This document shows positions 1-64,000 of a DNA stretch of 64,000 nt, in pieces (position 1 is the first letter of the stretch; each line of letters starts with the position of its first letter). The notes under the pieces were generated by a model that made no database searches, was not told where the DNA came from, and saw only the letters and a list, made by a program, of their open reading frames with translations. Both the position numbers and the translations under genes were made by a program. The stretch is from Sphingobium sp. 15-1 (GTDB lineage: Bacteria; Pseudomonadota; Alphaproteobacteria; Sphingomonadales; Sphingomonadaceae), in the NCBI RefSeq assembly GCF_013375535.1, contig NZ_JABXJG010000001.1, positions 2,108,001 through 2,172,000 on the forward strand, read 5' to 3'.

Positions 1-540
1 GTCTTCGGCCCGCCGTCCACCAGCGGCACGCGCGATTCGCTGGCCGAACTGATCCTGACCAAAGGCTGCGAAACCGATCCGGCGATGAAGGCGCTCAAGG
101 ACAAGGACGAGAAGGAATTCAAGGCCACCTGCACCCGCATCCGCGAGGACGGCAAATATGTGGATTCGGGCGAGAACGACAATCTGATTGTCCAGAAGCT
201 GGGCGCCAACCCCAATGCGCTCGGCGTATTCGGCTACAGCTTCCTGGAGGAGAATAAGGACACGCTGAAGGACGTCACCATCAACGGCGTCGAGGCGACC
301 TATGAGACCGTGTCGACCGGCACCTATCCCGGCGCGCGCCCGCTCTACATCTACGTCAAGAAGGCGCACATGACCGCGATCCCCGGTCTTCAGGCCTATC
401 TCAACACCTTCGCGGCGAACTGGGATCCCAATGGCGCGCTGACCAAGCGCGGCATGGTCGCGGCGCCGGAAGATGTGCGCAAGGCGAGCGCCGAAACGGT
501 GAAGTCGCTGGCGGTCCTCGACGGCTCGCAGCTCAAGTAA
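1..540 (+). CDS. pstS: Phosphate ABC transporter substrate-binding protein PstS (C-terminal part)
   Basis: This is the periplasmic phosphate-binding protein of the high-affinity Pst transporter. Its 5' end lies outside the window, and the reading frame is open from base 1 (VFGPPSTSGTRDS). The phrase GPPSTSGTRDS is a phosphate-binding loop typical of the larger PstS/SphX-like binding proteins of proteobacteria. The remaining 179 codons cover the C-terminal lobe and end in TAA. pstC follows after 10 bases, so it heads the pst operon seen here. Family and context agree well. Only the N-terminus and signal peptide cannot be judged. Confidence 0.93.
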   Translation, partial: VFGPPSTSGTRDSLAELILTKGCETDPAMKALKDKDEKEFKATCTRIREDGKYVDSGENDNLIVQKLGANPNALGVFGYSFLEENKDTLKDVTINGVEATYETVSTGTYPGARPLYIYVKKAHMTAIPGLQAYLNTFAANWDPNGALTKRGMVAAPEDVRKASAETVKSLAVLDGSQLK

Positions 541-550
541 GACGGGGAAT

Positions 551-1945
551 ATGACAGGTCCTGCAATCCTCCTGCTGCTGGCCGGCCTGGGCGCCATCGC
601 CTGGGTCAGCGCCCGCGCCCGCGCGATGCGGCTGCAAAGCGCGGCTCGGGCGTCGGGCCGCCGCGATGCCGTGCATAGCCTGCCGGGCTATCATGGCTGG
701 TATGTCGCGCTGTGGACACTTGTGCCCGCCGGCATCTTCCTGGCGGTCTGGGCCAATGTCGCGCCCGGCCTGGTCATCCAGGACGTGCTGAACAGCCCGG
801 CGGCGCAGAGCCTGCCCGCCGACGATTTCTCGCGTTCCGCCGTTCTGGGCGAGGCGCGGGCGATCGCGATGGGGATGCAGGCGGGGGCGTTCAATCCGCT
901 CTCGCAGGGCCTGGTCGAACCTTATAAGAACGCCATCGGCAAATATGGGTTGGCGGGCGCGGCGCTCGCGATCGTGCTGGCCTTTGCCGGTGGCGCCTAT
1001 GCCTTCACCCGCGTCAAGCCCGACTTCCGGGCGCGGACGCGGGTCGAGCGGCTGGTGATGGCGACCCTGCTGATCGCATCGCTGCTGGCGATCATCACGA
1101 CGCTGGGCATCGTCGCTTCGCTGCTGTGGGAAAGTTTCCGCTTCTTCTCCATGGTGAGTCCCATCGACTTCCTGTTCGGCGCCAAATGGAGCCCGCAATC
1201 GGCGGCTCTCGGCTATGGCAATGACGACGCGTTCGGCGCCGTGCCGCTCTTCTGGGGCACGATCTTCATCGGCGCGATCATCGCCATGGTCGTCGCCATC
1301 CCGCTCGGCCTGATGAGCGCCATCTACCTGACGCAATATGCCAGCCCCACCTTCCGCAAGTGGATGAAGCCGATCCTGGAAGTGCTGGCGGGCGTGCCGA
1401 CCGTCGTCTACGGCTATTTCGCGGCGCTCACCATCGCCCCGGCCCTGCGCGACTTCGCGGTGATGATCGGCATCCATGGCGCCTCTTCGGAAAGCGCGCT
1501 GGCCGCCGGTCTGGTGATGGGCGTGATGATCATTCCCTTCGTCTCCTCCATGGCGGACGACAGCATCGCCGCCGTGCCGCAGTCGATGCGCGACGGCAGC
1601 CTGGCCATGGGCGCCACCACCAGCGAGACGATCCGCCGCGTGCTGATCCCCGCAGCGCTGCCCGGCGTGGTCGGCGGCGTGCTGCTGGCCGTCAGCCGCG
1701 CCATCGGTGAGACGATGATCGTGGTGATGGCCGCCGGTCTGGCCGCCAACCTCACCCTCAATCCCTTTGCCAGCGTGACCACGGTGACGACGCAGATCGT
1801 CCAGTTGCTGACCGGCGATCAGGAATTCGACAGCGCCAAGACGCTGGCGGCCTTCGCTTTGGGTCTGGTGCTGTTCATCGTCACGCTGCTGCTCAACATC
1901 GTGGCCCTGCGGGTCGTGAAGAAATATCGCGAGGCTTACGAATAA
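551..1945 (+). CDS. pstC: Phosphate ABC transporter permease PstC
   Basis: This is one of the two inner-membrane permeases of the Pst phosphate importer, 464 residues. It has an N-terminal membrane segment, a further hydrophobic segment near residues 50-70, and then the conserved permease core. The EAA-type cytoplasmic loop that docks on PstB is visible near residues 340-375 (VPQSMRDGSLAMGAT). It is longer than E. coli PstC (about 320), as is usual for alphaproteobacterial PstC with an N-terminal extension. A GGGGA ribosome site precedes the ATG. The stop TAA overlaps the pstA ATG by one base, indicating translational coupling. Confidence 0.95.
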   Translation: MTGPAILLLLAGLGAIAWVSARARAMRLQSAARASGRRDAVHSLPGYHGWYVALWTLVPAGIFLAVWANVAPGLVIQDVLNSPAAQSLPADDFSRSAVLGEARAIAMGMQAGAFNPLSQGLVEPYKNAIGKYGLAGAALAIVLAFAGGAYAFTRVKPDFRARTRVERLVMATLLIASLLAIITTLGIVASLLWESFRFFSMVSPIDFLFGAKWSPQSAALGYGNDDAFGAVPLFWGTIFIGAIIAMVVAIPLGLMSAIYLTQYASPTFRKWMKPILEVLAGVPTVVYGYFAALTIAPALRDFAVMIGIHGASSESALAAGLVMGVMIIPFVSSMADDSIAAVPQSMRDGSLAMGATTSETIRRVLIPAALPGVVGGVLLAVSRAIGETMIVVMAAGLAANLTLNPFASVTTVTTQIVQLLTGDQEFDSAKTLAAFALGLVLFIVTLLLNIVALRVVKKYREAYE

Positions 1946-3189
1946 TGACCGTTGAACGCCTCCCCACCGACTGGAAGTCGGATGCGATGCGCAAGCGGAT
2001 CGCGCGGCGCTATGCCTCCGAACGCCGCTTCAAGGCCGCGGGCATGCTGGCCGTCGCCCTCTCAGCCGCTTTCCTCGCCTTCCTGCTGTTCACCATGATC
2101 GGCAACGGCGTGCGCGGCTTCACCCGGACGGAGATTGCGGTGAAGGTGGACTTCCCGGCCTCCCCGCTGCTGCTCGATCCCAATGCCATCACCGACCAGG
2201 CGCTCGCCAACGCGAACCTGCCGATGGTGACGGGTGAGGTCGTCAAGAAGGCGCTGGGCGCGGACGCGGAGGAATGGGTGTCGCCCACCGCCTGGACCGT
2301 GCTGCGCGACAGGATCAAGGCCGATCCCAAGATATTGGGCCGCACCGAGACGATCGACCTGCCCGCATCGACCGCCGTCGATCTGGCCGCCAAGAGCAAG
2401 GGGTCGCCCGAAGCCGAGGCGGCGGTGGATCGTCTGAACAAGACGGGCCTCCTCGACACCGGCTTCAATTTCGGCTTCCTGACCGCGAGCGACGGCACCG
2501 ACCCGACGCAGGTCGGCATCTGGGGCGCGTTCAAGGGATCGCTGCTGACCATGTTGGTGACGCTGGCGCTGAGCTTTCCCATCGGCGTCGCCACGGCCGT
2601 CTATCTGGAGGAATATGCGCGCAAGAACTGGCTGACCGACATCATCGAAGTGTCGATCAACAATCTGGCCGCCGTTCCCTCCATCATCTTCGGCCTGCTG
2701 GGCCTGTCGATCTTCCTCAATTTCCTGGCGCTGCCGCGCTCGGCTGCGCTGGTGGGCGGCATGACGCTGGCGCTGATGACCATGCCGGTCATCGTCATCG
2801 CGGGCCGCAACGCCATCAAGTCGGTGCCGCCCAGCATTCGCGACGCCGCGCTCGGCATCGGCGCCAGCCCCGTGCAGGTGGTGTTCCACCATGTCCTGCC
2901 CCTCGCCCTGCCCGGCATCCTCACCGGCACCATCATCGGCATGGCCCGCGCTTTGGGTGAAACCGCGCCGCTGCTGATGATCGGCATGCGCGCCTTCATC
3001 GCCACGCCGCCGGGCGGGATCACCGACCCTGCGACTGTGCTGCCGGTACAGATCTTCCTCTGGTCCGACGAAGTCTCCAAGGGTTTCGTCGAAAAGACCT
3101 CCGCCGCCATCATCGTCCTGCTGGTGTTCCTGCTCGCGATGAACGGCCTCGCCATCTACCTGCGCAACAAGTTCGAAAGGCGGTGGTAA
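1945..3189 (+). CDS. pstA: Phosphate ABC transporter permease PstA
   Basis: This is the second permease of the Pst complex, 414 residues. The first membrane segment (about residues 30-55) is followed by a large, probably periplasmic, insertion to about residue 190. The binding-protein-dependent permease core comes next. The EAA loop lies near residues 292-325 ([15 protein letters not shown]). The long insertion is common in alphaproteobacterial PstA and explains the length against about 296 in E. coli. It overlaps the pstC stop by one base, and pstB follows immediately, so all three membrane and ATPase subunits come from one transcript. Confidence 0.95.
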
Positions 3190-3194
3190 CCGCG

Positions 3195-3995
3195 ATGACA
3201 GCCATGATCCATGAACAGCAAAGCATGACGCCCGCCGTCGAAACCAAGATGACGGCGCGGGACGTCAAGGTCTTCTATGGCGAGAAACAGGCGATCAAGG
3301 GCGTGTCGATCGATGTCGACATGGACAATGTCACCGCCTTCATCGGCCCGTCGGGCTGCGGCAAGTCGACCTTCCTGCGGACGCTGAACCGCATGAACGA
3401 CACCGTGGCGAGCGCCCGCACCGAAGGCACGATCACGCTGGACGGCGAGGATATCTACGCCGCCAGCATGGACGTGGTGCAGCTCCGCGCCCGCGTCGGC
3501 ATGGTGTTCCAGAAGCCCAATCCCTTTCCCAAGTCGATCTATGAGAATATCGCCTATGGCCCGCGCATCCATGGCCTGGCCCATGCGAAGGCGGACCTGG
3601 ACGTCATCGTTGAAAAGTCGCTGCGCCGCGCCGGGCTTTGGGACGAGGTGAAGGACCGGCTGCACGACAGCGGCACCGCGCTTTCGGGCGGCCAGCAGCA
3701 GCGCCTGTGCATCGGCCGCGCCATCGCGGTCGAGCCGGAAGTCATCCTGATGGACGAGCCCTGCTCTGCGCTGGACCCGATCGCCACGGCCAAGATCGAG
3801 GAACTGATCCACGAGCTGCGCGGCCGCTACGCCATCGTGATCGTGACGCACAATATGCAACAGGCCGCCCGCGTGTCGCAGCGGACCGCCTTTTTCCATC
3901 TGGGCGAGCTGGTCGAATATGGCGTGACGTCCGACATCTTCACCAATCCGCGGCAGGAACGGACCAAGGATTACATCACCGGGCGCTACGGCTGA
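3195..3995 (+). CDS. pstB: Phosphate ABC transporter ATP-binding protein PstB
   Basis: This is the ATPase that drives phosphate import by PstCA. From the ATG at 3195 it has Walker [10 protein letters not shown] near residue 51, signature LSGGQQQRL near residue 163, Walker B VILMDEP near 183 and the switch histidine in IVTHN near 216. The length (266) is typical. A GTG at 3183 and later ATGs at 3204 and 3210 are also in frame. The ATG at 3195 sits about a dozen bases after AAGGCGG, so it is preferred. The exact start does not affect the family call. Confidence 0.95.
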
Positions 3996-4014
3996 ACCGG
4001 GGGAGAAAAAGACA

Positions 4015-4707
4015 ATGGCAGAACATACGATCAAGGCGTTCGACCAGGAAATGGATAAGCTCCGCGGCCTGATCGCGGAAATGGGCGGTCGCGCCGAATC
4101 CGCCATCGAAAAGGCGATGCTGGCGCTGCAACGCCATGACAAGGAAATGGCGGCGGACGTCGTAGCCGAGGACAAGCGCATCGACGCGATCGAAGCGGAA
4201 GTCGAGAAGCTGGCGATCGAGATCATCGCCCTGCGCGCGCCCATGGCGAACGATCTGCGCGACGTGATCGCCGCGCTGAAGATCGTCGGCGTGGTCGAGC
4301 GGATCGGGGATTATGCCAAGAACATCGCCAAGCGCGTTCCCCTAATCGCTGCCAACCAGCGCACGCAGGAGCCGATCGCGCTTCTTCCTTCGATGGGCCA
4401 GGTCGCGGGCGAGATGGTGCAGGATGCCCTCAACGCCTTTGCCGCGCGCGATGCGGACCTGGCCGTCGCAGTGGTCGAGCGCGATACGGTGGTGGACGAT
4501 TTCTACAACAGCGTCTTCCGCACGCTCGTCACCTTCATGGTCGAAAATCCCAAGACGATCAGCGAATGCGCGCATCTGCTGTTCATCGCCAAGAATATCG
4601 AGCGGATCGGTGACCATGCCACCAATGTGGCGGAGATGGTCTATTATGCCGCGACCGGCCAGACCCTGCCCGACCGCGAGCGCGGCGGCGAGCAGGCGGA
4701 GGACTGA
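4015..4707 (+). CDS. phoU: Phosphate transport system regulator PhoU
   Basis: This is the all-helical PhoU protein (230 residues, two repeats of a three-helix bundle). It links the Pst transporter to the PhoR/PhoB two-component system and keeps PhoB inactive when phosphate is plentiful. The conserved repeat features are visible as LRDVIAALKIVGVVERIGDYA near residues 80-100 and the matching KNIERIGDHATNVAE near 192. A strong GGGGGAG site precedes the ATG. It lies 19 bases after pstB and 2 bases before phoB, the classic gene order. Confidence 0.95.
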   Translation: MAEHTIKAFDQEMDKLRGLIAEMGGRAESAIEKAMLALQRHDKEMAADVVAEDKRIDAIEAEVEKLAIEIIALRAPMANDLRDVIAALKIVGVVERIGDYAKNIAKRVPLIAANQRTQEPIALLPSMGQVAGEMVQDALNAFAARDADLAVAVVERDTVVDDFYNSVFRTLVTFMVENPKTISECAHLLFIAKNIERIGDHATNVAEMVYYAATGQTLPDRERGGEQAED

Positions 4708-4709
4708 GC

Positions 4710-5411
4710 ATGGCGCGAGCCAAGATGCTGCTGGTGGAGGATGACGCGGCGCTGGCCGAACTGCTCATCTGGCATTTCAAGCGCGAGGATTTCGACGTCG
4801 CCCATACGGTGGACGGCGAGGAAGCGTTGTTGATGGCGCAGGAAAATGTGCCGGACATCGTGCTGCTCGACTGGATGGTCGAAAGCCTGTCCGGGATTGA
4901 GGTCTGCCGCCGCCTGCGCCGGATGAACGGCACGGCGAACGTGCCGATCATCATGCTGACCGCGCGCGGCGAGGAAGAGGATCGGGTGCGCGGGCTGGAA
5001 ACCGGCGCGGACGATTATGTGACCAAGCCCTTCTCGCCCCGCGAGCTGGTGGCGCGGGTCGGCGCGGTGCTGCGTCGCGTGCGCCCGGCGCTGGCGGGCG
5101 AAACGCTGACCTTCGCGGACGTCGAGATGGATACGGTGGGGCACAAGGTCCGCCGCGGCGGACAGGTCATCCCGCTGGGGCCGACCGAGTTCCGCCTGCT
5201 CAAGCATTTCCTGGAACATCCCGGCTGGGTCTTTTCCCGCGAGAGGTTGCTCGACAGCGTCTGGGGACAGGACAGCGACATCGAACTGCGCACGGTCGAC
5301 GTGCATATCCGGCGCTTGCGCAAAGCGATCAATGGCGACGGGCGCTATCACGACATCATCCGGACGGTGCGCTCGGCGGGCTATGCGCTGGATACGGACG
5401 GGGTGGCGTAA
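4710..5411 (+). CDS. phoB: Phosphate regulon response regulator PhoB
   Basis: This is an OmpR-family response regulator of 233 residues. The receiver domain has the acidic pair E10-D11, the predicted phosphorylated Asp at residue 54 (VLLDW) and the conserved Lys in TKPFSPRE. The C-terminal winged helix ends in DVHIRRLRKAI and TVRSAGYAL, as in PhoB. It would bind Pho boxes such as the one before the porin at 5642-7003. A GGAGG sequence lies before the ATG. The sensor kinase PhoR is not in the window; it is probably upstream of pstS. Confidence 0.95.
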   Translation: MARAKMLLVEDDAALAELLIWHFKREDFDVAHTVDGEEALLMAQENVPDIVLLDWMVESLSGIEVCRRLRRMNGTANVPIIMLTARGEEEDRVRGLETGADDYVTKPFSPRELVARVGAVLRRVRPALAGETLTFADVEMDTVGHKVRRGGQVIPLGPTEFRLLKHFLEHPGWVFSRERLLDSVWGQDSDIELRTVDVHIRRLRKAINGDGRYHDIIRTVRSAGYALDTDGVA

Positions 5412-5461
5412 ATTAGGCGGGTTTGGGTGGAGAGCGGACGGTCCGCTTTCCTTGAAGTAGG

Positions 5462-5574
5462 CCGTGCTCCTGCGAAGGCAGGAACCCAGTTCAGACGATG
5501 CTGTGATACACGGAGGGCAGGACTGGGCTCTCATGAGCCACTTGTCTCATTCGAGTGCCTTCGCAGGAGCACGG
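5462..5574. repeat. Palindromic intergenic repeat, family A (copy 1)
   Basis: Two inverted arms, CGTGCTCCTGCGAAGGCAGG and CTTCGCAGGAGCACGG, face each other across a variable centre. Each arm can itself fold, because CTCCTGC and GCAGGAG are separated by GAAG. This copy has a longer, decayed centre than the others. It fills the gap between the convergent phoB and porin genes and may act there as a bidirectional transcript end. Related copies lie at 19429, 30947, 55277 and 59213. Confidence 0.85.
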
Positions 5575-5641
5575 TGCGCTTAGACGGCAGCCATTGAACA
5601 AAATCCGCCGCTGCACCTCCCAAACCCCTGATCCAACCGGA

Positions 5642-7003
5642 TCAGAAGTCCAGCTCCGCGCGCCAGCCGACGACATCGACGCCATAATCCTTCCGCCCTC
5701 CGGCAAGGATGGCCGCGTCGGTATAATCGATATGCGCATAATTGAGGTTGAAGCGCAGATATTCCACCGGCGTCCACACCAGCGCGGCGATGATGCCGTT
5801 CTGCGTGCCACCGACGATGTCCTTGTCGTTGAGGCTCAGATAATCGTAACGCACCGTCGCCTGGAGCGCGCCCCAGCCGCCGCTGCCGACCGGGCGGTCG
5901 GGCTTCACGATGCCGAATATCCCGTTCTTGTAGCCCCGCGACTCCCCGGTCAGCACATAGCCGACTTCGCCATAGCCGCCGAAGAAGGTCGGATCGGCCA
6001 GGCCCGGCCGCGACACCCGCAGCCAATGCGCCTCGCCCGCCCACCAGAGCGGCCCGTGCGCGCCGGCGAATTCGGCGCCATAATGGGTTTCGCCGTCCGC
6101 CGCCATGCGCGGCGTCGAAAGGAAGCGGCTGTTGGCGGTATGGAGATAGGCCCGCTGGCGGTAGCGCTGCGGCGTTTCCGACAGGCGCTGAAAGTCCCGC
6201 CAGTGACCGGAAAGCCCGAAATGCAACTGGGTCTTGCCCAGCTTCGGCGCCAGCACGATCCGCCCGTCGACGCCATAGCTGTTATTCTCGTCGCCCCCTT
6301 CCGGCCCGTCCGCGTCATTGGTGAGCGAATCGGCGCTGTCGGAGAAGATCCCCGCCTGCGCCAGCAGCATGCCGGAACGATATTGCGCCGACAGGCCCAG
6401 CCGCCGCTCGAAACCGAAAGCATCGGTAAAGGCGGCGCGCTCCATCACCGATCCGCCGGTGTCGCTGATCAGCTCGTCCAGCGACTGGAACGCATTGTGG
6501 TTGCCCAGCGTGACCAGCCACTTGCCTTTCTCATAGGTGATGAAGGTGTCGACCAGATCGACGCTGTTATCGGAAAGTTCCAGTTCCAGCTTATAACCGA
6601 AACCGCCGCCCAATTGCCCCTCCCCGCCCAGGCGCAGGCGGCGCAGCTCGTTCGAATAGCCCTTGGCCCGATCCTGCACGCTCTGCGGCGTCATCAGCAG
6701 CCCGGCATCATATTGGATGCGCCCCTTCACCTTGAAGCTGGCCGCGCCCTTGCTGAAGACCGGCCCACCTTTCCAACTGATGCTGGTCGCTTCGGACTTC
6801 GGCGCGGCGACAGCCGCCTGGACAATGGGAGGCGGTGGCGGCGCGCTGCCGAGCCGCGCTTCCAGCCGTTCGACCTGCGCCTTGAGCGCCGCGATCTGGG
6901 CGCGCAATTCGACGGCTTCGGTTTCGCTGATGGCCTGGGCCGCAACCGGCGAAGGCATGATGCACATCGCCAGCCCGCTGGCCAGCCGGGAGGTTCGGTT
7001 CAT
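5642..7003 (-). CDS. Phosphate-selective porin of the OprP/OprO family
   Basis: This is an outer-membrane beta-barrel porin of 453 residues. A signal peptide covers about residues 1-22 (cleavage near PVAAQA). A short coiled-coil stretch follows at about 27-50 (ETEAVELRAQIAALKAQVERL), typical of the OprP/OprO-like group in sphingomonads. Alternating strand-forming segments run to the C-terminal aromatic residue (AELDF). A Pho box directly upstream and the adjoining pst-phoB genes support uptake of phosphate or pyrophosphate under starvation. Substrate choice is inferred from context, not from specificity residues. Confidence 0.88.
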   Translation of the reverse strand: MNRTSRLASGLAMCIMPSPVAAQAISETEAVELRAQIAALKAQVERLEARLGSAPPPPPIVQAAVAAPKSEATSISWKGGPVFSKGAASFKVKGRIQYDAGLLMTPQSVQDRAKGYSNELRRLRLGGEGQLGGGFGYKLELELSDNSVDLVDTFITYEKGKWLVTLGNHNAFQSLDELISDTGGSVMERAAFTDAFGFERRLGLSAQYRSGMLLAQAGIFSDSADSLTNDADGPEGGDENNSYGVDGRIVLAPKLGKTQLHFGLSGHWRDFQRLSETPQRYRQRAYLHTANSRFLSTPRMAADGETHYGAEFAGAHGPLWWAGEAHWLRVSRPGLADPTFFGGYGEVGYVLTGESRGYKNGIFGIVKPDRPVGSGGWGALQATVRYDYLSLNDKDIVGGTQNGIIAALVWTPVEYLRFNLNYAHIDYTDAAILAGGRKDYGVDVVGWRAELDF

Positions 7004-7065
7004 GAAGGTCCCCTGAAAATCAGGGACGCCAATATGAAAGACAGGTTACGGTTCAGCGTCTATTT

Positions 7066-7085
7066 GATGACGTTTTTATGACAAT
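7066..7085 (-). promoter_or_regulatory. Pho box (PhoB operator) for the porin gene
   Basis: On the minus strand TTGTCATAAAAACGTCAT matches the PhoB consensus of two TGTCAT-like heptamers 11 bases apart with an A-rich spacer. It ends about 60 bases before the porin ATG and touches the stop codon of the next gene upstream. The position is right for activation of the porin by the PhoB encoded next door. Confidence 0.85.
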
Positions 7086-7978
7086 CACTCCGCCGCCATG
7101 GCATAGGTCGAACGCGGCAGCTCATGGGCGAGCGCGTTCACGATGGCCCCAACCACCTGCTGCAAGCGGGCAAGCCCGGCCCCCGGCTGATCCAACGCGC
7201 CGTCGAGATAGAGGCTGCGGTCGCATTCCAACTGGATCGCATACAGCCCATGGGCGGGCCGGCCATGACGCTCGATCATATGGTCGCCGGCATAGGGATG
7301 ATTTTGCGCGACGGTCAGCCCATGGGCCGCCGCCACATCCGCCGCCAGCGTCATTAGCCGGGCCGAAGCGCTGCGCCCGAATCGATCCCCCAGAACCAGT
7401 CCCGGCGCGACCTGCCCCGCAGTGGGCGGCGGCAGCGGCGGCATGGAATGCAGGTCGATCAGGATCGCATGACCATGGGCATCGCGGGCCGCCCGCATCA
7501 ACCGGGCCAGCGTCGCATGATAGGGCCTGTGGAACTGATCGATCCGGCGTTCGACCTCCGCCCAGCCGAGCGACCGCAACCAGAGTTCATGCGCGCCGGG
7601 CAGGCGGCGCGGGATCAGGCCCAGCCCGCCCCGCAATTTGGCGCTGCTCTGCAAGGGCTGGTCGCGTGGAATGCCGCTGACCATGCCCGCATCGATTTCC
7701 CGTTCATGCCGGTTGAGGTCGATCGTCGCCCGCGGCACCCGCGCCACCAGCAGCGGAATGCCGCGCCCGATCAGCGGATAGGCGATCAGATCGGCCCAGC
7801 GATCCTCCAGCCGTTGCAGCACATCCTGCCGGACCCGCGCCTGCGCCAGCAACGCCTCATCATAGTCGCGCCCGGCATGCGGCACGGAAATGACGACCGG
7901 GCCGGACGGGACATCCGGCTCGTAAAGATCATAGGCGGGGGTGGTTTCGGTCGGAACCGGCGGCGCGCTATCTAACAA
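7085..7978 (-). CDS. N-formylglutamate amidohydrolase family protein
   Basis: The protein has 297 residues and fits the N-formylglutamate amidohydrolase family (FGase, Pfam PF05013). Family features are visible in order: VISVPHAGRDY near residue 33, the acidic ED..AD segment near 58, DLNRHEREID near 88, and DLHSMPPLP near 195. The zinc-type histidines of these motifs are present. The enzyme hydrolyses N-formyl-L-glutamate in histidine breakdown, but no hut genes are nearby. Pairing of this family with cpdR is common in alphaproteobacteria, so a role other than histidine use is possible. It is divergent from cpdR. Confidence 0.85.
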   Translation of the reverse strand: MLDSAPPVPTETTPAYDLYEPDVPSGPVVISVPHAGRDYDEALLAQARVRQDVLQRLEDRWADLIAYPLIGRGIPLLVARVPRATIDLNRHEREIDAGMVSGIPRDQPLQSSAKLRGGLGLIPRRLPGAHELWLRSLGWAEVERRIDQFHRPYHATLARLMRAARDAHGHAILIDLHSMPPLPPPTAGQVAPGLVLGDRFGRSASARLMTLAADVAAAHGLTVAQNHPYAGDHMIERHGRPAHGLYAIQLECDRSLYLDGALDQPGAGLARLQQVVGAIVNALAHELPRSTYAMAAE

Positions 7979-8140
7979 AAAAGCTCCTTCCCTGCCCGCT
8001 TCCCAAGGCCGCCGCCCAAAAATGGTTACTCGGCTGGATAATATTTACACCTTGTCGCATATATAGGCGCTGCACGCCATCCGCGAAGGGGGCGATCCGG
8101 GGGCGGCCTTAAAGGCCTGGGGAACGAGACGTACGGGGCA

Positions 8141-8518
8141 ATGGTTCGAATTCTGCTAGCCGAAGATGATGAGAGCATGCGCGCCTATCTGGCCCGCGCC
8201 CTGGAGCGGTCGGGTTACGACGTCGTCGCCGTCGCCACGGGCGCGCAGGCGGTGCCGCATATCGACAGCGACCGGTTCGACCTGTTGCTGACCGACATCG
8301 TCATGCCGGAAATGGACGGGATCGAACTGGCCCAGCACGCCGCCGCCGTGGCGCCCGACATGCGAATCATGTTCATCACCGGCTTTGCCGCCGTCACGCT
8401 GAAGGCAGGCAAGGCGGTGCCGCAGGCGAAGGTGCTGTCCAAGCCCTTCCACCTGCGCGACCTGGTGCTGGAGGTCGAGCGGATGTTCGGCACCGAAAGC
8501 CTGACCGGGCTGAACTGA
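8141..8518 (+). CDS. cpdR: Single-domain response regulator CpdR
   Basis: This is a free-standing receiver domain of 125 residues with acidic pair D9-D10, predicted phospho-acceptor D52 (LLLTDIVMPEMDG) and conserved Lys in LSKPFHLRDLV. It has no output domain. The length and sequence style match CpdR, which in Caulobacter delivers ClpXP substrates such as PdeA and controls polar localisation and CtrA turnover when unphosphorylated. The neighbouring FGase gene is the usual CpdR partner in this class. A cell-cycle role here is inferred by orthology. Confidence 0.88.
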   Translation: MVRILLAEDDESMRAYLARALERSGYDVVAVATGAQAVPHIDSDRFDLLLTDIVMPEMDGIELAQHAAAVAPDMRIMFITGFAAVTLKAGKAVPQAKVLSKPFHLRDLVLEVERMFGTESLTGLN

Positions 8519-8525
8519 GCGCCGT

Positions 8526-9860
8526 TCAGGCCGAAACCACCTCTTCCATGTCCGGCGTGGGAGGCAAGGGCTGCCCGGCCATGGCGGCGGCGAAACGTTC
8601 CCGGTCCAGCCCCTTTTCCCATACCGAAATCACCACCGTCGCCACCGCATTGCCGATGAAGTTGGTGAGACTGCGGCATTCGCTCATGAAACGGTCGACG
8701 CCCAGGATCAGGGTCATGCCCGCCACCGGCACCGAGGGCACGATGGAAAGCGTCGCCGCCAGGGTGATGAAGCCCGCCCCGGTCACACCCGCCGCACCCT
8801 TGCTGGAAAGCATGGCGACCAGCAGCAGCAATATCTGCTCCTCCAGGCTCAAATGGACATTGGTCGCCTGCGCGATGAACAGCGCCGCCAGCGTCATGTA
8901 GATGTTGGTGCCGTCCAGGTTGAAACTGTAGCCGGTCGGCACGACCAGCCCGACCACCGATTTGCGGCACCCGGCGCGCTCCATCTTCTCGATCAGGCTC
9001 GGCAAGGCCGCCTCGGAGGAGGAGGTGCCCAGCACCAACAGCAACTCCGCCTTCAGATAGCGGATGAGATGCAGGATGTTGAACCCCGCCAGCCGCGCCA
9101 CCACGCCCAACACCACCAGCACGAACAGCAGCGACGTCAGGTAGAAGGTCGCCACCAGCCCCACCAGATTGGCCAGCGCCCCCACGCCATATTTGCCGAT
9201 GGTGAAGGCCATCGCGCCGAAAGCGCCCAGGGGCGCGGCTTTCATCAGGAAGGACACCAGCTTGAAGATGGCGTGGCTGGCCGATTCGAGCACCGTCATC
9301 AGCGGATCGGCCTTCTCCCCGATCATGGTGAGCGCGATGCCGAACAGGATCGCGACGAACAGCACCTGCAGGATATTATGCCCGTCCGCCACGGCGGAGA
9401 TCAGCGTGCCGGGGATGATGTCCATCAGGAATCCGGTCAGCGTCCGGTCATGCGCCTGCTGCTGATATTGCGCCACCTTGCCGACATCCAGCGTCGCCGG
9501 ATCGATATTGAGGCCCGCGCCGGGATGCACGACATTGGCGACGATCAGCCCGACGATCAGCGCCAATGTCGAAAAAGTCAGGAAATAAGCGAAGGCCTTC
9601 GCCGCCACCCGGCCGATCGCGCCCAGCTCCTTCATCCCCGCCACGCCGGTCACGATGGTGAGAAAGATGACGGGCGCGATGATCATCTTGACCAGCTTGA
9701 TGAAGGCTTCGCCCAACGGCTGAAGCGCCACGCCGGTTTCGGGGAAAAAATGCCCGATCGCCACGCCCAACGCGATCGCGATCAACACCTGGACATAGAG
9801 CTGGCGATAGAATGGCAGGCGCGCGACGGCCTGATCAGACGGCGTGGTCGAAGGCAGCAT
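8526..9860 (-). CDS. dctA: C4-dicarboxylate transporter DctA
   Basis: This is a sodium or proton-coupled dicarboxylate symporter of the DAACS family (444 residues), which imports succinate, fumarate and malate. The sequence begins [18 protein letters not shown]. It contains the serine-rich re-entrant loop [16 protein letters not shown] and the substrate-binding stretch [19 protein letters not shown], both hallmarks of DctA. About eight membrane helices are expected. The start is placed at 9860 because AAGGGGAC lies a short way upstream; the open frame extends to 9938 without family support. It converges on cpdR with a 7-base gap. Confidence 0.95.
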
Positions 9861-9988
9861 GATGGTTTGCGTCCCCTTTTCGCACCGCAGCATATGGCTT
9901 GGCGGGCTGCTGTCCAGAAGAATAGCGGGAGCGCTCAATTTCCCGCTTGCGCTACCTGCCGCCCCCCGCTATTGGCCCACTCCACCGT

Positions 9989-10063
9989 GGGCGTGTAGCT
10001 CAGTGGTAGAGCACTGTGTTGACATCGCAGGGGTCGCAAGTTCAATCCTTGCCACGCCCACCA
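9989..10063 (+). tRNA. tRNA-Val (anticodon GAC)
   Basis: A complete cloverleaf of 75 bases. The acceptor stem GGGCGTG pairs with CACGCCC. The D arm is GCTCAGTGGTAGAGC. The anticodon stem CTGTG/CGCAG encloses loop TTGACAT with anticodon GAC. The T arm carries TTCAATC, and CCA is encoded. A strong terminator follows. The candidate defence genes begin directly beyond it, but no copy of the tRNA 3' end was found at the far side of that block. Confidence 0.97.
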
Positions 10064-10068
10064 TGATC

Positions 10069-10102
10069 AGGCCCGGACCCGTATCGGTATCCGGGCCTTT
10101 TC
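10069..10102 (+). terminator. Rho-independent terminator of tRNA-Val
   Basis: GGCCCGGA and TCCGGGCC form an 8-bp stem around a 12-base loop and are followed by TTTT. It ends the tRNA transcript and also sits close to the 3' end of the convergent helicase gene. Confidence 0.85.
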
Positions 10103-10146
10103 TGTTTCCGGCCATGTTTGGTGTGTCCTGCGACCTTGTCGGCTCC

Positions 10147-13089
10147 TCATCCCGGCGCGGCCGGAAATCGGGCTATGGCGGACAGGTCTATCGCCAGAGC
10201 GCGCGCTTCCTTTTCGTTCAGGTCCACCCGCTTCAGCATCCGCGCGAACGCCTCCGGGTCCGGCTGGCCCAGGGCGAGCCGGTAATAGAGCAGATCCTTC
10301 AGCATCTGTTCGCGACGCGCCGACCGAAGGCTGAAGCGCCAATCGAAGCTGATGCTCACCGGTCGTCCCCTCTCCGGCAGCCACCAGCGTTCCAGCCCCG
10401 TCTTTCCCGGCGCCTGCTGGCGCGCCAGGGTGAGAAGCGCGCCGAAGGGGCTGCCTCCCCCGCTGCTCGCCAGCGCGTCGCGGCCATGCGCATCGGCCAG
10501 CGACTGCCGCACCGACAAGCTGCCATAGCGCGCGATGCGCCCTTCCCGCTGCTCGAAATCGACGGGATCGGTGGGCAGGTCCCAATGCACGATCCTGCGG
10601 CACCAGAGATGGAAATCCAGCCCCTCCTGCCCGATGGAGGTCGTGCAGAGCATGTGCGGCCAAAAGGGCGAATTGAAGGCGCGCCGGAGCGAATCGCTGC
10701 GGACGCGCTTGCCCTTCCGACCGCCCGACCGGCCCGGTTCCCCGCCCGCGAAGGGGGTCACGGCCTGCACCGGAACGCGGTATTTGCCCTTGCCGCGCCG
10801 GAACTGGACAAGACCGGGCCGATCAAGGAGGCAGCGCGCCAGTTGATCCACGATCTCGATCCCGCGGGCATCGCCCAGCCGGCCGAGCAAGCCCATCTGC
10901 TCGTCGATGACCGCTTCGAACCCGCCCTTGAGCATCGCCTCGCACAATGCGTCGGGGTAGCGCGACCGGTCGGACGCCGCGAGGATGAGGTCAGCGAAGG
11001 TCCGGTGCCCCAGATAGGATCGCAGATGGTCCCAGAGGAAGGAGAATGCGCGCTGCCTTTCCGCCTTGCTGTCCTGCGGAACATCATGCCGGGCAAGGCA
11101 GCGCGCGAAGATCGCGCCGGGGGAGGCGATCAAATGCCAGGCAAGCCCCTCCAGCTCGGCACGCGATATTTCGGAAATCGCGTCGATTGTCCGCCAATCC
11201 TTCGCCTTCGCGCTTTTGCCCGTCTGCGCGGCCATGCCGGAAACATGCTGGTAGCCTTGCCCCGAAATCCGGCGTTCGATGCCGGCGGCGACGATCCAGT
11301 TCGGCCTCTTCTCGCGCCCCGCAAGAGAAATGCGCTTCGCCCGAAGATAGTCCTCCAGCCTTTCCACCGCATGGCGGCGCACATCCTCCAGCGATGCGTC
11401 GGCCGATTTGAGCGGGTCGATCGCATGCGACAGATGCGGCCATGGCATGAACAGGCTAATCAGCGCGCCGCTCTCGTTCCCGCCGGACCGCAGCAGCGGC
11501 GCAGGGGCCTTCTCCTTGGGCTTGCGCAGGCCGCCGTTCAGGCTGATCGAGAGCAAGGCGGAGACCGCCGTGGGCGCGCCTCTCCATTTGCTGAACAGCA
11601 ACGTCTTGCCGGGCAGCCGCTTTCGGGAGGACCATGGGCCTTCCAGTTTCCACCAGCGCACGGTCGGCGGCTGCCAGGGGAGCGCCAGATGCGCGGATCG
11701 CCCGGCCATTTCCGAAAGAAGCCGCAATTGGGGATGGGCGAACCGTCCGCTGCCCGAACCGGCTTCCACAGCCGCCGGTCCAGCAGCCGATAGCCTGTCC
11801 CATATCTTGTAGCCATGCATCGTCTGCGCGGGATAAGGGATCGAACTCCACATGGCGGGCGCCCATCCGGCGAATTCCTTCCCGCAGCTCGCGGCCAGAT
11901 GCCGGAAGACGACCAGATCCCGCGCCTCCACCTCGACGCGGCGATTGTCGCGCTCGAACAGATCCTCCTCATGCACGAGCGCCCGCTCCGTCCGGGCCAT
12001 GAGCGGTCGCAGCACCTGCTCGACACGCTCTTTCGCGGCCAGAACCGCCTGACGCACCGCCTCGATCGGTCCGGCGGCATCCAGGGCATCGTGATAATCG
12101 CGCATCGCCGCTTCCACGGCGGTCCCGCTGCCCGGATCGTCGGCCAGGAAAGCGGCAAGGTCGACAAGCGCCCGATAATGCTCGACGGGGTGAAGCTCCT
12201 CCCCATCCAGGCGGCGAAGGCGATAGGGCGTGGCGGACAGAAGGAGGAGCGCGGGCCGATCCTCGCCGCCGAGCAGCGCGTGGACCAGCAACCGGTGCAC
12301 CCGCGCCCTCTCCCGCTTCAGGGGAATATCGCTTTTCTCCTCGCGGGGGAGGATCAGGTCGGCATAGCGGTGAAATTCGTCAAGGATGATCAGGTCCGGC
12401 CGGACGGTCTTCGAACGGAGCGCCGCCAGCGCCAGCGCCGATCGAAACCGGGCGACGAACTCCAACATGTCCACATCGTCGCGCTTGAGCCATTCCATGA
12501 TGGCCTTTTCGACATTGCCGTCCGGGCAGTCGAACATGTCCCGCAGCGCGCGCTCGATGCCGATATGGGTGTAGCCTTTCAGGCTGGCGGCGCGCTCCCC
12601 CAGCAGCGGACGTTTATTCGGCCCCCGCGCATTGTCCATTTGCAGGACGAAGGGCCTCAAGCTGTGGTAACGGTCGAGCGCGGACCGGATCAGCGCCCTC
12701 TCCGCCTTGCGCCCGGTGCGCGGCCCCGGTTTCCAGCCGGGCAGGCTGGTCTCGGGCGTGAAGGTGAAGATGCGGTAGCCATCGCCTTCCTCGGGCGGAT
12801 CGCCGGGCACCAGGGCAAGCCTGTCCTCGCCGCTGTCGTATTCCTTCTCGTCGATCCCGGTGAGCGACACGAATTTAAGCCGGTTCTGCCGGACGATCTC
12901 CAGACTGGGGCAAAGATACATGACATTCAGCCGCCGCCGCTTCGCCCGCAGCCCCGCCGCGACCGCCCGCGCTATGACGGTCTTGCCAAGGCCGACCTCG
13001 TCCGCGACCAGAAAGCGTCTGGGGCCGGGCGCATCCAAGCGTTGCAGCGCGACCTCCACGGTCCGCCGCTGAAATTCGGCCAAATCCAT
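10147..13089 (-). CDS. SNF2/RapA-like superfamily 2 helicase, third gene of candidate defence operon
   Basis: A large helicase-like ATPase of 980 residues. Walker A is DEVGLGKT at residues 30-37, in the form used by SNF2/RapA-type translocases. The DEFH box is at about 237-240 and motif III SATP at about 285-288. The C-terminal RecA lobe carries TSIGQEGLDF near 816 and an arginine-finger motif VI (QREGRIARYG) near 846. The stretch between about 290 and 800 is long and has no motif I recognise. Its start overlaps the stop of the phospholipase D-like gene by one base (TGATG). With its two partners it resembles nuclease-helicase antiphage systems. That function is inferred. Confidence 0.85.
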   Translation of the reverse strand: MDLAEFQRRTVEVALQRLDAPGPRRFLVADEVGLGKTVIARAVAAGLRAKRRRLNVMYLCPSLEIVRQNRLKFVSLTGIDEKEYDSGEDRLALVPGDPPEEGDGYRIFTFTPETSLPGWKPGPRTGRKAERALIRSALDRYHSLRPFVLQMDNARGPNKRPLLGERAASLKGYTHIGIERALRDMFDCPDGNVEKAIMEWLKRDDVDMLEFVARFRSALALAALRSKTVRPDLIILDEFHRYADLILPREEKSDIPLKRERARVHRLLVHALLGGEDRPALLLLSATPYRLRRLDGEELHPVEHYRALVDLAAFLADDPGSGTAVEAAMRDYHDALDAAGPIEAVRQAVLAAKERVEQVLRPLMARTERALVHEEDLFERDNRRVEVEARDLVVFRHLAASCGKEFAGWAPAMWSSIPYPAQTMHGYKIWDRLSAAGPAAVEAGSGSGRFAHPQLRLLSEMAGRSAHLALPWQPPTVRWWKLEGPWSSRKRLPGKTLLFSKWRGAPTAVSALLSISLNGGLRKPKEKAPAPLLRSGGNESGALISLFMPWPHLSHAIDPLKSADASLEDVRRHAVERLEDYLRAKRISLAGREKRPNWIVAAGIERRISGQGYQHVSGMAAQTGKSAKAKDWRTIDAISEISRAELEGLAWHLIASPGAIFARCLARHDVPQDSKAERQRAFSFLWDHLRSYLGHRTFADLILAASDRSRYPDALCEAMLKGGFEAVIDEQMGLLGRLGDARGIEIVDQLARCLLDRPGLVQFRRGKGKYRVPVQAVTPFAGGEPGRSGGRKGKRVRSDSLRRAFNSPFWPHMLCTTSIGQEGLDFHLWCRRIVHWDLPTDPVDFEQREGRIARYGSLSVRQSLADAHGRDALASSGGGSPFGALLTLARQQAPGKTGLERWWLPERGRPVSISFDWRFSLRSARREQMLKDLLYYRLALGQPDPEAFARMLKRVDLNEKEARALAIDLSAIARFPAAPG

Positions 13090-14897
13090 CAGGCGGCTCC
13101 GTGGATGGCGTCGTGCAGCGCCTGCAGGAACGGCCGGACCTCCGCGAGATCGTCGAGCGCGGCGCGCCGCTCCTCCTCGTCAGGCCATGATTCGAATGTC
13201 TCGCGGAAGGATTCGAGCATCGCCATGATGCCGGCGATCCGACGCTCGAAGGCGGCCTGGTCGCTGGCCCAGGCGGAGAGCATCGTCTCCAGCGTGAACA
13301 TCGCCGCGAACCGCGCTCCATCCCCTCTCCGGACGCCGGTCGGCTGCGGATCGGACCAGCATTCCCCCGCCGTGCCGTCGATCCCGTCGAGCCGCGAACG
13401 GAGCCAATCGCGGAACCGGCCCGCGCCCACATAGCGGGCAAGGAGCGCGCGGTCGCGGCGCTCCTCGTCCAGCCCGTCGACCCGCAGCGACAAGACCCAG
13501 CTCCGGGAGATTCCGGCGTCGTCCGCGCTGACGGCGCGGAAGGTCACCAGCGAAGTCTGCTCGCTGAGCGCGGGCGGACGCTCCAGCAGCCGCACCGACC
13601 GGACGCCCGGCGCCAATGCGATCCATGCTTCCGGGTCAAGGAACGGCGAAACCGCAAAGCGCGCATGCTTCAACGGCTCTTCGCAGCCCTCCCCGATGAG
13701 CAGCAGCAGCCCCGCGCCATCATAGACGAGACGCAGTTCGCATTCGAGGAAACGGCTTATATGCTCGTCAAGCTGGCGGGCCGCCTTCTCCTGCGCGACC
13801 AGCTCCGGATCAGGCGCCGCCCCGTCAAATTCGAACCCGCCCGCGACGAATGCGTGGAGCGAATCGCTGAGCGCCGGATCGTCGATGTCCAACAGGGCGA
13901 CGGCTTCGGCGTTCGGCCCGACCAGCCCGCGTTTGGTGAGATTGGCGCTGCCGATCATCAAGGCGGTCCGCTTCCCGCGGGTCATGGCGATCAGCTTGGC
14001 ATGGACGCCGGTCGGCGGCAGTTCCGTGAACTCGCCCACCGTCTCCCCCTGCTGTTGCTCGACGGAGACGGAGGTTTCCGGCTCGGGCGGCGTGCCGGTC
14101 CGGAAGGCGATGCCCGTCGCCGGGGAAGACCGGCTCGCGGCCATGTCGGTCGTGAGCAAGGTGATCCCCTCCGACCCGGCCGCCTTGACGACTTCGCCCA
14201 GGCCCATCCTGTCGATGAACGGGCTGACGGCGGAGGCCTTCTCGGCGCGCGGCAGCAAGGGCGCGCCGATGAAGGGACGCATCGCCCCCGGTTGCCGCCA
14301 CAACAGGCTCCGCACCTTCACGCCGGCAGGCGCGGCCCAGCGGGCCGACTGGAGTTCGCCAAGCTCGGCGGGCGAGAAGGCCGCCTTGCCCAAAAGATCC
14401 TCGGCCAACAGCGCAATGTCCGGGATCGGCCTTGCCCCCCTGCCCTTCGAACTCACCAGCAGAAGCCCGGCATCGAGATCGGCGGCGCCCGTCAGATTGC
14501 GGCTGCCGATCCAGAAACGCCATTGCACGCCATCCCCGCCTTCATATCGGACGAGGGCGACTTTCGGATGCCAGCTCTCTGTCCGCTCGTTCGCCTCGAT
14601 CGCGCAGAGCATGGTGTCGAGCAGCGGCAGGACCGACCGATGCGCCCGCGGCGCGATCACCCGCCCAAGCTGGTGGAGCACGAGCAGCCGCCCCCGCATC
14701 CGGTCGAAAGCCTCCACCAGTTCAAGCGGCGAATTTTCGAACTCCGCCTCTCCATCTCCCCCAAGCGCCAGCACCAGGCCCAGCAGCGCGATCAGGTCGA
14801 GCGAATAGGTCGCGACCACGGCCCTGGAGACCGTCTGCCCCTCGGCAGGCCGCAGCGCCCCGAAGATCGAGATGCGGTCCCGGCGGCGAAAGCTCAT
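13089..14897 (-). CDS. Phospholipase D-like protein with two HKD-type motifs, second gene of candidate defence operon
   Basis: A 602-residue protein with two phospholipase D half-sites: H110-x-K112 followed by GSRNLT at 131-136, and H299-x-K301 followed by GSANLT at 316-321. This H-x-K...G-S-x-N-L-T layout is typical of PLD-superfamily nucleases and defence effectors, but the Asp of the classical HxKxxxxD is not at its usual place in either half. The C-terminal 260 residues are not recognised. The start at 14897 overlaps the preceding stop as ATGA, and the gene is followed by the helicase with a one-base overlap. Nuclease activity is inferred from the motifs. Confidence 0.82.
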   Translation of the reverse strand: MSFRRRDRISIFGALRPAEGQTVSRAVVATYSLDLIALLGLVLALGGDGEAEFENSPLELVEAFDRMRGRLLVLHQLGRVIAPRAHRSVLPLLDTMLCAIEANERTESWHPKVALVRYEGGDGVQWRFWIGSRNLTGAADLDAGLLLVSSKGRGARPIPDIALLAEDLLGKAAFSPAELGELQSARWAAPAGVKVRSLLWRQPGAMRPFIGAPLLPRAEKASAVSPFIDRMGLGEVVKAAGSEGITLLTTDMAASRSSPATGIAFRTGTPPEPETSVSVEQQQGETVGEFTELPPTGVHAKLIAMTRGKRTALMIGSANLTKRGLVGPNAEAVALLDIDDPALSDSLHAFVAGGFEFDGAAPDPELVAQEKAARQLDEHISRFLECELRLVYDGAGLLLLIGEGCEEPLKHARFAVSPFLDPEAWIALAPGVRSVRLLERPPALSEQTSLVTFRAVSADDAGISRSWVLSLRVDGLDEERRDRALLARYVGAGRFRDWLRSRLDGIDGTAGECWSDPQPTGVRRGDGARFAAMFTLETMLSAWASDQAAFERRIAGIMAMLESFRETFESWPDEEERRAALDDLAEVRPFLQALHDAIHGAA

Positions 14898-16087
14898 GCA
14901 ACCGCCCGCACGGTGTCGATCATGTCCCGGACCACCGGCCATCTATAATCCAGCGGCGTGGCGATCCCCTTGCGCCAATCCCGCCGCCGCGTCTCGTTGA
15001 GCAGGAAGGCGCGGCTCTCCTTCAGGTCACGCTCCCGCGAAGCCATGTCCCTGGCAAGGGCGTCGAGCGGCCGCTCCTCCCGCGTCCAATCCATGACGAC
15101 CTCCATGAAGCGGGCAAGCCCGTCGTCGATCCGGATGGAGGAGCGGAGGGCGCTCAGGTCAAGCGCGAGCGCGGCGTCCCTGTGCCGCGCAACCAGCCGG
15201 GGCAGCGCATCGGCGTGCGCCCGATCGTTGGAGCGCCCCTCCTCATTCCGCTTCGCCTCGATCAGCGCGGCATAGGCGGCGCGTGCGATGCAGGCGACGG
15301 ATGCCGCGCGTTCGGCCAGGGTCAGGTCGTCGCGTTCGGTCGCCGTCGCGAAACGCCGGACCTCCGCCGACCAGAGGGAGTCGGTCGTCACGCCGGCTTC
15401 GGCCAATCTGCTCAAAAGCGGCTGGGTTCCGCCCTCTCCCGCCGTCCGCCACTTCGTCCGGATATAGTCCGCCTCCACCTTCCGGAGAGCGAAGTCCAGC
15501 TTTCCCGTCCTGCTCCGCCATCCGGGAGGAGCGGGCGGCAATCCTTCGAACAGGGGGGCGATGGCGATCCGCCCTTCATCGCCATCCTCCCTTCCGAGCA
15601 GGCGCGGCCACAGCCCCTGAAGCTGCACCTCCGTCGGCGGATCGGACAAGCCGGCGACCGCGCTGGCCATCCGCCAGGATCGCAAGGCCGTCCAGTAAAT
15701 GGTGCTGGCGCGCACCACCGGCCGCTGGTCCGCTTCATATTTCATCCATCCGGAAATGCCGGAATTCTGCAGAATCTTGACCGTCGCCATCAGCCGTTTG
15801 GAATAGCGTCGCTCGATCTCGAACAATTTCTCCCGGCTGAAGCGCTCTCCCGCCGTCCCAGCCAGCAGCTCCTCATAGGCCCAGGCGACGAAGAAGACAT
15901 AGCGGAGCTGCGCATGCTGGACCGAGGTGCCGGGGAAGAAACGGTCGGCAAAGGCGAAATGGATCGGCGCGAAGCCAAGCTCGTCCCGCGTCCCGTCGGA
16001 CGACAGGGTCGACAGATATTTGCTGGCGGCGGACCGATCAGCCTCCGAAAGCATGAACCAGCCGATCTTCGGTTCAGAATTGCGCAT
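14894..16087 (-). CDS. DUF6361-like protein, first gene of candidate defence operon
   Basis: A 397-residue protein whose N-terminus follows the pattern I recall for DUF6361: KIGWFMLSEADR at about 7-18, RDELG at 34-38 and FFPGTS at 50-55, followed by a hydrophobic helix (LRYVFFVAWAY). Its biochemical function is not known to me. The start is set at 16087 because GGAGGG lies 7 bases upstream; the open frame runs to 16144. It leads the operon and its stop overlaps the start of the PLD-like gene. Proteins of this family occur beside helicases and PLD proteins, which supports a sensor or specificity role, but that is inference. Confidence 0.75.
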   Translation of the reverse strand: MRNSEPKIGWFMLSEADRSAASKYLSTLSSDGTRDELGFAPIHFAFADRFFPGTSVQHAQLRYVFFVAWAYEELLAGTAGERFSREKLFEIERRYSKRLMATVKILQNSGISGWMKYEADQRPVVRASTIYWTALRSWRMASAVAGLSDPPTEVQLQGLWPRLLGREDGDEGRIAIAPLFEGLPPAPPGWRSRTGKLDFALRKVEADYIRTKWRTAGEGGTQPLLSRLAEAGVTTDSLWSAEVRRFATATERDDLTLAERAASVACIARAAYAALIEAKRNEEGRSNDRAHADALPRLVARHRDAALALDLSALRSSIRIDDGLARFMEVVMDWTREERPLDALARDMASRERDLKESRAFLLNETRRRDWRKGIATPLDYRWPVVRDMIDTVRAVA

Positions 16088-16264
16088 GCGGCGACCCTCC
16101 GCGCGCTGGACCGGATGGGCCGCGAAGAAGCGGACGCCGCGCATCCGGCGTTGAGATCACAGCAAAATTTCCCAAGATCGCACCCCCGCCGGAGGAGTAG
16201 GATCAAGGGCGGCAACCGGTCAAGCCATGCCGAACGAGATTATGATCGATACCGAAACGACCCG

Positions 16265-16420
16265 CTAAGGCGCGGCAAGCGAGTAAGGGACCGCCTGATC
16301 CCGGTCGACGAAGGCCAGCGGATCGGCGGACGTCTCCGCCAGAAGCAGCGAGGCCGCAACCGACAGCAACAAGGTGGCGGCAAGCGGCAGGGAGTTGAAG
16401 GAAAGGGTCTGCCCGATCAT
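16265..16420 (-). CDS. Small membrane-associated or secreted protein of unknown function (51 aa)
   Basis: This is a short ORF that reads MIGQTLSFNSLPLAATLLLS and continues through a hydrophobic stretch (about residues 11-28) to a polar C-terminus ending SLAAP. An excellent AAGGAGG ribosome site lies 9 bases before the ATG, which is the main evidence that it is translated. It is divergent from the ROK kinase gene and outside the defence operon. The hydrophobic stretch could be a signal peptide or a single membrane anchor. No family is recognised. Confidence 0.6.
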   Translation of the reverse strand: MIGQTLSFNSLPLAATLLLSVAASLLLAETSADPLAFVDRDQAVPYSLAAP

Positions 16421-16504
16421 CGTCTATTGCCTCCTTGGCATCAGCGCTTCGGACGCGCTTTCCTGCCTTTATCGCTACCGGTTATGGCATATGATTGGAA
16501 CGTC

Positions 16505-17527
16505 ATGATGAACGCTGAACCGATATTGGCCGGGGTCGAACTTGGGGGAACCAAGGTGTTCGTGCTGCGCGCGCGCGGCAGGACGATATGGGGCCGGGAG
16601 ATCATTCCCACCACGACGCCAGCCGAAACGCTATCCAAGGCCGTGGCCATTCTGCAGCGCTGGCATGCGGAAACTTCTTTCGCGGCGATCGGCATCGGCA
16701 GCTTCGGCCCGCTTCGGCTGGACCGTCACGCGCCGGATTTCGGCTTCATGCTGCCGACGCCCAAACCGGGTTGGGCAGGCGCCGACATTTTCGGCACGCT
16801 GACGGCGCCTTTCGATTGCCCCGCCGCGATCGACACCGACGTCAACGGCGCGGCGCTCGCGGAATTGCGCTGGGGCGCGGGCGCGCAAGCGGACATTCCC
16901 TCCGACAGCCTGTGCTACATCACCATCGGCACCGGGGTGGGTGGCGGCTTTGCCTTCAACGGCCGCCCCGTCCATGGCGCCATGCATCCGGAAATCGGCC
17001 ATATCCGCGTCCCCCGCGCGCCCGGCGACAGTTTTGCGGGCAGTTGCCCCTTTCATGGCGACTGCATCGAAGGGCTGGTGTCCGGCCCGGCGCTTGCCAG
17101 GCGCTTCGGCGTTCCGGGTCATGAAATCGACGCGGCCGATCCGCGCTGGAACAATGTGGCGAACGACATCGCCCATCTGGTTTCGACCATCCTGCTCAGC
17201 ACGGCGGCGCGTCAGGTGCTGATCGGCGGCGGCGTCGGCATGGGACGGACCGATCTACTGAACCGGGTCCGGGAAAAGGTCGTCGCCCAGCTTGGAGGCT
17301 ATTTGCCGCATGTCGATGGCGACAGCATCGGCCGAATCGTTACCGCTCCGCTGCTTGGCGATCAGGCCGGCCCGCTGGGCGCGGTGGCCCTGGCCATGGA
17401 TGCGCTGGAGGGGAAAGGGATCAGTGCACGCCCCGCCGACGAAAAAGCGGCAGGAAGATCATCGGCACGATCAGGGCGACCACGCCCGCGACCAGCAGAT
17501 CGTCCACCAGCCGATAGAGGATCGTGA
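16505..17527 (+). CDS. ROK-family sugar kinase, probably fructokinase
   Basis: A 340-residue kinase of the ROK family. It has the N-terminal phosphate-binding motif GVELGGTKVF, catalytic region DTDVNGAALAEL, GTGVGGG near residue 145, and the zinc site CPFHGDC preceded by EIGHI. These match bacterial fructokinase of the ROK type, which makes fructose 6-phosphate. The nearby manA, which interconverts mannose 6-phosphate and fructose 6-phosphate, fits. After about residue 307 the frame runs into an arginine/proline-rich tail that overlaps the antisense small membrane gene. That tail looks like readthrough of a lost stop. ATGs at 16487 and 16508 are alternative starts. Confidence 0.88.
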   Translation: MMNAEPILAGVELGGTKVFVLRARGRTIWGREIIPTTTPAETLSKAVAILQRWHAETSFAAIGIGSFGPLRLDRHAPDFGFMLPTPKPGWAGADIFGTLTAPFDCPAAIDTDVNGAALAELRWGAGAQADIPSDSLCYITIGTGVGGGFAFNGRPVHGAMHPEIGHIRVPRAPGDSFAGSCPFHGDCIEGLVSGPALARRFGVPGHEIDAADPRWNNVANDIAHLVSTILLSTAARQVLIGGGVGMGRTDLLNRVREKVVAQLGGYLPHVDGDSIGRIVTAPLLGDQAGPLGAVALAMDALEGKGISARPADEKAAGRSSARSGRPRPRPADRPPADRGS

Positions 17528-17672
17528 AGAACATCAGCACCGCAGCCGCCGCCAGGGCAGGAAGGAGCAAGCGAAGCAGACCCTCCTCCATCCGGAAAAG
17601 GAGCTGCCCGACCAGACCCGGAACCGGCTCTTGCCGCCGCCCGTAAATGCTGCCCCTGCCCAACCGGTCCAT
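17421..17672 (-). CDS. Small two-helix membrane protein of unknown function (83 aa)
   Basis: From the ATG at 17672 the product has an N-terminal polar stretch (MDRLGRGSIYGRRQ) and two hydrophobic segments, about residues 35-53 and 58-75, ending FRRRGVH. AAGGAT precedes the ATG at a plausible distance. It overlaps the 3' end of the ROK kinase frame by 107 bases, on the opposite strand. Because the hydrophobic pattern is clean and the kinase tail is low-complexity, this gene is probably genuine. The longer frame to 17861 has no support. Function unknown. Confidence 0.55.
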   Translation of the reverse strand: MDRLGRGSIYGRRQEPVPGLVGQLLFRMEEGLLRLLLPALAAAAVLMFFTILYRLVDDLLVAGVVALIVPMIFLPLFRRRGVH

Positions 17673-17902
17673 CGTCTGATCCTTGCCGAAATTGTGAGTT
17701 GCATATAGAAACTGAAAGTCGGATTTCCATAGGCGAAGATCGCTACGGATCGTTTCCGGTCCTGACACATGTCCGCGGTCTTCCTCCTGTCGTGGGACAG
17801 CCTTAGCCCTGCCCCTTTCGGGATGCTTCGCGGTCACGGCCCACCACCCGCTCCGCGACAAGAATCCTTGCCTGCCACGAACGACCGCTCATAAGGAATC
17901 GC

Positions 17903-18721
17903 ATGACCGCCACCCGCCTCCTCGCCCATATGGTCGAAAAGCCCTGGGGCCGCGCCGACATCCCCTTCATCGCCCCGGGCGACGGCAGGCGTGTGGGAGA
18001 AGTCCGGTTTTCGCTCCCAAAGGCAGCCGGCCCGGACAGGCCGCTCCCGCTGCTGGTCAAATATATCTTCACCAGCGAGAAGCTGTCGGTTCAGGTCCAT
18101 CCCAATGACGCGCAGGCACGGGCGCAGGGGCTGGCGGGCGGCAAGTCCGAATGCTGGTATATTCTCGATGCGGAGCCGGCTGCGCGGCTGGGCATCGGCC
18201 CGACGCGCAGCCTGACGGCGGAGGATTGGCGCGCCGCCGCTCTCGACGGCAGCATCGAAACGCTGATGAACTGGAAACCGGTGAGCGCGGGCAGCTTCTA
18301 TTATATCCCCGCCGGTACGGTGCATGCGATCGGCGGCGGCGTGACATTGGTGGAAGTGCAGCAGAATAACGACGTGACCTACCGCCTCTACGACTATGGC
18401 CGCCCGCGCGAGCTGCATCTGGAGGAGGCGATAGCCGTCAGCGTCACCGCACCCTATGCAATGCCCGACCGCATCGTCCCCGGCACGGCGGAAGAAAGGC
18501 TGATCACGGGCCCCGATACGCCCTTCATCCTGGACATGGTGCAGGGAAAGGCGGGAAGCAGCCAGCGGATGGAGGGCGAGATGCTGTGGTTCGTTCCACT
18601 GGCAGGCTCCGGCACGATCGAAGGGGAGCCGTGGCGCCAGGGCGAATGCTGGCTGATCGAGGGAACCGCCGCCCTTGCCGTCGAAACCGGCATGAGCGCG
18701 CTGCTCGCCCGCCTGCCCTGA
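17903..18721 (+). CDS. manA: Mannose-6-phosphate isomerase, class I
   Basis: A zinc-dependent cupin-type isomerase of 272 residues interconverting mannose 6-phosphate and fructose 6-phosphate. It supplies mannose for glycans and polysaccharide. The metal and active-site motifs are clear: KYIFTSEKLSVQVHPND near residue 53, ECWYILD near 83 and PAGTVHAIGGG near 136, followed by EVQQNNDVTYRLYDYGR. It is shorter than E. coli ManA (391) but typical of the compact alphaproteobacterial form. An AAGGA site precedes the ATG. The nucleosidase gene follows 32 bases later. Confidence 0.93.
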   Translation: MTATRLLAHMVEKPWGRADIPFIAPGDGRRVGEVRFSLPKAAGPDRPLPLLVKYIFTSEKLSVQVHPNDAQARAQGLAGGKSECWYILDAEPAARLGIGPTRSLTAEDWRAAALDGSIETLMNWKPVSAGSFYYIPAGTVHAIGGGVTLVEVQQNNDVTYRLYDYGRPRELHLEEAIAVSVTAPYAMPDRIVPGTAEERLITGPDTPFILDMVQGKAGSSQRMEGEMLWFVPLAGSGTIEGEPWRQGECWLIEGTAALAVETGMSALLARLP

Positions 18722-18753
18722 TCGAACATCGAGACAAGAAAGAGGGTATGATC

Positions 18754-19386
18754 ATGCCGCATGGAGAAATGATCGCGAACAAGCGGGTTCTGTTCGTGAT
18801 GGCGGTGGAGGATGAATATGGCCCCCATCTCAAGGCCCGCTTCGATCCGCTGATGGTCGGCGTCGGTCCGGTGGAGGCGGCGCTCCATAGCGGGCTGGCG
18901 CTCCAGCGGCTGGAACGGGATGCCGCCTTGCCCGATCTGGTCGTGTCCCTGGGGTCGGCGGGATCGCGCATCTGCACCTTGGGCGAGGTCTATCAGGTTT
19001 CCAGCGTGTCCTGGCGCGACATGGACGCCTCCCGCCTTGGTTTTCCAAAGGGCGTGACGCCCTTCGCGGACCATCCGCCGGAAATGCCGCTGCGCACGCC
19101 GCTGGAACTGCGCGCCGCGCGGCTGTCCACTGGCGCGAATATCGTGGGCGGCGAGGATTATGCCGCGATCGACGCTGATATGGTCGATATGGAAACCTTC
19201 GCGGTGGTGCGCGCCTGCCAGCGCTTCGGCGTGCCGGTGATCGGCCTGCGGGGAATATCCGACGGGCCGGGAGAACTGGCCGATATGCTGGGATGGACGC
19301 AATTGCTGGCCCTGCTGGACGAAAGGCTGGCGCAGGCGGTGGATATGCTGGCGGAGGCGCTTGGAGGCGAAGCGGTGCCGGAGTGA
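18754..19386 (+). CDS. 5'-methylthioadenosine/S-adenosylhomocysteine nucleosidase-like protein
   Basis: A phosphorylase/nucleosidase fold protein of 210 residues. It has the ordered features of MTA/SAH nucleosidases: VLFVMAVEDEYG near the start, VGVGPVEAA, a central VVSLGSAGS, the substrate-binding VDMETFAVVRAC and the catalytic SDGPGEL. The enzyme cleaves methylthioadenosine or S-adenosylhomocysteine to release adenine. Adenine phosphoribosyltransferase is encoded next to it (convergent), which fits adenine salvage. ATG 18754 is chosen because AGAGGG lies at a proper distance; ATG 18748 would be too close. Substrate choice within the family is not certain. Confidence 0.85.
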   Translation: MPHGEMIANKRVLFVMAVEDEYGPHLKARFDPLMVGVGPVEAALHSGLALQRLERDAALPDLVVSLGSAGSRICTLGEVYQVSSVSWRDMDASRLGFPKGVTPFADHPPEMPLRTPLELRAARLSTGANIVGGEDYAAIDADMVDMETFAVVRACQRFGVPVIGLRGISDGPGELADMLGWTQLLALLDERLAQAVDMLAEALGGEAVPE

Positions 19387-19428
19387 AGGGAAGGGTGGAA
19401 GGAGGACATCGAGTTTGCGCTAGGTGAA

Positions 19429-19516
19429 CCGTGCTCCTGCGCAGGCAGGAGCCCAGTCCCGCCCTAGTGGATCATCGCACCGTCTGAACTGGGCTCCTGC
19501 CTGCGCAGGAGCATGC
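19429..19516. repeat. Palindromic intergenic repeat, family A (copy 2)
   Basis: CCGTGCTCCTGCGCAGGCAG faces CTGCCTGCGCAGGAGCATG across about 40 bases, with CCCAGT and ACTGGG as inner arms. It lies between the convergent nucleosidase and apt genes. Compared with the other copies the loop GAAG is changed to GCAG on both arms, that is, compensated change. Confidence 0.88.
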
Positions 19517-19586
19517 ACCGCTTAACGGTAGCCAATGGCACTCCAGCCATTACCCTCCACGGATAGTTCGTGCAATTCCACCCCGA

Positions 19587-20123
19587 TCAATGCCCTTCAA
19601 AGGCGATGATCGCCGCCGACGCCACGCCATCGGCTTCCAGCGCAGCCATGCCGCCCAGATCGGGCAGGTCGATGGCGAAGAGCGCCATCAGCACGGTCGC
19701 GCCCTGTTCGCGGATGAGCTGCGCCGCCGCGAGCGCGGTCCCGCCGGTCGCGATCAGATCGTCCACCAGCACCACCCGCGCCCCGTCCGGAATCTGCCCT
19801 TCATGCAGTTCCAGCCGGTCGGTGCCATATTCCAGCACATAATCGATGCCCACCGTCTTGCCGGGGAGCTTGCCCTTCTTGCGCACGGGCACGAACCCCA
19901 CGCCCAGCGCATGGGCCAGCGCCGCGCCCAGGATGAAGCCCCGCGCCTCGATCCCCACGATGAATCCTGGATCGAGCGGTCGGGCGACCGCCGCCATGCG
20001 CTCCACCAGTTCGGTCAATCCCGCGCCGTCCGCCAACAGAGTCGTGATGTCCCGGAACTGGATGCCGGGCTTGGGGAAGTCGGGGATGGTGCGGACCAGG
20101 GCCGCCAGACTGTCAGCGCTCAT
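19587..20123 (-). CDS. apt: Adenine phosphoribosyltransferase
   Basis: A 178-residue purine salvage enzyme joining adenine to PRPP to give AMP. It shows the family order: IPDFPKPGIQFRDITTLL at the N-terminus, GIEARGFILGAALA, and the PRPP-binding loop VVLVDDLIATGGTALAAA near residue 121. Size is normal for apt. It can use adenine released by the nucleosidase encoded next door. It follows the terminator of the cytochrome bc1 operon, so it is probably transcribed from its own promoter, within about 70 bases after petC. Confidence 0.95.
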   Translation of the reverse strand: MSADSLAALVRTIPDFPKPGIQFRDITTLLADGAGLTELVERMAAVARPLDPGFIVGIEARGFILGAALAHALGVGFVPVRKKGKLPGKTVGIDYVLEYGTDRLELHEGQIPDGARVVLVDDLIATGGTALAAAQLIREQGATVLMALFAIDLPDLGGMAALEADGVASAAIIAFEGH

Positions 20124-20137
20124 TTGAAGCCCTCATA

Positions 20138-20168
20138 AGAAAAGGGGGCCCGGTTTCCCGCGCCCCCT
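20138..20168 (-). terminator. Rho-independent terminator of the cytochrome bc1 operon
   Basis: On the minus strand GGGGGC, a GC-rich inner stem closed by a GAAA loop, and GCCCCC are followed by TTTTCTT. It lies 25 bases beyond the petC stop and before apt. Confidence 0.85.
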
Positions 20169-20192
20169 CCGATGTTTTGTTTCAGCTCGCGA

Positions 20193-21041
20193 TCAGGCGG
20201 CCTTTTTCTTGTCCGCCCAGATATTCTGATAGGCCATATAAGCCAAGCCCGTCGCGATCAGCAGGAAGAAGATCGTCGCCAGACCCGCGCGCCGGCGGTT
20301 TTCCAGCTTGGGCTCCGCCGTCCACGTCAGGAAGGCCGCGACGTCCTGCGCCATCTGGTCGACCGACGCCTTGGTGCCGTCGCCATAGGTCACTTGACCG
20401 TCGGCCGTCAGCGGCGGCGCCATGGCCAAGTTCAGGTTGGCGAAATAGGGGTTGTAGTGCAGCCCCTCCGGCGTCTTGGCGTCGGGGAATTCCTTCAGCA
20501 ACTCGGCCGGCTGCGCCTGGAAGCCCGTCAGCAGCGAATAGACATAGGCGCTGCCATGGTGGCGGGCCTTGGTCATCAGCGAGAGATCCGGCGGGATCGC
20601 ATTGTTGTTCGCCGCCGCCGCCGCGACATTGTTCGCGAAGGGCTTGGGGAAATAATCCGCCGGGATCGGATCGCGGGTCGACATCTCACCCGTCTTGGGG
20701 TCGACGTCGGGGGTCTTGATCGCCCACTGCTTGGCGATCGCCTTGATCTCCGCCTCGTTATAACCAATGCCCTTGAGGTCGCGGAAAGCGACGAACTTCA
20801 GGCTGTGGCAGGCTGAGCAGACTTCCTTGAACACCTGGAAACCGCGCTGGAGCTGCGCCTGGTCGAACTTGCCGAAGGGGCCATCGAACGAGAAAGCGAC
20901 ATGCTTGGGATCGCGGTGGAATTCATGCTCCACCGTGACCGCCGGCGGCTCGGTGACATAGGCCACCGCACCCACCAGGAAGGAAACCAGCAGCCAGCCC
21001 GCGAAAAAGAGGCCGACGAGAAATGCGCCAATGCGAACCAT
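20193..21041 (-). CDS. petC: Cytochrome c1 subunit of the bc1 complex
   Basis: The haem-c subunit of ubiquinol:cytochrome c oxidoreductase (282 residues). It passes electrons from the Rieske protein to soluble cytochrome c on the periplasmic side. There is an N-terminal hydrophobic export segment, the haem attachment motif C75-S-A-C-H79, and a C-terminal membrane anchor (about 252-275, ATIFFLLIATGLAYMAY). It is last in petA-petB-petC, 15 bases after petB, and is followed by a terminator. Confidence 0.95.
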   Translation of the reverse strand: MVRIGAFLVGLFFAGWLLVSFLVGAVAYVTEPPAVTVEHEFHRDPKHVAFSFDGPFGKFDQAQLQRGFQVFKEVCSACHSLKFVAFRDLKGIGYNEAEIKAIAKQWAIKTPDVDPKTGEMSTRDPIPADYFPKPFANNVAAAAANNNAIPPDLSLMTKARHHGSAYVYSLLTGFQAQPAELLKEFPDAKTPEGLHYNPYFANLNLAMAPPLTADGQVTYGDGTKASVDQMAQDVAAFLTWTAEPKLENRRRAGLATIFFLLIATGLAYMAYQNIWADKKKAA

Positions 21042-21056
21042 CTTCTGTCTACCCCC

Positions 21057-22349
21057 TTATTCGGCCGGAACCGCGGCGAGTTCGCCGTCAGTCTTGCCAT
21101 ATTTCGCCAGCACCGCCTCGGTGATCGAGTTCGGCAGCGGCAGCGGCTTTTCGAAGCGCGAGATCAGCGGCAGGATGATCAGGAAGTGGGCGAAATAATA
21201 AGCCGCCGCGACCTGGGAGATCATCACATAGGGTTCCGCCGCCGGCGCGCCGCCGCAATAACCCAGGACGAATACGTCGAGGATCAGGATCCAGAAGAAC
21301 TTCTTGAAGGTCGGGCGATAGCTGCCCGAACGCACCGGCGAGGTATCCAGCCAGGGCAGGAAGAAGAGCAGCAGGATCGACGCGAACATCGCCAGCACGC
21401 CCAGCAGCTTCGCCGGAACGAAGAAGAAGTCCACGGTGAAGGCGCGCAGGATCGCGTAGAAGGGCCAGAAATACCATTCCGGCACGATATGCGCGGGCGT
21501 CGAGAGCGGGTTCGCCTCGATATAGTTGTCCGGGTGCCCCAGATAGTTCGGCGCATAGAACAGCAGGATCGCGAAGATGATCAGGAACACGCCGGCCCCG
21601 AAACCGTCCTTCGCGGTGTAATAGGGGTGGAAGGGCACAGTGTCCTGCGGCCCCTTCACTTCCACGCCGGTCGGGTTGGACGAGCCCGGAATGTGCAGCG
21701 CCCAGATGTGCAGGATCACCACCGCCGCGATCACGAAGGGCAGCAGGAAGTGCAGCGAGAAGAAGCGGTTGAGCGAGGCGTTGCCGGGCGCGAAACCGCC
21801 GAGCAGCCAGGTCTGGATCGGCTCGCCCACCACGGGAATCGCGCCGAACAGGCCGGTGATCACCTTCGCCCCCCAATAGGACATCTGACCCCAGGGCAAC
21901 ACATAGCCCATGAAGGCGGTCGCCATCATGAGGAGGAAGATCACGAGGCCCAGCAGCCACACCATTTCGCGAGGCGCCTTATAGGAGCCGAAATAGAGGC
22001 CGCGGAAGATGTGCAGATAGACGACGATGAAGAAGAAGCTGGCGCCATTGGCATGCGCATAGCGCATCAGCCAGCCCGCATTCACGTCGCGCATCGTGTG
22101 TTCGACGGTGCTGAACGCAACCGCGGCATTGGCACCATAGTGCATCGCCATGATCACGCCGGTGACGATCTGGATCACCAGCGCAAGGCCGGCGAGTACG
22201 CCGAAGTTCCAGAAATAATTGAGGTTGCGCGGCACAGGATAGCCGGCGCCGATGGCATTGTAGACGAGGCGCGGCAAAGGCAGCTTCTCGTCGATCCACT
22301 GCATCGCGGGATGCTTGGGAGTATAATGTTCAGCCCATGGAAAGCTCAT
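21057..22349 (-). CDS. petB: Cytochrome b subunit of the bc1 complex
   Basis: The quinol-oxidising membrane subunit, 430 residues with eight expected helices. Recognisable are the Qo-site PEWYFWPFY, the haem-ligand helices around [20 protein letters not shown], and [16 protein letters not shown]. The start at 22349 (MSFPWAEHY) is preferred to the open frame to 22364, since it matches the family N-terminus and lies just after the Rieske gene. It sits between petA and petC in the normal order. Confidence 0.96.
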
Positions 22350-22360
22350 GACGGTCCCCC

Positions 22361-22939
22361 TCAACCCACGAGAATGGCGGTGTCGGAAGTGAAGCTGTAC
22401 TTCGGCACTTCCAGGTTCTTCGGCGCGGGGCCTTTGCGGATGCGGGCGGCCGTGTCGTAGGACGAACCGTGGCAGGGGCAGAAATAACCGCCGAATTCGC
22501 CACGATTCTCACCCTCGCCCGCGCCCAACGGGACGCAGCCCAGATGGGTGCAGACGCCCATGGTGATCAACCACTGCTTCTTGCCGTCGACGGTGCGTTC
22601 CTCCAGCGTCTGCGGATCGCGCAGGGTGGAGGGATCGACCTTGTCGGCCTCGGCTATTTCCTTGTCGGTCAGATGCCGGACGAACAGCGGCTGCGACCGG
22701 AAAGTGGTCTTGATCGCCTGACCCGGCTGGATCGACGAGATGTCCACCTCGGTCGAGGCGAGCGCCAGCACGTCGGCGCTGGGATTCATCTGGTCGACCA
22801 GCGGCACCACGACCGCAACGGCACCGACGCCGGCGAAACTCACCGCGGCGATATTGATGAAATCACGCCGACGAACACCATCGCCGCCCCCACCGGAGAC
22901 GGATGCCGCCTCACTCTCCATATGTTCAACGATCGCCAT
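22361..22939 (-). CDS. petA: Rieske iron-sulfur subunit of the bc1 complex
   Basis: The 2Fe-2S subunit (192 residues). The N-terminus has a twin-arginine-like signal [17 protein letters not shown] that anchors it in the membrane. The cluster ligands are in CTHLGC and CPCHGSSYD. The start is put at 22939 (MAIVEHMES); the open frame to 22957 is not supported. It is the first gene of the petABC operon and divergent from trmL, with about 200 bases between the starts that must hold both promoters. Confidence 0.95.
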
Positions 22940-23142
22940 GCACCTCAACCCTTGCAAGAACGTCCTGGCCCCGCCGCATTGCCCCTTATGGCTATGTTAT
23001 CGGGGGAGCCTCGACGCCCATGCAGATGGGCGCGCCTTTCCCCCTGGCGCGGTTTGCAGGCCTGATAACCGTAGGATGCGCCATTTGCCAAGCCTTTTAG
23101 ACAGGCTAGGAGAATTAACCGCGCTGTTCTATGGCGCGGGGC

Positions 23143-23601
23143 ATGCGTATCGCCCTTTATCAACCCGAAATCGCCGGCAATGTCGGCGCGATTCTGCGCC
23201 TTGCGGCCTGCTTTTCCGTGCCCGTGGACATCATCATGCCGATGGGATTCGCCTTTTCCGACGCGAAGCTGAAGCGCGCGGCGATGGACTATGGCGCGTC
23301 GGCCGACGTGACCCGCCACGCCAATTTCGAGGCGTTCGACGCCGTCCGCCGGACCGAGGGACGGCGGCTGATGCTGATGAGCAGCCATGCCTCGCAGCGC
23401 TTGCCCGATGTCGAATTCCGCGCCGACGATATTTTGCTGATGGGATCGGAAAGCGCCGGCGTGCCGGATGCCGTCCGCGATCTGGCCGATGTGCGCGTGC
23501 GCATTCCGATGGCGCCGGGCTTTCGCTCCTTGAACATCGCCGTTTCCACGGGCATCGCGATTGCCGAGGCCCTTCGCCAGACTGGAAGTTTCCCGCAATG
23601 A
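23143..23601 (+). CDS. trmL: tRNA (cytidine/uridine-34-2'-O)-methyltransferase TrmL
   Basis: A small SPOUT (trefoil-knot) methyltransferase of 152 residues that modifies the wobble base of tRNA-Leu using S-adenosylmethionine. The knot motifs are present: EIAGNVGAILRLAA near the start, LLMGSESAGVP in the middle and RSLNIAVSTGIAIAEAL at the end. An ATG at 23131 is also in frame, but the product from 23143 (MRIALYQPE) matches the family start. The stop overlaps the hemF ATG as ATGA. Confidence 0.93.
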   Translation: MRIALYQPEIAGNVGAILRLAACFSVPVDIIMPMGFAFSDAKLKRAAMDYGASADVTRHANFEAFDAVRRTEGRRLMLMSSHASQRLPDVEFRADDILLMGSESAGVPDAVRDLADVRVRIPMAPGFRSLNIAVSTGIAIAEALRQTGSFPQ

Positions 23602-24449
23602 CCTTGACGCTCGACCCCCAACAGCAAGCCGCCCGCACCTGGTTCGAATCGCTCCGCGACCGCATCTGCGCCGAGTTCGAGGCGATCGAGCGGGAGGCAG
23701 GCTCCGACGCCCGCTTCGACTATATCGCCTGGGACCGGGAGGCGGCGGGCCTGGCGCCGGGAGAAGGCGGCGGCGGCGTGCGCGGCGTCATGAAGGGCAA
23801 GATATTCGAGAAGGTCGGCGTCAACGTCTCGACCGTAGGCGGCGCCTTCTCGCCCGAATTCGCGAAGACCATCCATGGCGCGAGCGAAGACCCCCGTTTC
23901 TTCGCCACCGGCATCAGCCTGGTCGCGCATATGGCCAACCCCCATGTGCCCGCCGTGCATATGAACACGCGCTATCTAAGGACGTCCAAAAGCTGGTTCG
24001 GCGGCGGCGCGGACCTCAATCCGCCGCTGCCCCGCGACGAGGATACGGTCCATTTCCATGATGTGCTGAAAGCCGCCTGCGACGCCCATGACGCGGACTA
24101 TTATCCGCGCTTCAAGGCCTGGGCGGACGATTATTTCTTCATCCCCCATCGTGGCGTGCATCGCGGCGTCGGCGGGATTTTCTACGATCATCTGGAGGGC
24201 GATTTCGACGCGAATTTCGCCTTCACGCGGGATGTGGGCGAGGCGTTCCTCAAGGCCTTCCCGCCGATCGTCCGGCAGCGCATGGGGGAAAGCTGGTCGC
24301 AGGAGGACTATGCCCGGATGCTAGAATGGCGCGGCCGCTATGCCGAATTCAATCTGGTGCATGATCGCGGCACGCTGTTCGGGCTCAAGACCGGGGGCAA
24401 TGTCGACGCGATCCTGATGAGCCTGCCGCCGATGGCGAGCTGGAGCTGA
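23598..24449 (+). CDS. hemF: Oxygen-dependent coproporphyrinogen III oxidase
   Basis: The aerobic enzyme that decarboxylates coproporphyrinogen III to protoporphyrinogen IX in haem synthesis, 283 residues. The family motifs are very clear: AHMANPHVPAVHMNTRYL, SWFGGGADLNP, FIPHRGVHRGVGGIFYDHL and EFNLVHDRGTLFGL. The start overlaps the trmL stop by four bases, so the upstream extension of the frame is not coding. A GNAT-protein gene starts 2 bases after the stop. Confidence 0.96.
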   Translation: MTLTLDPQQQAARTWFESLRDRICAEFEAIEREAGSDARFDYIAWDREAAGLAPGEGGGGVRGVMKGKIFEKVGVNVSTVGGAFSPEFAKTIHGASEDPRFFATGISLVAHMANPHVPAVHMNTRYLRTSKSWFGGGADLNPPLPRDEDTVHFHDVLKAACDAHDADYYPRFKAWADDYFFIPHRGVHRGVGGIFYDHLEGDFDANFAFTRDVGEAFLKAFPPIVRQRMGESWSQEDYARMLEWRGRYAEFNLVHDRGTLFGLKTGGNVDAILMSLPPMASWS

Positions 24450-24451
24450 TA

Positions 24452-25051
24452 GTGAGCCTGACGCCCGTCCCCGACGACCAGATCGCGACCATCGTCACGC
24501 ATCTGGAGATGCGGGAGCGGCCCCGACCCGCGCCCATTCCGCCCGCCCCGTTGCGGCTGGTGCCGTGGAAGGTGCCGACGCCCGACGCCTATAGGACGCT
24601 GTTTCGCCGCGTCGGGGAGCCATGGCTGTGGTTTTCCCGGCTGGCGATGGATGATGCCGCGCTGACGGCGATCATCCACGATCCCGCTGTGGAGGTCTAT
24701 GCCGTGACCGACCTGCGCGGGGTGGAGGTCGGGCTGCTTGAGCTGGATTTCCGTTCCCCGCCCGATTGCGAGCTGGCCTTTTTCGGGCTGATCCCCGATC
24801 TCACCGGCAAGGGGCTGGGCCAATGGCTGATGGCGCAGGCAAAGACGCTGGCCTGGCGCAAGCAGGTCACGCGCTTCTGGGTGCATAGCTGCACGCTCGA
24901 CAGTCCGGCGGCGCTGGGTTTCTACCGGAAGGCGGGGTTCGTGCCTTATAAGCGGGAGGTGGAGATTTTCGCTGATCCGCGACTGGCGGGTCTATTGCCG
25001 CCCGATGCCGCACCGCATGTGCCGATGCTGGATCAAACGCCCTCCGCCTGA
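24452..25051 (+). CDS. GNAT-family N-acetyltransferase
   Basis: A 199-residue protein with an acetyltransferase domain in its C-terminal two thirds. The acetyl-CoA binding pattern is [21 protein letters not shown] near residues 108-128, followed by the helix-strand pair ending [15 protein letters not shown]. The first 70 residues are proline-rich and may be an extra lid. Translation starts at a GTG 2 bases after the hemF stop, implying co-translation with hemF. The acceptor substrate is unknown. Its 3' end overlaps the convergent membrane-protein gene by 19 bases. Confidence 0.82.
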
Positions 25052-25821
25052 CGATAGAGGCGCGCCAGCATCACCAGCATATAGACTTGCACCACGGTCG
25101 AGACGGCGGCGGCCGCCACCCCGCCGATCAGCCGCCCGCTGGTCTGCCCGCCGATCAGCGTGCCGACCACGCCGAACACGGACTGCGCGGCGCCCCCGAT
25201 AATGGCCGACAGCAAAGTCAGCACCAGGACGAAGCCGAACAGCCGCCAGAAATGGCCGCGCGTCAGGGCCCAGCCATGGCGCAGCGACGCCATCACCCCC
25301 TCCGTCCCGTCGATCACCACGGGATTGAGCAGCAGCAGCCGCACGCTGGCGAAGACGGTGACGGCGACCACCCCCGCGCCGAGCAGCAGCGCCAGGGTCG
25401 CCGCCAGCGGCTTGGCCACCAGCGTCAGCACGGTCACGACCAGCGTCGCGGCGATCACCGCCCCGGCCAGGAAACCCGCCACCACCAGCGCCACGCCCAG
25501 CAGCACCGGCAGGCGCGCGAAGCTCAGCCGCAGCGCTTCGCCCACGCTGATGCCGGGGCGCAGCGCCAGCGCGAACAGGGTCAGCGATCCGAACCAAATG
25601 ATGATCACCGCCAGCATCATCGCCAGCCAGAAGCTGCCCGGCACCTGCGGCATGGTGGTTTCCGACAGGGTCCATTTGGCGAGTTCGGGCGGCGTCATTT
25701 CCTGAATGATCAGGCCCGGCAGCGCCACGAACAGCAAGGCGACAGGGAAGAGCAGGCTCTTTTCGCGGGAGACGAAGGCGACCGCCTCCTCCCAAGCCTT
25801 GCCGATGGACATTGTCGCCAT
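25033..25821 (-). CDS. Multi-pass membrane protein resembling the GDPD membrane domain (glycerophosphoryl diester phosphodiesterase-type)
   Basis: A very hydrophobic protein of 262 residues from the ATG at 25821 ([14 protein letters not shown]). About six membrane segments are visible, with a conserved-looking central loop [21 protein letters not shown]. This pattern resembles the membrane-only domain found beside some glycerophosphodiester phosphodiesterases and in small alphaproteobacterial YciC-like proteins. No catalytic phosphodiesterase motif is present, so no enzymatic role is proposed. The frame continues upstream to 25923 without support. It is divergent from lipB. Confidence 0.65.
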
Positions 25822-25932
25822 ATCTTTAACCCTGTTGTCTATGGTGGCATCGCTGCCCGCTTTGCGCGCGATGCTTTCGGAAAAACGCGGAGGAGACTTG
25901 ATCGCTCGCTCATGCCAAGTCAAGGAAGCGCC

Positions 25933-26631
25933 ATGTCGTCCCTGCCCGAACCCTTAGCCCAAGCGATTGAGTGGCGCGTGGAAAGCGCGCCCGTCGACTA
26001 TCCCGCCGCGCTGGCGGAAATGGAAGCGCGGGCGGCCGCGATCTACGAGGGGCAGGCCCGCGAACGGGTCTGGCTGCTCGAACATCCGGCTCTCTATACG
26101 GCGGGCACCAGCGCCGATCCGGCCGAACTGCTCGACCCGCGCTTTCCGGTGCACGATGCCGGGCGCGGCGGACGCTATACCTATCATGGGCCTGGACAGC
26201 GGATCGGCTATCTCAACATCGACCTTGGCAAGCGCGGCAAGGATGTGCGCAATTTCGTCCATCATCTGGAGGGCTGGATGATCGACGCGCTGGGCGACCT
26301 GGGCATAGCGGCGCGGCGCGCGGAGGGGCGCATCGGCATCTGGACCGACGACCGGGAGGGACGGGAGGCGAAGATCGGCGCGCTTGGCATAAGGGTGCGG
26401 CGCTGGGTCACGCTTCATGGTTTTTCGATCAATGTCGATCCCGATCTGTCCCATTTCGGAGGCATCGTGCCGTGCGGCCTTGCCGAATATCCCGTGACCA
26501 GCATCGCCGCCCTGGGCGCGAAAGCGTCGATGGCGGAACTGGACGAGGCGCTGGCCCGGCATTTTCCCGCCTTTATCGGCCGGCTGCGCCGCTGCCCCCC
26601 GGGGCTTGAGCAATGCGAGACACGCCGCTAG
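25933..26631 (+). CDS. lipB: Octanoyltransferase LipB
   Basis: This enzyme transfers octanoyl from acyl carrier protein to lipoyl domains, the first step of lipoate assembly, 232 residues. It has [16 protein letters not shown] near residue 77, the catalytic Lys in [17 protein letters not shown] and the catalytic Cys in [16 protein letters not shown] precedes the ATG at 25933. The open frame extends far upstream but has no family match. The length is normal. Confidence 0.95.
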
Positions 26632-26693
26632 GGTCGCCGCTTTCGCCAGGTGGGGGGCTACCGGGCATGCTTGACAGGCTTAAGGAGACCCGG

Positions 26694-27002
26694 ATGCGTC
26701 CTGACGCGAAGACGATGACGACAAGGCTGATTTCGGTTGGACTGATGGCGGCGGGCTGCATCGCCCTGGCCGGATGCGGCAGCAAGAAGGAAAGCAGCAC
26801 CGCTGTTCCGATGAACAATCTGGAAGTGGCCGACGGCACCGCCACCGACGCCATGACCGACCTGGACGGCGTGCAGAGCGAGGGCACGGCTATGGCCCTG
26901 CCCGCAAACCGCAGCGACAATGCGGCCGCCCCGGCCGCGGCGCCGAAGAATGAGAGCGAGGAAAAGCCCGCCGCCGATACGGAAGTGCTGTCGGATCAAT
27001 AG
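26694..27002 (+). CDS. Small lipoprotein of unknown function (102 aa)
   Basis: A short envelope protein with a lipoprotein signal: a basic start, hydrophobic core SVGLMAAGCIALAG and lipobox LAGC giving a predicted lipidated Cys near residue 26. The rest is low-complexity, Ala/Glu/Asp-rich and probably disordered. AAGGAG sits 7 bases before the ATG at 26694, which decides the start over the ATG at 26667. No family is recognised. It follows lipB by about 60 bases. Confidence 0.65.
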   Translation: MRPDAKTMTTRLISVGLMAAGCIALAGCGSKKESSTAVPMNNLEVADGTATDAMTDLDGVQSEGTAMALPANRSDNAAAPAAAPKNESEEKPAADTEVLSDQ

Positions 27003-27077
27003 GCTGGCGTCCGCGTTCAGCCATGATACAGACGGGCAGGGCATAGTCCGCAGCATTTCTTCCGAAGAGGGATTTCG

Positions 27078-27785
27078 ATGACATTCCGTTCCACGGTACG
27101 CAGCTCCCTTGGGCGCCGGGCCGCTCTGGGATTGGCCGTTCTGGCGGCGCCGCTGCTGACGCAACCGGCCGCGGCGCAATTCTTCTGGTCGCCGCCCGAT
27201 TTCTCCACCCCGCCCCTGACCGATGCGGAGGCGGCGACCGCGCTTGGCCTGCCCGGCGCGACCCCGGCGGAGATCAAGGCGGGGCTGGTGTGGAATCTGC
27301 GCGCGGCATTGAACGTCGCGGCGCTGCAATGCCAGTTCGAACCGACCCTGCTGTCGATCAGCAACTATAATGCGATGATCGCCCATCATGACGCCGAACT
27401 GGACGCGGCGCAGGCCACGCTGCTCGGCTATTTCCAGCGGACCGTCGGCAAGGGCAAGCCCGGCCAGATGGCGGCGGATCAATATGGGACGCGCATCTAT
27501 TCGGGCTATTCGACGGTGCAGGCGCAGCGCGGCTTCTGCCAGGCGGCGGCGCTGGTCGGACGGCAGGCGATCTTCGCCCAGCGCGGCACGCTCAACGACG
27601 TGGCGCGGGGTGGGCTCGGCTCGATCAAGAAGTCGCTGATCCTGGCGGGCGAGCAATATTATGGCGATCCGGGGCGGAGCTATTCGCTGGCGCTGCCCTC
27701 CTTCGATCCCAAATGCTGGAAGAAGGGCAAGATGCTGCCCGCCTGCCAGATTGCGTGGAACCAGAAGATCGGGGTTCAGCCCTGA
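27078..27785 (+). CDS. Secreted protein of unknown function (235 aa)
   Basis: The N-terminus is a Sec signal peptide with cleavage near residue 34 (QPAAAQF). The mature protein of about 200 residues is mostly helical by composition and contains four cysteines (CQF, GFCQ, KCW, PACQ) that could form two disulfides. A GAAGAGGGA ribosome site precedes the ATG. No enzyme motif is seen. A periplasmic or secreted structural role is possible but unsupported. Confidence 0.75.
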   Translation: MTFRSTVRSSLGRRAALGLAVLAAPLLTQPAAAQFFWSPPDFSTPPLTDAEAATALGLPGATPAEIKAGLVWNLRAALNVAALQCQFEPTLLSISNYNAMIAHHDAELDAAQATLLGYFQRTVGKGKPGQMAADQYGTRIYSGYSTVQAQRGFCQAAALVGRQAIFAQRGTLNDVARGGLGSIKKSLILAGEQYYGDPGRSYSLALPSFDPKCWKKGKMLPACQIAWNQKIGVQP

Positions 27786-27840
27786 GGGATTGATGGCTGG
27801 GATTGGCCAATAGGGGACGTAAGCTGGCCTATCCCTCATT

Positions 27841-27952
27841 CGTCATGCTGAACTTGTTTCAGCATCCATTTCTCCCCACGAACCAAGGCTCAATCCGGAG
27901 GAATGGACCCTGAGCCGCAGGCCAGCGCAGCTAAACAAGTTCAGGGTGACGA
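27841..27952. repeat. Palindromic intergenic repeat, family B (copy 1)
   Basis: CGTCATGCTGAACTTGTTTC at one end faces AACAAGTTCAGGGTGACG at the other, about 75 bases apart. A better-preserved second copy is at 60674-60763. The element sits between the convergent secreted-protein gene and queE. Confidence 0.85.
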
Positions 27953-27994
27953 TTATGGAAACGGCAGGAAACCACCCAATCCAGTCAGCGCCCT

Positions 27995-28642
27995 CTACCG
28001 CAAGCCCAGATATTTGTGCGACTGAAGGCTAAGCCGCCAGCGCGGCCTGTCCATCACCAGATCGACCGCCGCCTGCGCATTGCGCGCCGCATTGGGATCG
28101 TCCAGCGGCTGCACCAGCAGATGGTCGAAGGCCCAGCCCTCCATATCCTCGACATCGGCCAGGCTGTGCCCCTGCCCCGGCTGCGGCCAGACCAGCTTCA
28201 GTTCATTGCCGCTGCGCTGGACGACCTCGCTGCCCGCCTTGGGGCTGATGCAGACCCAATCCAGCCCCGTATGCGCGGGCAGGGTGCCGTTGCTCTCGAT
28301 CGCAATGGCGAAGCCCCGCGCATGCAACGCATCCACCAATGCATCGTCGATCTGCAACATCGGCTCCCCGCCGGTGAGCACGATATAACGCCCTTCCCGC
28401 CCCTCGCCCCAAAAGGCCAGCGCCGCGTCGGCCAGGCTGTCGGCATCCGCGAACTTGCCGCCGCCATCGCCGTCCGTGCCGACGAAATCCGTGTCGCAGA
28501 ACTGGCAGACCGCGCTCGCCCGGTCCTGCTCCCGCCCGGTCCAGAGATTGCAGCCGGCAAAACGCAGGAACACCGCCCGGCGGCCGGCATGCACGCCTTC
28601 CCCCTGAAGGGTGAGGAACATTTCCTTGACAGCATAGCTCAT
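27995..28642 (-). CDS. queE: 7-carboxy-7-deazaguanine synthase QueE
   Basis: A radical-SAM enzyme of the queuosine pathway that converts 6-carboxy-tetrahydropterin to 7-carboxy-7-deazaguanine, 215 residues. The iron-sulfur ligands are in GCNLWTG and, after an insertion, CQFCDTDF; the long spacing is normal for QueE. LTGGEPMLQ marks the SAM-binding strand. The C-terminus SHKYLGLR is typical. It lies 4 bases after queC and is co-transcribed with it. Confidence 0.95.
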   Translation of the reverse strand: MSYAVKEMFLTLQGEGVHAGRRAVFLRFAGCNLWTGREQDRASAVCQFCDTDFVGTDGDGGGKFADADSLADAALAFWGEGREGRYIVLTGGEPMLQIDDALVDALHARGFAIAIESNGTLPAHTGLDWVCISPKAGSEVVQRSGNELKLVWPQPGQGHSLADVEDMEGWAFDHLLVQPLDDPNAARNAQAAVDLVMDRPRWRLSLQSHKYLGLR

Positions 28643-28646
28643 GGCG

Positions 28647-29339
28647 TCAGGGCTTCACCGCATAGACGGTGGGATCGGGCAGCCCGGCTTCCACGAAGCC
28701 CTTCGACCGCAAGCGACAGCTATCGCACAGGCCGCAATGCTTGCCGTCGGGCGTCGGGTCGTAGCAGGACCAGCTCAGCCCCGCGTCCAGCCCCAGCCGG
28801 TGCGCCTCCCGCACGATGTCGGCCTTGCTCATATGCTGGAGCGGCGCGTTGATGCGGATCGGATGGCCTTCAACGCCCGCCTTGGTCGCCAGCGCCGCCA
28901 TTTTCTGAAACGCGTCGATGAACTCCGGGCGGCAGTCGGGATAGCCCGAATAATCCAGCGCGTTGACGCCGATAAACACGTCGTTCGCGCCCGCCACTTC
29001 CGCCAGGCCCAGGGTCAGCGACAGGAAGATGGTGTTGCGCGCGGGCACATAGGTCACGGGAATGCCGGGACCGACCCCACCCTTGGGCACGGCGATGTCG
29101 GCGGTCAGCGCCGATCCGCCGAACGCCGTCAGGTCGAGCGGCAGCACGATATGCGAGATCGCGTTGAGCGCCGCAGCCACCCGCCCCGCCGCCCGCAATT
29201 CCAGGCGATGGCGCTGATTATAATCGATCGACAGGGCAAGCACGCGATGGCCGGCCTCACGCGCCAGCCCGCCCGCGACCATGGAGTCGAGCCCGCCGGA
29301 CAGCAGGACGACGGCGAATTTTCCGCTATTGGCAACCAT
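28647..29339 (-). CDS. queC: 7-cyano-7-deazaguanine synthase QueC
   Basis: This enzyme makes preQ0 from 7-carboxy-7-deazaguanine with ATP and ammonia, 230 residues. The ATP pyrophosphatase loop is [11 protein letters not shown] near residue 10. The zinc site is [17 protein letters not shown] near residues 192-208. It heads a queC-queE pair. The upstream gap of 47 bases is too short for a preQ1 riboswitch. Confidence 0.95.
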
Positions 29340-29386
29340 AAGCGCCGCGCTACCCCTCCCGACGCGTCAGCGCAAGCGAGTCGGGC

Positions 29387-29788
29387 TTAACGGCAGGCGC
29401 CGAGCCACCGGCCCTCCAGCGCGAAGTCGAAGGGCGCGCCGTCGGCTATGCCCTGCGAGCGGAGTTGCACCAGCCGTGCGGTTTCGATGCGCAGGTCGGA
29501 CCGGCCATTGCCCGCGGCGCCGCATTCATAGGCGACGACCAGACGGTTGGCGGCATCGCTGACGGTGAAGCTCTTGCAGCTATGGCCGGCATGGCGGCTT
29601 TGCAGAAGCTGACTGAGGTTGGATACGCAAAGTTTGCGAACCGCGCCGTCCGCGCCCCGCTCGCGCAATTCCCACTCGCCCGCTTCCAGCCCTTTGGGCA
29701 GGCGCGCGGGAGGGGCGGCCGCCAGCACGGCGGACGCCGCCATCATCATCGCCATCGCCGCCGCCAGGGCGCGCAAGCCTGCCGTCAT
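29387..29788 (-). CDS. Small secreted protein, possibly DUF3617-like
   Basis: A 133-residue protein with a signal peptide (cleavage near AVLAAAP). The mature part has GLEAGEWELRERG near the start and three cysteines (KLCVSN, HSCKSF, YECGA), plus one at the C-terminus (LGACR). The early G-x-W-E-L pattern and paired cysteines recall DUF3617 periplasmic proteins common in sphingomonads, but I cannot confirm it. It lies just upstream of queC on the same strand. Confidence 0.6.
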   Translation of the reverse strand: MTAGLRALAAAMAMMMAASAVLAAAPPARLPKGLEAGEWELRERGADGAVRKLCVSNLSQLLQSRHAGHSCKSFTVSDAANRLVVAYECGAAGNGRSDLRIETARLVQLRSQGIADGAPFDFALEGRWLGACR

Positions 29789-29903
29789 TCCGATCCCCCG
29801 TCGATCATCCCCTGATCCCGATCAGCCTTGCCCGCCAATTGCGGCAATTTGATAGCGGAACCGAATCGACCGGCCATAATGACGCCCGGCCCAACGGCCC
29901 GGC

Positions 29904-30845
29904 CTATCCGAAGCTGGCCAGCGCCACCGGAAAGAGGCGCGAACAGAAGGCGCAATCCACGCCGATGATCCCCTGATCGTCGGCCATCTCCGCCCGTTCG
30001 GTCGCCGGAAACCGACCAATGACGCTGCGGATATGGTCGAGGTCGCAGCGGCACCCCTTGCTGAGCGCTGTCGGATCGGTGACGCGCACCTCATCCTCTT
30101 CATGGAACAGCCGCCAGACGATGTCGGTCAGCGGCAACTCGCGATCGGTCAGTTCCGCGTCCTTCAGCGTATGGGCCAGCGCCTGGACATGCTCCCATTC
30201 GGGATGGTCGTGGCGGACATGCAGGCGTTCGCGCCCGACCTCGCCCTCCGGCAGATGCTGGAGCAGCAGACCCGCCGCCAGGCAGCCTTCGCCCGCATCG
30301 TGGCGGGTCGCGATCTGGATGATGCTGGGAATTTGTTCGGACTGGAAGAAATAATGCTCCGCCGCGTCCGCCAGCGATTCGCCGTCCAGCGGCACGATGC
30401 CCTGGTAGCGCTCGCCGGAGACGGCCTGGTCGAAGGTGATGGCGAGATAGCCCTTGCCGAACAGGCCGAACAGCGTCGGGTCGGGGCCAAGTTCGGCCAG
30501 CCGGTCGGCATCGAACTTGGCATAGCCGCGCACTTCGCCGCCCTTATAATCGGCCACCAGCAGGCTGACGACGCCATTTTCGGTCTGCGCCTGCATGGTG
30601 AGCTGCCCGCCCGCATCCTTGAGCGTCGTGCCGAGCAGCGCCGCCAGCACCAGCGCGGAGGCAAGCAGCCGCTCGATCTGCGGGGGGTAGGCGTGGGCGG
30701 CGAGAACATCGTCGAGGACCGGCCCCAGCCGCACGATCCGCCCCCGCGCATGGCGGGAGGGAATGGTGAAGCCCAAGGCTTGGTCGAGGGTGGCGGTAGA
30801 GGTCAAATCAGGCTCCGTACGGCGCGCTGGGGGCGGGCCGGTCAT
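29904..30845 (-). CDS. hslO: Redox-regulated chaperone Hsp33
   Basis: A holdase chaperone activated by oxidation, 313 residues. The zinc switch cysteines near the C-terminus are in the usual order, GCRCD followed about 30 residues later by VDCAFCS. The N-terminal domain carries LLGTTLKDAGGQLTMQAQ and GYLAITFD as in Hsp33. It is third in argD-argF-hslO, an arrangement conserved in alphaproteobacteria. A family A repeat lies in the 236-base gap after argF. Confidence 0.94.
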   Translation of the reverse strand: MTGPPPARRTEPDLTSTATLDQALGFTIPSRHARGRIVRLGPVLDDVLAAHAYPPQIERLLASALVLAALLGTTLKDAGGQLTMQAQTENGVVSLLVADYKGGEVRGYAKFDADRLAELGPDPTLFGLFGKGYLAITFDQAVSGERYQGIVPLDGESLADAAEHYFFQSEQIPSIIQIATRHDAGEGCLAAGLLLQHLPEGEVGRERLHVRHDHPEWEHVQALAHTLKDAELTDRELPLTDIVWRLFHEEDEVRVTDPTALSKGCRCDLDHIRSVIGRFPATERAEMADDQGIIGVDCAFCSRLFPVALASFG

Positions 30846-30946
30846 GCAAAGGCGCTTAGATAGGGGGCGAAGCGGTCGCTTGCAAATCGACCGGCATTCC
30901 GGCCGGATTGGGTGGAATGCGGACGTTGATGTTCGCCTTGTGCAAA

Positions 30947-31037
30947 ACGTGCTCCTGCGAAGGCAGGAGCCCAGTCCTGCCCTCCGTATATCATTGCATC
31001 GTCTGAACTGGGTCCCTGCCTTCGCAGGAACACGGCG
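30947..31037. repeat. Palindromic intergenic repeat, family A (copy 3)
   Basis: CGTGCTCCTGCGAAGGCAGG and CTGCCTTCGCAGGAACACGG form the two ends, with CCCAGT and ACTGGG inside. It lies between argF and hslO, that is, inside a co-directional gene group rather than between convergent genes. Confidence 0.88.
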
Positions 31038-31081
31038 CGCCTAATGTCCGCTACTGGCCAAAACCCACCACTCACCCAAAC

Positions 31082-32011
31082 TCACCCAAGCCGCCCCAGC
31101 GCCCAGAGCAGCACCGACTTCTGGGCATGGATGCGGTTTTCGGCCTCGTCCCAGATCACCGATTGCGGCCCGTCGATCACCGCTTCCACCACTTCCTCGC
31201 CGCGATGGGCGGGCAGGCAGTGGAGGAATTTCGCCGTCGGCTTGGCCAGCGCCATCAGTTCCGGCGTCACCTGATAGGGCATCATCGCCGCCAACTTCTC
31301 CTCGGCATGGGCCTGGCCCATGGAAATCCAGGTGTCGGTGACGACGATGTCCGCGCCCGCAACCGCCGCCTGCGGATCGCGGGTGCGGGTGATCGTCGCG
31401 CCGCGCGCCTGCGCTTCGGCTTCGAATGACGGGTCGGGATCATAGCCCTCCGGCACGGCGATGCGCACGCCGAACTTCATCAGGCCCGCCGCCTCGACGA
31501 TGGAATGAAGGACATTGTTGCCGTCGCCCAGCCAGGCCCATTGGCTGCCGGGCAGCGCCACGCCATGCTCCACCACGGTCAGCAGGTCCGCGACGATCTG
31601 ACAGGGATGCGACAGGTCGGTCAGGCCATTGATGACCGGAACCGTCGCTTGATGCGCCATTTCCTCGATCTTGGCGTGATCGTCGGTGCGGATCATGATG
31701 GCGTCGGCCATGCGGCTCAGCACGCGGGCGGTGTCGGCAATCGTCTCGCCCCGGCCAAGCTGGCTGGTCGCGCCGTCCAGGATCAGCGATGTGCCGCCCA
31801 ACTGGCGGATCGCTATGTCGAAGCTGACGCGGGTACGGGTCGAATTCTTCTCGAAGATCATCGCCAGCGTGTGGCCGGCGAGCGGCGCATCCGCGTCGGC
31901 TTGGCCCTTGGGTTGCCCAAGGCGCGCCGCCTTCCGGTCGATGGCGTCGGCTATCATGGCGGCGATCGCATCGCCGCCCGCGTCACTCAGATTCAGGAAA
32001 TGATTGGTCAT
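31082..32011 (-). CDS. argF: Ornithine carbamoyltransferase
   Basis: This enzyme forms citrulline from ornithine and carbamoyl phosphate in arginine synthesis, 309 residues. Signature motifs are complete: carbamoyl-phosphate loop NSTRTRVSF near residue 56, [10 protein letters not shown] near 137, and the ornithine-binding [13 protein letters not shown] near 265. It follows argD after a 104-base gap that contains a family C repeat. Confidence 0.96.
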
Positions 32012-32027
32012 GAGGAAACCCCCTCAA

Positions 32028-32107
32028 CCCGTTCGGGCTGAGCCTGTCGAAGCCCTGTTCTTTCCCTTCAAGAAAGAACGACCCTTCGACAAGCTCAGGG
32101 CGAACGG
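32028..32107. repeat. Palindromic intergenic repeat, family C (copy 1)
   Basis: CCGTTCGGGCTGAGCCTGTC faces GACAAGCTCAGGGCGAACGG with CTTTCCCTTC-type sequence in the middle. It occupies nearly the entire argD-argF gap. A second copy is at 38402-38506. Confidence 0.88.
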
Positions 32108-32115
32108 AGATTAAT

Positions 32116-33309
32116 TCAGGCCGTAGCAGCCTCCGCGAAGCTCCGCGCACCGGCCGAAAGCCTTCCGACGCATTCCGCGACATGGCTTTCCTCGATCACC
32201 AGCGGCGGCAGGATACGCACGACATTCTGCCCGGCCGACACGGTCAGCAGGCCATGATTGTCGCGCAGATGCGCCACGAACTCACGGGCGTCGACATCAC
32301 TCTTCAGCTTCACGCCCAGCATCAGACCCAGCCCGCGCACATCCTCGAACATGTCGTGATTGGGGATGAGCTGCTCCAGCGCCGAGCGCAGGCGCGCGCC
32401 GATGCCCTTCACATGGTCGAGGAAGCCGTCGCCCAGCACTTCGTCGAGCACGGTCATGCCGACCGCCATGGCCAGCGGATTGCCGCCATAGGTCGACCCA
32501 TGGGTGCCGAACACCATGCCCTTGGCCGCTTCCTCGGTCGCGAGGCAGGCGCCCAGCGGGAAGCCCGCGCCGATCCCCTTGGCCACCGCCATGATGTCGG
32601 GCGTCAGGCCATATTGCTCATAAGCGAAGAAGGTGCCGGTGCGGGCATAACCGCACTGCACTTCGTCCAGGATCAGCAGCAGGCCCTGCTCGTCGCACAG
32701 CTTGCGAAGCCCTGCGAGAAATTCTTGGGTCGCCGGGGTCACGCCGCCTTCGCCCTGCACCGTTTCCACCAGGAAACCGGCGGTGTTGTCATCGACGGCG
32801 GCCGTCGCGGCCTCCAGATCGTTGAACGGCACCACGGTGAAACCGGGCAGCAGCGGTTCGAAACCGTCGCGCATCTTGGGCTGGCTGGTGGCGGAGATCG
32901 TTCCCAGCGTCCGCCCATGGAAGGCGTTGTCGAAGCTGATGATCTTGTGCCGGTGCGCCTGCCCGTTGGCATAGTGATAGCGGCGCGCCGTCTTGATCGC
33001 GCATTCCACCGCTTCCGCGCCCGAATTGGTGAAGAACACCGTGTCGGCAAAGGTCGTGTCGACCAGACGCTGCGCGAATTTCTCGCCCAGCGGCATGCCG
33101 TAGAGGTTCGACGTGTGCATCAGCGTCGCGGCCTGATCCGCGATCGCCTTGACCAGCTTCGGATGGCCATGGCCCAGCAGGTTCACCGCGATGCCGCTGG
33201 CGAAATCCAGATAGCGCTCGCCGCGCTCCCCGATCAGATAGCAGCCCTCGCCTCGGACCGGGCGTACATCGCACCGGGGGTAAACGGGCATGAGCGGCGT
33301 AATCGACAT
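32116..33309 (-). CDS. argD: Acetylornithine aminotransferase
   Basis: A class-III PLP aminotransferase of 397 residues that makes N-acetylornithine in arginine synthesis and may also act on succinyldiaminopimelate. It has the cofactor stretch NSGAEAVECAIK, LILDEVQCGYARTG and the PLP lysine in AVAKGIGAGFPLGA. The start at 33309 follows AAGGGAAGGA; the open frame to 33426 is antisense noise through a terminator. A minus-strand terminator hairpin lies only about 42 bases before the start codon. Confidence 0.95.
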   Translation of the reverse strand: MSITPLMPVYPRCDVRPVRGEGCYLIGERGERYLDFASGIAVNLLGHGHPKLVKAIADQAATLMHTSNLYGMPLGEKFAQRLVDTTFADTVFFTNSGAEAVECAIKTARRYHYANGQAHRHKIISFDNAFHGRTLGTISATSQPKMRDGFEPLLPGFTVVPFNDLEAATAAVDDNTAGFLVETVQGEGGVTPATQEFLAGLRKLCDEQGLLLILDEVQCGYARTGTFFAYEQYGLTPDIMAVAKGIGAGFPLGACLATEEAAKGMVFGTHGSTYGGNPLAMAVGMTVLDEVLGDGFLDHVKGIGARLRSALEQLIPNHDMFEDVRGLGLMLGVKLKSDVDAREFVAHLRDNHGLLTVSAGQNVVRILPPLVIEESHVAECVGRLSAGARSFAEAATA

Positions 33310-33350
33310 GGTCCTTCCCTTTCTGGGCTGATGCAAACACTTCCGAAACG

Positions 33351-33377
33351 CAAAAAGGCGGCCCCCGCCGGGCCGCC
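33351..33377 (-). terminator. Terminator-like hairpin in the argD leader
   Basis: On the minus strand GGCGGCCC, a five-base loop and GGGCCGCC are followed by TTTTTG, an intrinsic terminator. A possible promoter (TTGCGC, 17 bases, TATAGG, at 33392-33420) lies just upstream, so the hairpin may sit inside the argD transcript. Alternatively it only ends transcription from the fliD-fliS side. Confidence 0.75.
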
Positions 33378-33471
33378 CTTTGCGAGCGCTGCCTATACAA
33401 GCGCGCCTTTGATGGCGCAACCCCATGCGGCAGCGTCAGCAATATGCTTGTATCGCAGTTCTCATCATTAC

Positions 33472-33558
33472 CGTCATCCCCGGCTTGACCCGGGATCCCG
33501 CTTTTCTTCCGCCGATACGCAGGAGAGAGCGGGACCCCGGGTCAAGCCCGGGGTGACG
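33472..33558. repeat. Palindromic intergenic repeat, family D
   Basis: CGTCATCCCCGGCTTGACCC at one end faces GGGTCAAGCCCGGGGTGACG at the other, with CGGGATCCCGC and GCGGGACCCCG next to them. It lies between fliS and argD. Only one copy is in the window, but the form is a widespread alphaproteobacterial intergenic element. Confidence 0.85.
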
Positions 33559-33590
33559 AAACCAATGCGGCGAATTTTAGCTTCTGGTGA

Positions 33591-33986
33591 CTAGCCGATC
33601 TGGTTCCACGCTTCCGCAATCTCCCCGACCATGACGCGGGCCTGATCGACCGGTGCGGCATCATGCTCCTTGGCGCTGGCCAGCAGCAGGCGGCGGGCTT
33701 CGCGATAGATTTGCGCCAGGCCAGTCGCGATGTCGCCGCCCTTGTCGAAGTCCAGGCTCGATTCGAGCGCGAACAGGATGGACATGGCGCGCGCCTGCTT
33801 GTCCGACACCTTCAGCCGGTCGCCATTGCGCTCGGCCAGCGCCGTCGCGTCCAGCGCCAGCAGCAGTTCGTCGAACAGCAGCTTGACCAGCGCATGGGGC
33901 GTCGCGCCCTCGATCCGGCTGCCGGTGTGAACCGCCGCATAACGCCGCGCCGCCGCGCCGCCGAAACCGCCATGATTATAGAACAT
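33591..33986 (-). CDS. fliS: Flagellin export chaperone FliS
   Basis: A small helical chaperone (131 residues) that binds the flagellin C-terminus and prevents premature polymerisation. The family opening with conserved Tyr (RRYAAVHTGSRIEGATPHALVKLLFDE in two halves) and the four-helix pattern are clear. It follows fliD after 21 bases, the usual order. Confidence 0.92.
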   Translation of the reverse strand: MFYNHGGFGGAAARRYAAVHTGSRIEGATPHALVKLLFDELLLALDATALAERNGDRLKVSDKQARAMSILFALESSLDFDKGGDIATGLAQIYREARRLLLASAKEHDAAPVDQARVMVGEIAEAWNQIG

Positions 33987-34007
33987 GATCTTCCTGACCC
34001 TTTTGTA

Positions 34008-35456
34008 TCAATCGTTGCTTTTGGTCCACAGCGCCACCTGCTGCGTCAGATAGCTTTGCGTCGCCTTGAGGGCGGACAGCCGGGTTTCCATGGCCGAATA
34101 GACCTTGGTGAGCTGCTCCTGATAATCCGTCATCTGGGTGTCGAGCTTCTCAAGCTGCTTGGCCAGATCGTCGGCCAGCGCCTTATATTTGCTCTGCGAC
34201 GCGGCGAGCGGGCCGTCGGTCTTCTGGATATTGTCGCGCACGCTGTCCATCAGCCCGGCCAGGCCGATATTGGTCGCGGTCTTGACCGAGGGGTTCAGCA
34301 TCTGCGTGATCGCCTTCGGATCGGCCGCGATCGCCTTGTCCAGCGCCGCCGTGTCCAGCGCGATCGTGCCGTCGCGGTTGGTGCTGACGCCCAGATCGTT
34401 CAGCGTCTTGTAGGCGCCCGTCGCGGTAAGCTGCGTCGAGACCATTGCCGACAATTGCCGCTTCATGTCGCGGATCGAGGATTCGCCGTTCAGCACGCCC
34501 GCATTGGACTGGTCCGTGCCGGTCGAGGTCGCCGTGTTCAGCGCCTTCATCAGCGTGTTGTAGGCGTCGACGAACTCGACCATCAGGTCGCGCATCGACG
34601 TGGTCGGCTCGGTCGTGGCGAGCGTGACGCTGGTGCCCGGCGCCGCCTTGTTCAGATCGATGCGCAGAAAGGGGATCGCGCTGTCGATCGTGTTGCCGGC
34701 ATAATGCTGCTCCACCCCGTCGAGCAGGATGATCGAATCCTTGGGCTGGGCGGCGGAGCTCATCCTGCTGCCGGCGGGCGGCGTGGTCGCGGAGAAGGCG
34801 AATTGGGAGAGGTCCGCACCCGTCGTCGCATCGGTGGAGGAGGAAACCGTGGTCAGCGAGAAATCATTCGCCGCGCCGGTCGGCCCCTTCAGCATCAGCC
34901 GCGTGCCCTGCGAGTCGGTGACGACGGTCGCGGTCACGCCCGTCCCCGAGCTGTTGATCGCGGCGGCAAGGCCGGTATAGCTGTTGTTGGCCGCAGTGAT
35001 CGTGATGGAAACGGGATTGCCGGTGCCGACCTTCAGCGACAATTCCCCGATGCCGACGGTGGCCGCAGCCCCTTGCGCCGCGTCCTGATTGGCGTTGACC
35101 GCCGAAACCGCGGTCCGGGCCGATGCAAGCTGCTGCACCTCGATCTGCGCCGGAAGGCCGGTCGGCGTGCCGCCGGGGAGGGCGCTGACGGAGGCGATGC
35201 TGGCGTCGTTGGAAGCTGGCGTGCCCGAATAACCGGTGCCCGCGAGCAGGCTGTTCAGCGCATCGGCAAAGGTATCGAGCGAGCTGGAGGCGGAAGCCAG
35301 CGCGGAAATGCGCGCGCTGTTCAGCGTCTGGCGATTGGTGATGGCCGTCTGCTTCGGCTCCCTGGAGGCGCTGACCAGGCTGGAGACGAGCGAGGCGGTG
35401 TCGATGCCCGATCCCGCGCCAAGCGCCGTCAAGATGCTGCTGCTCACCGAAGTCAT
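34008..35456 (-). CDS. fliD: Flagellar filament cap protein FliD
   Basis: The cap protein (482 residues) that helps flagellin add to the growing tip. N-terminal FliD domain: ILTALGAGSGIDTASLVSSL near residue 8. The C-terminal domain has paired coiled-coil segments (LADDLAKQLEKLDTQMTDYQEQL). AAAGGAC precedes the start at 35456; the frame to 35600 passes through a decayed repeat and is unlikely to be coding. It is upstream of fliS on the same strand. Confidence 0.93.
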   Translation of the reverse strand: MTSVSSSILTALGAGSGIDTASLVSSLVSASREPKQTAITNRQTLNSARISALASASSSLDTFADALNSLLAGTGYSGTPASNDASIASVSALPGGTPTGLPAQIEVQQLASARTAVSAVNANQDAAQGAAATVGIGELSLKVGTGNPVSITITAANNSYTGLAAAINSSGTGVTATVVTDSQGTRLMLKGPTGAANDFSLTTVSSSTDATTGADLSQFAFSATTPPAGSRMSSAAQPKDSIILLDGVEQHYAGNTIDSAIPFLRIDLNKAAPGTSVTLATTEPTTSMRDLMVEFVDAYNTLMKALNTATSTGTDQSNAGVLNGESSIRDMKRQLSAMVSTQLTATGAYKTLNDLGVSTNRDGTIALDTAALDKAIAADPKAITQMLNPSVKTATNIGLAGLMDSVRDNIQKTDGPLAASQSKYKALADDLAKQLEKLDTQMTDYQEQLTKVYSAMETRLSALKATQSYLTQQVALWTKSND

Positions 35457-35574
35457 GGGCCGTCCTTTCAAATGCCAGAACGGCCCTAGGCCCAAGACCT
35501 TTAGGAATGATTTTCGTGGAGATGCAAAAAGGGCCTCAGACCATAGTCCTGCGCGAACACTCGAACGGCGAAAC

Positions 35575-35612
35575 TGGCTCCTGCCTCCGCAGAAGCACAT
35601 TGGCGCTTCGTT
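35575..35612. repeat. Remnant of a family A palindromic repeat
   Basis: GGCTCCTGCCTCCGCAGAAGCAC resembles one arm of the family A element with several changes, and no intact partner arm is seen. It lies in the 168-base gap between fliD and the unknown 152-residue protein. Confidence 0.5.
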
Positions 35613-35624
35613 CGACGGGTGTTC

Positions 35625-36083
35625 TCAGGCGCCGATGGTCACGATCTGATCAACCGCTCCGTGCCGGATATTGGCCTGGGCGACATGGGCGATGGCGGCC
35701 TGCTCGGCAAGGCGCCTGGCGATGCGGATGGAGCTTTCCACGGCTTCCCTGGAAGCAGGGGGCAGCGGCACGAGCACCTGCGGTGAAGGCAGCATGGACT
35801 GGATTTCCTCCGCCGCGCCGTCGACCGTGGCGGTCGTGCCCTGGCTGCTCAGTTCCGCCAATATGTCGGCTATGCGCGCATGCACCCTGGCATATTCGGC
35901 GCTGCTGGCGATGCGGCCTTCCGCTGGCGCCTGATCGTCCTGGCTGGTTTGCGCCGACGATCCCCCGCCCTGACGAACCGTCGCGGAGGAGGAAACCGGC
36001 TGAACGGCGGACACGGCGGAGGGCGCACGCGTCGCGCTCCTTTCAACCGGCGATACCTCGCTCCGCGAAAAATAGTCGTTCAT
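35625..36083 (-). CDS. Protein of unknown function in the flagellar cluster (152 aa)
   Basis: The first 60 residues are low-complexity (Ser, Ala, Thr, Gln). The C-terminal 90 residues are helical, with ARVHARIADILAELSSQG and SSIRIARRLAEQAAIAHV. It has no signal peptide. A sigma-28-like promoter can be read 30-60 bases upstream and fliD-fliS follow on the same strand, so a late flagellar role, for example a chaperone or filament accessory protein, is plausible. I recognise no family. Confidence 0.65.
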   Translation of the reverse strand: MNDYFSRSEVSPVERSATRAPSAVSAVQPVSSSATVRQGGGSSAQTSQDDQAPAEGRIASSAEYARVHARIADILAELSSQGTTATVDGAAEEIQSMLPSPQVLVPLPPASREAVESSIRIARRLAEQAAIAHVAQANIRHGAVDQIVTIGA

Positions 36084-36114
36084 GACGCACCATCATAATG
36101 CGTCCCCGTCAACA

Positions 36115-36142
36115 TTATACGGATAATCAATCCTAAGCTTTA
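36115..36142 (-). promoter_or_regulatory. Sigma-28-like promoter before the unknown flagellar gene
   Basis: On the minus strand TAAAGCTT, 11 bases, then TCCGTATAA. This is close to the FliA consensus TAAAGTTT-N11-GCCGATAA but carries one extra base in the -10. It ends 31 bases before the ATG of the 152-residue protein. Moderate match only. Confidence 0.45.
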
Positions 36143-36188
36143 GTTAAGCATCGTCTTTTTCTTGAGACACATTCTCAATGGACTGAAA

Positions 36189-37328
36189 TCACGGCATTTT
36201 CTTGCCTTCGGCGTCGAAGCGCAGATCGTCCGGCACGGTGATGAAGGGGCGGTCCATCTCGCCCGCCATGCGGTTTTCGACCCGGAAGACGAAGGCCAGG
36301 ACAGTGGCGACGGCCATGTAGAGGCCTTCATTCACGATCTGCCCGGCCCGCGAGGTGAAGTAGATGGCGCGGGCCAGTTCCGGATATTGCAGCACCGTCA
36401 CGCCATTCTGGTCGGCCAGCTCGCGGATCGCCGCAGCGATGGCGTCGCATCCCCGCGCCACCACGATCGGCGCGGCGTCCTGCCCCGGCTTGTAGCGCAG
36501 CGCGACGGCGAAATGGGTCGGGTTGGTGATGATGACGCTCGCCTCGGCCACCGCCTTGCGGGTCGAACCGCTCAGCACCTCATATTGCTTGCGGCGGATA
36601 TGACCCTTGAGTTCGGGCGAGCCTTCGCTTTCCTTATGCTCGTCCTTGATCTCCTGCTTGCTCATCGACAGGCGTTTCGAACGCTGCATGAGCTGCGCGG
36701 GCACGTCGATGCCAGCGATCAGGAACAGGCCGCCCGCCATCACCAGGCAGGTCATGATGAACATATTGCCCAGGTCCGCCATGGCGGGGGCGAGGCCCGA
36801 CTTGCCGAGGCCGACAATCTCCGTCAGCCGGTCCCAGATCATCCAGACGCCGATCGCGCCAAGCAGCGAAACCTTGGCGATGGATTTCACCAGTTCGATC
36901 AGGCCCTGAAGCCCGAACATGCGCTTGAGGCCAGCGGCCGGGTTGAGCTTCGACGCCTTGGGTGCAAAGGCCCCCGGCCGGAAGCCCAGCGAGCCGAGCA
37001 GCGCCGGCCCGGCGATGGCGGCGAGCAGCGTCGCCAGCATGATCCCCGCCACCGGCAGGGCGATGCCGGACAGCAACGCGAACCCCCGGTCGGCTGGCGC
37101 GAAATTGACGATGTCCTCCCGCCGGAAGCGCAGCGCCTCGATCAGCATGTCGGACAGGGATTTGACGACGGAGGGGCCGGTCACGGCGATCCAGCCAATG
37201 CCCGCCATCACCACCAAGGCGGTGGCGAGGTCGCGGGACTGGAGGATGTCGCCATTCTTCGCGGCGTCCTTCAGCTTCTTGGCTGTCGGCTTTTCGGTCT
37301 TTTCGCCGCCGCCATTGCTCTCCGCCAT
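36189..37328 (-). CDS. flhB: Flagellar export switch protein FlhB
   Basis: An inner-membrane component of the flagellar type III export gate (379 residues) that switches substrate class after autocleavage. The cleavage site NPTH is visible in IITNPTHFAVALRYK. Four membrane helices precede the cytoplasmic domain. It opens with the polar EKTEKPTAKKLKDA typical of the family. It is last in the large fli operon, 3 bases after fliR. Confidence 0.95.
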   Translation of the reverse strand: MAESNGGGEKTEKPTAKKLKDAAKNGDILQSRDLATALVVMAGIGWIAVTGPSVVKSLSDMLIEALRFRREDIVNFAPADRGFALLSGIALPVAGIMLATLLAAIAGPALLGSLGFRPGAFAPKASKLNPAAGLKRMFGLQGLIELVKSIAKVSLLGAIGVWMIWDRLTEIVGLGKSGLAPAMADLGNMFIMTCLVMAGGLFLIAGIDVPAQLMQRSKRLSMSKQEIKDEHKESEGSPELKGHIRRKQYEVLSGSTRKAVAEASVIITNPTHFAVALRYKPGQDAAPIVVARGCDAIAAAIRELADQNGVTVLQYPELARAIYFTSRAGQIVNEGLYMAVATVLAFVFRVENRMAGEMDRPFITVPDDLRFDAEGKKMP

Positions 37329-37331
37329 GGG

Positions 37332-38114
37332 TCAGCGCCCTTCCGCAATATATTGGGCCTGGTCCAGCCCCGCCTTGAGCGCGGCGGTGATCCCCTCCCC
37401 CATGATCGGCGCGGTGACGGCCAGCAGGATCAGGCCCGCCATCAGCGCCACCGGCATGCCGACGGAGAAGAGGTTGAGCGCGGGCGCGGTGCGCGCCAGC
37501 ATGCCCATGACGATCTGCACCAGCACCAGCGCGAAACCGACCGGCAAGGCGATGGTCACGCCCGCGCCCAACAGCGCTCCGCCGAACTCGATCAGATGCC
37601 AGATGGCGTCGTTGCTGAGCATCGCGCCATTGGGCGGCAGCGCCTGATAGCTTTGCACCACAAAGCTGACGAGCATCAGATGCCCGTCCATGGCGAGCAA
37701 CAGGAAGGTCGAGAGGATCGAGAGGAACTGCCCCACCGCCTGCGTCGCCTGTCCCGAGGACGGATCGACCATGGCGGCGAAATTGAGACCCATAGTGTTG
37801 CCGATGGCTTCGCCCGCGACGAGCGCGGCGGCATAGCCGATCTGCACCGCAAAGCCGATGGCGAGCCCGGCCAGCACCTCGCCCGCCACGAGCATCACGC
37901 CCTGAAAGCTGGCGACGCCGTCGGCGGGCAGCACGATATGCACGCTGTTGAGCGCCGCCATGCCCAGCGCCAGCGAGAGGATCAGGCGCAATTGCAGCGG
38001 CACGGCAGGCGCGCCGAAGACCGGGGCAGCGATAAAGGCCGCGCCGGGACGGATCATGGCGATCAGCCAGATCCAGAGCTGGACTTCCACATTGGCGAAG
38101 CCCGGCGCGATCAT
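37332..38114 (-). CDS. fliR: Flagellar export gate protein FliR
   Basis: A 260-residue inner-membrane protein of the export gate, with about six membrane segments. It begins with the typical IAMIRPGAAFIAAPVFG, and GLNFAAMVDPSSGQATQAVG matches the conserved FliR loop. Its start overlaps the fliQ stop by four bases and flhB follows at once, so translation of Q-R-B is coupled. Confidence 0.94.
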   Translation of the reverse strand: MIAPGFANVEVQLWIWLIAMIRPGAAFIAAPVFGAPAVPLQLRLILSLALGMAALNSVHIVLPADGVASFQGVMLVAGEVLAGLAIGFAVQIGYAAALVAGEAIGNTMGLNFAAMVDPSSGQATQAVGQFLSILSTFLLLAMDGHLMLVSFVVQSYQALPPNGAMLSNDAIWHLIEFGGALLGAGVTIALPVGFALVLVQIVMGMLARTAPALNLFSVGMPVALMAGLILLAVTAPIMGEGITAALKAGLDQAQYIAEGR

Positions 38115-38383
38115 TGGAGCAGGTCCGGAATGCGCTCGAAAATCTCACGCGTGAAATCAGCGATCAGCACCATGATGGAGCCGCCGAACAGCACCAGCAT
38201 CGCGCCGACGACGATAATCTTGGGAATGAAGGCCAGCGTCTGTTCGTTGATGGAGGTCGCCGCCTGGATCATGCCGATCAGCACGCCCGCTACCAGCGCC
38301 GGAATCAGGATCGGCGCTGCCGCCAGCGCCGTGATCCACAGCGCCTGCTGCGCCAGCCCCATGAAGAAATCGGCGTTTTCCAT
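38111..38383 (-). CDS. fliQ: Flagellar export gate protein FliQ
   Basis: A 90-residue two-helix membrane protein of the export gate core (FliPQR). It has the pattern PILIPALVAGVLIGMIQAATSINEQTLAFIPK that defines FliQ, here split by hydrophobic segments near residues 17-42 and 53-72. It is separated from fliP by a 143-base gap filled with a family C repeat, unlike most junctions in this operon. Confidence 0.94.
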   Translation of the reverse strand: MENADFFMGLAQQALWITALAAAPILIPALVAGVLIGMIQAATSINEQTLAFIPKIIVVGAMLVLFGGSIMVLIADFTREIFERIPDLLQ

Positions 38384-38401
38384 GGCCTAGATCGCCCTCG
38401 A

Positions 38402-38506
38402 TCCGTTCGGGCTGATACCCCAATCCGTTCGGGCTGAGCCTGTCGAAGCCCCGTATTTTTCCTTCGAAGAAAAGGACAGCCCTTCGACAAGCTCAGGGCG
38501 AACGGG
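38402..38506. repeat. Palindromic intergenic repeat, family C (copy 2), inside the fli operon
   Basis: CCGTTCGGGCTGAGCCTGTC faces GACAAGCTCAGGGCGAACGG. The left end CCGTTCGGGCTGA is duplicated once more 23 bases upstream at 38402. It lies between fliP and fliQ. Confidence 0.88.
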
Positions 38507-38526
38507 GGGTGAGGAATGCAAACCCA

Positions 38527-39300
38527 TCATGTCGCGAACGATCCGGCCAGCGATCCCATCGTCAACGCCCAGCCGTCGACCAGCACGAACAGCAGCAGCT
38601 TGAACGGCATGGAGATGATGGTGGGAGACAGCATCATCATGCCCAGCGCCATCAATGTAGAGGCGACCACAAGGTCGATGATGAGGAAGGGCAGGAAGAT
38701 CATGAAGCCGATCTGGAACGCGGTCTTCAGTTCCGACGTCACGAAGGCGGGCAGCAGGATCGAGAAGGGAATGTCGGCGGGCGTGCGGAAAGCGGGCGCC
38801 TCGGCCAGATTCTGGAACAGCTTGAGGTCGGTTTCGCGGGTCTGCTTGGTCATGAAGCCGTGCAACACCTTGGCGGAGCGGCCGACCGCTTCCTCGATGG
38901 GTATCTGCCCCTTGCCATAGGGGTCGAAGGCCTGGGCGTTGATCTGGTCGATGGCGGGCCGCATCACGAACAGCGAAAGGAACAGCGACAGGCCGACCAG
39001 CACCTGATTGGGCGGCGTCTGCTGCAATCCCAGCGCCTGGCGCAGCAGCGACAGGACGATGATGATGCGGGTGAAGCTGGTCATCATGAGGATCAGCGAC
39101 GGCAGCACCGTCAGCAAGCTCATGAGGATCAGGATTTGCAGCGACAGCGACAGCGAGCGCCCGTCGCCGCTGATCTGGCCCATGGCGCGGGTCAAGGCGC
39201 CGCCATTGTTGACGGGAGCGGCGGGAGCGGCCTGGGCGAAGGCGGGGATGGTGAGAAACAAGGCTGCCAGCAGCAGCCCAGTCAACACCAATCTCGTCAT
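38527..39300 (-). CDS. fliP: Flagellar export gate protein FliP
   Basis: A core export-gate membrane protein, 257 residues from the ATG at 39300. A cleavable signal peptide ([21 protein letters not shown]) is followed by the family motif [28 protein letters not shown] (in two parts), [13 protein letters not shown] and the C-terminal helices. The start codon lies inside a family E palindrome. A GTG at 39411, overlapping the end of fliO by 14 bases, would add 37 residues read from that repeat. The signal peptide favours 39300, but no ribosome site is seen there. Confidence 0.9.
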
Positions 39301-39385
39301 CCCCGCGCAGGCGGGGATCCATCTCCCAACAGTAGCCTCTGGATGCGAAGTGGGGAGATGGATTCCCGCCTGCGCGGGAATGACG
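39295..39385. repeat. Palindromic intergenic repeat, family E, inside the fli operon
   Basis: CGTCATCCCCGCGCAGGCGG faces CCGCCTGCGCGGGAATGACG, with GGATCCATCTCCC and GGGAGATGGATTCC inside. Translated, it gives the familiar repeat-type peptides VIPAQAGI and WIPACAGMT. It lies between fliO and fliP and its last bases provide ATGACG, the apparent fliP start. Confidence 0.9.
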
Positions 39386-39397
39386 GTAGTAAAAACG

Positions 39398-39664
39398 TCA
39401 GCGCCCGGCACGATAGCTATCGCCTTCCGCGATCTTCTCTATCCGTCCGCGCGTCACGGAGAGGAGGATCTTCTTCCCCTCGAACTCCACCACGGCGAGC
39501 TTGCCGAAAGTCCCCATCGGCAGCGCTTCGAGCAGTTTCAGGGACCGGTCGTTCTGCCCGACCATCATGCCGGGTTGATATTTGCGCCACAGCCACAGCG
39601 CGCCAAAGGCCATTCCGCCCACCAGCGGCAACAATATCAGCAGCTTGACGAAGTACCAGATCAT
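39398..39664 (-). CDS. fliO: Flagellar biosynthesis protein FliO
   Basis: A short FliO of 88 residues: one membrane segment (about 5-26) followed by a cytoplasmic domain with [21 protein letters not shown], the recognisable FliO stretch. It assists assembly of the FliP ring. It sits between fliN and fliP. The length is at the low end for FliO, as is common in alphaproteobacteria. Confidence 0.82.
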
Positions 39665-39741
39665 GGACAGGCTTTCGCGACTATGGTTAATCCGTCAAGC
39701 GGTCTGCCGATAATGGCGCGCAAGGCAAGCGGTAAATCGCG

Positions 39742-40080
39742 TCAGCCGCGCCGTTCGACGCCGGCCAGACGGGTTTCGGTCGCCGCGATCTCCACGATGC
39801 GGATGCCGTAACGGCCGTTCACCGTCACCACCTCGCCCTTGGCGATCAGCGCGCCGTTGACCATGATGTCCAGCAGGTCGTCGGCCTGGCGGTCCAGCTC
39901 CACCACGCTGCCTTCGGCCAGGTCCATGACCTCGGCCAGACGCAGGGATGTCGACCCGACCTCCACCGACATGCGCACGGGAATGTCCGCCAGCAAGCGG
40001 AACTGGCGGTTGTTCACCATGCGGGAAATGCTGTCCTCGCCCATATTGTCGAGGCGCGGCGCGTCGCTCATGTCGCTCAT
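39742..40080 (-). CDS. fliN: Flagellar motor switch protein FliN
   Basis: A switch-complex C-ring protein, 112 residues, with one SpoA domain: LLADIPVRMSVEVGSTSLRLAEVM, LAEGSVVELDRQADDLLDIMVNG and AKGEVVTVNGRYGIRI. These match FliN closely. The start overlaps the fliM stop by four bases. Confidence 0.93.
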   Translation of the reverse strand: MSDMSDAPRLDNMGEDSISRMVNNRQFRLLADIPVRMSVEVGSTSLRLAEVMDLAEGSVVELDRQADDLLDIMVNGALIAKGEVVTVNGRYGIRIVEIAATETRLAGVERRG

Positions 40081-40976
40081 TGTTCTTGTCCCCAGGAAGG
40101 TTGATTGCCGGAAAGCTTTTCGATCTGGAAGGCGGCGCGGCCATCCTGTTCACCGATCGAGCCATGGGCGACGATGCGGTCGCCCACGATCAGCGGCAGG
40201 CTGCGGTTGATGGTCACGGGAATGATGTCCCCGGCCTTGAGCTGCATCAGCTCGGCCAGCGAGAGATGGGGGCGCGCCAGCACGGTGCGGGCGGGCAGGC
40301 GGATGTCGCGCATGCGGGCGGCGATGCGGGCCTGCCAGACCGGATCGGCGCGCTCGTCGTCGACCGGGACGCGAGCGCCCATCAGCGGCTCGACGGCGCG
40401 CAGCGCGCCCAGCGGGAACAGCAAGTCGATCGGCCATTCGGCGTCCCGGCTGATGCTGAGCAGGAAGCGTTGCAGCACCATCTGTTCGCCGGGCTGCGCG
40501 GCGGCGGCAAAGCCGATGCCGGTTTCCCGGACGATCAGGCCCGCGTCGATCGCCAGCATGTCGCTCCAGCATTCGACCAGCCGGGCGATGAACGCATCGG
40601 AAATGCGGGCGATCAGCCGGTCTTCGGTCGGCGTGAATTCGCCGCGCGGCGGCAAGGCGCGGTTGCCGATGCCGCCATAGAAACAGTCGACCAGGGTCGA
40701 GATCATCGCCGCGTCCAGCCGCAGCAGCACCTGCCCCTTCAGCGGCGCCAGGCGATAGACGCCGATGCTGGAGGAGGCGGGGACGTCCAGGGCCCAGGCG
40801 CCGAATTCGATCGCCCGCGCATCCTGCGCGGCGACATGCGGGCGAACCCCGGCAATCGGCTCCATCACGGCGCGCAAACGCCGGCCGAGCTTTTCGCCCA
40901 GCCGGTCCAGCCATGACAGCATCAGCGGCGCCTGCGATTCCCCCCGCCCGAAGGCATAGGCTTGAACGTCGGTCAT
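40077..40976 (-). CDS. fliM: Flagellar motor switch protein FliM, without CheY-binding N-terminus
   Basis: A C-ring protein of 299 residues. The middle domain (about 35-220) and C-terminal SpoA domain (LAELMQLKAGDIIPVTI near 243) fit FliM. The N-terminus reads MTDVQAYAFGRGESQAPLML and lacks the usual LSQxEIDALL peptide that binds phosphorylated CheY. Two alternative starts do not restore it. It is therefore about 30 residues shorter than typical FliM. It lies between fliL and fliN. Confidence 0.88.
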   Translation of the reverse strand: MTDVQAYAFGRGESQAPLMLSWLDRLGEKLGRRLRAVMEPIAGVRPHVAAQDARAIEFGAWALDVPASSSIGVYRLAPLKGQVLLRLDAAMISTLVDCFYGGIGNRALPPRGEFTPTEDRLIARISDAFIARLVECWSDMLAIDAGLIVRETGIGFAAAAQPGEQMVLQRFLLSISRDAEWPIDLLFPLGALRAVEPLMGARVPVDDERADPVWQARIAARMRDIRLPARTVLARPHLSLAELMQLKAGDIIPVTINRSLPLIVGDRIVAHGSIGEQDGRAAFQIEKLSGNQPSWGQEQ

Positions 40977-41027
40977 TTCAGTCCCCAGCCGTCCCAAGCG
41001 GGGGACTTCCCGCGCGTTCAGGCAACC

Positions 41028-41690
41028 CTATTGAATAACGAAATTGGTAAAATAAACGTTATCGACGCCGCCATAGCCCGTCTTCTGCTTCAAAATGTCG
41101 TTAATAATGGCCTTGATCTTGCTCTGGAGCGCCCTTTTTCCCTCCGGCGTGGAGAGCGCCTCCACCGGCTGTTCGGCCAGCATCATCAGAACCTGGCTGC
41201 GAATCGCCATTTCATGGGCCTTGATCGCCTCCACCACGCGGATGTCGTAATAGGTCGAAATGGCGATGGAAATCTGCGCGAACGCGTCCGTGTCGGACAT
41301 GTTTGATGTGAAGGGCGTCTGCAACTGGAAATAGGTCGCCTGATAGGCCGTCGGATTGGACGGGGTCGGCAGGTCGATGCCCTTGGCGGGCACATGGACG
41401 CCGGTCGCGACATGACCGCCGCCGCCGCCCTCATGGCCGCCGCCTTCACCACCGCCGCCCCCGCCGGCATAGCCATGCGCCTTGGCGACGTCCTCCGCGC
41501 TTTCGCCCGCCAGGACGAGCACCGGCTTGTTGGGATCTTCCTTCGGCCCTTCTTCCTTCGGGCTGAAGAAACCGGCGGCATAGAGACCGCCGGCCGCACC
41601 CGCGCCGCCCACCACCATGGCGATGACGATGAGCAGGATCATCTTCATGCCCCCGCCCTTCTTCTTTTTCGGCTTCGCATCGTCACTCAT
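41028..41690 (-). CDS. fliL: Flagellar basal body-associated protein FliL
   Basis: A single-pass membrane protein of 220 residues that supports the stator. The cytoplasmic start is lysine-rich (DDAKPKKKKGGGMK), followed by a membrane helix (about 16-40) and a periplasmic domain ending in the family pattern GVDNVYFTNFVIQ. Between them is a glycine/histidine-rich stretch (about residues 76-98, for example GGGEGGGHEGGGGGH) not usual in FliL. It lies between fliK and fliM. Confidence 0.9.
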   Translation of the reverse strand: MSDDAKPKKKKGGGMKMILLIVIAMVVGGAGAAGGLYAAGFFSPKEEGPKEDPNKPVLVLAGESAEDVAKAHGYAGGGGGGEGGGHEGGGGGHVATGVHVPAKGIDLPTPSNPTAYQATYFQLQTPFTSNMSDTDAFAQISIAISTYYDIRVVEAIKAHEMAIRSQVLMMLAEQPVEALSTPEGKRALQSKIKAIINDILKQKTGYGGVDNVYFTNFVIQ

Positions 41691-41716
41691 GGAAAATCCC
41701 CCGTAAATCCCGCATC

Positions 41717-43606
41717 TCAGGCATAACGCGCACGCACGGCGTCATTGCCCGCCCGGCGCGTCTCGTCATGGTTAAGAACGGCGGGATCGGCGGAATTTTT
41801 AGAGGCGAATGCGTTATTTTCCCGGGGTTGCCAGCGGCCCTGCCCCTGCGCCTGTCCTTGGGACTGCGCCATGTTCTGGCCGTTATTCGCCCAGCCATTG
41901 GCGGTCTGGGAGGATTGCTGCTGGGAATTTTGCTGGCTCGTACTGTCCGTCCGCGCCGCTTCAACGACATGCGGCGCCCGCTCGATCCTGACCTCCGATA
42001 TACGCACGGCCGACAGGCTGGCGTCGAGGCGCAGCCGGTCGCTGTCCTGGCGCAGCGCCATCTCCGCAGCCTCGCTGGCGACGGTCAGACTGACCGCGGC
42101 GCCATCGGCGCCCTGGCGGATGTCGACCTGCACCGGACCGAGCTGGTCGGCGTTAATCTGGAAACGGCCCTGCGCCCCATTGGCGGAAAGACCAGCAAGA
42201 TCGCGGGCGAGACCGTTGATCCACTGCCCCGAAACGCCCATGTCGACGACCTGCGCGCCAAGGCTGGCGGACAGGTCCACCACCGGCGACGCTGCGACGG
42301 TCGGCTGGACCGAGGGAACGGCGGCAGGCTGGGCAAACGGTGTTTGGGTCGCGACGTCGGTCGGGACCGGCTGCGCTGTGCTGGCTGGCGCAACCTCAAC
42401 GGGAGTGCCTGCGCGGCCAGTCTTGGCGCGTGCCGCGACCGCTTCCCCGGCCCGAACCGGCGTGCCGGGCTGGCGGGCAGCGACCTGATCGCGCACCAGT
42501 TGAAGCAAGGCAAGGGCTTCGGATTTCAGGACTTCGGATTTTACCGGGCGGCTCTCGGCCGCGGGCGCTGCCGGGACGGGCAAGTCGACCGGAACGGGCG
42601 CGTTGTCGGGAGCCGATGTCGCGACAGTCGATTTCGGGCGGTCGACAGACGCCGATGGGACCGGAGCGGCATTGGCGGACTGCGCATGGCCATCCATCGT
42701 GGGGAACTTTTCGGCCGTCGCCTGAGCGGGAATGGACTGCTGGGCGGCTTGGGGCTGCATCTGCCCCTCTGCCGGCAGATTCTTGCCGCCATCCGGCTTC
42801 ACCGCTGCCGTCTCCGACGGAGGCGCGGCTATGACAGCAGGCGCAGATGTCGGCAGCGGCTGCGTCAGAGCGCTTTGCGGCACCGGCGTCTGCACGGCGG
42901 CGACAACGGACAATGGAAGCGACGCGGCTTCAGCCTGTTCTTTCGGTTCGTCCTTGTCGCCCCGATCGGCCTTCACCGGCTCATCCGGCCGTTCCGTTGC
43001 AGGCGCTTCAGGCAAAGCCTCGGCCATTTCCAGCTTCGCTTCCTTGGCAGGACGGGCCGCCTTGGGCTGCGCATGAGGCTTCGTGACGGATAGTTGCGGC
43101 GCGTCGACTTCGCTATCCTCGACAGCCACGGGCAATGGCGCGGACGTTTCCGCCGCGACCTCTTCGGCAGGCTCGCCATCCGCAACAGGAGCAGGAATCC
43201 CATCGCTAGTCTCGACGGACGCTTCGATTTTCCCGGCAAGACCGGGCGGAAGCGACAGCGTCTCCTTGCGATGGCTCTGCACGGCCTTCAGGGCGTTCGC
43301 CAAGCCGAAGGGCAAGGGAGCGGCGGTTTCGACCTCCCCCTTTTCAGCCTCGGTGCTATCGGCCTTGGCGGGCGCAATGCCCTCGCCTTCCATCTCCAAG
43401 CCTTCGACTGCAATGGCATCGGCCATGACAGCCGGGGCCGCCGCCTGCTTGCCCTCGGGCGTGGCGTCCATCGTGCCGTCCAGCAGCTTGGCGAAATCCG
43501 CCGCGCCCTCTGCCGGCACAGCGCCCGTGCCGGCAACGGGCACCTGCGCCGAGGCCGACGAAAAGAGCAAAGCCTTGAGGCTGGTCAACATGTTCACGTC
43601 AGACAT
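41717..43606 (-). CDS. fliK: Flagellar hook-length control protein FliK
   Basis: The secreted molecular ruler for the hook, 629 residues. The first 400 residues are Ala/Pro/Val-rich and disordered, as expected. The conserved C-terminal domain is near residues 460-555, with NADQLGPVQVDIRQ and RLRLDASLSAVRISEVRIE. It overlaps the fliJ stop by eight bases and is followed by fliL. Confidence 0.9.
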   Translation of the reverse strand: MSDVNMLTSLKALLFSSASAQVPVAGTGAVPAEGAADFAKLLDGTMDATPEGKQAAAPAVMADAIAVEGLEMEGEGIAPAKADSTEAEKGEVETAAPLPFGLANALKAVQSHRKETLSLPPGLAGKIEASVETSDGIPAPVADGEPAEEVAAETSAPLPVAVEDSEVDAPQLSVTKPHAQPKAARPAKEAKLEMAEALPEAPATERPDEPVKADRGDKDEPKEQAEAASLPLSVVAAVQTPVPQSALTQPLPTSAPAVIAAPPSETAAVKPDGGKNLPAEGQMQPQAAQQSIPAQATAEKFPTMDGHAQSANAAPVPSASVDRPKSTVATSAPDNAPVPVDLPVPAAPAAESRPVKSEVLKSEALALLQLVRDQVAARQPGTPVRAGEAVAARAKTGRAGTPVEVAPASTAQPVPTDVATQTPFAQPAAVPSVQPTVAASPVVDLSASLGAQVVDMGVSGQWINGLARDLAGLSANGAQGRFQINADQLGPVQVDIRQGADGAAVSLTVASEAAEMALRQDSDRLRLDASLSAVRISEVRIERAPHVVEAARTDSTSQQNSQQQSSQTANGWANNGQNMAQSQGQAQGQGRWQPRENNAFASKNSADPAVLNHDETRRAGNDAVRARYA

Positions 43607-44024
43607 CTCCTGTCCTCTGCATCCGGCGATAGCGCGGCAGGGCCGCGAGTTTATTCTCCCGCCATTCCTCCAGGTCCGCGCGGGCGCGATCCTTGAGCTT
43701 CACGGCGATTTCGCGATCCCGATTGGCCGCGAGGCTAAGGCCTTCCTTGACCTCCACCTTGCGGCGCGCATCGTAGAGCGCACCGTCCAACTGACGCCCC
43801 GCCTGTTCCAGACGGCCCGCCAGTTCCTGCATCGCTGCAAAATTCGCGCCAGTTGCGATGCCCTGCCCGGTAAAAAGATCATCGCGCACCGTCCGCAGGC
43901 GATCGACATTGCGGGCGATGCCTTCCGCCTCGTCGCGCGCGCGCGCGGTTTCGGCCACGGCCATGGCATGCTGCACATGGCGGACGCGCAGCACGCGCTG
44001 GCGGCGGGCGACTTCTCCCTTCAC
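43599..44024 (-). CDS. fliJ: Flagellar export chaperone FliJ
   Basis: A 141-residue coiled-coil protein that escorts export chaperones to the ATPase complex. The charged helical sequence and its place between fliI and fliK identify it; the sequence itself is poorly conserved. Its start overlaps the end of fliI by four bases. Confidence 0.85.
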   Translation of the reverse strand: MKGEVARRQRVLRVRHVQHAMAVAETARARDEAEGIARNVDRLRTVRDDLFTGQGIATGANFAAMQELAGRLEQAGRQLDGALYDARRKVEVKEGLSLAANRDREIAVKLKDRARADLEEWRENKLAALPRYRRMQRTGDV

Positions 44025-45349
44025 GCGCCGAACTCAGCGATAAGGGCGTTGGCGCTGGTGTCGAGATCGATGAAACTCTTCTGATCCTGGCGGATGAATT
44101 CCAGGATTTCCTGACGGCGCTGCACGGCTTCGTCGATCACCGGATCATTGCCGGGGCGATAGGCGCCCATCAGGATGAGGTCGCGATTTTCCTCATAGGC
44201 GGCCCAGAGGCGGCGATAGGCGGCGGCGGCGAGGCGATGCTCGTCCGGCACCACATCGGCCATGACGCGGGACAGCGACTTGCCGACATCGATGGCGGGG
44301 AAGATCGACTGTTCGGAAAGATGGCGCGACAGCACGAAATGGCCGTCGACAATGGCGCGGGCCGCATCGACGATCGGATCGTCCGTATCGTCGCCGTCGG
44401 CCAGTACGGTATAGAGCGCGGTGATCGAGCCGCCGGTCCGGGTATCGACGCCAGCGCGTTCCACCAGCCGGGGGATCAGCGCCAGAGCGGAAGGCGGATA
44501 GCCCTTCATCGCAGGCGGCTCGCCCAGCGCCAGCCCGATCTCGCGCTGCGCATGGGCGCAGCGGGTCAGGCTGTCGATCAGCAGCAGCACCTTCTTGCCG
44601 CGGGCGCGGAAATATTCGGCAATGGCGGTGGCGCGGGCGGCGGCGCGCAGACGCAGCACCGGCGGATGATCGGCGGGGACGGCAACGACGATGCTCTTGT
44701 GCATCGCGCCCTTGAGCTTGGTTTCAAGAAAATCGCTGACCTCCCGGCCGCGTTCCCCGATCAGGCCGGCGACGACGATGTCGGCTTCGGCGCCCTGGAT
44801 CATCTGGCCCATCAGGACCGACTTGCCGACGCCCGAACCCGCGATGATCGCGATGCGCTGGCCGCGCCCGGCAGTGAGCAGGGCGTTGACGGCGCGGACG
44901 CCGAGATCAAAGGGCTCGGTGACGCGGCCCCGGTCGAGCACATTGCCCTTCACGCCGTTGAGCGGCCACGAACCGCCCGCGATGATCGGCCCCTTGCGGT
45001 CCAGCGGCTGGCCCATGGCATCGATGACGCGGCCGATCAGCCCCTCGCCTACCTGCACCATGGTCGCCTGAGAATCCGGCTCGACCCGCGCCCCATTTTC
45101 CAGCGGTGCATCGCTGTCGAGCGGCACCAGCAGGGTCTTATCGCCGCGAAAGCCCACGACTTCGGCTCGACAGATCGTCCCGTCCGATGCGATCACCCGC
45201 GCTCCCGCGCCGATGGGGCGACGGAAGCCGGTGACTTCCAGCATGCCCGCATCATGGCTGACCAGCCGGCCGACATGGCGCGGCTGGCGGTTCTGCACCT
45301 GCATATGGTCGAACAGCGTCTCCGCCTGGGCGAGCGCGGCATTGATCAT
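44021..45349 (-). CDS. fliI: Flagellar export ATPase FliI
   Basis: The hexameric ATPase of the flagellar export system, 442 residues. The P-loop is AGSGVGKSVLM near residue 170, Walker B is KVLLLIDSLTR near 255, and the F-type ATPase-like PPSALALIPRLVERAG follows. Size and order are normal. It overlaps fliH and fliJ by four bases at each end. Confidence 0.96.
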   Translation of the reverse strand: MINAALAQAETLFDHMQVQNRQPRHVGRLVSHDAGMLEVTGFRRPIGAGARVIASDGTICRAEVVGFRGDKTLLVPLDSDAPLENGARVEPDSQATMVQVGEGLIGRVIDAMGQPLDRKGPIIAGGSWPLNGVKGNVLDRGRVTEPFDLGVRAVNALLTAGRGQRIAIIAGSGVGKSVLMGQMIQGAEADIVVAGLIGERGREVSDFLETKLKGAMHKSIVVAVPADHPPVLRLRAAARATAIAEYFRARGKKVLLLIDSLTRCAHAQREIGLALGEPPAMKGYPPSALALIPRLVERAGVDTRTGGSITALYTVLADGDDTDDPIVDAARAIVDGHFVLSRHLSEQSIFPAIDVGKSLSRVMADVVPDEHRLAAAAYRRLWAAYEENRDLILMGAYRPGNDPVIDEAVQRRQEILEFIRQDQKSFIDLDTSANALIAEFGA

Positions 45350-45978
45350 GCCTTACCCTCCATATCGTCAAGCAACGCACGCAGGCGCGACAGGCGTATG
45401 TCGGGGCCGTCCTCGACCCAGCCGTCAGCGGTTTCCAACCGGACGCAGCCGCGCTGCATGCCGTGGTCCGCGACCAGCTTCACGCCGATATTCTCGCCTT
45501 CCAGCAGTTCGATGTCGTCCGGATGCAGGTGCAGCGCGCCTTTCTCATCATTATCCTCGATGAAGGCGGCGACGCTGTCGCAGCGCTGGAGCAAGCGTTC
45601 GATGTCGATCTCGACCTCGCCCACGATCTGCTCGACCAGCCGCACGACAGTGGCCGACAGCATGGTCGACAACATGCCGCTGGGCGCGGGGGCCAACAAT
45701 TCCAGCGCTTCGGCAAGGCGTTGGCGCGCTTCGGCGTCGGCCGCATTGGCTTCCGCCGTCACGCGGCTGCCTTCGTCAAAGCCCATGGCGAAGGCTTCGA
45801 TCCGGGCCTGTTCCAGCACGTCCTCTTCGCTTTGCGGCACGCTGTCATGCACCGGCTGGCCGGGCGCGGCATGCACCGGCGCGAACAGGCTGCGGAAACC
45901 GCCGCTCGTCACCTGTCCCATGCCGCCCAGCGGAATGCTGGCGACCTCTGCATTGGCCCAAAGCTTAGACAAAATCAT
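45346..45978 (-). CDS. fliH: Flagellar export ATPase regulator FliH
   Basis: The 210-residue regulator that ties FliI to the C-ring. It has a Gly/Ala/Glu-rich central helix (FAMGFDEGSRVTAEANAADAEARQRL) and a C-terminal domain like that of V-type ATPase stalks (LHLHPDDIELLE). The start is placed at 45978, overlapping the fliG stop by 14 bases; the longer frame to 46011 is not supported. Order fliG-fliH-fliI is standard. Confidence 0.88.
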   Translation of the reverse strand: MILSKLWANAEVASIPLGGMGQVTSGGFRSLFAPVHAAPGQPVHDSVPQSEEDVLEQARIEAFAMGFDEGSRVTAEANAADAEARQRLAEALELLAPAPSGMLSTMLSATVVRLVEQIVGEVEIDIERLLQRCDSVAAFIEDNDEKGALHLHPDDIELLEGENIGVKLVADHGMQRGCVRLETADGWVEDGPDIRLSRLRALLDDMEGKA

Positions 45979-46978
45979 TCCCCTTGCCGCCCAGCATGAT
46001 GGTGCCCGCATCGGCCATGCGGCGGGCGGTGGCGATGATGAGTTTCTGCGCGTCGATCACTTCGGCCAGGCGGATCGGGCCGCGTTCCTCAATCTCGTCG
46101 GCAATGGCCTGCGCAGCGCGGGCCGACATGGACCCGGAGATCTTCGCCTTCAGCATCTCGTTCGCGCCCTTCAGCGCCACGACCAGCACGGCGCTGTCGA
46201 CGGTGCGCATCAGCGTGCCCATATTCTTGTCGTCCATGTCGATCAGGTTGTCGAAGACGAACATTTCCTCCTCGATCGTCTGGGCGACCATCTTGTCCCG
46301 CTTGGCCAGCGCCTTGATGATGCGCTGTTCATTCTCCTTGCGGACATTGTTCATGATCGCCGCCGCCTCGATCGTGCCGCCGCGCTGCGAGGCGCCGCCC
46401 TGCTTCTTGGCCATATTGCCGCGCAGCAGGAGCTGCTCCAGATCGTCCAGCGCCTCGTTCGATACGGGGCCGAGCGTGGCGATGCGGTAGACGACCTCTT
46501 CCTGATATTCGGTCGGCAGCAATTGCAGCACGTCGGCGGCGATCGGCGCCTCCAGATGGGCAAGGACGATGGCCATGATCTGCGGATGCTCCGCCTCGAT
46601 CAGCACGGCGATCTCCTTGGCGTCCATCCATTTCAGCATCTCAAGCTGGGTGGAGCGGGTCGGCGGGGTGATGCGGGCCAGCATGTTCTCGGCCCGCTCC
46701 TCGCCCAACGCCTTGGTCATCGCGCCACGGATATGGCGGGTCGCGCCGTAACCGATGGTGGTGCGCTTCTTCGCCTTGGTGACGAAATGGTCGAGCGCTT
46801 CGTTGACTTCCTCGACCTGCACATCGGCCACGTCATACATGGCATAGCCAAGCTGGCGCACTTCGTCCGGCTCCAGGCGGGAGAGGATCTGCGCGGCCTC
46901 ATCCTCGTCGAACAGCATCAGCAGGACGGCGGCGGCGGCGCTGCCCTTCAGCGCCGTGGCGGTGGCGGCGTCAGGCAT
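45965..46978 (-). CDS. fliG: Flagellar motor switch protein FliG
   Basis: The rotor protein that meets the stator, 337 residues. The torque-generating C-terminal domain has EEMFVFDNLIDMDDKNMGTLMRTVDS, with its conserved charges. The middle domain carries EHPQIMAIVLAHL. It overlaps fliF by eight bases. Confidence 0.95.
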   Translation of the reverse strand: MPDAATATALKGSAAAAVLLMLFDEDEAAQILSRLEPDEVRQLGYAMYDVADVQVEEVNEALDHFVTKAKKRTTIGYGATRHIRGAMTKALGEERAENMLARITPPTRSTQLEMLKWMDAKEIAVLIEAEHPQIMAIVLAHLEAPIAADVLQLLPTEYQEEVVYRIATLGPVSNEALDDLEQLLLRGNMAKKQGGASQRGGTIEAAAIMNNVRKENEQRIIKALAKRDKMVAQTIEEEMFVFDNLIDMDDKNMGTLMRTVDSAVLVVALKGANEMLKAKISGSMSARAAQAIADEIEERGPIRLAEVIDAQKLIIATARRMADAGTIMLGGKGNDFV

Positions 46979-48722
46979 TTTCCTTCTTCCCTTCCTTCAG
47001 AAGGTCGCGGACGACCAGCGCGGCGCGATCAGGGTCCTGCTTCACGAAATTGCGGATCAGGTCGGCGCGCTGGGCATAGTCGTAAGTGGAGGAGATCATG
47101 TCGAGCGTGATGGGCGTCGAACCATCGGGGTTCACCGTCACCTGACGCGTGATCTCGGTAGAGATTTCGCGGCCGATCTTCTGGCCCTCAGCGGCGACCT
47201 GTTCGGCAGCAGCCGCCTGTGCAGCGGCGCGGCGCTTCAGCAGCGGGCGGCCGATACCGAAGATCACCAGCAGCGCGACCAGCAGGGCCGAGACATTGCG
47301 CACCAGTGGCGACACCCATTCGGCTTCATACCAGGGCGCCTGAACCACTTCTTCCTTGGCGAAGCTGCGCGAGGACAGCGCCACCACGTCGCCGCGTGCC
47401 TGGTCGAAGCCGACCGCGCCCTTCACCAGCGCTTCGAGAGCGGCGATCTCCTGCGCCGAACGCGGCTTGCCGTCCGGGCCGTTGTCCAACGCGACCGCGA
47501 CCGACAGGCGCTTGACCGTGCCGATGGCGTCCTTCGTCACCGAAACCTCCCGGCCCAGTTCGAAGCTGCGGTTGAAGGTTTCTTCGGTCTTCATCAGCGG
47601 ATTGGGCGGCGTGCCCGGCTGGGCGGCGGTCTGCGCGCTCTGCGTGCCTTGAGCGACGGCCTGACCGTTGGGATTGGTCTGGGTCACGGTCGGATTGACC
47701 GGCGCCTGGTTGCTGAGCGCGCCGGGGATGCCGCTCGCCTCGCTACCGGCGCCTTGTCCGCGCGGGTCGGAGGCCCAGGTGCCCTGCTCCGTGCGCAGGC
47801 GGGCTTCATCCTGCGGATAGGTTTCGCGGGTCGCCTGACGCTCCGCAAAGTTCAGTTCGGTATGAACTTCGGTCGAGAATTTGCCCGCGCCCAGGATCGG
47901 CGTCAGCAGCGCGATCACCGACTGGCGATAGCGATCCTCCATCCGGGTCTGAACGGCCAACTGGCGGTCGTCAGCGGCGTTGCTGTCATTATTGCTGATC
48001 AGGCGGCCATTCTGGTCGACGACCGAGATGTCCTCCGGATTGAGTTCAGGGATCGAGGAAGCGACCAGATGCACGATGGCGCTGACCTGCGCGTCGGTGA
48101 GCTGACGGCCCGAGGCGAGACGCAGCATCACCGAAGCGGATGGCTTGGACCGTTCGCGCAGGAAGACGCTGGGCGGCTCGACCGCGAGGTGGACCTTGGC
48201 GCTCTCGACGCTGTCGATCGCCTCGATGGTGCGGGCCAGGTCCATTTCGCGGGCAGACCGCAGCTTTTCGCCCTCGACGGCGCGGCTGGCGCCCATGGGC
48301 AGGCTGTCGATCATGCTGTTGCCGTCGGGCGCGCTCTTGGGCAGGCCCTGCGCGGCGAGCATCATCTTCGCCTTGAAATAATCATCCTCGCCAACGGTCA
48401 TGCTGCCCGAATTGTCGAAGTCGTAGCGGATGCCATTCTGATCCAGCACGCTCGCCACCGCCGACTTGTCGGCATCGGGCAGAGCGCGGAACAGGTCGCG
48501 CTGCGGCGGTTCGCGCAGCGCCAGCCAGGCCGCGCCCGCGGTCGCGACGACGCCCAACAGGCCCAGCAGCGGCAGGCTCTTCGCCACCGCCGGCTGCTTC
48601 ATGAAGCCGGTGAAGCGCGCCTTCAGCGCATCGACGCCCTTCGCGCCGCCAAAAGAGGCGGGGCTGGTGGCCGGGAGAGCGGCAGCGCCGCCGACGGAGG
48701 GGGTGAGTGCGTTCTCGCTCAT
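46971..48722 (-). CDS. fliF: Flagellar MS-ring protein FliF
   Basis: The MS-ring protein, 583 residues. Two membrane helices (about 45-65 and 440-460) border the periplasmic ring-building domains, which carry GIRYDFDNSGSMTVGEDDY and EMDLARTIEAIDSVESAKVHLA. The C-terminal tail binds FliG. It follows fliE directly. Confidence 0.96.
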   Translation of the reverse strand: MSENALTPSVGGAAALPATSPASFGGAKGVDALKARFTGFMKQPAVAKSLPLLGLLGVVATAGAAWLALREPPQRDLFRALPDADKSAVASVLDQNGIRYDFDNSGSMTVGEDDYFKAKMMLAAQGLPKSAPDGNSMIDSLPMGASRAVEGEKLRSAREMDLARTIEAIDSVESAKVHLAVEPPSVFLRERSKPSASVMLRLASGRQLTDAQVSAIVHLVASSIPELNPEDISVVDQNGRLISNNDSNAADDRQLAVQTRMEDRYRQSVIALLTPILGAGKFSTEVHTELNFAERQATRETYPQDEARLRTEQGTWASDPRGQGAGSEASGIPGALSNQAPVNPTVTQTNPNGQAVAQGTQSAQTAAQPGTPPNPLMKTEETFNRSFELGREVSVTKDAIGTVKRLSVAVALDNGPDGKPRSAQEIAALEALVKGAVGFDQARGDVVALSSRSFAKEEVVQAPWYEAEWVSPLVRNVSALLVALLVIFGIGRPLLKRRAAAQAAAAEQVAAEGQKIGREISTEITRQVTVNPDGSTPITLDMISSTYDYAQRADLIRNFVKQDPDRAALVVRDLLKEGKKENA

Positions 48723-48723
48723 A

Positions 48724-49083
48724 TTACACCGGCATGCTCATGATGTCCTTGTAAGCGGACAGCAATTTGTTGCGGACCTGAAGGGTGGCTTCGAAGCTGA
48801 CGGAGGCCTGCTGCTTGGCCAGCATGACCCCGGCAATATCGGTGGTTTCCCCCCGTTCGAACGAGGCGGCTGCTTCACCCGCTTGATTTTGCAAGCCGTT
48901 GACCTGCTCCAGCGCTGATTTCAGCGCGTCGGTAAAGCCGCCCGGGGCGGTGGCGCCGTTGGTGCCGACCGCTGCAGGACCGCCAGTGTTGCCGGTCTGG
49001 GCGACATCGCGCAGCGCGGCGTTTTTCTGAAGGATGGCGTTGCGGATCGCCATCACGCTGTCGGTGGGGGAAATGCCGGTCAT
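48724..49083 (-). CDS. fliE: Flagellar hook-basal body protein FliE
   Basis: A small rod-MS ring adaptor, 119 residues. The C-terminal half carries the FliE pattern FTDALKSALEQVNGLQNQAGEAA and ASVSFEATLQVRNKLLSAYKDIMSMPV. It is first in the fliE-to-flhB operon of about 13 kb and lies 14 bases after the sigma-54 activator gene. Confidence 0.93.
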   Translation of the reverse strand: MTGISPTDSVMAIRNAILQKNAALRDVAQTGNTGGPAAVGTNGATAPGGFTDALKSALEQVNGLQNQAGEAAASFERGETTDIAGVMLAKQQASVSFEATLQVRNKLLSAYKDIMSMPV

Positions 49084-49097
49084 GCCCTAATCTCCCC

Positions 49098-50369
49098 TCA
49101 AGCGGCCAGCTCGCGCATCTCGGCAAGCCGATAGCGCAGCGTACGTTCGGAAATGCCCAGTTTGGCCGCGGCGGCGGCACGGTGGCCGTCAGTCTCGCGC
49201 AACGCGGCGCGGACAGCCTCCAGCTTGCTGTTATGCGCGACGTCGCGCAGGCGGATCGGTTCGGCGGTTTCCAGAACCTTGGCCTGCACCACCCGCAATT
49301 GCGGCGCGCCGGTGATGTGCAGATCGTCGGCGTCGATTCGATCGCCGTCACGCAGCACCACCGCGCGCTGGAGCACATTGCCCAACTCGCGCGCATTGCC
49401 CGGCCAGATATGGGCGGTCAGCTTTTCGAGCGCGGCGACGGTCGGCCAGACGAAGGCGTCCTTCGCCATATCCTGATGCCGCAACAGCATGGCGGCGGCG
49501 ATCGCGGTCACGTCGCCCGGCCGCTCGGCCAGCGGGCGCAGCTCCAGCGGCATGACGTTGAGGCGCCAGTAAAGATCCTCGCGGAACCGCCCGGCGGCGA
49601 CTTCGGCGGCGAGGTTGCGGTTGCAGGCCGCGATGATGCGGACATTGACCGGAACCGGATGAGTCGCGCCGACGGGCAGCACTTCGCCTTCCTGAAGGGC
49701 GCGCAGCAGCTTCGCCTGAAGGGCAAGCGGCAGCTCCGCAATCTCGTCGAGGAACAGCGTGCCGCCGTCCGCCGCCAGGAACAGGCCCTCCGACGCATTG
49801 GCCGCGCCGGTGAAGCTGCCCTTCTTGTGGCCAAAGAGCATGGCTTCCATCATGGTTTCGGGCAGCGCCGCGCAATTGACGGCGATGAAGTCGCGAGTCA
49901 CGCGGCCGGACTGGGCGTGGAGGAAGCGCGCCATGCCTTCCTTGCCGGTGCCGGTGTCGCCCTGGATCAGCACGGTGGCGTCGCTGCGCGCCACGCGCCC
50001 GGCCAGCGTCATCAGGCGGGTGCTGGCATTGTCTCCCACCGCCGGCACGGCGACGGGGCGGGCCAGCTCCGCGATCAGCGCGAAGGCGAAGCCCATATCC
50101 TCCAGGCCGAACGCCACGCGGGCGGGCAGGCCGTTGGCTGCGGGCACCAGCGAAGGCGCGCCGTCGACCAGGTTGATCAAAATGTCGCGATGGGTCGCAT
50201 GGCCGATCTCGGTCGCCAGCAGGATGCGCCGATTATCCCGTTCAGCGCCCTCGCGCTCACGCGGGCTTTGCGCGTCCACGATGCGCACGGAATAGAACGC
50301 ATTCTCCAGCCAGTGCTGCAGGCCCGGAACGAGCGCGCAAACTCCTCGGCTCACGTCCAGCGATGACAT
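49098..50369 (-). CDS. Sigma-54-dependent flagellar transcription activator (FleQ/FlbD-like)
   Basis: An AAA+ enhancer-binding protein of 423 residues. The AAA+ core shows Walker A GDTGTGKE near residue 140, the sigma-54 contact loop GSFTGA (Ala to Ser against the common GAFTGA) near 185, and Walker B GGTLFLDEI near 203. A factor-for-inversion type HTH (RAAAAAKLGISERTLRYRL) is at the C-terminus. The first 110 residues do not form a normal receiver: the Asp cluster and Lys cannot be found. It lies next to flagellin and the fli operon and is the natural activator of the sigma-54 promoters listed here. An ATG at 50384 is an alternative start. Confidence 0.9.
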   Translation of the reverse strand: MSSLDVSRGVCALVPGLQHWLENAFYSVRIVDAQSPREREGAERDNRRILLATEIGHATHRDILINLVDGAPSLVPAANGLPARVAFGLEDMGFAFALIAELARPVAVPAVGDNASTRLMTLAGRVARSDATVLIQGDTGTGKEGMARFLHAQSGRVTRDFIAVNCAALPETMMEAMLFGHKKGSFTGAANASEGLFLAADGGTLFLDEIAELPLALQAKLLRALQEGEVLPVGATHPVPVNVRIIAACNRNLAAEVAAGRFREDLYWRLNVMPLELRPLAERPGDVTAIAAAMLLRHQDMAKDAFVWPTVAALEKLTAHIWPGNARELGNVLQRAVVLRDGDRIDADDLHITGAPQLRVVQAKVLETAEPIRLRDVAHNSKLEAVRAALRETDGHRAAAAAKLGISERTLRYRLAEMRELAA

Positions 50370-50465
50370 GAACTTTGTCCCCATGATTTGGCAGGATTGT
50401 GCCCCCGCACTCCCCCGACCCCTTCGATGGTTTGAAACTGCCGGACTGTGGTTAGCATATGGTTA

Positions 50466-50488
50466 ATGCGGCAAACCCCTTGCCGCAT
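50466..50488. promoter_or_regulatory. Inverted repeat with sigma-54 promoter signature on both strands
   Basis: ATGCGGCAA and TTGCCGCAT form a perfect 9-base inverted repeat around ACCCC. On each strand GG, ten bases and GC are correctly spaced for a -24/-12 promoter. It could serve the activator gene, the flagellin gene, or both, or be an operator of the activator. Confidence 0.55.
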
Positions 50489-50617
50489 AACGGCAATTTT
50501 TTTCCGCCTTGCCGGAACTTTTCTCGTTCCGCCGCCGTAGGACGCGCCCGCGAAGGTCGATTTACCCGCGCATTTCCGGGCTTTCCGGAAAAATGTCAGA
50601 AAAAATCACGCCAGCTC

Positions 50618-50644
50618 TAAAAGCTTTTTTCGCCGCGCCGTTAT
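50618..50644 (+). promoter_or_regulatory. Sigma-28 (FliA) promoter of flagellin
   Basis: TAAA, 15 bases and GCCGTTAT match the FliA consensus TAAA-N15-GCCGATAA with one change. It lies about 64 bases before the flagellin ATG. FliA and its anti-sigma FlgM are both encoded in the window. Confidence 0.8.
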
Positions 50645-50707
50645 CCCCTTTCGAGGCCGCAAGCAGCCTGATGGCAGCGACCTGATAGTGAACGGAAAGG
50701 GATTATC

Positions 50708-51541
50708 ATGACTGTTATCGGAACCAACTCCTCGGCGCTGCGCGCTCAGAACGCTTCGGCCATGGCCAACAAGGCTCTGGGCACCGCGATGGAACGCCTG
50801 TCGACCGGCAAGCGCATCAACAGCGCGAAGGACGACGCCGCCGGCCTCGCCATCGCCTCGACCATGACCTCGCAGATCCGCGGCATGACTCAGGGCATCC
50901 GCAACGCCAATGACGGCATCTCGCTCGCCCAGACGGCGGAAGGCGCGCTGGGCGAAGTCAGCAACATGCTGCAGCGTATGCGTGAACTGACGGTCCAGGG
51001 TCTGAACGGCACCAACGACACCAAGTCGCAGGGCAACATCAAGAATGAAATCGACCAGCTCGGCAAGCAGATCGACTCGGTGCTGAGCAAGACCGAATTC
51101 AACGGCAAGAAGCTGTTCTCCGCGGCCGCCCCGGCCACGATCGACATCCAGGCCGGCGCCGGCGGCACCGACACGGTTTCCATCGCCCTGGGTCAGCTCG
51201 ACCTGTCCGCCGTCGCCACCGCGGCCGGCGGCGCGCTGAGCGGCACCGTGGCCGCCCCCGCCTTCGCAGCGGCCGACCTCACCGCCTATGACACGGCGCT
51301 GGCGACCGTGGCGACCAAGCGCGCCGATCTCGGCGCGGCGCAGAACCGCCTCGAATCGACCGTCAACAACCTGACGGCCAACGTCACCAACCTGACCGAC
51401 GCCCGCAGCCGCATCGAAGACGCCGACTTCTCGGCCGAAACGACCGCGCTCGCCAAGCAGCAGATTCTGAGCCAGGCTTCGACCGCGATGCTGGCCCAGG
51501 CCAATCAGAGCCAGCAGGGCGTGCTGAAGCTGATCAGCTAA
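50708..51541 (+). CDS. fliC: Flagellin
   Basis: The filament subunit, 277 residues. The N-terminal D0/D1 helices ([41 protein letters not shown]) and the C-terminal helices ([34 protein letters not shown]) are complete. The outer domains D2/D3 are essentially missing, giving a minimal flagellin usual in alphaproteobacteria. A strong GGAAAGGGA site precedes the ATG and a sigma-28 promoter lies upstream. Two hairpins follow the gene. Confidence 0.96.
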
Positions 51542-51595
51542 GCTGCGATACAAGATTGATCGGCTGGGGTCTTGGTCACCCCGGCCGGTCATGCC

Positions 51596-51633
51596 GCCCC
51601 CGGCACATTATCAGTCCCCACCGTGCCGGGGGC
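51596..51633 (+). terminator. Strong hairpin after flagellin
   Basis: GCCCCCGGCAC and GTGCCGGGGGC form an 11-bp stem around a 16-base loop. There is no T-run after it, so it may act as an mRNA-stabilising 3' hairpin or as a factor-assisted end. Confidence 0.5.
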
Positions 51634-51662
51634 AAAGACTTCGATGAAACGACCAGCTCAAC

Positions 51663-51692
51663 GAAGCCTCCGTCCCCCCGGGCGGAGGCTTC
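51663..51692 (+). terminator. Second hairpin after flagellin
   Basis: GAAGCCTCCG and CGGAGGCTTC form a 10-bp stem around a C/G-rich loop, followed by ATCGCATTTG rather than a T-run. Likely the transcript end of flagellin or a stabilising structure. Confidence 0.55.
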
Positions 51693-51791
51693 ATCGCATT
51701 TGTCGATCGGCCATTTTCCAGTCAATGCGGGATCGAAACACTTGCATTGGCGGTTGTCGCACCCATGATGCCCACCATGACCAAGGCTTTC

Positions 51792-53276
51792 ATGACCAAG
51801 ATGGACCGCCGCGCAATGATCGCCGCCTCCGGCGCAGCCTTGCTGGTTCCCCGCGCCCTTTTCGCCCAACCCCGCGGCGATGCCTTTTCCTGGGAGATGG
51901 TGATCGGGCGGGCGCAGCGGCTGACCCGCGCGCCCTTTGCCGTGACGCCCTTTTTCCCTGGCGCGGACAAGATCGGCTATGACGCCTTCAACCAGGCCCG
52001 CTTCCGCGACGAGCGGACGATCTGGAACGATCTGGGCGGCGACACCGGCATCCGTCTATTCCCGCTGAGCGGCACGGTGCAGCAGCCGGTCGAGATCGCG
52101 CTGGTGGACAGGGGCCGGGCGACGCCGCTCCGCTACGATCCCGACATGTTCGACGCCCCGCCGGGCAATGCGGTGCGCAATCTGGGCCCCGATGCGGGCT
52201 TTTCCGGCTTCCGCATCATGAACGAAGCGCGGGACGGCGACTGGCTGTCCTTCCTGGGCGCGACCTATTTCCGGGCGCCCGCCGAAAAGCAGTTCGGCCT
52301 GTCGGCCCGCGCCGTCGCGATCAACACCAGCATCGCGGGCAAGGAGGAATTTCCCCGCTTCACCCATTTCTGGCTGGAGCGCACCGGGCGCAGCAGCGTC
52401 ACCGTCTATGCGCTGATGGACAGCGCCTCGCTGACCGGCGCCTTCCGCTTCGCCAACGAGCTGACGCCGCAGGGCGTGCGGCAGGATGTCGACGCCGTGC
52501 TGTTCGCGCGCAAGGCGATCACCGAACTGGGGCTGATGCCGATGACCAGCATGTTCTGGTACGATCAGGCCGACCGGGCCAAGCGCACCGACTGGCGGCC
52601 GGAAATCCATGACAGCGACATGCTCTCCATCGCCAGCGCCGACGGCACCGCCCATTGCCGCCCGCTGGTCAACCCCTCCGCCCCCCGCGTCGACGTCTTT
52701 GCGGAGCGCAATCCCAAGGGCTTCGGCCTGCTCCAGCGCGACCGCGATTTCGATCATTATCAGGATGATGGCGTCTTCTACGAACGGCGGCCTTCCCTGT
52801 GGGCGACCAGCCGCAAGCCGCTGGGCGCGGGGCAGGTCCGGCTCTACGCCTTCCCGACCGACAGCGAATATACCGACAATGTCGCCACTTATTGGACGCC
52901 AACCGCCCCGACCCGCGCAGGGAGCCGGATCGAAGCAAGCTATCGGCTCGACTGGTCGGCGGCGCGGGCGCCCGCCTCGACCGGTCTGGCCATAGTCGAG
53001 AATATCTGGATCGGACAATCGGGAGAAGCCGGGGTCGACCGCTTCCTCGTGGATTTCGCTGGCGTCCCGGCAAAGGCGACTCCCGACATCTGGGTCGACC
53101 TGGCGGGCGGCACGCTGGTCAAAAAGGCGGGCTATCCGGTGCTTCACCAGAAGGACATGTTCCGGATGGTCCTGGATATTCGTCGGGACCGGGGCAAGCC
53201 GACCGACATCCGCGCCCAACTCAGGGCTGGCAATCGCCCGTTCAGCGAATATGTGCATTACCCGCTGGGCGCCTGA
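51792..53276 (+). CDS. Periplasmic glucan biosynthesis protein OpgG/OpgD
   Basis: An exported protein of the OpgG/OpgD (MdoG) family, 494 residues, that works with OpgH to make osmoregulated periplasmic glucans. The N-terminus KMDRRAMIAASGAALLVPRA looks like a twin-arginine signal, which is the OpgD type. The family core is recognisable in LGATYFRAPAEKQFGLSARA, PRFTHFWLE and SMFWYDQADRAKRTDWRPEIHDSDML. Several in-frame starts exist (51765, 51777, 51792, 51801); 51792 leaves a normal signal peptide. opgH follows after 73 bases. Confidence 0.9.
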   Translation: MTKMDRRAMIAASGAALLVPRALFAQPRGDAFSWEMVIGRAQRLTRAPFAVTPFFPGADKIGYDAFNQARFRDERTIWNDLGGDTGIRLFPLSGTVQQPVEIALVDRGRATPLRYDPDMFDAPPGNAVRNLGPDAGFSGFRIMNEARDGDWLSFLGATYFRAPAEKQFGLSARAVAINTSIAGKEEFPRFTHFWLERTGRSSVTVYALMDSASLTGAFRFANELTPQGVRQDVDAVLFARKAITELGLMPMTSMFWYDQADRAKRTDWRPEIHDSDMLSIASADGTAHCRPLVNPSAPRVDVFAERNPKGFGLLQRDRDFDHYQDDGVFYERRPSLWATSRKPLGAGQVRLYAFPTDSEYTDNVATYWTPTAPTRAGSRIEASYRLDWSAARAPASTGLAIVENIWIGQSGEAGVDRFLVDFAGVPAKATPDIWVDLAGGTLVKKAGYPVLHQKDMFRMVLDIRRDRGKPTDIRAQLRAGNRPFSEYVHYPLGA

Positions 53277-53349
53277 GAGCGGGCAAAAAGGGAACCAGCC
53301 GGCGATGAGGCGGTTCTGGTGACGGGTTCGAATCCAAAATGGGTCAGGC

Positions 53350-55242
53350 ATGAAGGCGACGGGCGGCGTGCATAGCGATAAAGCGAGCGGATCGACGCCC
53401 AGCCGGGCGTTCGAGCATCTGCCGCCGGAAAGGCGGCTGGCCATGCTCGCGCAGGATTTCGCCGCGGCCCCCCGCGACCTGCCCCATCGTCCCTTCAACA
53501 TCGACCTCTGGGCCAGGCGGACGCTGGTCGTGCTGCTCGCCTTGCTCCCCGCCTCCATGGCGGCGCATGAGATGCGGCGGTCCATCGGTCTGGACGGCAT
53601 TTCGACCTGGGAGGGGGTCTATCTCGCCCTGTTCATCCCGCTTTTCGCCTGGATCGCCTTCGGTTTCGCGACCAGCCTGATCGGTTTTCTGCTGCTGACC
53701 ATGGGCAGGGTCCAGGGCGTCCGCCCCTATCGCGCGCGCACCGCGCCGCCTCTGCGCGGACGGACCGCCGTGCTGCTGCCGGTCTGCAACGAGGATTTCC
53801 AGGGCGTGCTGGGCCGCCTGTCGATCATGGAGCGCTCCTTGGCGCAAGTGATGGGCGGGGAACGCTTCGAATTCTTCATCCTGAGCGATTCCAACGCCGA
53901 CAATGGCGAGATTGAGCGCACCGCCTATCTGAAAATGCGCAAGGGCTTCTCCCGCCCGGTCCATTACCGCCGCCGCGCCCTCAATATCGGCCGCAAGCCC
54001 GGCAATATCGCGGAATGGGTCGAACGCTTCGGCGGCGCTTACGACACTATGATCGTGCTGGATGCCGACAGCGTGATGAGCGGCCAGACCATGGCGCGCC
54101 TCGCCTCCGACATGGAGCGGCACCCCCATGTCGGGCTGATCCAGACGGTGCCGTCGATCGTCGGCGCCACGACCTTCTTCGCCCGCTGGCAGCAGTTCGC
54201 CAGCCGGCTCTTTGGGCCGATCTCCGCCGCCGGGATGATCTGGTGGGCGGGGTCGGAGGGCATGTTCTGGGGCCATAACGCCATCCTGCGGACCAAGGCC
54301 TTCGCGCAAAGCTGCGGCCTGCCCGAACTGCCCGGCCGCGCGCCCTTTGGCGGGCATATCATGAGCCATGACATGGTCGAGGCCGCGCTGCTGCGCCGTC
54401 GCGGCTGGGACGTGCATATCGTCATGGCCGACGACAGTTTCGAGGAATTTCCGCCCTCCCTGCCTGATCTCGCCACCCGCGACCGGCGCTGGTGCCAGGG
54501 CAATATCCAGCATGTGCCGCTGTTGTCGAAGATCAAGGGCATGCACCCGGTCAGCAAGTTCCAGCTTTTCGTCGGCGCGTCGGCCTATTGCACCTCGCCG
54601 CTGTGGCTGGCGCTGATGCTGGTTGTGCTGGGCGGCGCGGCGGCGGGCGTCTGGCCGCCCAGCGCGATCCTACCCTCGGGCAGCCTGCTGGCGCTGACCG
54701 CCGTGCTGCTGTTCGGGCCGAAGCTGCTGGCGCTGCTCTGGGCGCTGGCCGATCCGGCGCGACGCATCGGTTTCGGCGGCGGCGTGCGCATGGTGCGGGG
54801 CGTGCTGGCCGACATTGCGCTATCGATCCTGATGGCGCCGGTCAGCATGCTGACGCAGACCATCAACCTGTTCGGCATATTGATGGGCCGCAAGAGCAGT
54901 TGGAATGGCCAGACCCGCGACCGCGACGGCATGGCGATACTGCCCGCCATCTGGCTGTTCAAATGGCATATCTTGCTGGGCGCGGGGCTGACTCTGCTGG
55001 CGGTCAAGTCCGGCACCTCGCTCGGCTGGATCATGCCGGTGGCGGCGGGATTGGTGTTGGCGCCCTTCTTCGCGGCCTTCACGGCGCGCAAGGATTGGGG
55101 CAGCCATGTCGCGAAAAGCGGGCTGTTCCAAGTGGCGGAGCCCTGGTGGCGGATGCAGAATTATCAGAAGACGCGCTATCGGCAGCTTCAACTCGACAAT
55201 GCGCCGATCAAGGACTTTTCCAACGCCGCGAATGATAGTTGA
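53350..55242 (+). CDS. opgH: Glucan glucosyltransferase OpgH
   Basis: An inner-membrane family-2 glycosyltransferase (630 residues) that polymerises the beta-glucan backbone from UDP-glucose. The catalytic domain has LLPVCNEDF near residue 140, LDADSVMSG near 236 and RDRRWCQGN near 377 (the QxxRW-like acceptor motif is RRWCQ). Several membrane helices flank it (about 58-75, 95-118, and 415 onward). It is shorter than E. coli OpgH (847), mainly at the N- and C-termini. It forms a two-gene unit with opgG. Confidence 0.93.
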   Translation: MKATGGVHSDKASGSTPSRAFEHLPPERRLAMLAQDFAAAPRDLPHRPFNIDLWARRTLVVLLALLPASMAAHEMRRSIGLDGISTWEGVYLALFIPLFAWIAFGFATSLIGFLLLTMGRVQGVRPYRARTAPPLRGRTAVLLPVCNEDFQGVLGRLSIMERSLAQVMGGERFEFFILSDSNADNGEIERTAYLKMRKGFSRPVHYRRRALNIGRKPGNIAEWVERFGGAYDTMIVLDADSVMSGQTMARLASDMERHPHVGLIQTVPSIVGATTFFARWQQFASRLFGPISAAGMIWWAGSEGMFWGHNAILRTKAFAQSCGLPELPGRAPFGGHIMSHDMVEAALLRRRGWDVHIVMADDSFEEFPPSLPDLATRDRRWCQGNIQHVPLLSKIKGMHPVSKFQLFVGASAYCTSPLWLALMLVVLGGAAAGVWPPSAILPSGSLLALTAVLLFGPKLLALLWALADPARRIGFGGGVRMVRGVLADIALSILMAPVSMLTQTINLFGILMGRKSSWNGQTRDRDGMAILPAIWLFKWHILLGAGLTLLAVKSGTSLGWIMPVAAGLVLAPFFAAFTARKDWGSHVAKSGLFQVAEPWWRMQNYQKTRYRQLQLDNAPIKDFSNAANDS

Positions 55243-55276
55243 GCCGCAGAACAATGATAGTTAGGCGGCAGAACAT

Positions 55277-55364
55277 CGTGTTCCTGCGAAGGCAGGAACC
55301 CAGTTCCGCCGCCATTCATTTACGCAACGCCTGAACTGGACTCCTGCCTTCGCAGGAGCACGGC
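55277..55364. repeat. Palindromic intergenic repeat, family A (copy 4)
   Basis: CGTGTTCCTGCGAAGGCAGG and CTGCCTTCGCAGGAGCACGG are the two ends. It lies between the convergent opgH and fliA genes. Confidence 0.88.
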
Positions 55365-55388
55365 ACGCCTAAAGGAAAGCAAAGGGAT

Positions 55389-56126
55389 TCAATCCCAATC
55401 CCGCAATTTCTCGCGCAGCTTGTCGAGCGCCGCCTTCTTGATCTGACACACCCGCGCCGCGCCGATGTCCAGCGTGGCGCCGATTTCGTCGAGATTCAGT
55501 TCCTCGACAAAATAGAGCTGAAGCACCAACGCCTCCCGCTGCGGCAATTCCCCGATGCACTTGGCGAGCGCGGCTTTAAGCGACTCCCGTTCCATCACAT
55601 CGTCGGCGCGGTCCTCGACATCGGCAAACCACATGGACTGGTCGGAATAGACCTCGTCCATGCTGGTATGCTGCACCATCTCGCAACTATCCGCCACCTC
55701 ACGATAGGCGGAGGCGTCCAGCCCCATCTCCACGGACATTTCCGCTTCCAGCGGCGCCCGGCCGAGCTTCTGTTCCAGCCGGTTGCGGATGGCCCCCAAT
55801 TGCTTGCGCTGGGCCATGGCGGAACGAGTCATGGTCGCATGGCGGCGCAGATGGTCGATCATCGCCCCGCGCACGCGCATCTGCGCATAGGAGGCGAAGC
55901 CCAGGCCCCGATCTTCGAACCCATTGGCCGCCTCCACCAGCGCGACCATGCCGATCTGGAGCAGATCCTCGATCTCGATCGCGCTCGATACCCGGCCATG
56001 GACATGCCAAGCGGTCTTGCGCACCAGCGGCATATATTGCCGCGCCAGCCGTTCGGGCGAATTGGCATGGGCGGACCGGCCATAGGTGTTGGTATCGGAA
56101 CCGGCGGCGACCCTATTCATGAACAT
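55389..56126 (-). CDS. fliA: Flagellar sigma factor FliA (sigma-28)
   Basis: The alternative sigma factor for late flagellar genes, 245 residues. Region 2 carries EIEDLLQIGMVALVEAANGF and FASYAQMRVRGAMIDHLRR. Region 3 is KLGRAPLEAEMSVEMG. Region 4 has LPQREALVLQLYFVEELNLDEIG and a recognition helix ARVCQIKKAAL. AGGAG precedes the ATG. It is 12 bases after flhA, in the transglycosylase-flhA-fliA operon. FlgM, its antagonist, is encoded at 59689-59970. Confidence 0.96.
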   Translation of the reverse strand: MFMNRVAAGSDTNTYGRSAHANSPERLARQYMPLVRKTAWHVHGRVSSAIEIEDLLQIGMVALVEAANGFEDRGLGFASYAQMRVRGAMIDHLRRHATMTRSAMAQRKQLGAIRNRLEQKLGRAPLEAEMSVEMGLDASAYREVADSCEMVQHTSMDEVYSDQSMWFADVEDRADDVMERESLKAALAKCIGELPQREALVLQLYFVEELNLDEIGATLDIGAARVCQIKKAALDKLREKLRDWD

Positions 56127-56138
56127 TGGTCAGGCTCC

Positions 56139-58259
56139 TCAGGCAACGCGTTCGCGAGCAGGCAGGGGGTCGTGGCGCGGCGCGGGCCGCTGCTCGCCGC
56201 CGACCACCGCGACGACTTCCACGCCCTTGCCATCGGGAATTTCCAGGAAGGACAGCACCGGCGTTTCCGGCAGATGCGGCTTGAACAGCCGCGCCAGCGC
56301 CCGCCGCGCCACCGGCGAAGTGACGATGGCGAAGTTGCGCGCCTGACCCAGCAGAGGACGAGCGGCGGTCACCACCGCCTCGATGATGCGGTTGGCGAGC
56401 GCGGGCTCGATCGGGTGACGGGCATCGCCCGCAACGCGCATGGCCTGCGCCAGCAACGCTTCCAGATCGCCGTCCAGCGTGATCACCGGCAGCGGCATCT
56501 TCACCGGCACCAGCCCCTGGATGATCAGCGAACCGATCCGCTGGCGCACCGCTTCGACCAACTGGTCGAGGTTCATGTCCGGACGAGCCGCATCGACCAT
56601 CGCCTCGCAGATGCGGCGGAAGTCCTTGAGCGGGATGCCCTCCGCCAGCAGGGCGCGGCAGAGCGCGCTGATCTGCGTCAGGTTCAGCAGGCCGGGCGTC
56701 AGGCCATCGACCAGTTGCGGCGCGGCGTCCTTGAGGTTGTCGAGCAGCTTGCGCGCTTCGTCCAGGCCGAACATCTCGCTCGCGTTCATCGCGATAAGCT
56801 GGTTGAGATGGGTGGCGACGACCGTCGGCGGATCGACCACCGTATAGCCCGCGACCACCGCTTCGCTGCGCTTGGCGGGCGAAATCCAGACGGCATCCAG
56901 GCCGAAGGTCGGGTCTTTCGCCTCGCGGCCGGACACCGTGCCCTCCAGCGCGCCGCTGTCGAGCGCCAGCAGATCGTCGGGGAAAATCTCGTCCTCGCCC
57001 ACAACGACGCCGGCGATGGTGATGCGATATTGGTTCGGCTCCAGCGCCAGATTGTCCTTCACGCGGACCATCGGCACGACAAAGCCCAGTTCCTTGGACA
57101 ACTGGCGACGAATGCCGGTGATGCGGGCCATCAGCGGCGCGCCCTTGCGTTCGTCCACCAGGCCGATCAGGCCATAGCCGATCTCCAGCCCCAGCACCGC
57201 GCCGTCGGACACGTCGTTCCATTCGATGAGCGCCGGGTTGGGCGGCGGCGCTGCGGGTTCAGGCTCGGCGGCCTTGCGCTGGCTCGACTTGCGCAGATGC
57301 CAGGCGATTCCGCCCGCGACCGCAGCGGCGGGCAGGATGATCATGTGCGGCATGCCCGGCAGCACGCCCAGGAAAGTCAGGATCGCCGCGACCGGCATCC
57401 ATGCCTTGCCCGAACCGAACTGGCTGGTGATCTGGTTCGACAGATCTTCCTCGCTGCCGACGCGGGTGACGATGGCGGCGGCGGCGATGGAAAGCAGCAG
57501 CGCCGGAATCTGGGCCACCAGCGCATCGCCGATGGCCAGGATGATATAGGTCTGCGCGGCCTCGCCAATGCTCAGCTTATGGCTGACCACGCCCAATATG
57601 ATGCCGCCGACGATGTTGATGGCCAGGATCAATATGCCCGCGACCGCGTCGCCCTTCACGAATTTCGACGCACCGTCCATGGAGCCGTAGAAGTCGGCTT
57701 CCGTCGCGACTTCGCGGCGGCGGACCTTGGCCTCTTCCGGGGTCAGCAGTCCGGCATTCATGTCGGCGTCGATCGCCATCTGCTTGCCGGGCAAGGCGTC
57801 CAGGGTGAAGCGCGCCGACACTTCCGACACGCGGCCCGCGCCCTTGGTGATGACCACCAGATTGATGATCATCAGGATCGCGAAGACGAAGATGCCGACG
57901 ACATAATCGCCGCCGATCAGGAAGTGGCCGAACGCCTCGATGACATGGCCTGCCGAATCCGTCCCTTCATGCCCGTTCACCAGCACCACGCGGGTGGACG
58001 CCACGTTCAGCGCCAGCCGCAGCAGGGTCGCGAACAGCAGCACCGTCGGGAAGCTGGAGAAGTCGAGCGGTTTCGCGGCGTTCAGCGCCACCATCAGCAC
58101 GGCCAGCGAGATCATGATGTTGGTGATGAACCCAATATCCAGCATGACCGCGGGCACCGGCACCATCATGAACAGCACGACCATCAGCGTTGCAAAGGGC
58201 AGCACCGCCCCCTTGGCGGCGCTCATCCAGATCTTCGCTTTGACTTGGGCAGGAGTCAT
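56139..58259 (-). CDS. flhA: Flagellar export gate protein FlhA
   Basis: The largest export-gate membrane protein, 706 residues. Eight membrane helices are in the first 330 residues, with the FHIPEP-like loop region AGRVSEVSARFTLDALPGKQMAID and LLTPEEAKVRRREV. The soluble C-terminal domain binds chaperones. Size is typical. It lies between the SLT transglycosylase gene and fliA. Confidence 0.96.
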   Translation of the reverse strand: MTPAQVKAKIWMSAAKGAVLPFATLMVVLFMMVPVPAVMLDIGFITNIMISLAVLMVALNAAKPLDFSSFPTVLLFATLLRLALNVASTRVVLVNGHEGTDSAGHVIEAFGHFLIGGDYVVGIFVFAILMIINLVVITKGAGRVSEVSARFTLDALPGKQMAIDADMNAGLLTPEEAKVRRREVATEADFYGSMDGASKFVKGDAVAGILILAINIVGGIILGVVSHKLSIGEAAQTYIILAIGDALVAQIPALLLSIAAAAIVTRVGSEEDLSNQITSQFGSGKAWMPVAAILTFLGVLPGMPHMIILPAAAVAGGIAWHLRKSSQRKAAEPEPAAPPPNPALIEWNDVSDGAVLGLEIGYGLIGLVDERKGAPLMARITGIRRQLSKELGFVVPMVRVKDNLALEPNQYRITIAGVVVGEDEIFPDDLLALDSGALEGTVSGREAKDPTFGLDAVWISPAKRSEAVVAGYTVVDPPTVVATHLNQLIAMNASEMFGLDEARKLLDNLKDAAPQLVDGLTPGLLNLTQISALCRALLAEGIPLKDFRRICEAMVDAARPDMNLDQLVEAVRQRIGSLIIQGLVPVKMPLPVITLDGDLEALLAQAMRVAGDARHPIEPALANRIIEAVVTAARPLLGQARNFAIVTSPVARRALARLFKPHLPETPVLSFLEIPDGKGVEVVAVVGGEQRPAPRHDPLPARERVA

Positions 58260-58268
58260 TGTCGGCCG

Positions 58269-59090
58269 TTACCTTCCGAGGGTGGCGAGCATGAGATAGG
58301 CGAGGCGCGCCGTCTGCGGTTCCGGCCGGACGGTGACGTCGGCGGCGGTCGCAAGGCGCTGGGTTTCGATCCGCACATAGTCGGCGGGCTGCACGGTCTT
58401 CGCGCCGGAGGGCAAAGACGCGTCTGCATATTGAATGTCGCCGCCGCCGACCGAATCGAAGCCCTTCTGGAGCTTCGCGGCAAAGCGGTCGCGGATTTCG
58501 GCAAAGCTGCGGGCGTTGCCCTGCCTGTCGTAGAAGATGGACCGGTTGGCGCGGGCAGCGGCCGGGAACATCGACGCCGCCGTGGCATCGGGCGCGCGGT
58601 CGTTCATCGACAGGAATTTGCTCGCCCCACCGACGCCCAGAAAATGGGCCATATAGAGGTCCACCGGCTCGGCTTCGCGGCCAAGGCGCTGTTCCAGAGT
58701 GGCCTTGTTGTCGGCGGCATGCTCGGCCGCCATGACGGAGGCGGTTTCGGGATGCTTGCGCAGGTCGAGTATCTGCTGACGAAGATCGGGGTCGGACACA
58801 TAATAGCGGCCGTTGCTGCCCCGGCTGATCGCGTCGGCGGCCCAGCCCAGGCCATATTCGCTGCCATGCTGGTCGATGACCGCCAGCCAGCTCTGGTCGA
58901 CAAACTGGTACAGCCCGGTCGCGGAGGAGGTCGTCGCGCGGGCGGTCGGGTTCAGGCTGCTCTCGATCTTGGCCTGCCCCAGCAGATAGGCGAAGTCCAC
59001 GCCCGTCCGACGGCTGGCCATGGCGATCGCGTTGGTCACGCGATCGCCCGCCGAAGCGCCCGTTGCTCTGATGTCTGCGAATGCCGACAC
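58269..59090 (-). CDS. Lytic transglycosylase (SLT domain) of the flagellar cluster
   Basis: A 273-residue protein. The N-terminal third has the SLT pattern with catalytic Glu in QAKIESSLNP and then ATGLYQFVDQSWLAVI near residues 40-70. It would cut peptidoglycan, here probably to let the rod pass. The start is put at the GTG at 59090 because a sigma-54 promoter (59129-59145) lies inside the longer open frame to 59273. No obvious signal peptide follows that start, which is odd for a periplasmic enzyme; export through the flagellar system is possible. First gene before flhA-fliA. Confidence 0.8.
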   Translation of the reverse strand: MSAFADIRATGASAGDRVTNAIAMASRRTGVDFAYLLGQAKIESSLNPTARATTSSATGLYQFVDQSWLAVIDQHGSEYGLGWAADAISRGSNGRYYVSDPDLRQQILDLRKHPETASVMAAEHAADNKATLEQRLGREAEPVDLYMAHFLGVGGASKFLSMNDRAPDATAASMFPAAARANRSIFYDRQGNARSFAEIRDRFAAKLQKGFDSVGGGDIQYADASLPSGAKTVQPADYVRIETQRLATAADVTVRPEPQTARLAYLMLATLGR

Positions 59091-59128
59091 TGGTTCGATC
59101 AATCCCCGTTGGTACCGGGGGTCATTAG

Positions 59129-59145
59129 AGCAAGCGACGTGCCAA
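59129..59145 (-). promoter_or_regulatory. Sigma-54 promoter of the transglycosylase-flhA-fliA operon
   Basis: On the minus strand TTGGCACGTCGCTTGCT matches the -24/-12 consensus TGGCACG-N4-TTGCW with exact spacing (GG, ten bases, GC). Transcription would start near 59118, about 30 bases before the transglycosylase start. Confidence 0.88.
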
Positions 59146-59212
59146 GATTTGGTTAACGCGCGCTCATAATTTGCTTTTTTGAGGGTGGCAGTCTGGATCG
59201 CATCAGGGCGCG

Positions 59213-59300
59213 ACGTGCTCCTGCGAAGGCAGGAGTCCAGTCCAAACGGCTGTGCAATAAGCAGCGGCGGCACTGGGCTCCTGCCTTCGCAGGAGCACGG
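59213..59300. repeat. Palindromic intergenic repeat, family A (copy 5)
   Basis: CGTGCTCCTGCGAAGGCAGG and CTGCCTTCGCAGGAGCACGG are the two perfect ends. It lies between the flgN-like gene and the sigma-54 promoter of the next operon. Confidence 0.9.
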
Positions 59301-59326
59301 TATCGCCTAGGATTTCCAATAGAACG

Positions 59327-59352
59327 CAAAAAGGGCGCCACTAGGGGCGCCC
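59327..59352 (-). terminator. Rho-independent terminator of the flgA-flgM-flgN operon
   Basis: On the minus strand GGGCGCC and GGCGCCC form a stem around a six-base loop and are followed by TTTTTG. It lies 23 bases after the stop of the flgN-like gene. Confidence 0.85.
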
Positions 59353-59375
59353 ATATAATTTGAGGGATCAGGCTT

Positions 59376-59684
59376 TTAGCGGCCGTAAACCAAAGGCGCC
59401 GTTTCCGCGCCCTGCGCCGCCAAGATGGCGAGCCGCTGATTCGCATGGTCCGCGAGCAGGTTGGTGCGAATCCGCGCCGATTCCATCAGCGGTTGCAGCG
59501 CCTTCAACCGCTCCTTCACCGCTTCATCCGATCGCCACACGCCGATAGCGCGCACGGCGGACGCCGCTTTGGCGATCCGCCGGCTTGCCGATTCGATCAC
59601 CGCCGGGTCCACGCCGTCCAGCGCGGCGCGCAGCTCTTCGAAAGCCGCGCTCAGTTCGTCCAGCGCTGCAAGACCGAGAGGCAT
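59376..59684 (-). CDS. FlgN-like flagellar export chaperone
   Basis: A 102-residue helical protein (LAALDELSAAFEELRAALDG, LKALQPLMESARIRTNLLADHANQRL). Family sequence identity is weak, but helical build, size and place directly after flgM are those of FlgN, the chaperone for hook-associated proteins. The start at 59684 lies 4 bases after the flgM stop. Confidence 0.65.
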   Translation of the reverse strand: MPLGLAALDELSAAFEELRAALDGVDPAVIESASRRIAKAASAVRAIGVWRSDEAVKERLKALQPLMESARIRTNLLADHANQRLAILAAQGAETAPLVYGR

Positions 59685-59688
59685 GGGT

Positions 59689-59970
59689 TCAGCCGGCCGT
59701 CGGCAGATCGAGCGCCAGCATGCGGTCGGCAATGGCCGCCGGATCGACCGGATAATTGCCCGATGCGATGGCGGCCTTGATGGCCGCGACGCGATCCATG
59801 TCGACCGGCGCGCCTTCCGCCGCCATGCGGGCAGCGGGGCTGGCCGAACCGGCGGATGCGGACGCGCTGGCGGTCGAACCGGTCGCCGCGCTGCGCGTCG
59901 TCTTGCCGCCTTCCTTCAGGCGATTCGCCTCTATGGCGGCGCTGATATTCTGGCCGACAGACTTGATCAT
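59689..59970 (-). CDS. flgM: Anti-sigma-28 factor FlgM
   Basis: A 93-residue FliA inhibitor. The first half is low-complexity (Ser, Ala, Gly, Thr). The C-terminal inhibitory region has RVAAIKAAIASGNYPVDPAAIADRML, the FlgM signature. It is released by export through the finished hook. It follows flgA and precedes the flgN-like gene. Confidence 0.9.
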   Translation of the reverse strand: MIKSVGQNISAAIEANRLKEGGKTTRSAATGSTASASASAGSASPAARMAAEGAPVDMDRVAAIKAAIASGNYPVDPAAIADRMLALDLPTAG

Positions 59971-60016
59971 CGTTTCAATCCTTCATTCGTCCCGCACAGT
60001 CTATATACGGCCGGGT

Positions 60017-60565
60017 TCAAAAATTATTAAATCCCGGAACACGAACTATTCCCATGTCCACGACCTGCGCCAGAATCGGCGCGGCCTTCTTGTCCTCGCG
60101 CACGCGGATCGTCTGACCCACGGCGCCGTCCTCGTCCGCAACCATCATGCGCGAGACGCTGAAACTGGCATTGCCCGCCATCAATTGGACGGGGTCGCCC
60201 TTCTTCACGACGGCTTCCCTGGCGATGGGGCGTACAGCAGGCGCGTAGCGCGGAACCGGCCCGGAAGCCGCCGCGGCGCCCCCCGAGCCCAAAGGCACGC
60301 GAATCCGCCAGCCCAGTGCATCGCATTTGACGATGGCCGCGCCAAAGACCGGCCCGTCGACGCTGGGCGTCGTAGGGCAGGCGGCCAGCCGCAACCGCCG
60401 GTCCACCGGCGCGATCGGGCCGCCCGGTTCGCCCATATTGGCGCCGACGGTCATGGCGACCAGACTGTCGATACGGTCCAGATTCTCGAACTTCTGCTGC
60501 GCCAGCGCAGGATCGGATGCCGATATGGACAGCGCCAGAAGGAGGATCTTGGGCAAATTCGTCAC
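60017..60565 (-). CDS. flgA: P-ring assembly chaperone FlgA
   Basis: A periplasmic protein of 182 residues with a signal peptide (cleavage near PALAQQ). The SAF-like C-terminal domain has AREAVVKKGDPVQLMAGNASFSVS and GQTIRVREDKKAAPILAQVVD, ending GIVRVPGF. A sigma-54 promoter lies 42 bases upstream. It is first in flgA-flgM-flgN. Confidence 0.92.
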   Translation of the reverse strand: MTNLPKILLLALSISASDPALAQQKFENLDRIDSLVAMTVGANMGEPGGPIAPVDRRLRLAACPTTPSVDGPVFGAAIVKCDALGWRIRVPLGSGGAAAASGPVPRYAPAVRPIAREAVVKKGDPVQLMAGNASFSVSRMMVADEDGAVGQTIRVREDKKAAPILAQVVDMGIVRVPGFNNF

Positions 60566-60606
60566 GGTGTCTCTCCGATGATGCGGACAGGGTTAACCAT
60601 GAGCTA

Positions 60607-60622
60607 CGCAATATTCGTGCCA
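60607..60622 (-). promoter_or_regulatory. Sigma-54 promoter of flgA
   Basis: On the minus strand TGGCACGAATATTGCG matches TGGCACG-N4-TTGC exactly with correct -24/-12 spacing. Transcription would start near 60596, about 30 bases before the flgA start. Confidence 0.88.
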
Positions 60623-60673
60623 CGTGTGTGGGGGGCTGGAGATGGAGGCGTGAGGCACGCCCAAAAACAACAT

Positions 60674-60763
60674 CGTCATGCTGAACTTGTTTCAGCATCC
60701 ATTTCTCCCCACGCGCCGAGGCTCTTGGGGCACGATGGATGCTGAAACAAGTTCAGCATGACG
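60674..60763. repeat. Palindromic intergenic repeat, family B (copy 2)
   Basis: CGTCATGCTGAACTTGTTTC and GAAACAAGTTCAGCATGACG are perfect inverted ends about 50 bases apart. It lies between motB and the flgA promoter. Confidence 0.9.
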
Positions 60764-60789
60764 GAGTAGGTGTAGGGGAAACTTTCGCC

Positions 60790-61275
60790 CTAACGCCCCT
60801 GCGCTATCAGGATCACTTGCCCTTTGCCGCTATCGCCATCCAATTGGTCCAGCCCTCGCAACACCAGCCGGTCGCCGCCTATCCCATCCGCCTTCAGCGC
60901 CCGCGCCACCGCGCCCAGACGCGCCGCCGACAAGTCCCAGCCGTCGAAACGCTGACGCGCACCGTCCGTCCCGCGGCTGCTCACCTCCAGCCGCTCCCGG
61001 CTCAGAGCATAGCGATCCGACACAGCCTTCAGTCGCTTCCGGCCTTCCTCGGTCAGCAGCGCCTCGCCGGGCAAGAACAGTTCGGCCGCCCGCATTTCCG
61101 TGGCCTTGGCAATCGTCCGGCCGCCAAATTGCTGTCGCACCTGCGCCAGCATCGCGTCCCGGCGCTGTCCGCTGGCCTGCAGCATCACGAAGAAGCCCAG
61201 CAGCAGCAGCAGCAGATCGGCAAAGCTGAGCGCCCAGCGGCTGCGCCGGACGCCGGAGGATGTCAGGATGCTCAT
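60790..61275 (-). CDS. motB: Compact MotB-like stator protein
   Basis: A 161-residue protein with one N-terminal membrane segment SFADLLLLLLGFFVML, including the proton-carrying Asp after Phe-Ala. A short OmpA-like region (SSRGTDGARQRFDGWDLSAAR, LKADGIGGDRLVLRG) follows. Typical MotB is 250-310 residues, so the linker and parts of the peptidoglycan-binding domain are reduced. Its start overlaps the motA stop by four bases. Confidence 0.8.
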   Translation of the reverse strand: MSILTSSGVRRSRWALSFADLLLLLLGFFVMLQASGQRRDAMLAQVRQQFGGRTIAKATEMRAAELFLPGEALLTEEGRKRLKAVSDRYALSRERLEVSSRGTDGARQRFDGWDLSAARLGAVARALKADGIGGDRLVLRGLDQLDGDSGKGQVILIAQGR

Positions 61276-61940
61276 GCGACCTCGCGGATCGAGGCGCGGC
61301 GCATCGGCACATTTTCCCGCCGGGCAATCGCCGCCATGCGGTCCGCCGCTTCCTTCTGCCAGGCCAGTTCACGCTCCGACAGATCGGCCAGCCGCGCCGC
61401 GATGGGGGCGGCCACGATATTGGCGATCACGACGCCATAAAAGGTGGTGAGCAGGGCCAGCGCCATGGACGGCCCCAGCGTGGCCGGATCGTCCATGCCC
61501 GCGAACATGCCGACCAGCCCGATGATCGTCCCCGCCATGCCCAGAGCGGGCGCCGCGTCGGCTATGGAAAGCCAGACGTTCCGGGCGCTCGCATGCCGCT
61601 GCGCGCGGTCGACCAGGGCCTGCGCCGCCCATAGTTCGAACTGCTCGGTCTTCTCGCAATTGGCGAGCTTGCGCGCCGCCTGGGTCAGAAAGGGATTGGC
61701 GGTCTTCACCCGGTCGGTGCAGGCCAGGCCGCGCAGTTGCGCCACCTGATCGATCTTCAGCAACGCCGCCCGCGCCGCGTCGCGATCCTTGGCCGGATCG
61801 GCGCTCCACAAAGGCTGCAACGCCGCGAAGGCGCGGCCCAGCGCCCGTCCGCCATTCTGGAACAGCGCCACGATGCCGATACCCGCCACCATCGCCAGCA
61901 AGGTCAGGGGATCGAACAAATGCGCCAAGATTCCGACCAT
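61272..61940 (-). CDS. motA: Stator protein MotA
   Basis: A 222-residue MotA-family proton channel subunit. It has membrane segments near residues 10-28, then a cytoplasmic domain, and the paired C-terminal helices with ALGMAGTIIGLVGMFAGMDDPATLGPSMALALLTTFYGVVIAN (read in parts), which is the MotA/TolQ signature. It is smaller than E. coli MotA (295). It is divergent from flgB. Confidence 0.9.
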   Translation of the reverse strand: MVGILAHLFDPLTLLAMVAGIGIVALFQNGGRALGRAFAALQPLWSADPAKDRDAARAALLKIDQVAQLRGLACTDRVKTANPFLTQAARKLANCEKTEQFELWAAQALVDRAQRHASARNVWLSIADAAPALGMAGTIIGLVGMFAGMDDPATLGPSMALALLTTFYGVVIANIVAAPIAARLADLSERELAWQKEAADRMAAIARRENVPMRRASIREVA

Positions 61941-62083
61941 ATCACCGTCCCCAAATCGCCCGTCCGGCCATGCGGCAAAGCCCTGCCACCGACCGGCAAA
62001 TTTCTGCCGCCCTTGCCGCCACGCCCATGCGAACCCCCGGATTTCCGCGATTTCTGCCCTGCCGATGCGTCACCCACGCAAAT

Positions 62084-62099
62084 TGGCACGGCTCTTGCT
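62084..62099 (+). promoter_or_regulatory. Sigma-54 promoter of the flgBCDE operon
   Basis: TGGCACGGCTCTTGCT is a perfect match to TGGCACG-N4-TTGCW, GG at 62085-62086 and GC at 62097-62098. The flgB ATG follows about 92 bases downstream of a predicted start near 62110. Confidence 0.92.
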
Positions 62100-62201
62100 A
62101 ATATCAGGCTGGATCACCCGCAGTTCACGCCATCAGGCCTCAGAACGGCGGCGGGATCGGAAGTTTTAGGCCCGCCGGGCGGAAAAACGGAAAGATTTGA
62201 C

Positions 62202-62570
62202 ATGTCGCTGGAAGACGGATTGTTCGGGATACATGGAAAGGCGCTGGCGCTTCGTTCGCAGCGCCTGTCCCTGCTCGCGTCCAACATCGCGAACGCCTCG
62301 ACGCCCGGATACAAGGCGCGCGACATCGATTTCGAGTCCGCCCTCAAGGAAGCCACGACGCAGCAGAGCAAGTCCGCCGCCGACGTGTCGCAGGCCGTCG
62401 ATGACTCGATGGGCTATCGCGTGCCGCTTCAATCCAGCCTGGACGGCAACACCGTCGAACTCAGCACCGAACAGACTTTGTTCGCGGAAAATGCCGTCAA
62501 ATATCGCACGACCCTCTCCTTCCTGGAGGGCCGCATCAACACCATCACCCGCGCCTTGAAGGGAGAATGA
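62202..62570 (+). CDS. flgB: Flagellar proximal rod protein FlgB
   Basis: A rod subunit of 122 residues. The opening LFGIHGKALALRSQRLSLLASNIANASTPGYKARD (in parts) and the C-terminal FAENAVKYRTTLSFLEGRI are family marks. The upstream frame to 61737 is not coding, since the sigma-54 promoter lies in it. Its stop overlaps a possible flgC start. Confidence 0.94.
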   Translation: MSLEDGLFGIHGKALALRSQRLSLLASNIANASTPGYKARDIDFESALKEATTQQSKSAADVSQAVDDSMGYRVPLQSSLDGNTVELSTEQTLFAENAVKYRTTLSFLEGRINTITRALKGE

Positions 62571-62572
62571 GC

Positions 62573-62983
62573 ATGAGCGGCTCCGGTCCCATGAACGTCT
62601 TCGACATCGCCGGCCGCGCCATGAGCGCGCAGCTCGTGCGGCTGAACGCCACCGCCTCCAACATGGCGAACGCCGGCAATGTCACCGGCAGCGCGGCGGA
62701 GGCCTATCGCGCGATCAAGCCGGTGTTCCAGTCGGTCACCGACAGCCCCGGCGTCTCGACCGTCAAGGTCCAGAATGTCGTCACCACCAATGCGCAGCCG
62801 ACCAAGCGCCACGATCCCAACCATCCGCTGGCCGACAAGAATGGCGATGTCTGGGAAGCCGCCGTGGATAGCAGCGCGGAGCTGGTCGACATGATCGAGA
62901 CCGCCCGCATGTACCAGAACAACGTGCAGGTGCTGAACACCGCCAAATCCCTGATGATGGAAACCATAAGGATCGGCAAATGA
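62573..62983 (+). CDS. flgC: Flagellar proximal rod protein FlgC
   Basis: A 136-residue rod protein. It has FDIAGRAMSAQLVRLNATASNMANAGN near the start and the C-terminal ELVDMIETARMYQNNVQVLNTAKSLM, both typical of FlgC. AAGGGAG lies 7 bases before the ATG at 62573; the ATG at 62567, overlapping the flgB stop, is too close to it. flgD overlaps the stop by four bases. Confidence 0.94.
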   Translation: MSGSGPMNVFDIAGRAMSAQLVRLNATASNMANAGNVTGSAAEAYRAIKPVFQSVTDSPGVSTVKVQNVVTTNAQPTKRHDPNHPLADKNGDVWEAAVDSSAELVDMIETARMYQNNVQVLNTAKSLMMETIRIGK

Positions 62984-63636
62984 CGACCACGACCGCCACC
63001 GACGGCGCGGGCCTGTCCGTCTATAACCCCTATGCCAATGTCGGCACGGGCAAGTCGGAAATGGGCCAGGCGGATTTCCTGCGCCTGCTGACCGCGCAGA
63101 TGCAGACGCAGGACCCGTTCGAACCGATGGATAACGCCCAGATGGTCTCGCAGATGGCGACCATCACCAACAGCAGCGGCATCGCGGAAATGAACCAGAC
63201 GCTGAAAAATCTGGCGTCGCAACTGACCGGATCGCGCCTTGGCGACGCGGCGAGCTGGATCGGCAAATCGATGCTGATCCAGAGCAACATCGCCGCGCCC
63301 GATGCAGCCGGCCAATATATGGGCCAGGTCAGCTTTGCCGACGCCACCAGCGGCGCCAGCGTCGACCTGATCGACGGCAGCGGCAATGTCGTCAAGACGA
63401 TCGCGCTGGGCGATCAGCCCAAGGGCGACGTCAATTTCTATTGGGACGGCAAGGATGAGGCGGGAAACACCGTCGCCACCGACGCCCTCAGGATCAAGGT
63501 CAACGGCGCCAACCCCAGCCGCGTCGCGAGCTGGGCAACCATCGCCGCCGTCCAGTCACCCGCGGACGGCAGCTCGTCCAAACTCATCACCGCGCTCGGC
63601 ACCTATTCGCCGTCCGACGCCATTTCCCTCGCTTAA
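62980..63636 (+). CDS. flgD: Hook cap (hook assembly) protein FlgD
   Basis: The scaffold for hook polymerisation, 218 residues. The N-terminal FlgD pattern is MGQADFLRLLTAQMQTQDPFEPMDNAQMVSQMATI (in parts), followed by a Tudor/Fn3-like middle with GDVNFYWDGKDEAGNTV. It overlaps flgC and is followed by flgE after 64 bases containing a short tandem repeat. Confidence 0.95.
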   Translation: MTTTTATDGAGLSVYNPYANVGTGKSEMGQADFLRLLTAQMQTQDPFEPMDNAQMVSQMATITNSSGIAEMNQTLKNLASQLTGSRLGDAASWIGKSMLIQSNIAAPDAAGQYMGQVSFADATSGASVDLIDGSGNVVKTIALGDQPKGDVNFYWDGKDEAGNTVATDALRIKVNGANPSRVASWATIAAVQSPADGSSSKLITALGTYSPSDAISLA

Positions 63637-63639
63637 GCC

Positions 63640-63688
63640 AAGTCCTTTTCACCCCCAAATCCTTTTCACCCCCAAATCCTTTCACCCA
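63640..63688. repeat. Short tandem repeat between flgD and flgE
   Basis: About three copies of a 17-base unit reading AAATCCTTTTCACCCCC, the last one imperfect, run from just after the flgD stop to just before the flgE ribosome site. Copy number could vary by slippage. Confidence 0.8.
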
Positions 63689-63700
63689 AGGAGCAACGCC

Positions 63701-64000
63701 ATGTCCTTCTACATCTCGCTTTCCGGCCTGAAGGCCGCACAGACCGACCTGTCGACCACGGCGAACAACGTCGCCAACGTCAATTCGACCGCCTTCAAGA
63801 AGAGCAAGGCCGTGTTCGGTGACATCTTCGCCGCCGCGCCGATGCAGACCACGACGCAGGTCGCGGGCCAGGGCGTGCGCACCCAGGGCATCAGCCAGCA
63901 ATTCACCCAGGGCACGATCGAAACCACCGACAAGACGCTGGACCTCGCCATCACCGGCGAAGGCTTCTTCACGGTGAAGCGCAGCGCCGACGATCAGATC
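63701..64000 (+). CDS. flgE: Flagellar hook protein FlgE (N-terminal part)
   Basis: The first 100 codons of the hook protein; the rest lies beyond the window. The family start is MSFYISLSGLKAAQTDLSTT followed by ANNVANVNSTAFKKSK and the hook-type ITGEGFFTV. CAAGGAG lies about 8 bases before the ATG. It is fourth in flgB-flgC-flgD-flgE. Confidence 0.94.
   Translation, partial: MSFYISLSGLKAAQTDLSTTANNVANVNSTAFKKSKAVFGDIFAAAPMQTTTQVAGQGVRTQGISQQFTQGTIETTDKTLDLAITGEGFFTVKRSADDQI

Follow-up and report, generated by a model that had tools for sequence, protein, structure and literature searches.

A complete Azaca (ZacABC) operon with a two-repeat PLD-fold protein at a tRNA-Val insertion site in Sphingobium

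Three overlapping genes behind a tRNA-Val gene of Sphingobium raise two questions: are they a new kind of antiphage system or a copy of a known one, and how might their products act together? In the window, i.e. the whole 64,000-nucleotide stretch of DNA that was analysed, all three occupy the minus strand: zacA (14894..16087) encodes a DUF6361 protein of 397 aa with a helical model; zacB (13089..14897) a single-chain, two-repeat PLD-fold protein of 602 aa with HxK at 110/112 and 299/301; zacC (10147..13089) an SF2 (Swi2/Snf2-like) helicase of 980 aa. The corresponding intervals in the list of open reading frames, all on the minus strand, are 14894-16144, 13089-14942 and 10147-13089 (980 aa). 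For zacB the start at 14897 is preferred because the homologue at locus L014 begins at the matching residue; for zacA the start at 16087 is preferred because GGAGG precedes the ATG there. The zacA/zacB junction is ATGA, with four shared bases, and the zacB/zacC junction is TGATG, with one. An earlier note had described three minus-strand genes with 4-base and 1-base overlaps at 10147-16087, and both the frame list and the reading of the junctions agree with it. Each of the three products matches a PADLOC profile almost from end to end; hence they are not a chance series of open reading frames in GC-rich DNA. In 9900-19000, promoter-like sites are as numerous as in shuffled sequence and terminator-like sites are fewer.

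The profiles matched are ZacA (4.3e-72, 26-412 of 416), ZacB (8.9e-95, 20-607 of 617) and ZacC (9.6e-211, 701 bits, residues 2-972 of 980), the components of Azaca, a system whose founding description is reportedly that of Millman et al. in 2022. The operon displays by sequence the defining features of Azaca: a DUF6361-type ZacA, a PLD-like ZacB and an SF1/SF2 helicase, ZacC, adjacent to each other and in the order A-B-C. It is thereby nearly certain that the Sphingobium operon is a complete copy of Azaca. Since Azaca is already catalogued, the trio, as judged from these matches, is no new kind of system; a new defence system was considered and is ruled out by the near full-length PADLOC matches of all three proteins. 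The earlier note had proposed a candidate antiphage operon made up of a helicase, a PLD protein and a third, family-specific one, and had added that such sets may already be listed in defence catalogues. The profile matches support the former and prove the latter right; as a new candidate system the operon is not upheld, the name Azaca having been given already, and one item is removed from the list of candidate new systems. The fresh point is a sharper picture of the known enzymes that resemble ZacB, the probable cutting protein. In the literature, a methods section names ZacC as the helicase of Azaca (PMC12278908); a PLD-like domain is attributed to the system in a table that refers to Millman et al. 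2022 (PMC10952713); a further table files it under nucleic acid degradation or nuclease activity, as 'validated or predicted' (PMC10855318); and a table in a 2026 review gives its mechanism as unknown (PMC12926258). Among the literature matches listed, none is by its title a mechanism paper on Azaca, and none found under the Zac protein names or DUF6361 concerns the system.

How strictly do the three genes keep together? Genome contigs were scanned with a ZacA alignment, and the best 80 of 419 relatives, from which distant relatives are missing, were kept. Within these best 80 of 419 loci, some of which are near-copies (L153 and L016 share a genome; L082 and L084 duplicate G012 and G053), zacB lies behind zacA in 79, and both zacB and zacC, in the order A-B-C, in 78, any matched piece being counted. 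Profile gaps between the genes are at most 66 and at most 87 bases. All three genes reach at least 90% coverage in one frame at 63 of the 80 loci; the other 17 are cut by a contig end, split or partial. One locus without zacC (L132) stops there at the end of its contig, and at another (L151) the zacA copy stands alone. When 100 genomes were searched with ZacB, 12 had a match: the genome itself and 11 of 60 other genomes of the same genus, and none of the 39 that belong to different genera within the order; the A-B-C order holds in 11/11 of the same-genus loci. As a separate check on the linkage, Pfam DUF6361 occurs in 5 of 398 genomes of the phylum, this one included, and the other four occurrences all lie in full zacABC loci. 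The zac trio is nearly inseparable. The neighbour count called for by the earlier note finds the genes linked, zacB and zacC being present, at least in part, at 78/80 zacA loci, and excludes the outcome on which that note would have abandoned its proposal, i.e. homologues that never co-occur. The figures further suggest that, in practice, DUF6361 marks Azaca (5/5 DUF6361 genes; 78/80 loci). The plasmid pMpar-1 annotates the trio as 'DUF6361 family protein', 'phospholipase D family protein' and 'helicase-related protein'; 18 plasmid records, 9 of them predicted to be conjugative, hold a partial ZacA match that in no case covers 80% of the query, and the phage records yielded a single match, covering 19% of ZacA. 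Proteins in plasmid records that are still labelled 'DUF6361 family protein' could now be named.

For the three proteins, conservation was read from alignments that dropped sequences with less than 90% coverage (ZacA 0, ZacB 4 and ZacC 16, of 87 each). ZacA matches Pfam DUF6361 (PF19888; 8.9e-10, 38.5 bits against a cutoff of 25), has no NCBIfam matches and yields a mostly helical structure model with a mean pLDDT of 89.1. Its invariant residues across 53 sequences include D35, E36, G38, D48, F51-P-G-T-S55, Y63, W69, Y131-W132, R382 and W383; D35-E36-x-G38 and F51-P-G-T-S55 thereby offer residues for testing. ZacC is above the cutoffs of Pfam ResIII and Helicase_C and possesses motifs I (DEVGLGKT), II (DEF), III (SATP), V and VI, as the earlier account of a 980-residue helicase with full ATPase motifs had held. 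Most of these motif positions are conserved in at least 95% of 72 ZacC sequences, about 530 residues separate motif III from motif V, and the Walker lysine K36 is a testable residue. The NCBIfam matches of both ZacB and ZacC are far below the cutoffs throughout.

As seen in sequence and model, ZacB combines two HxK...SxN...(D/E) sets in one Tdp1-like chain: HxK...SRN...(D/E) in repeat 1 and, in repeat 2, the HAK...S-x-N...NxE active-site string of BfiI and SauUSI. Both histidines and both lysines are kept in 84/84 sequences, as are S132 and N134, while S317, N319 and E331 are present in 83/84; residue 142 is acidic in 84/84. In a true HKD motif the aspartate is the seventh residue after the histidine, and this aspartate is typical of lipases. 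It is found at that place in neither repeat (0/84 sequences). The earlier wording 'two-HKD' was therefore loose. Pfam PLDc_2 remains under its cutoff on ZacB. A sequence search of the PDB finds no relatives below E 1 other than two restriction enzymes that cut DNA; repeat 2 can be aligned with SauUSI at 1.7e-4 and with BfiI at 3.3e-3.

The operon lies in a variable stretch of the genome. The zacC stop codon is 83 bases past the end of the tRNA-Val(gac) gene (9989..10063, plus strand), which forms the junction of a variable segment (10064..18750, boundaries approximate) that is absent where the nucleosidase gene follows the relatives' tRNA-Val. Also in this segment are a ROK-family gene (16508-17527, plus strand; Pfam ROK 1.5e-46) and a weakly PMI-like gene (17903-18721, plus strand; Pfam PMI 0.0026, under cutoff). 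In the relatives examined, tRNA-Val is conserved together with the transporter gene that precedes it. Among 19 relatives with the far side covered, the site is empty in seven (L061, L062, L064-L067 and L072): the nucleosidase gene, at 18748 in the window, is the first large gene after the tRNA, preceded in L062 by an 85-residue ORF. Seven others have an integrase-like protein of 345-351 residues there (L054, L055, L057-L060 and L063) and L068 a different one, which brings integrases or integrase-like proteins to 8/19; four have something else (L056, L069, L071 and L073). Pfam, applied to four of these eight, places Phage_integrase above cutoff in L054, L055 and L063 and just under it in L068 (27.0 against 27.1), and the other four were called from the likeness of their N-termini. 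Similarity of the relatives' DNA to the window ends at 10063-10076 in nearly all rows (at 10101 in G004, comprising L062 and L033), and those that match on the far side do so again from 18743-18791; 16066-18743 has no match in the locus stretches of the relatives that were compared. As similarity stops at the tRNA end and resumes at 18743-18791, a used insertion site is filled by some 8.7 kb of DNA that carries zacCBA and the ROK-family and weakly PMI-like genes. No exact repeat of at least 13 bases, of the kind expected of an attachment repeat of the tRNA 3' end, links 9971-10200 to 15500-19000 (10-11 base matches at most), and no integrase resembling those of the relatives lies beside the operon in the window, where ORFs were judged by eye and four by Pfam. 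Hence the mobile element, if any existed, has decayed.

The phylogeny of ZacC, a quick midpoint-rooted tree that carries a long-branch warning, mixes alphaproteobacterial orders. The window ZacC groups with Mesorhizobium, Methylobacterium, Roseovarius and Sphingomonas in a starred set of 13 rows, and it belongs to a branch of 17 rows with a long stem (Pseudomonadota 14 rows, Bacillota 1 and unlabelled 2); two groups of same-genus copies, L015-L017 on the one hand and L018, L019, L021 and L023 on the other, fall far from it. The top ZacA match is from Mesorhizobium (73%), above that of the same-genus S. fuliginis (69%). The ZacC tree and the ZacA matches are most simply read as transfer, and the Azaca operon was probably acquired horizontally at the tRNA-Val hotspot.

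What, then, are its neighbours elsewhere? For each of 59 non-redundant loci we took the closest gene on either side that lay within 1500 bases, which gave 54 upstream and 48 downstream genes (102/118 sides). PADLOC at 1e-20 matched 85 families on these neighbours, which come from a home-made gene caller; the 25 families listed include PDC-S01, type I, IIG and III restriction-modification, Hhe, JetA, LeoA and AbiE, together with the helicases MkoA and MkoC, which are perhaps cross-matches. The control, 50 other genes of the Sphingobium window and not random genomes, gave four families at the same threshold, each in a single gene: three of RtcR-type regulators, and mad3. At L018 and L021, which are among the most distant same-genus copies, the neighbours tested by Pfam include AddA-like (UvrD and PD-(D/E)XK) and AddB-like genes.

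Turning to how the system might act, we favour, with a probability of about 0.6, a translocase-guided cutting of phage DNA in which ZacB is a PLD nuclease independent of metal and ZacA serves as link or lock. ZacC would be a DNA translocase that loads onto the invading phage DNA. ZacB would be the effector, a metal-independent DNA phosphodiesterase acting via a covalent phosphohistidine, through which BfiI and Tdp1 act, and its two repeats would form one active site between them. ZacA may join or license the other two, either by recognizing the target, a role that the earlier note had proposed for the DUF6361-like protein, or by holding ZacB off until ZacC is engaged; the outcome would be cut phage DNA. 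H110, K112, H299, K301 and E331 of ZacB are testable residues for this mechanism.

By analogy with Hachiman, whose helicase-nuclease complex is described as responding to DNA damage, ZacABC might instead turn on the cell's own genome once infection is sensed, a suicidal outcome that we regard as unlikely: the helicase and nuclease plan is common to both, and no DNA methylase family appears among the operon's PADLOC matches listed or the 50 other window genes (1e-20), but nothing in the sequence analysis shows damage sensing. Were ZacB a phospholipase, it could attack the membrane and kill or stall the infected cell (abortive infection), with ZacC sensing phage DNA. This is quite improbable in the face of its PDB relatives, both of them DNA-cutting enzymes, of the HKD aspartate missing from both repeats in 84/84 sequences and of the NxE of BfiI and SauUSI in repeat 2. 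Least probable is a housekeeping DNA repair module, in which Tdp1-like removal of protein-DNA adducts would be helped by the translocase; against it stand the patchy distribution (DUF6361 in 5/398 phylum genomes, a ZacB match in 11/60 other same-genus genomes), the location at an insertion hotspot, the defence-family neighbours and the relatives on plasmids (18 records). Phage DNA cutting by ZacB could also take a more specific form, which we put forward as a long shot. ZacB would form a functionally new branch within the PLD superfamily, as a single-chain pseudo-dimer joining a BfiI-type active site to a Tdp1 architecture; ZacC would drive it along phage DNA to attack DNA ends or protein-capped ends and not a recognition sequence, with the helical ZacA as the firing switch. 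If true, this would account for self/non-self discrimination without a methylase.

Compared with known systems, the operon shares with Azaca its gene content, near full-length profiles and A-B-C order, and no difference was found. DISARM, with the PLD protein DrmC and the helicase DrmD, has the helicase and PLD plan in common, and ZacC shares the DrmD helicase motifs; it is ruled out by scores far below the NCBI cutoffs (ZacC against DrmD, 60.2 bits, cutoff 610; ZacB against DrmC, 15.7 bits, cutoff 133). The 50 other window genes contain no Drm family, that of the DUF1998 protein DrmB included, and no DNA methylase at 1e-20 in PADLOC, and the earlier exclusion of DISARM is borne out on both counts. 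A PLD partner of the Mokosh MkoB type is absent, the four PADLOC matches of ZacB at E up to 1 being ZacB, DrmC twice and PDC-M27B; no Ham family of Hachiman is among the ZacC families listed (25 of 29). The PLD restriction endonucleases BfiI and SauUSI (2c1l and 7clg) share their active-site string with ZacB repeat 2. They have one repeat per chain, with chains that pair up, whereas ZacB has two repeats in one chain; SauUSI further has a helicase in its own chain, whereas ZacB is encoded with a separate one. Enzymes of this type hold a specific DNA-binding domain within the same protein. Tdp1 and PLD3 are DNA phosphodiesterases that, like ZacB, carry two repeats in a single chain; ZacB differs from them by further C-terminal elements, a beta part and a helical bundle (residues 385-600), and by its two operon partners.

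The tRNA-Val(gac) gene that adjoins the dicarboxylate transporter gene (window positions 9989-10064) is an insertion hotspot in this genus, as judged from the presence of an integrase or integrase-like gene after the tRNA in 8 of the 19 relatives compared at this site with the far side covered (L054, L055, L057-L060, L063 and L068; four of the eight examined with Pfam).

Two long open frames run on the plus strand antisense to the Azaca operon: one of 649 aa (9844-11793) opposite zacC, and another of 1031 aa (14432-17527) opposite zacB and zacA, which continues in frame into the ROK-family gene at 16508-17527. We read both as GC-rich shadow frames.

Among the best 80 of 419 loci with ZacA relatives, a single zacA, that of genomic stretch L151 (10004-11077), has neither zacB nor zacC behind it without a contig end to explain their absence.

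On plasmid pMpar-1 (L163, 6818-16756), the operon is flanked by a tyrosine recombinase gene immediately upstream of zacA and, on the downstream side of zacC, by a gene for a PD-(D/E)XK nuclease. In the genus of the window, the Azaca copies of L018 (10415-16161) and L021 (6726-15959) are adjoined by AddA-like (UvrD plus PD-(D/E)XK) and AddB-like genes, and those of L021 and L016 (14045-17386) by a gene for a 1113-residue ResIII helicase.
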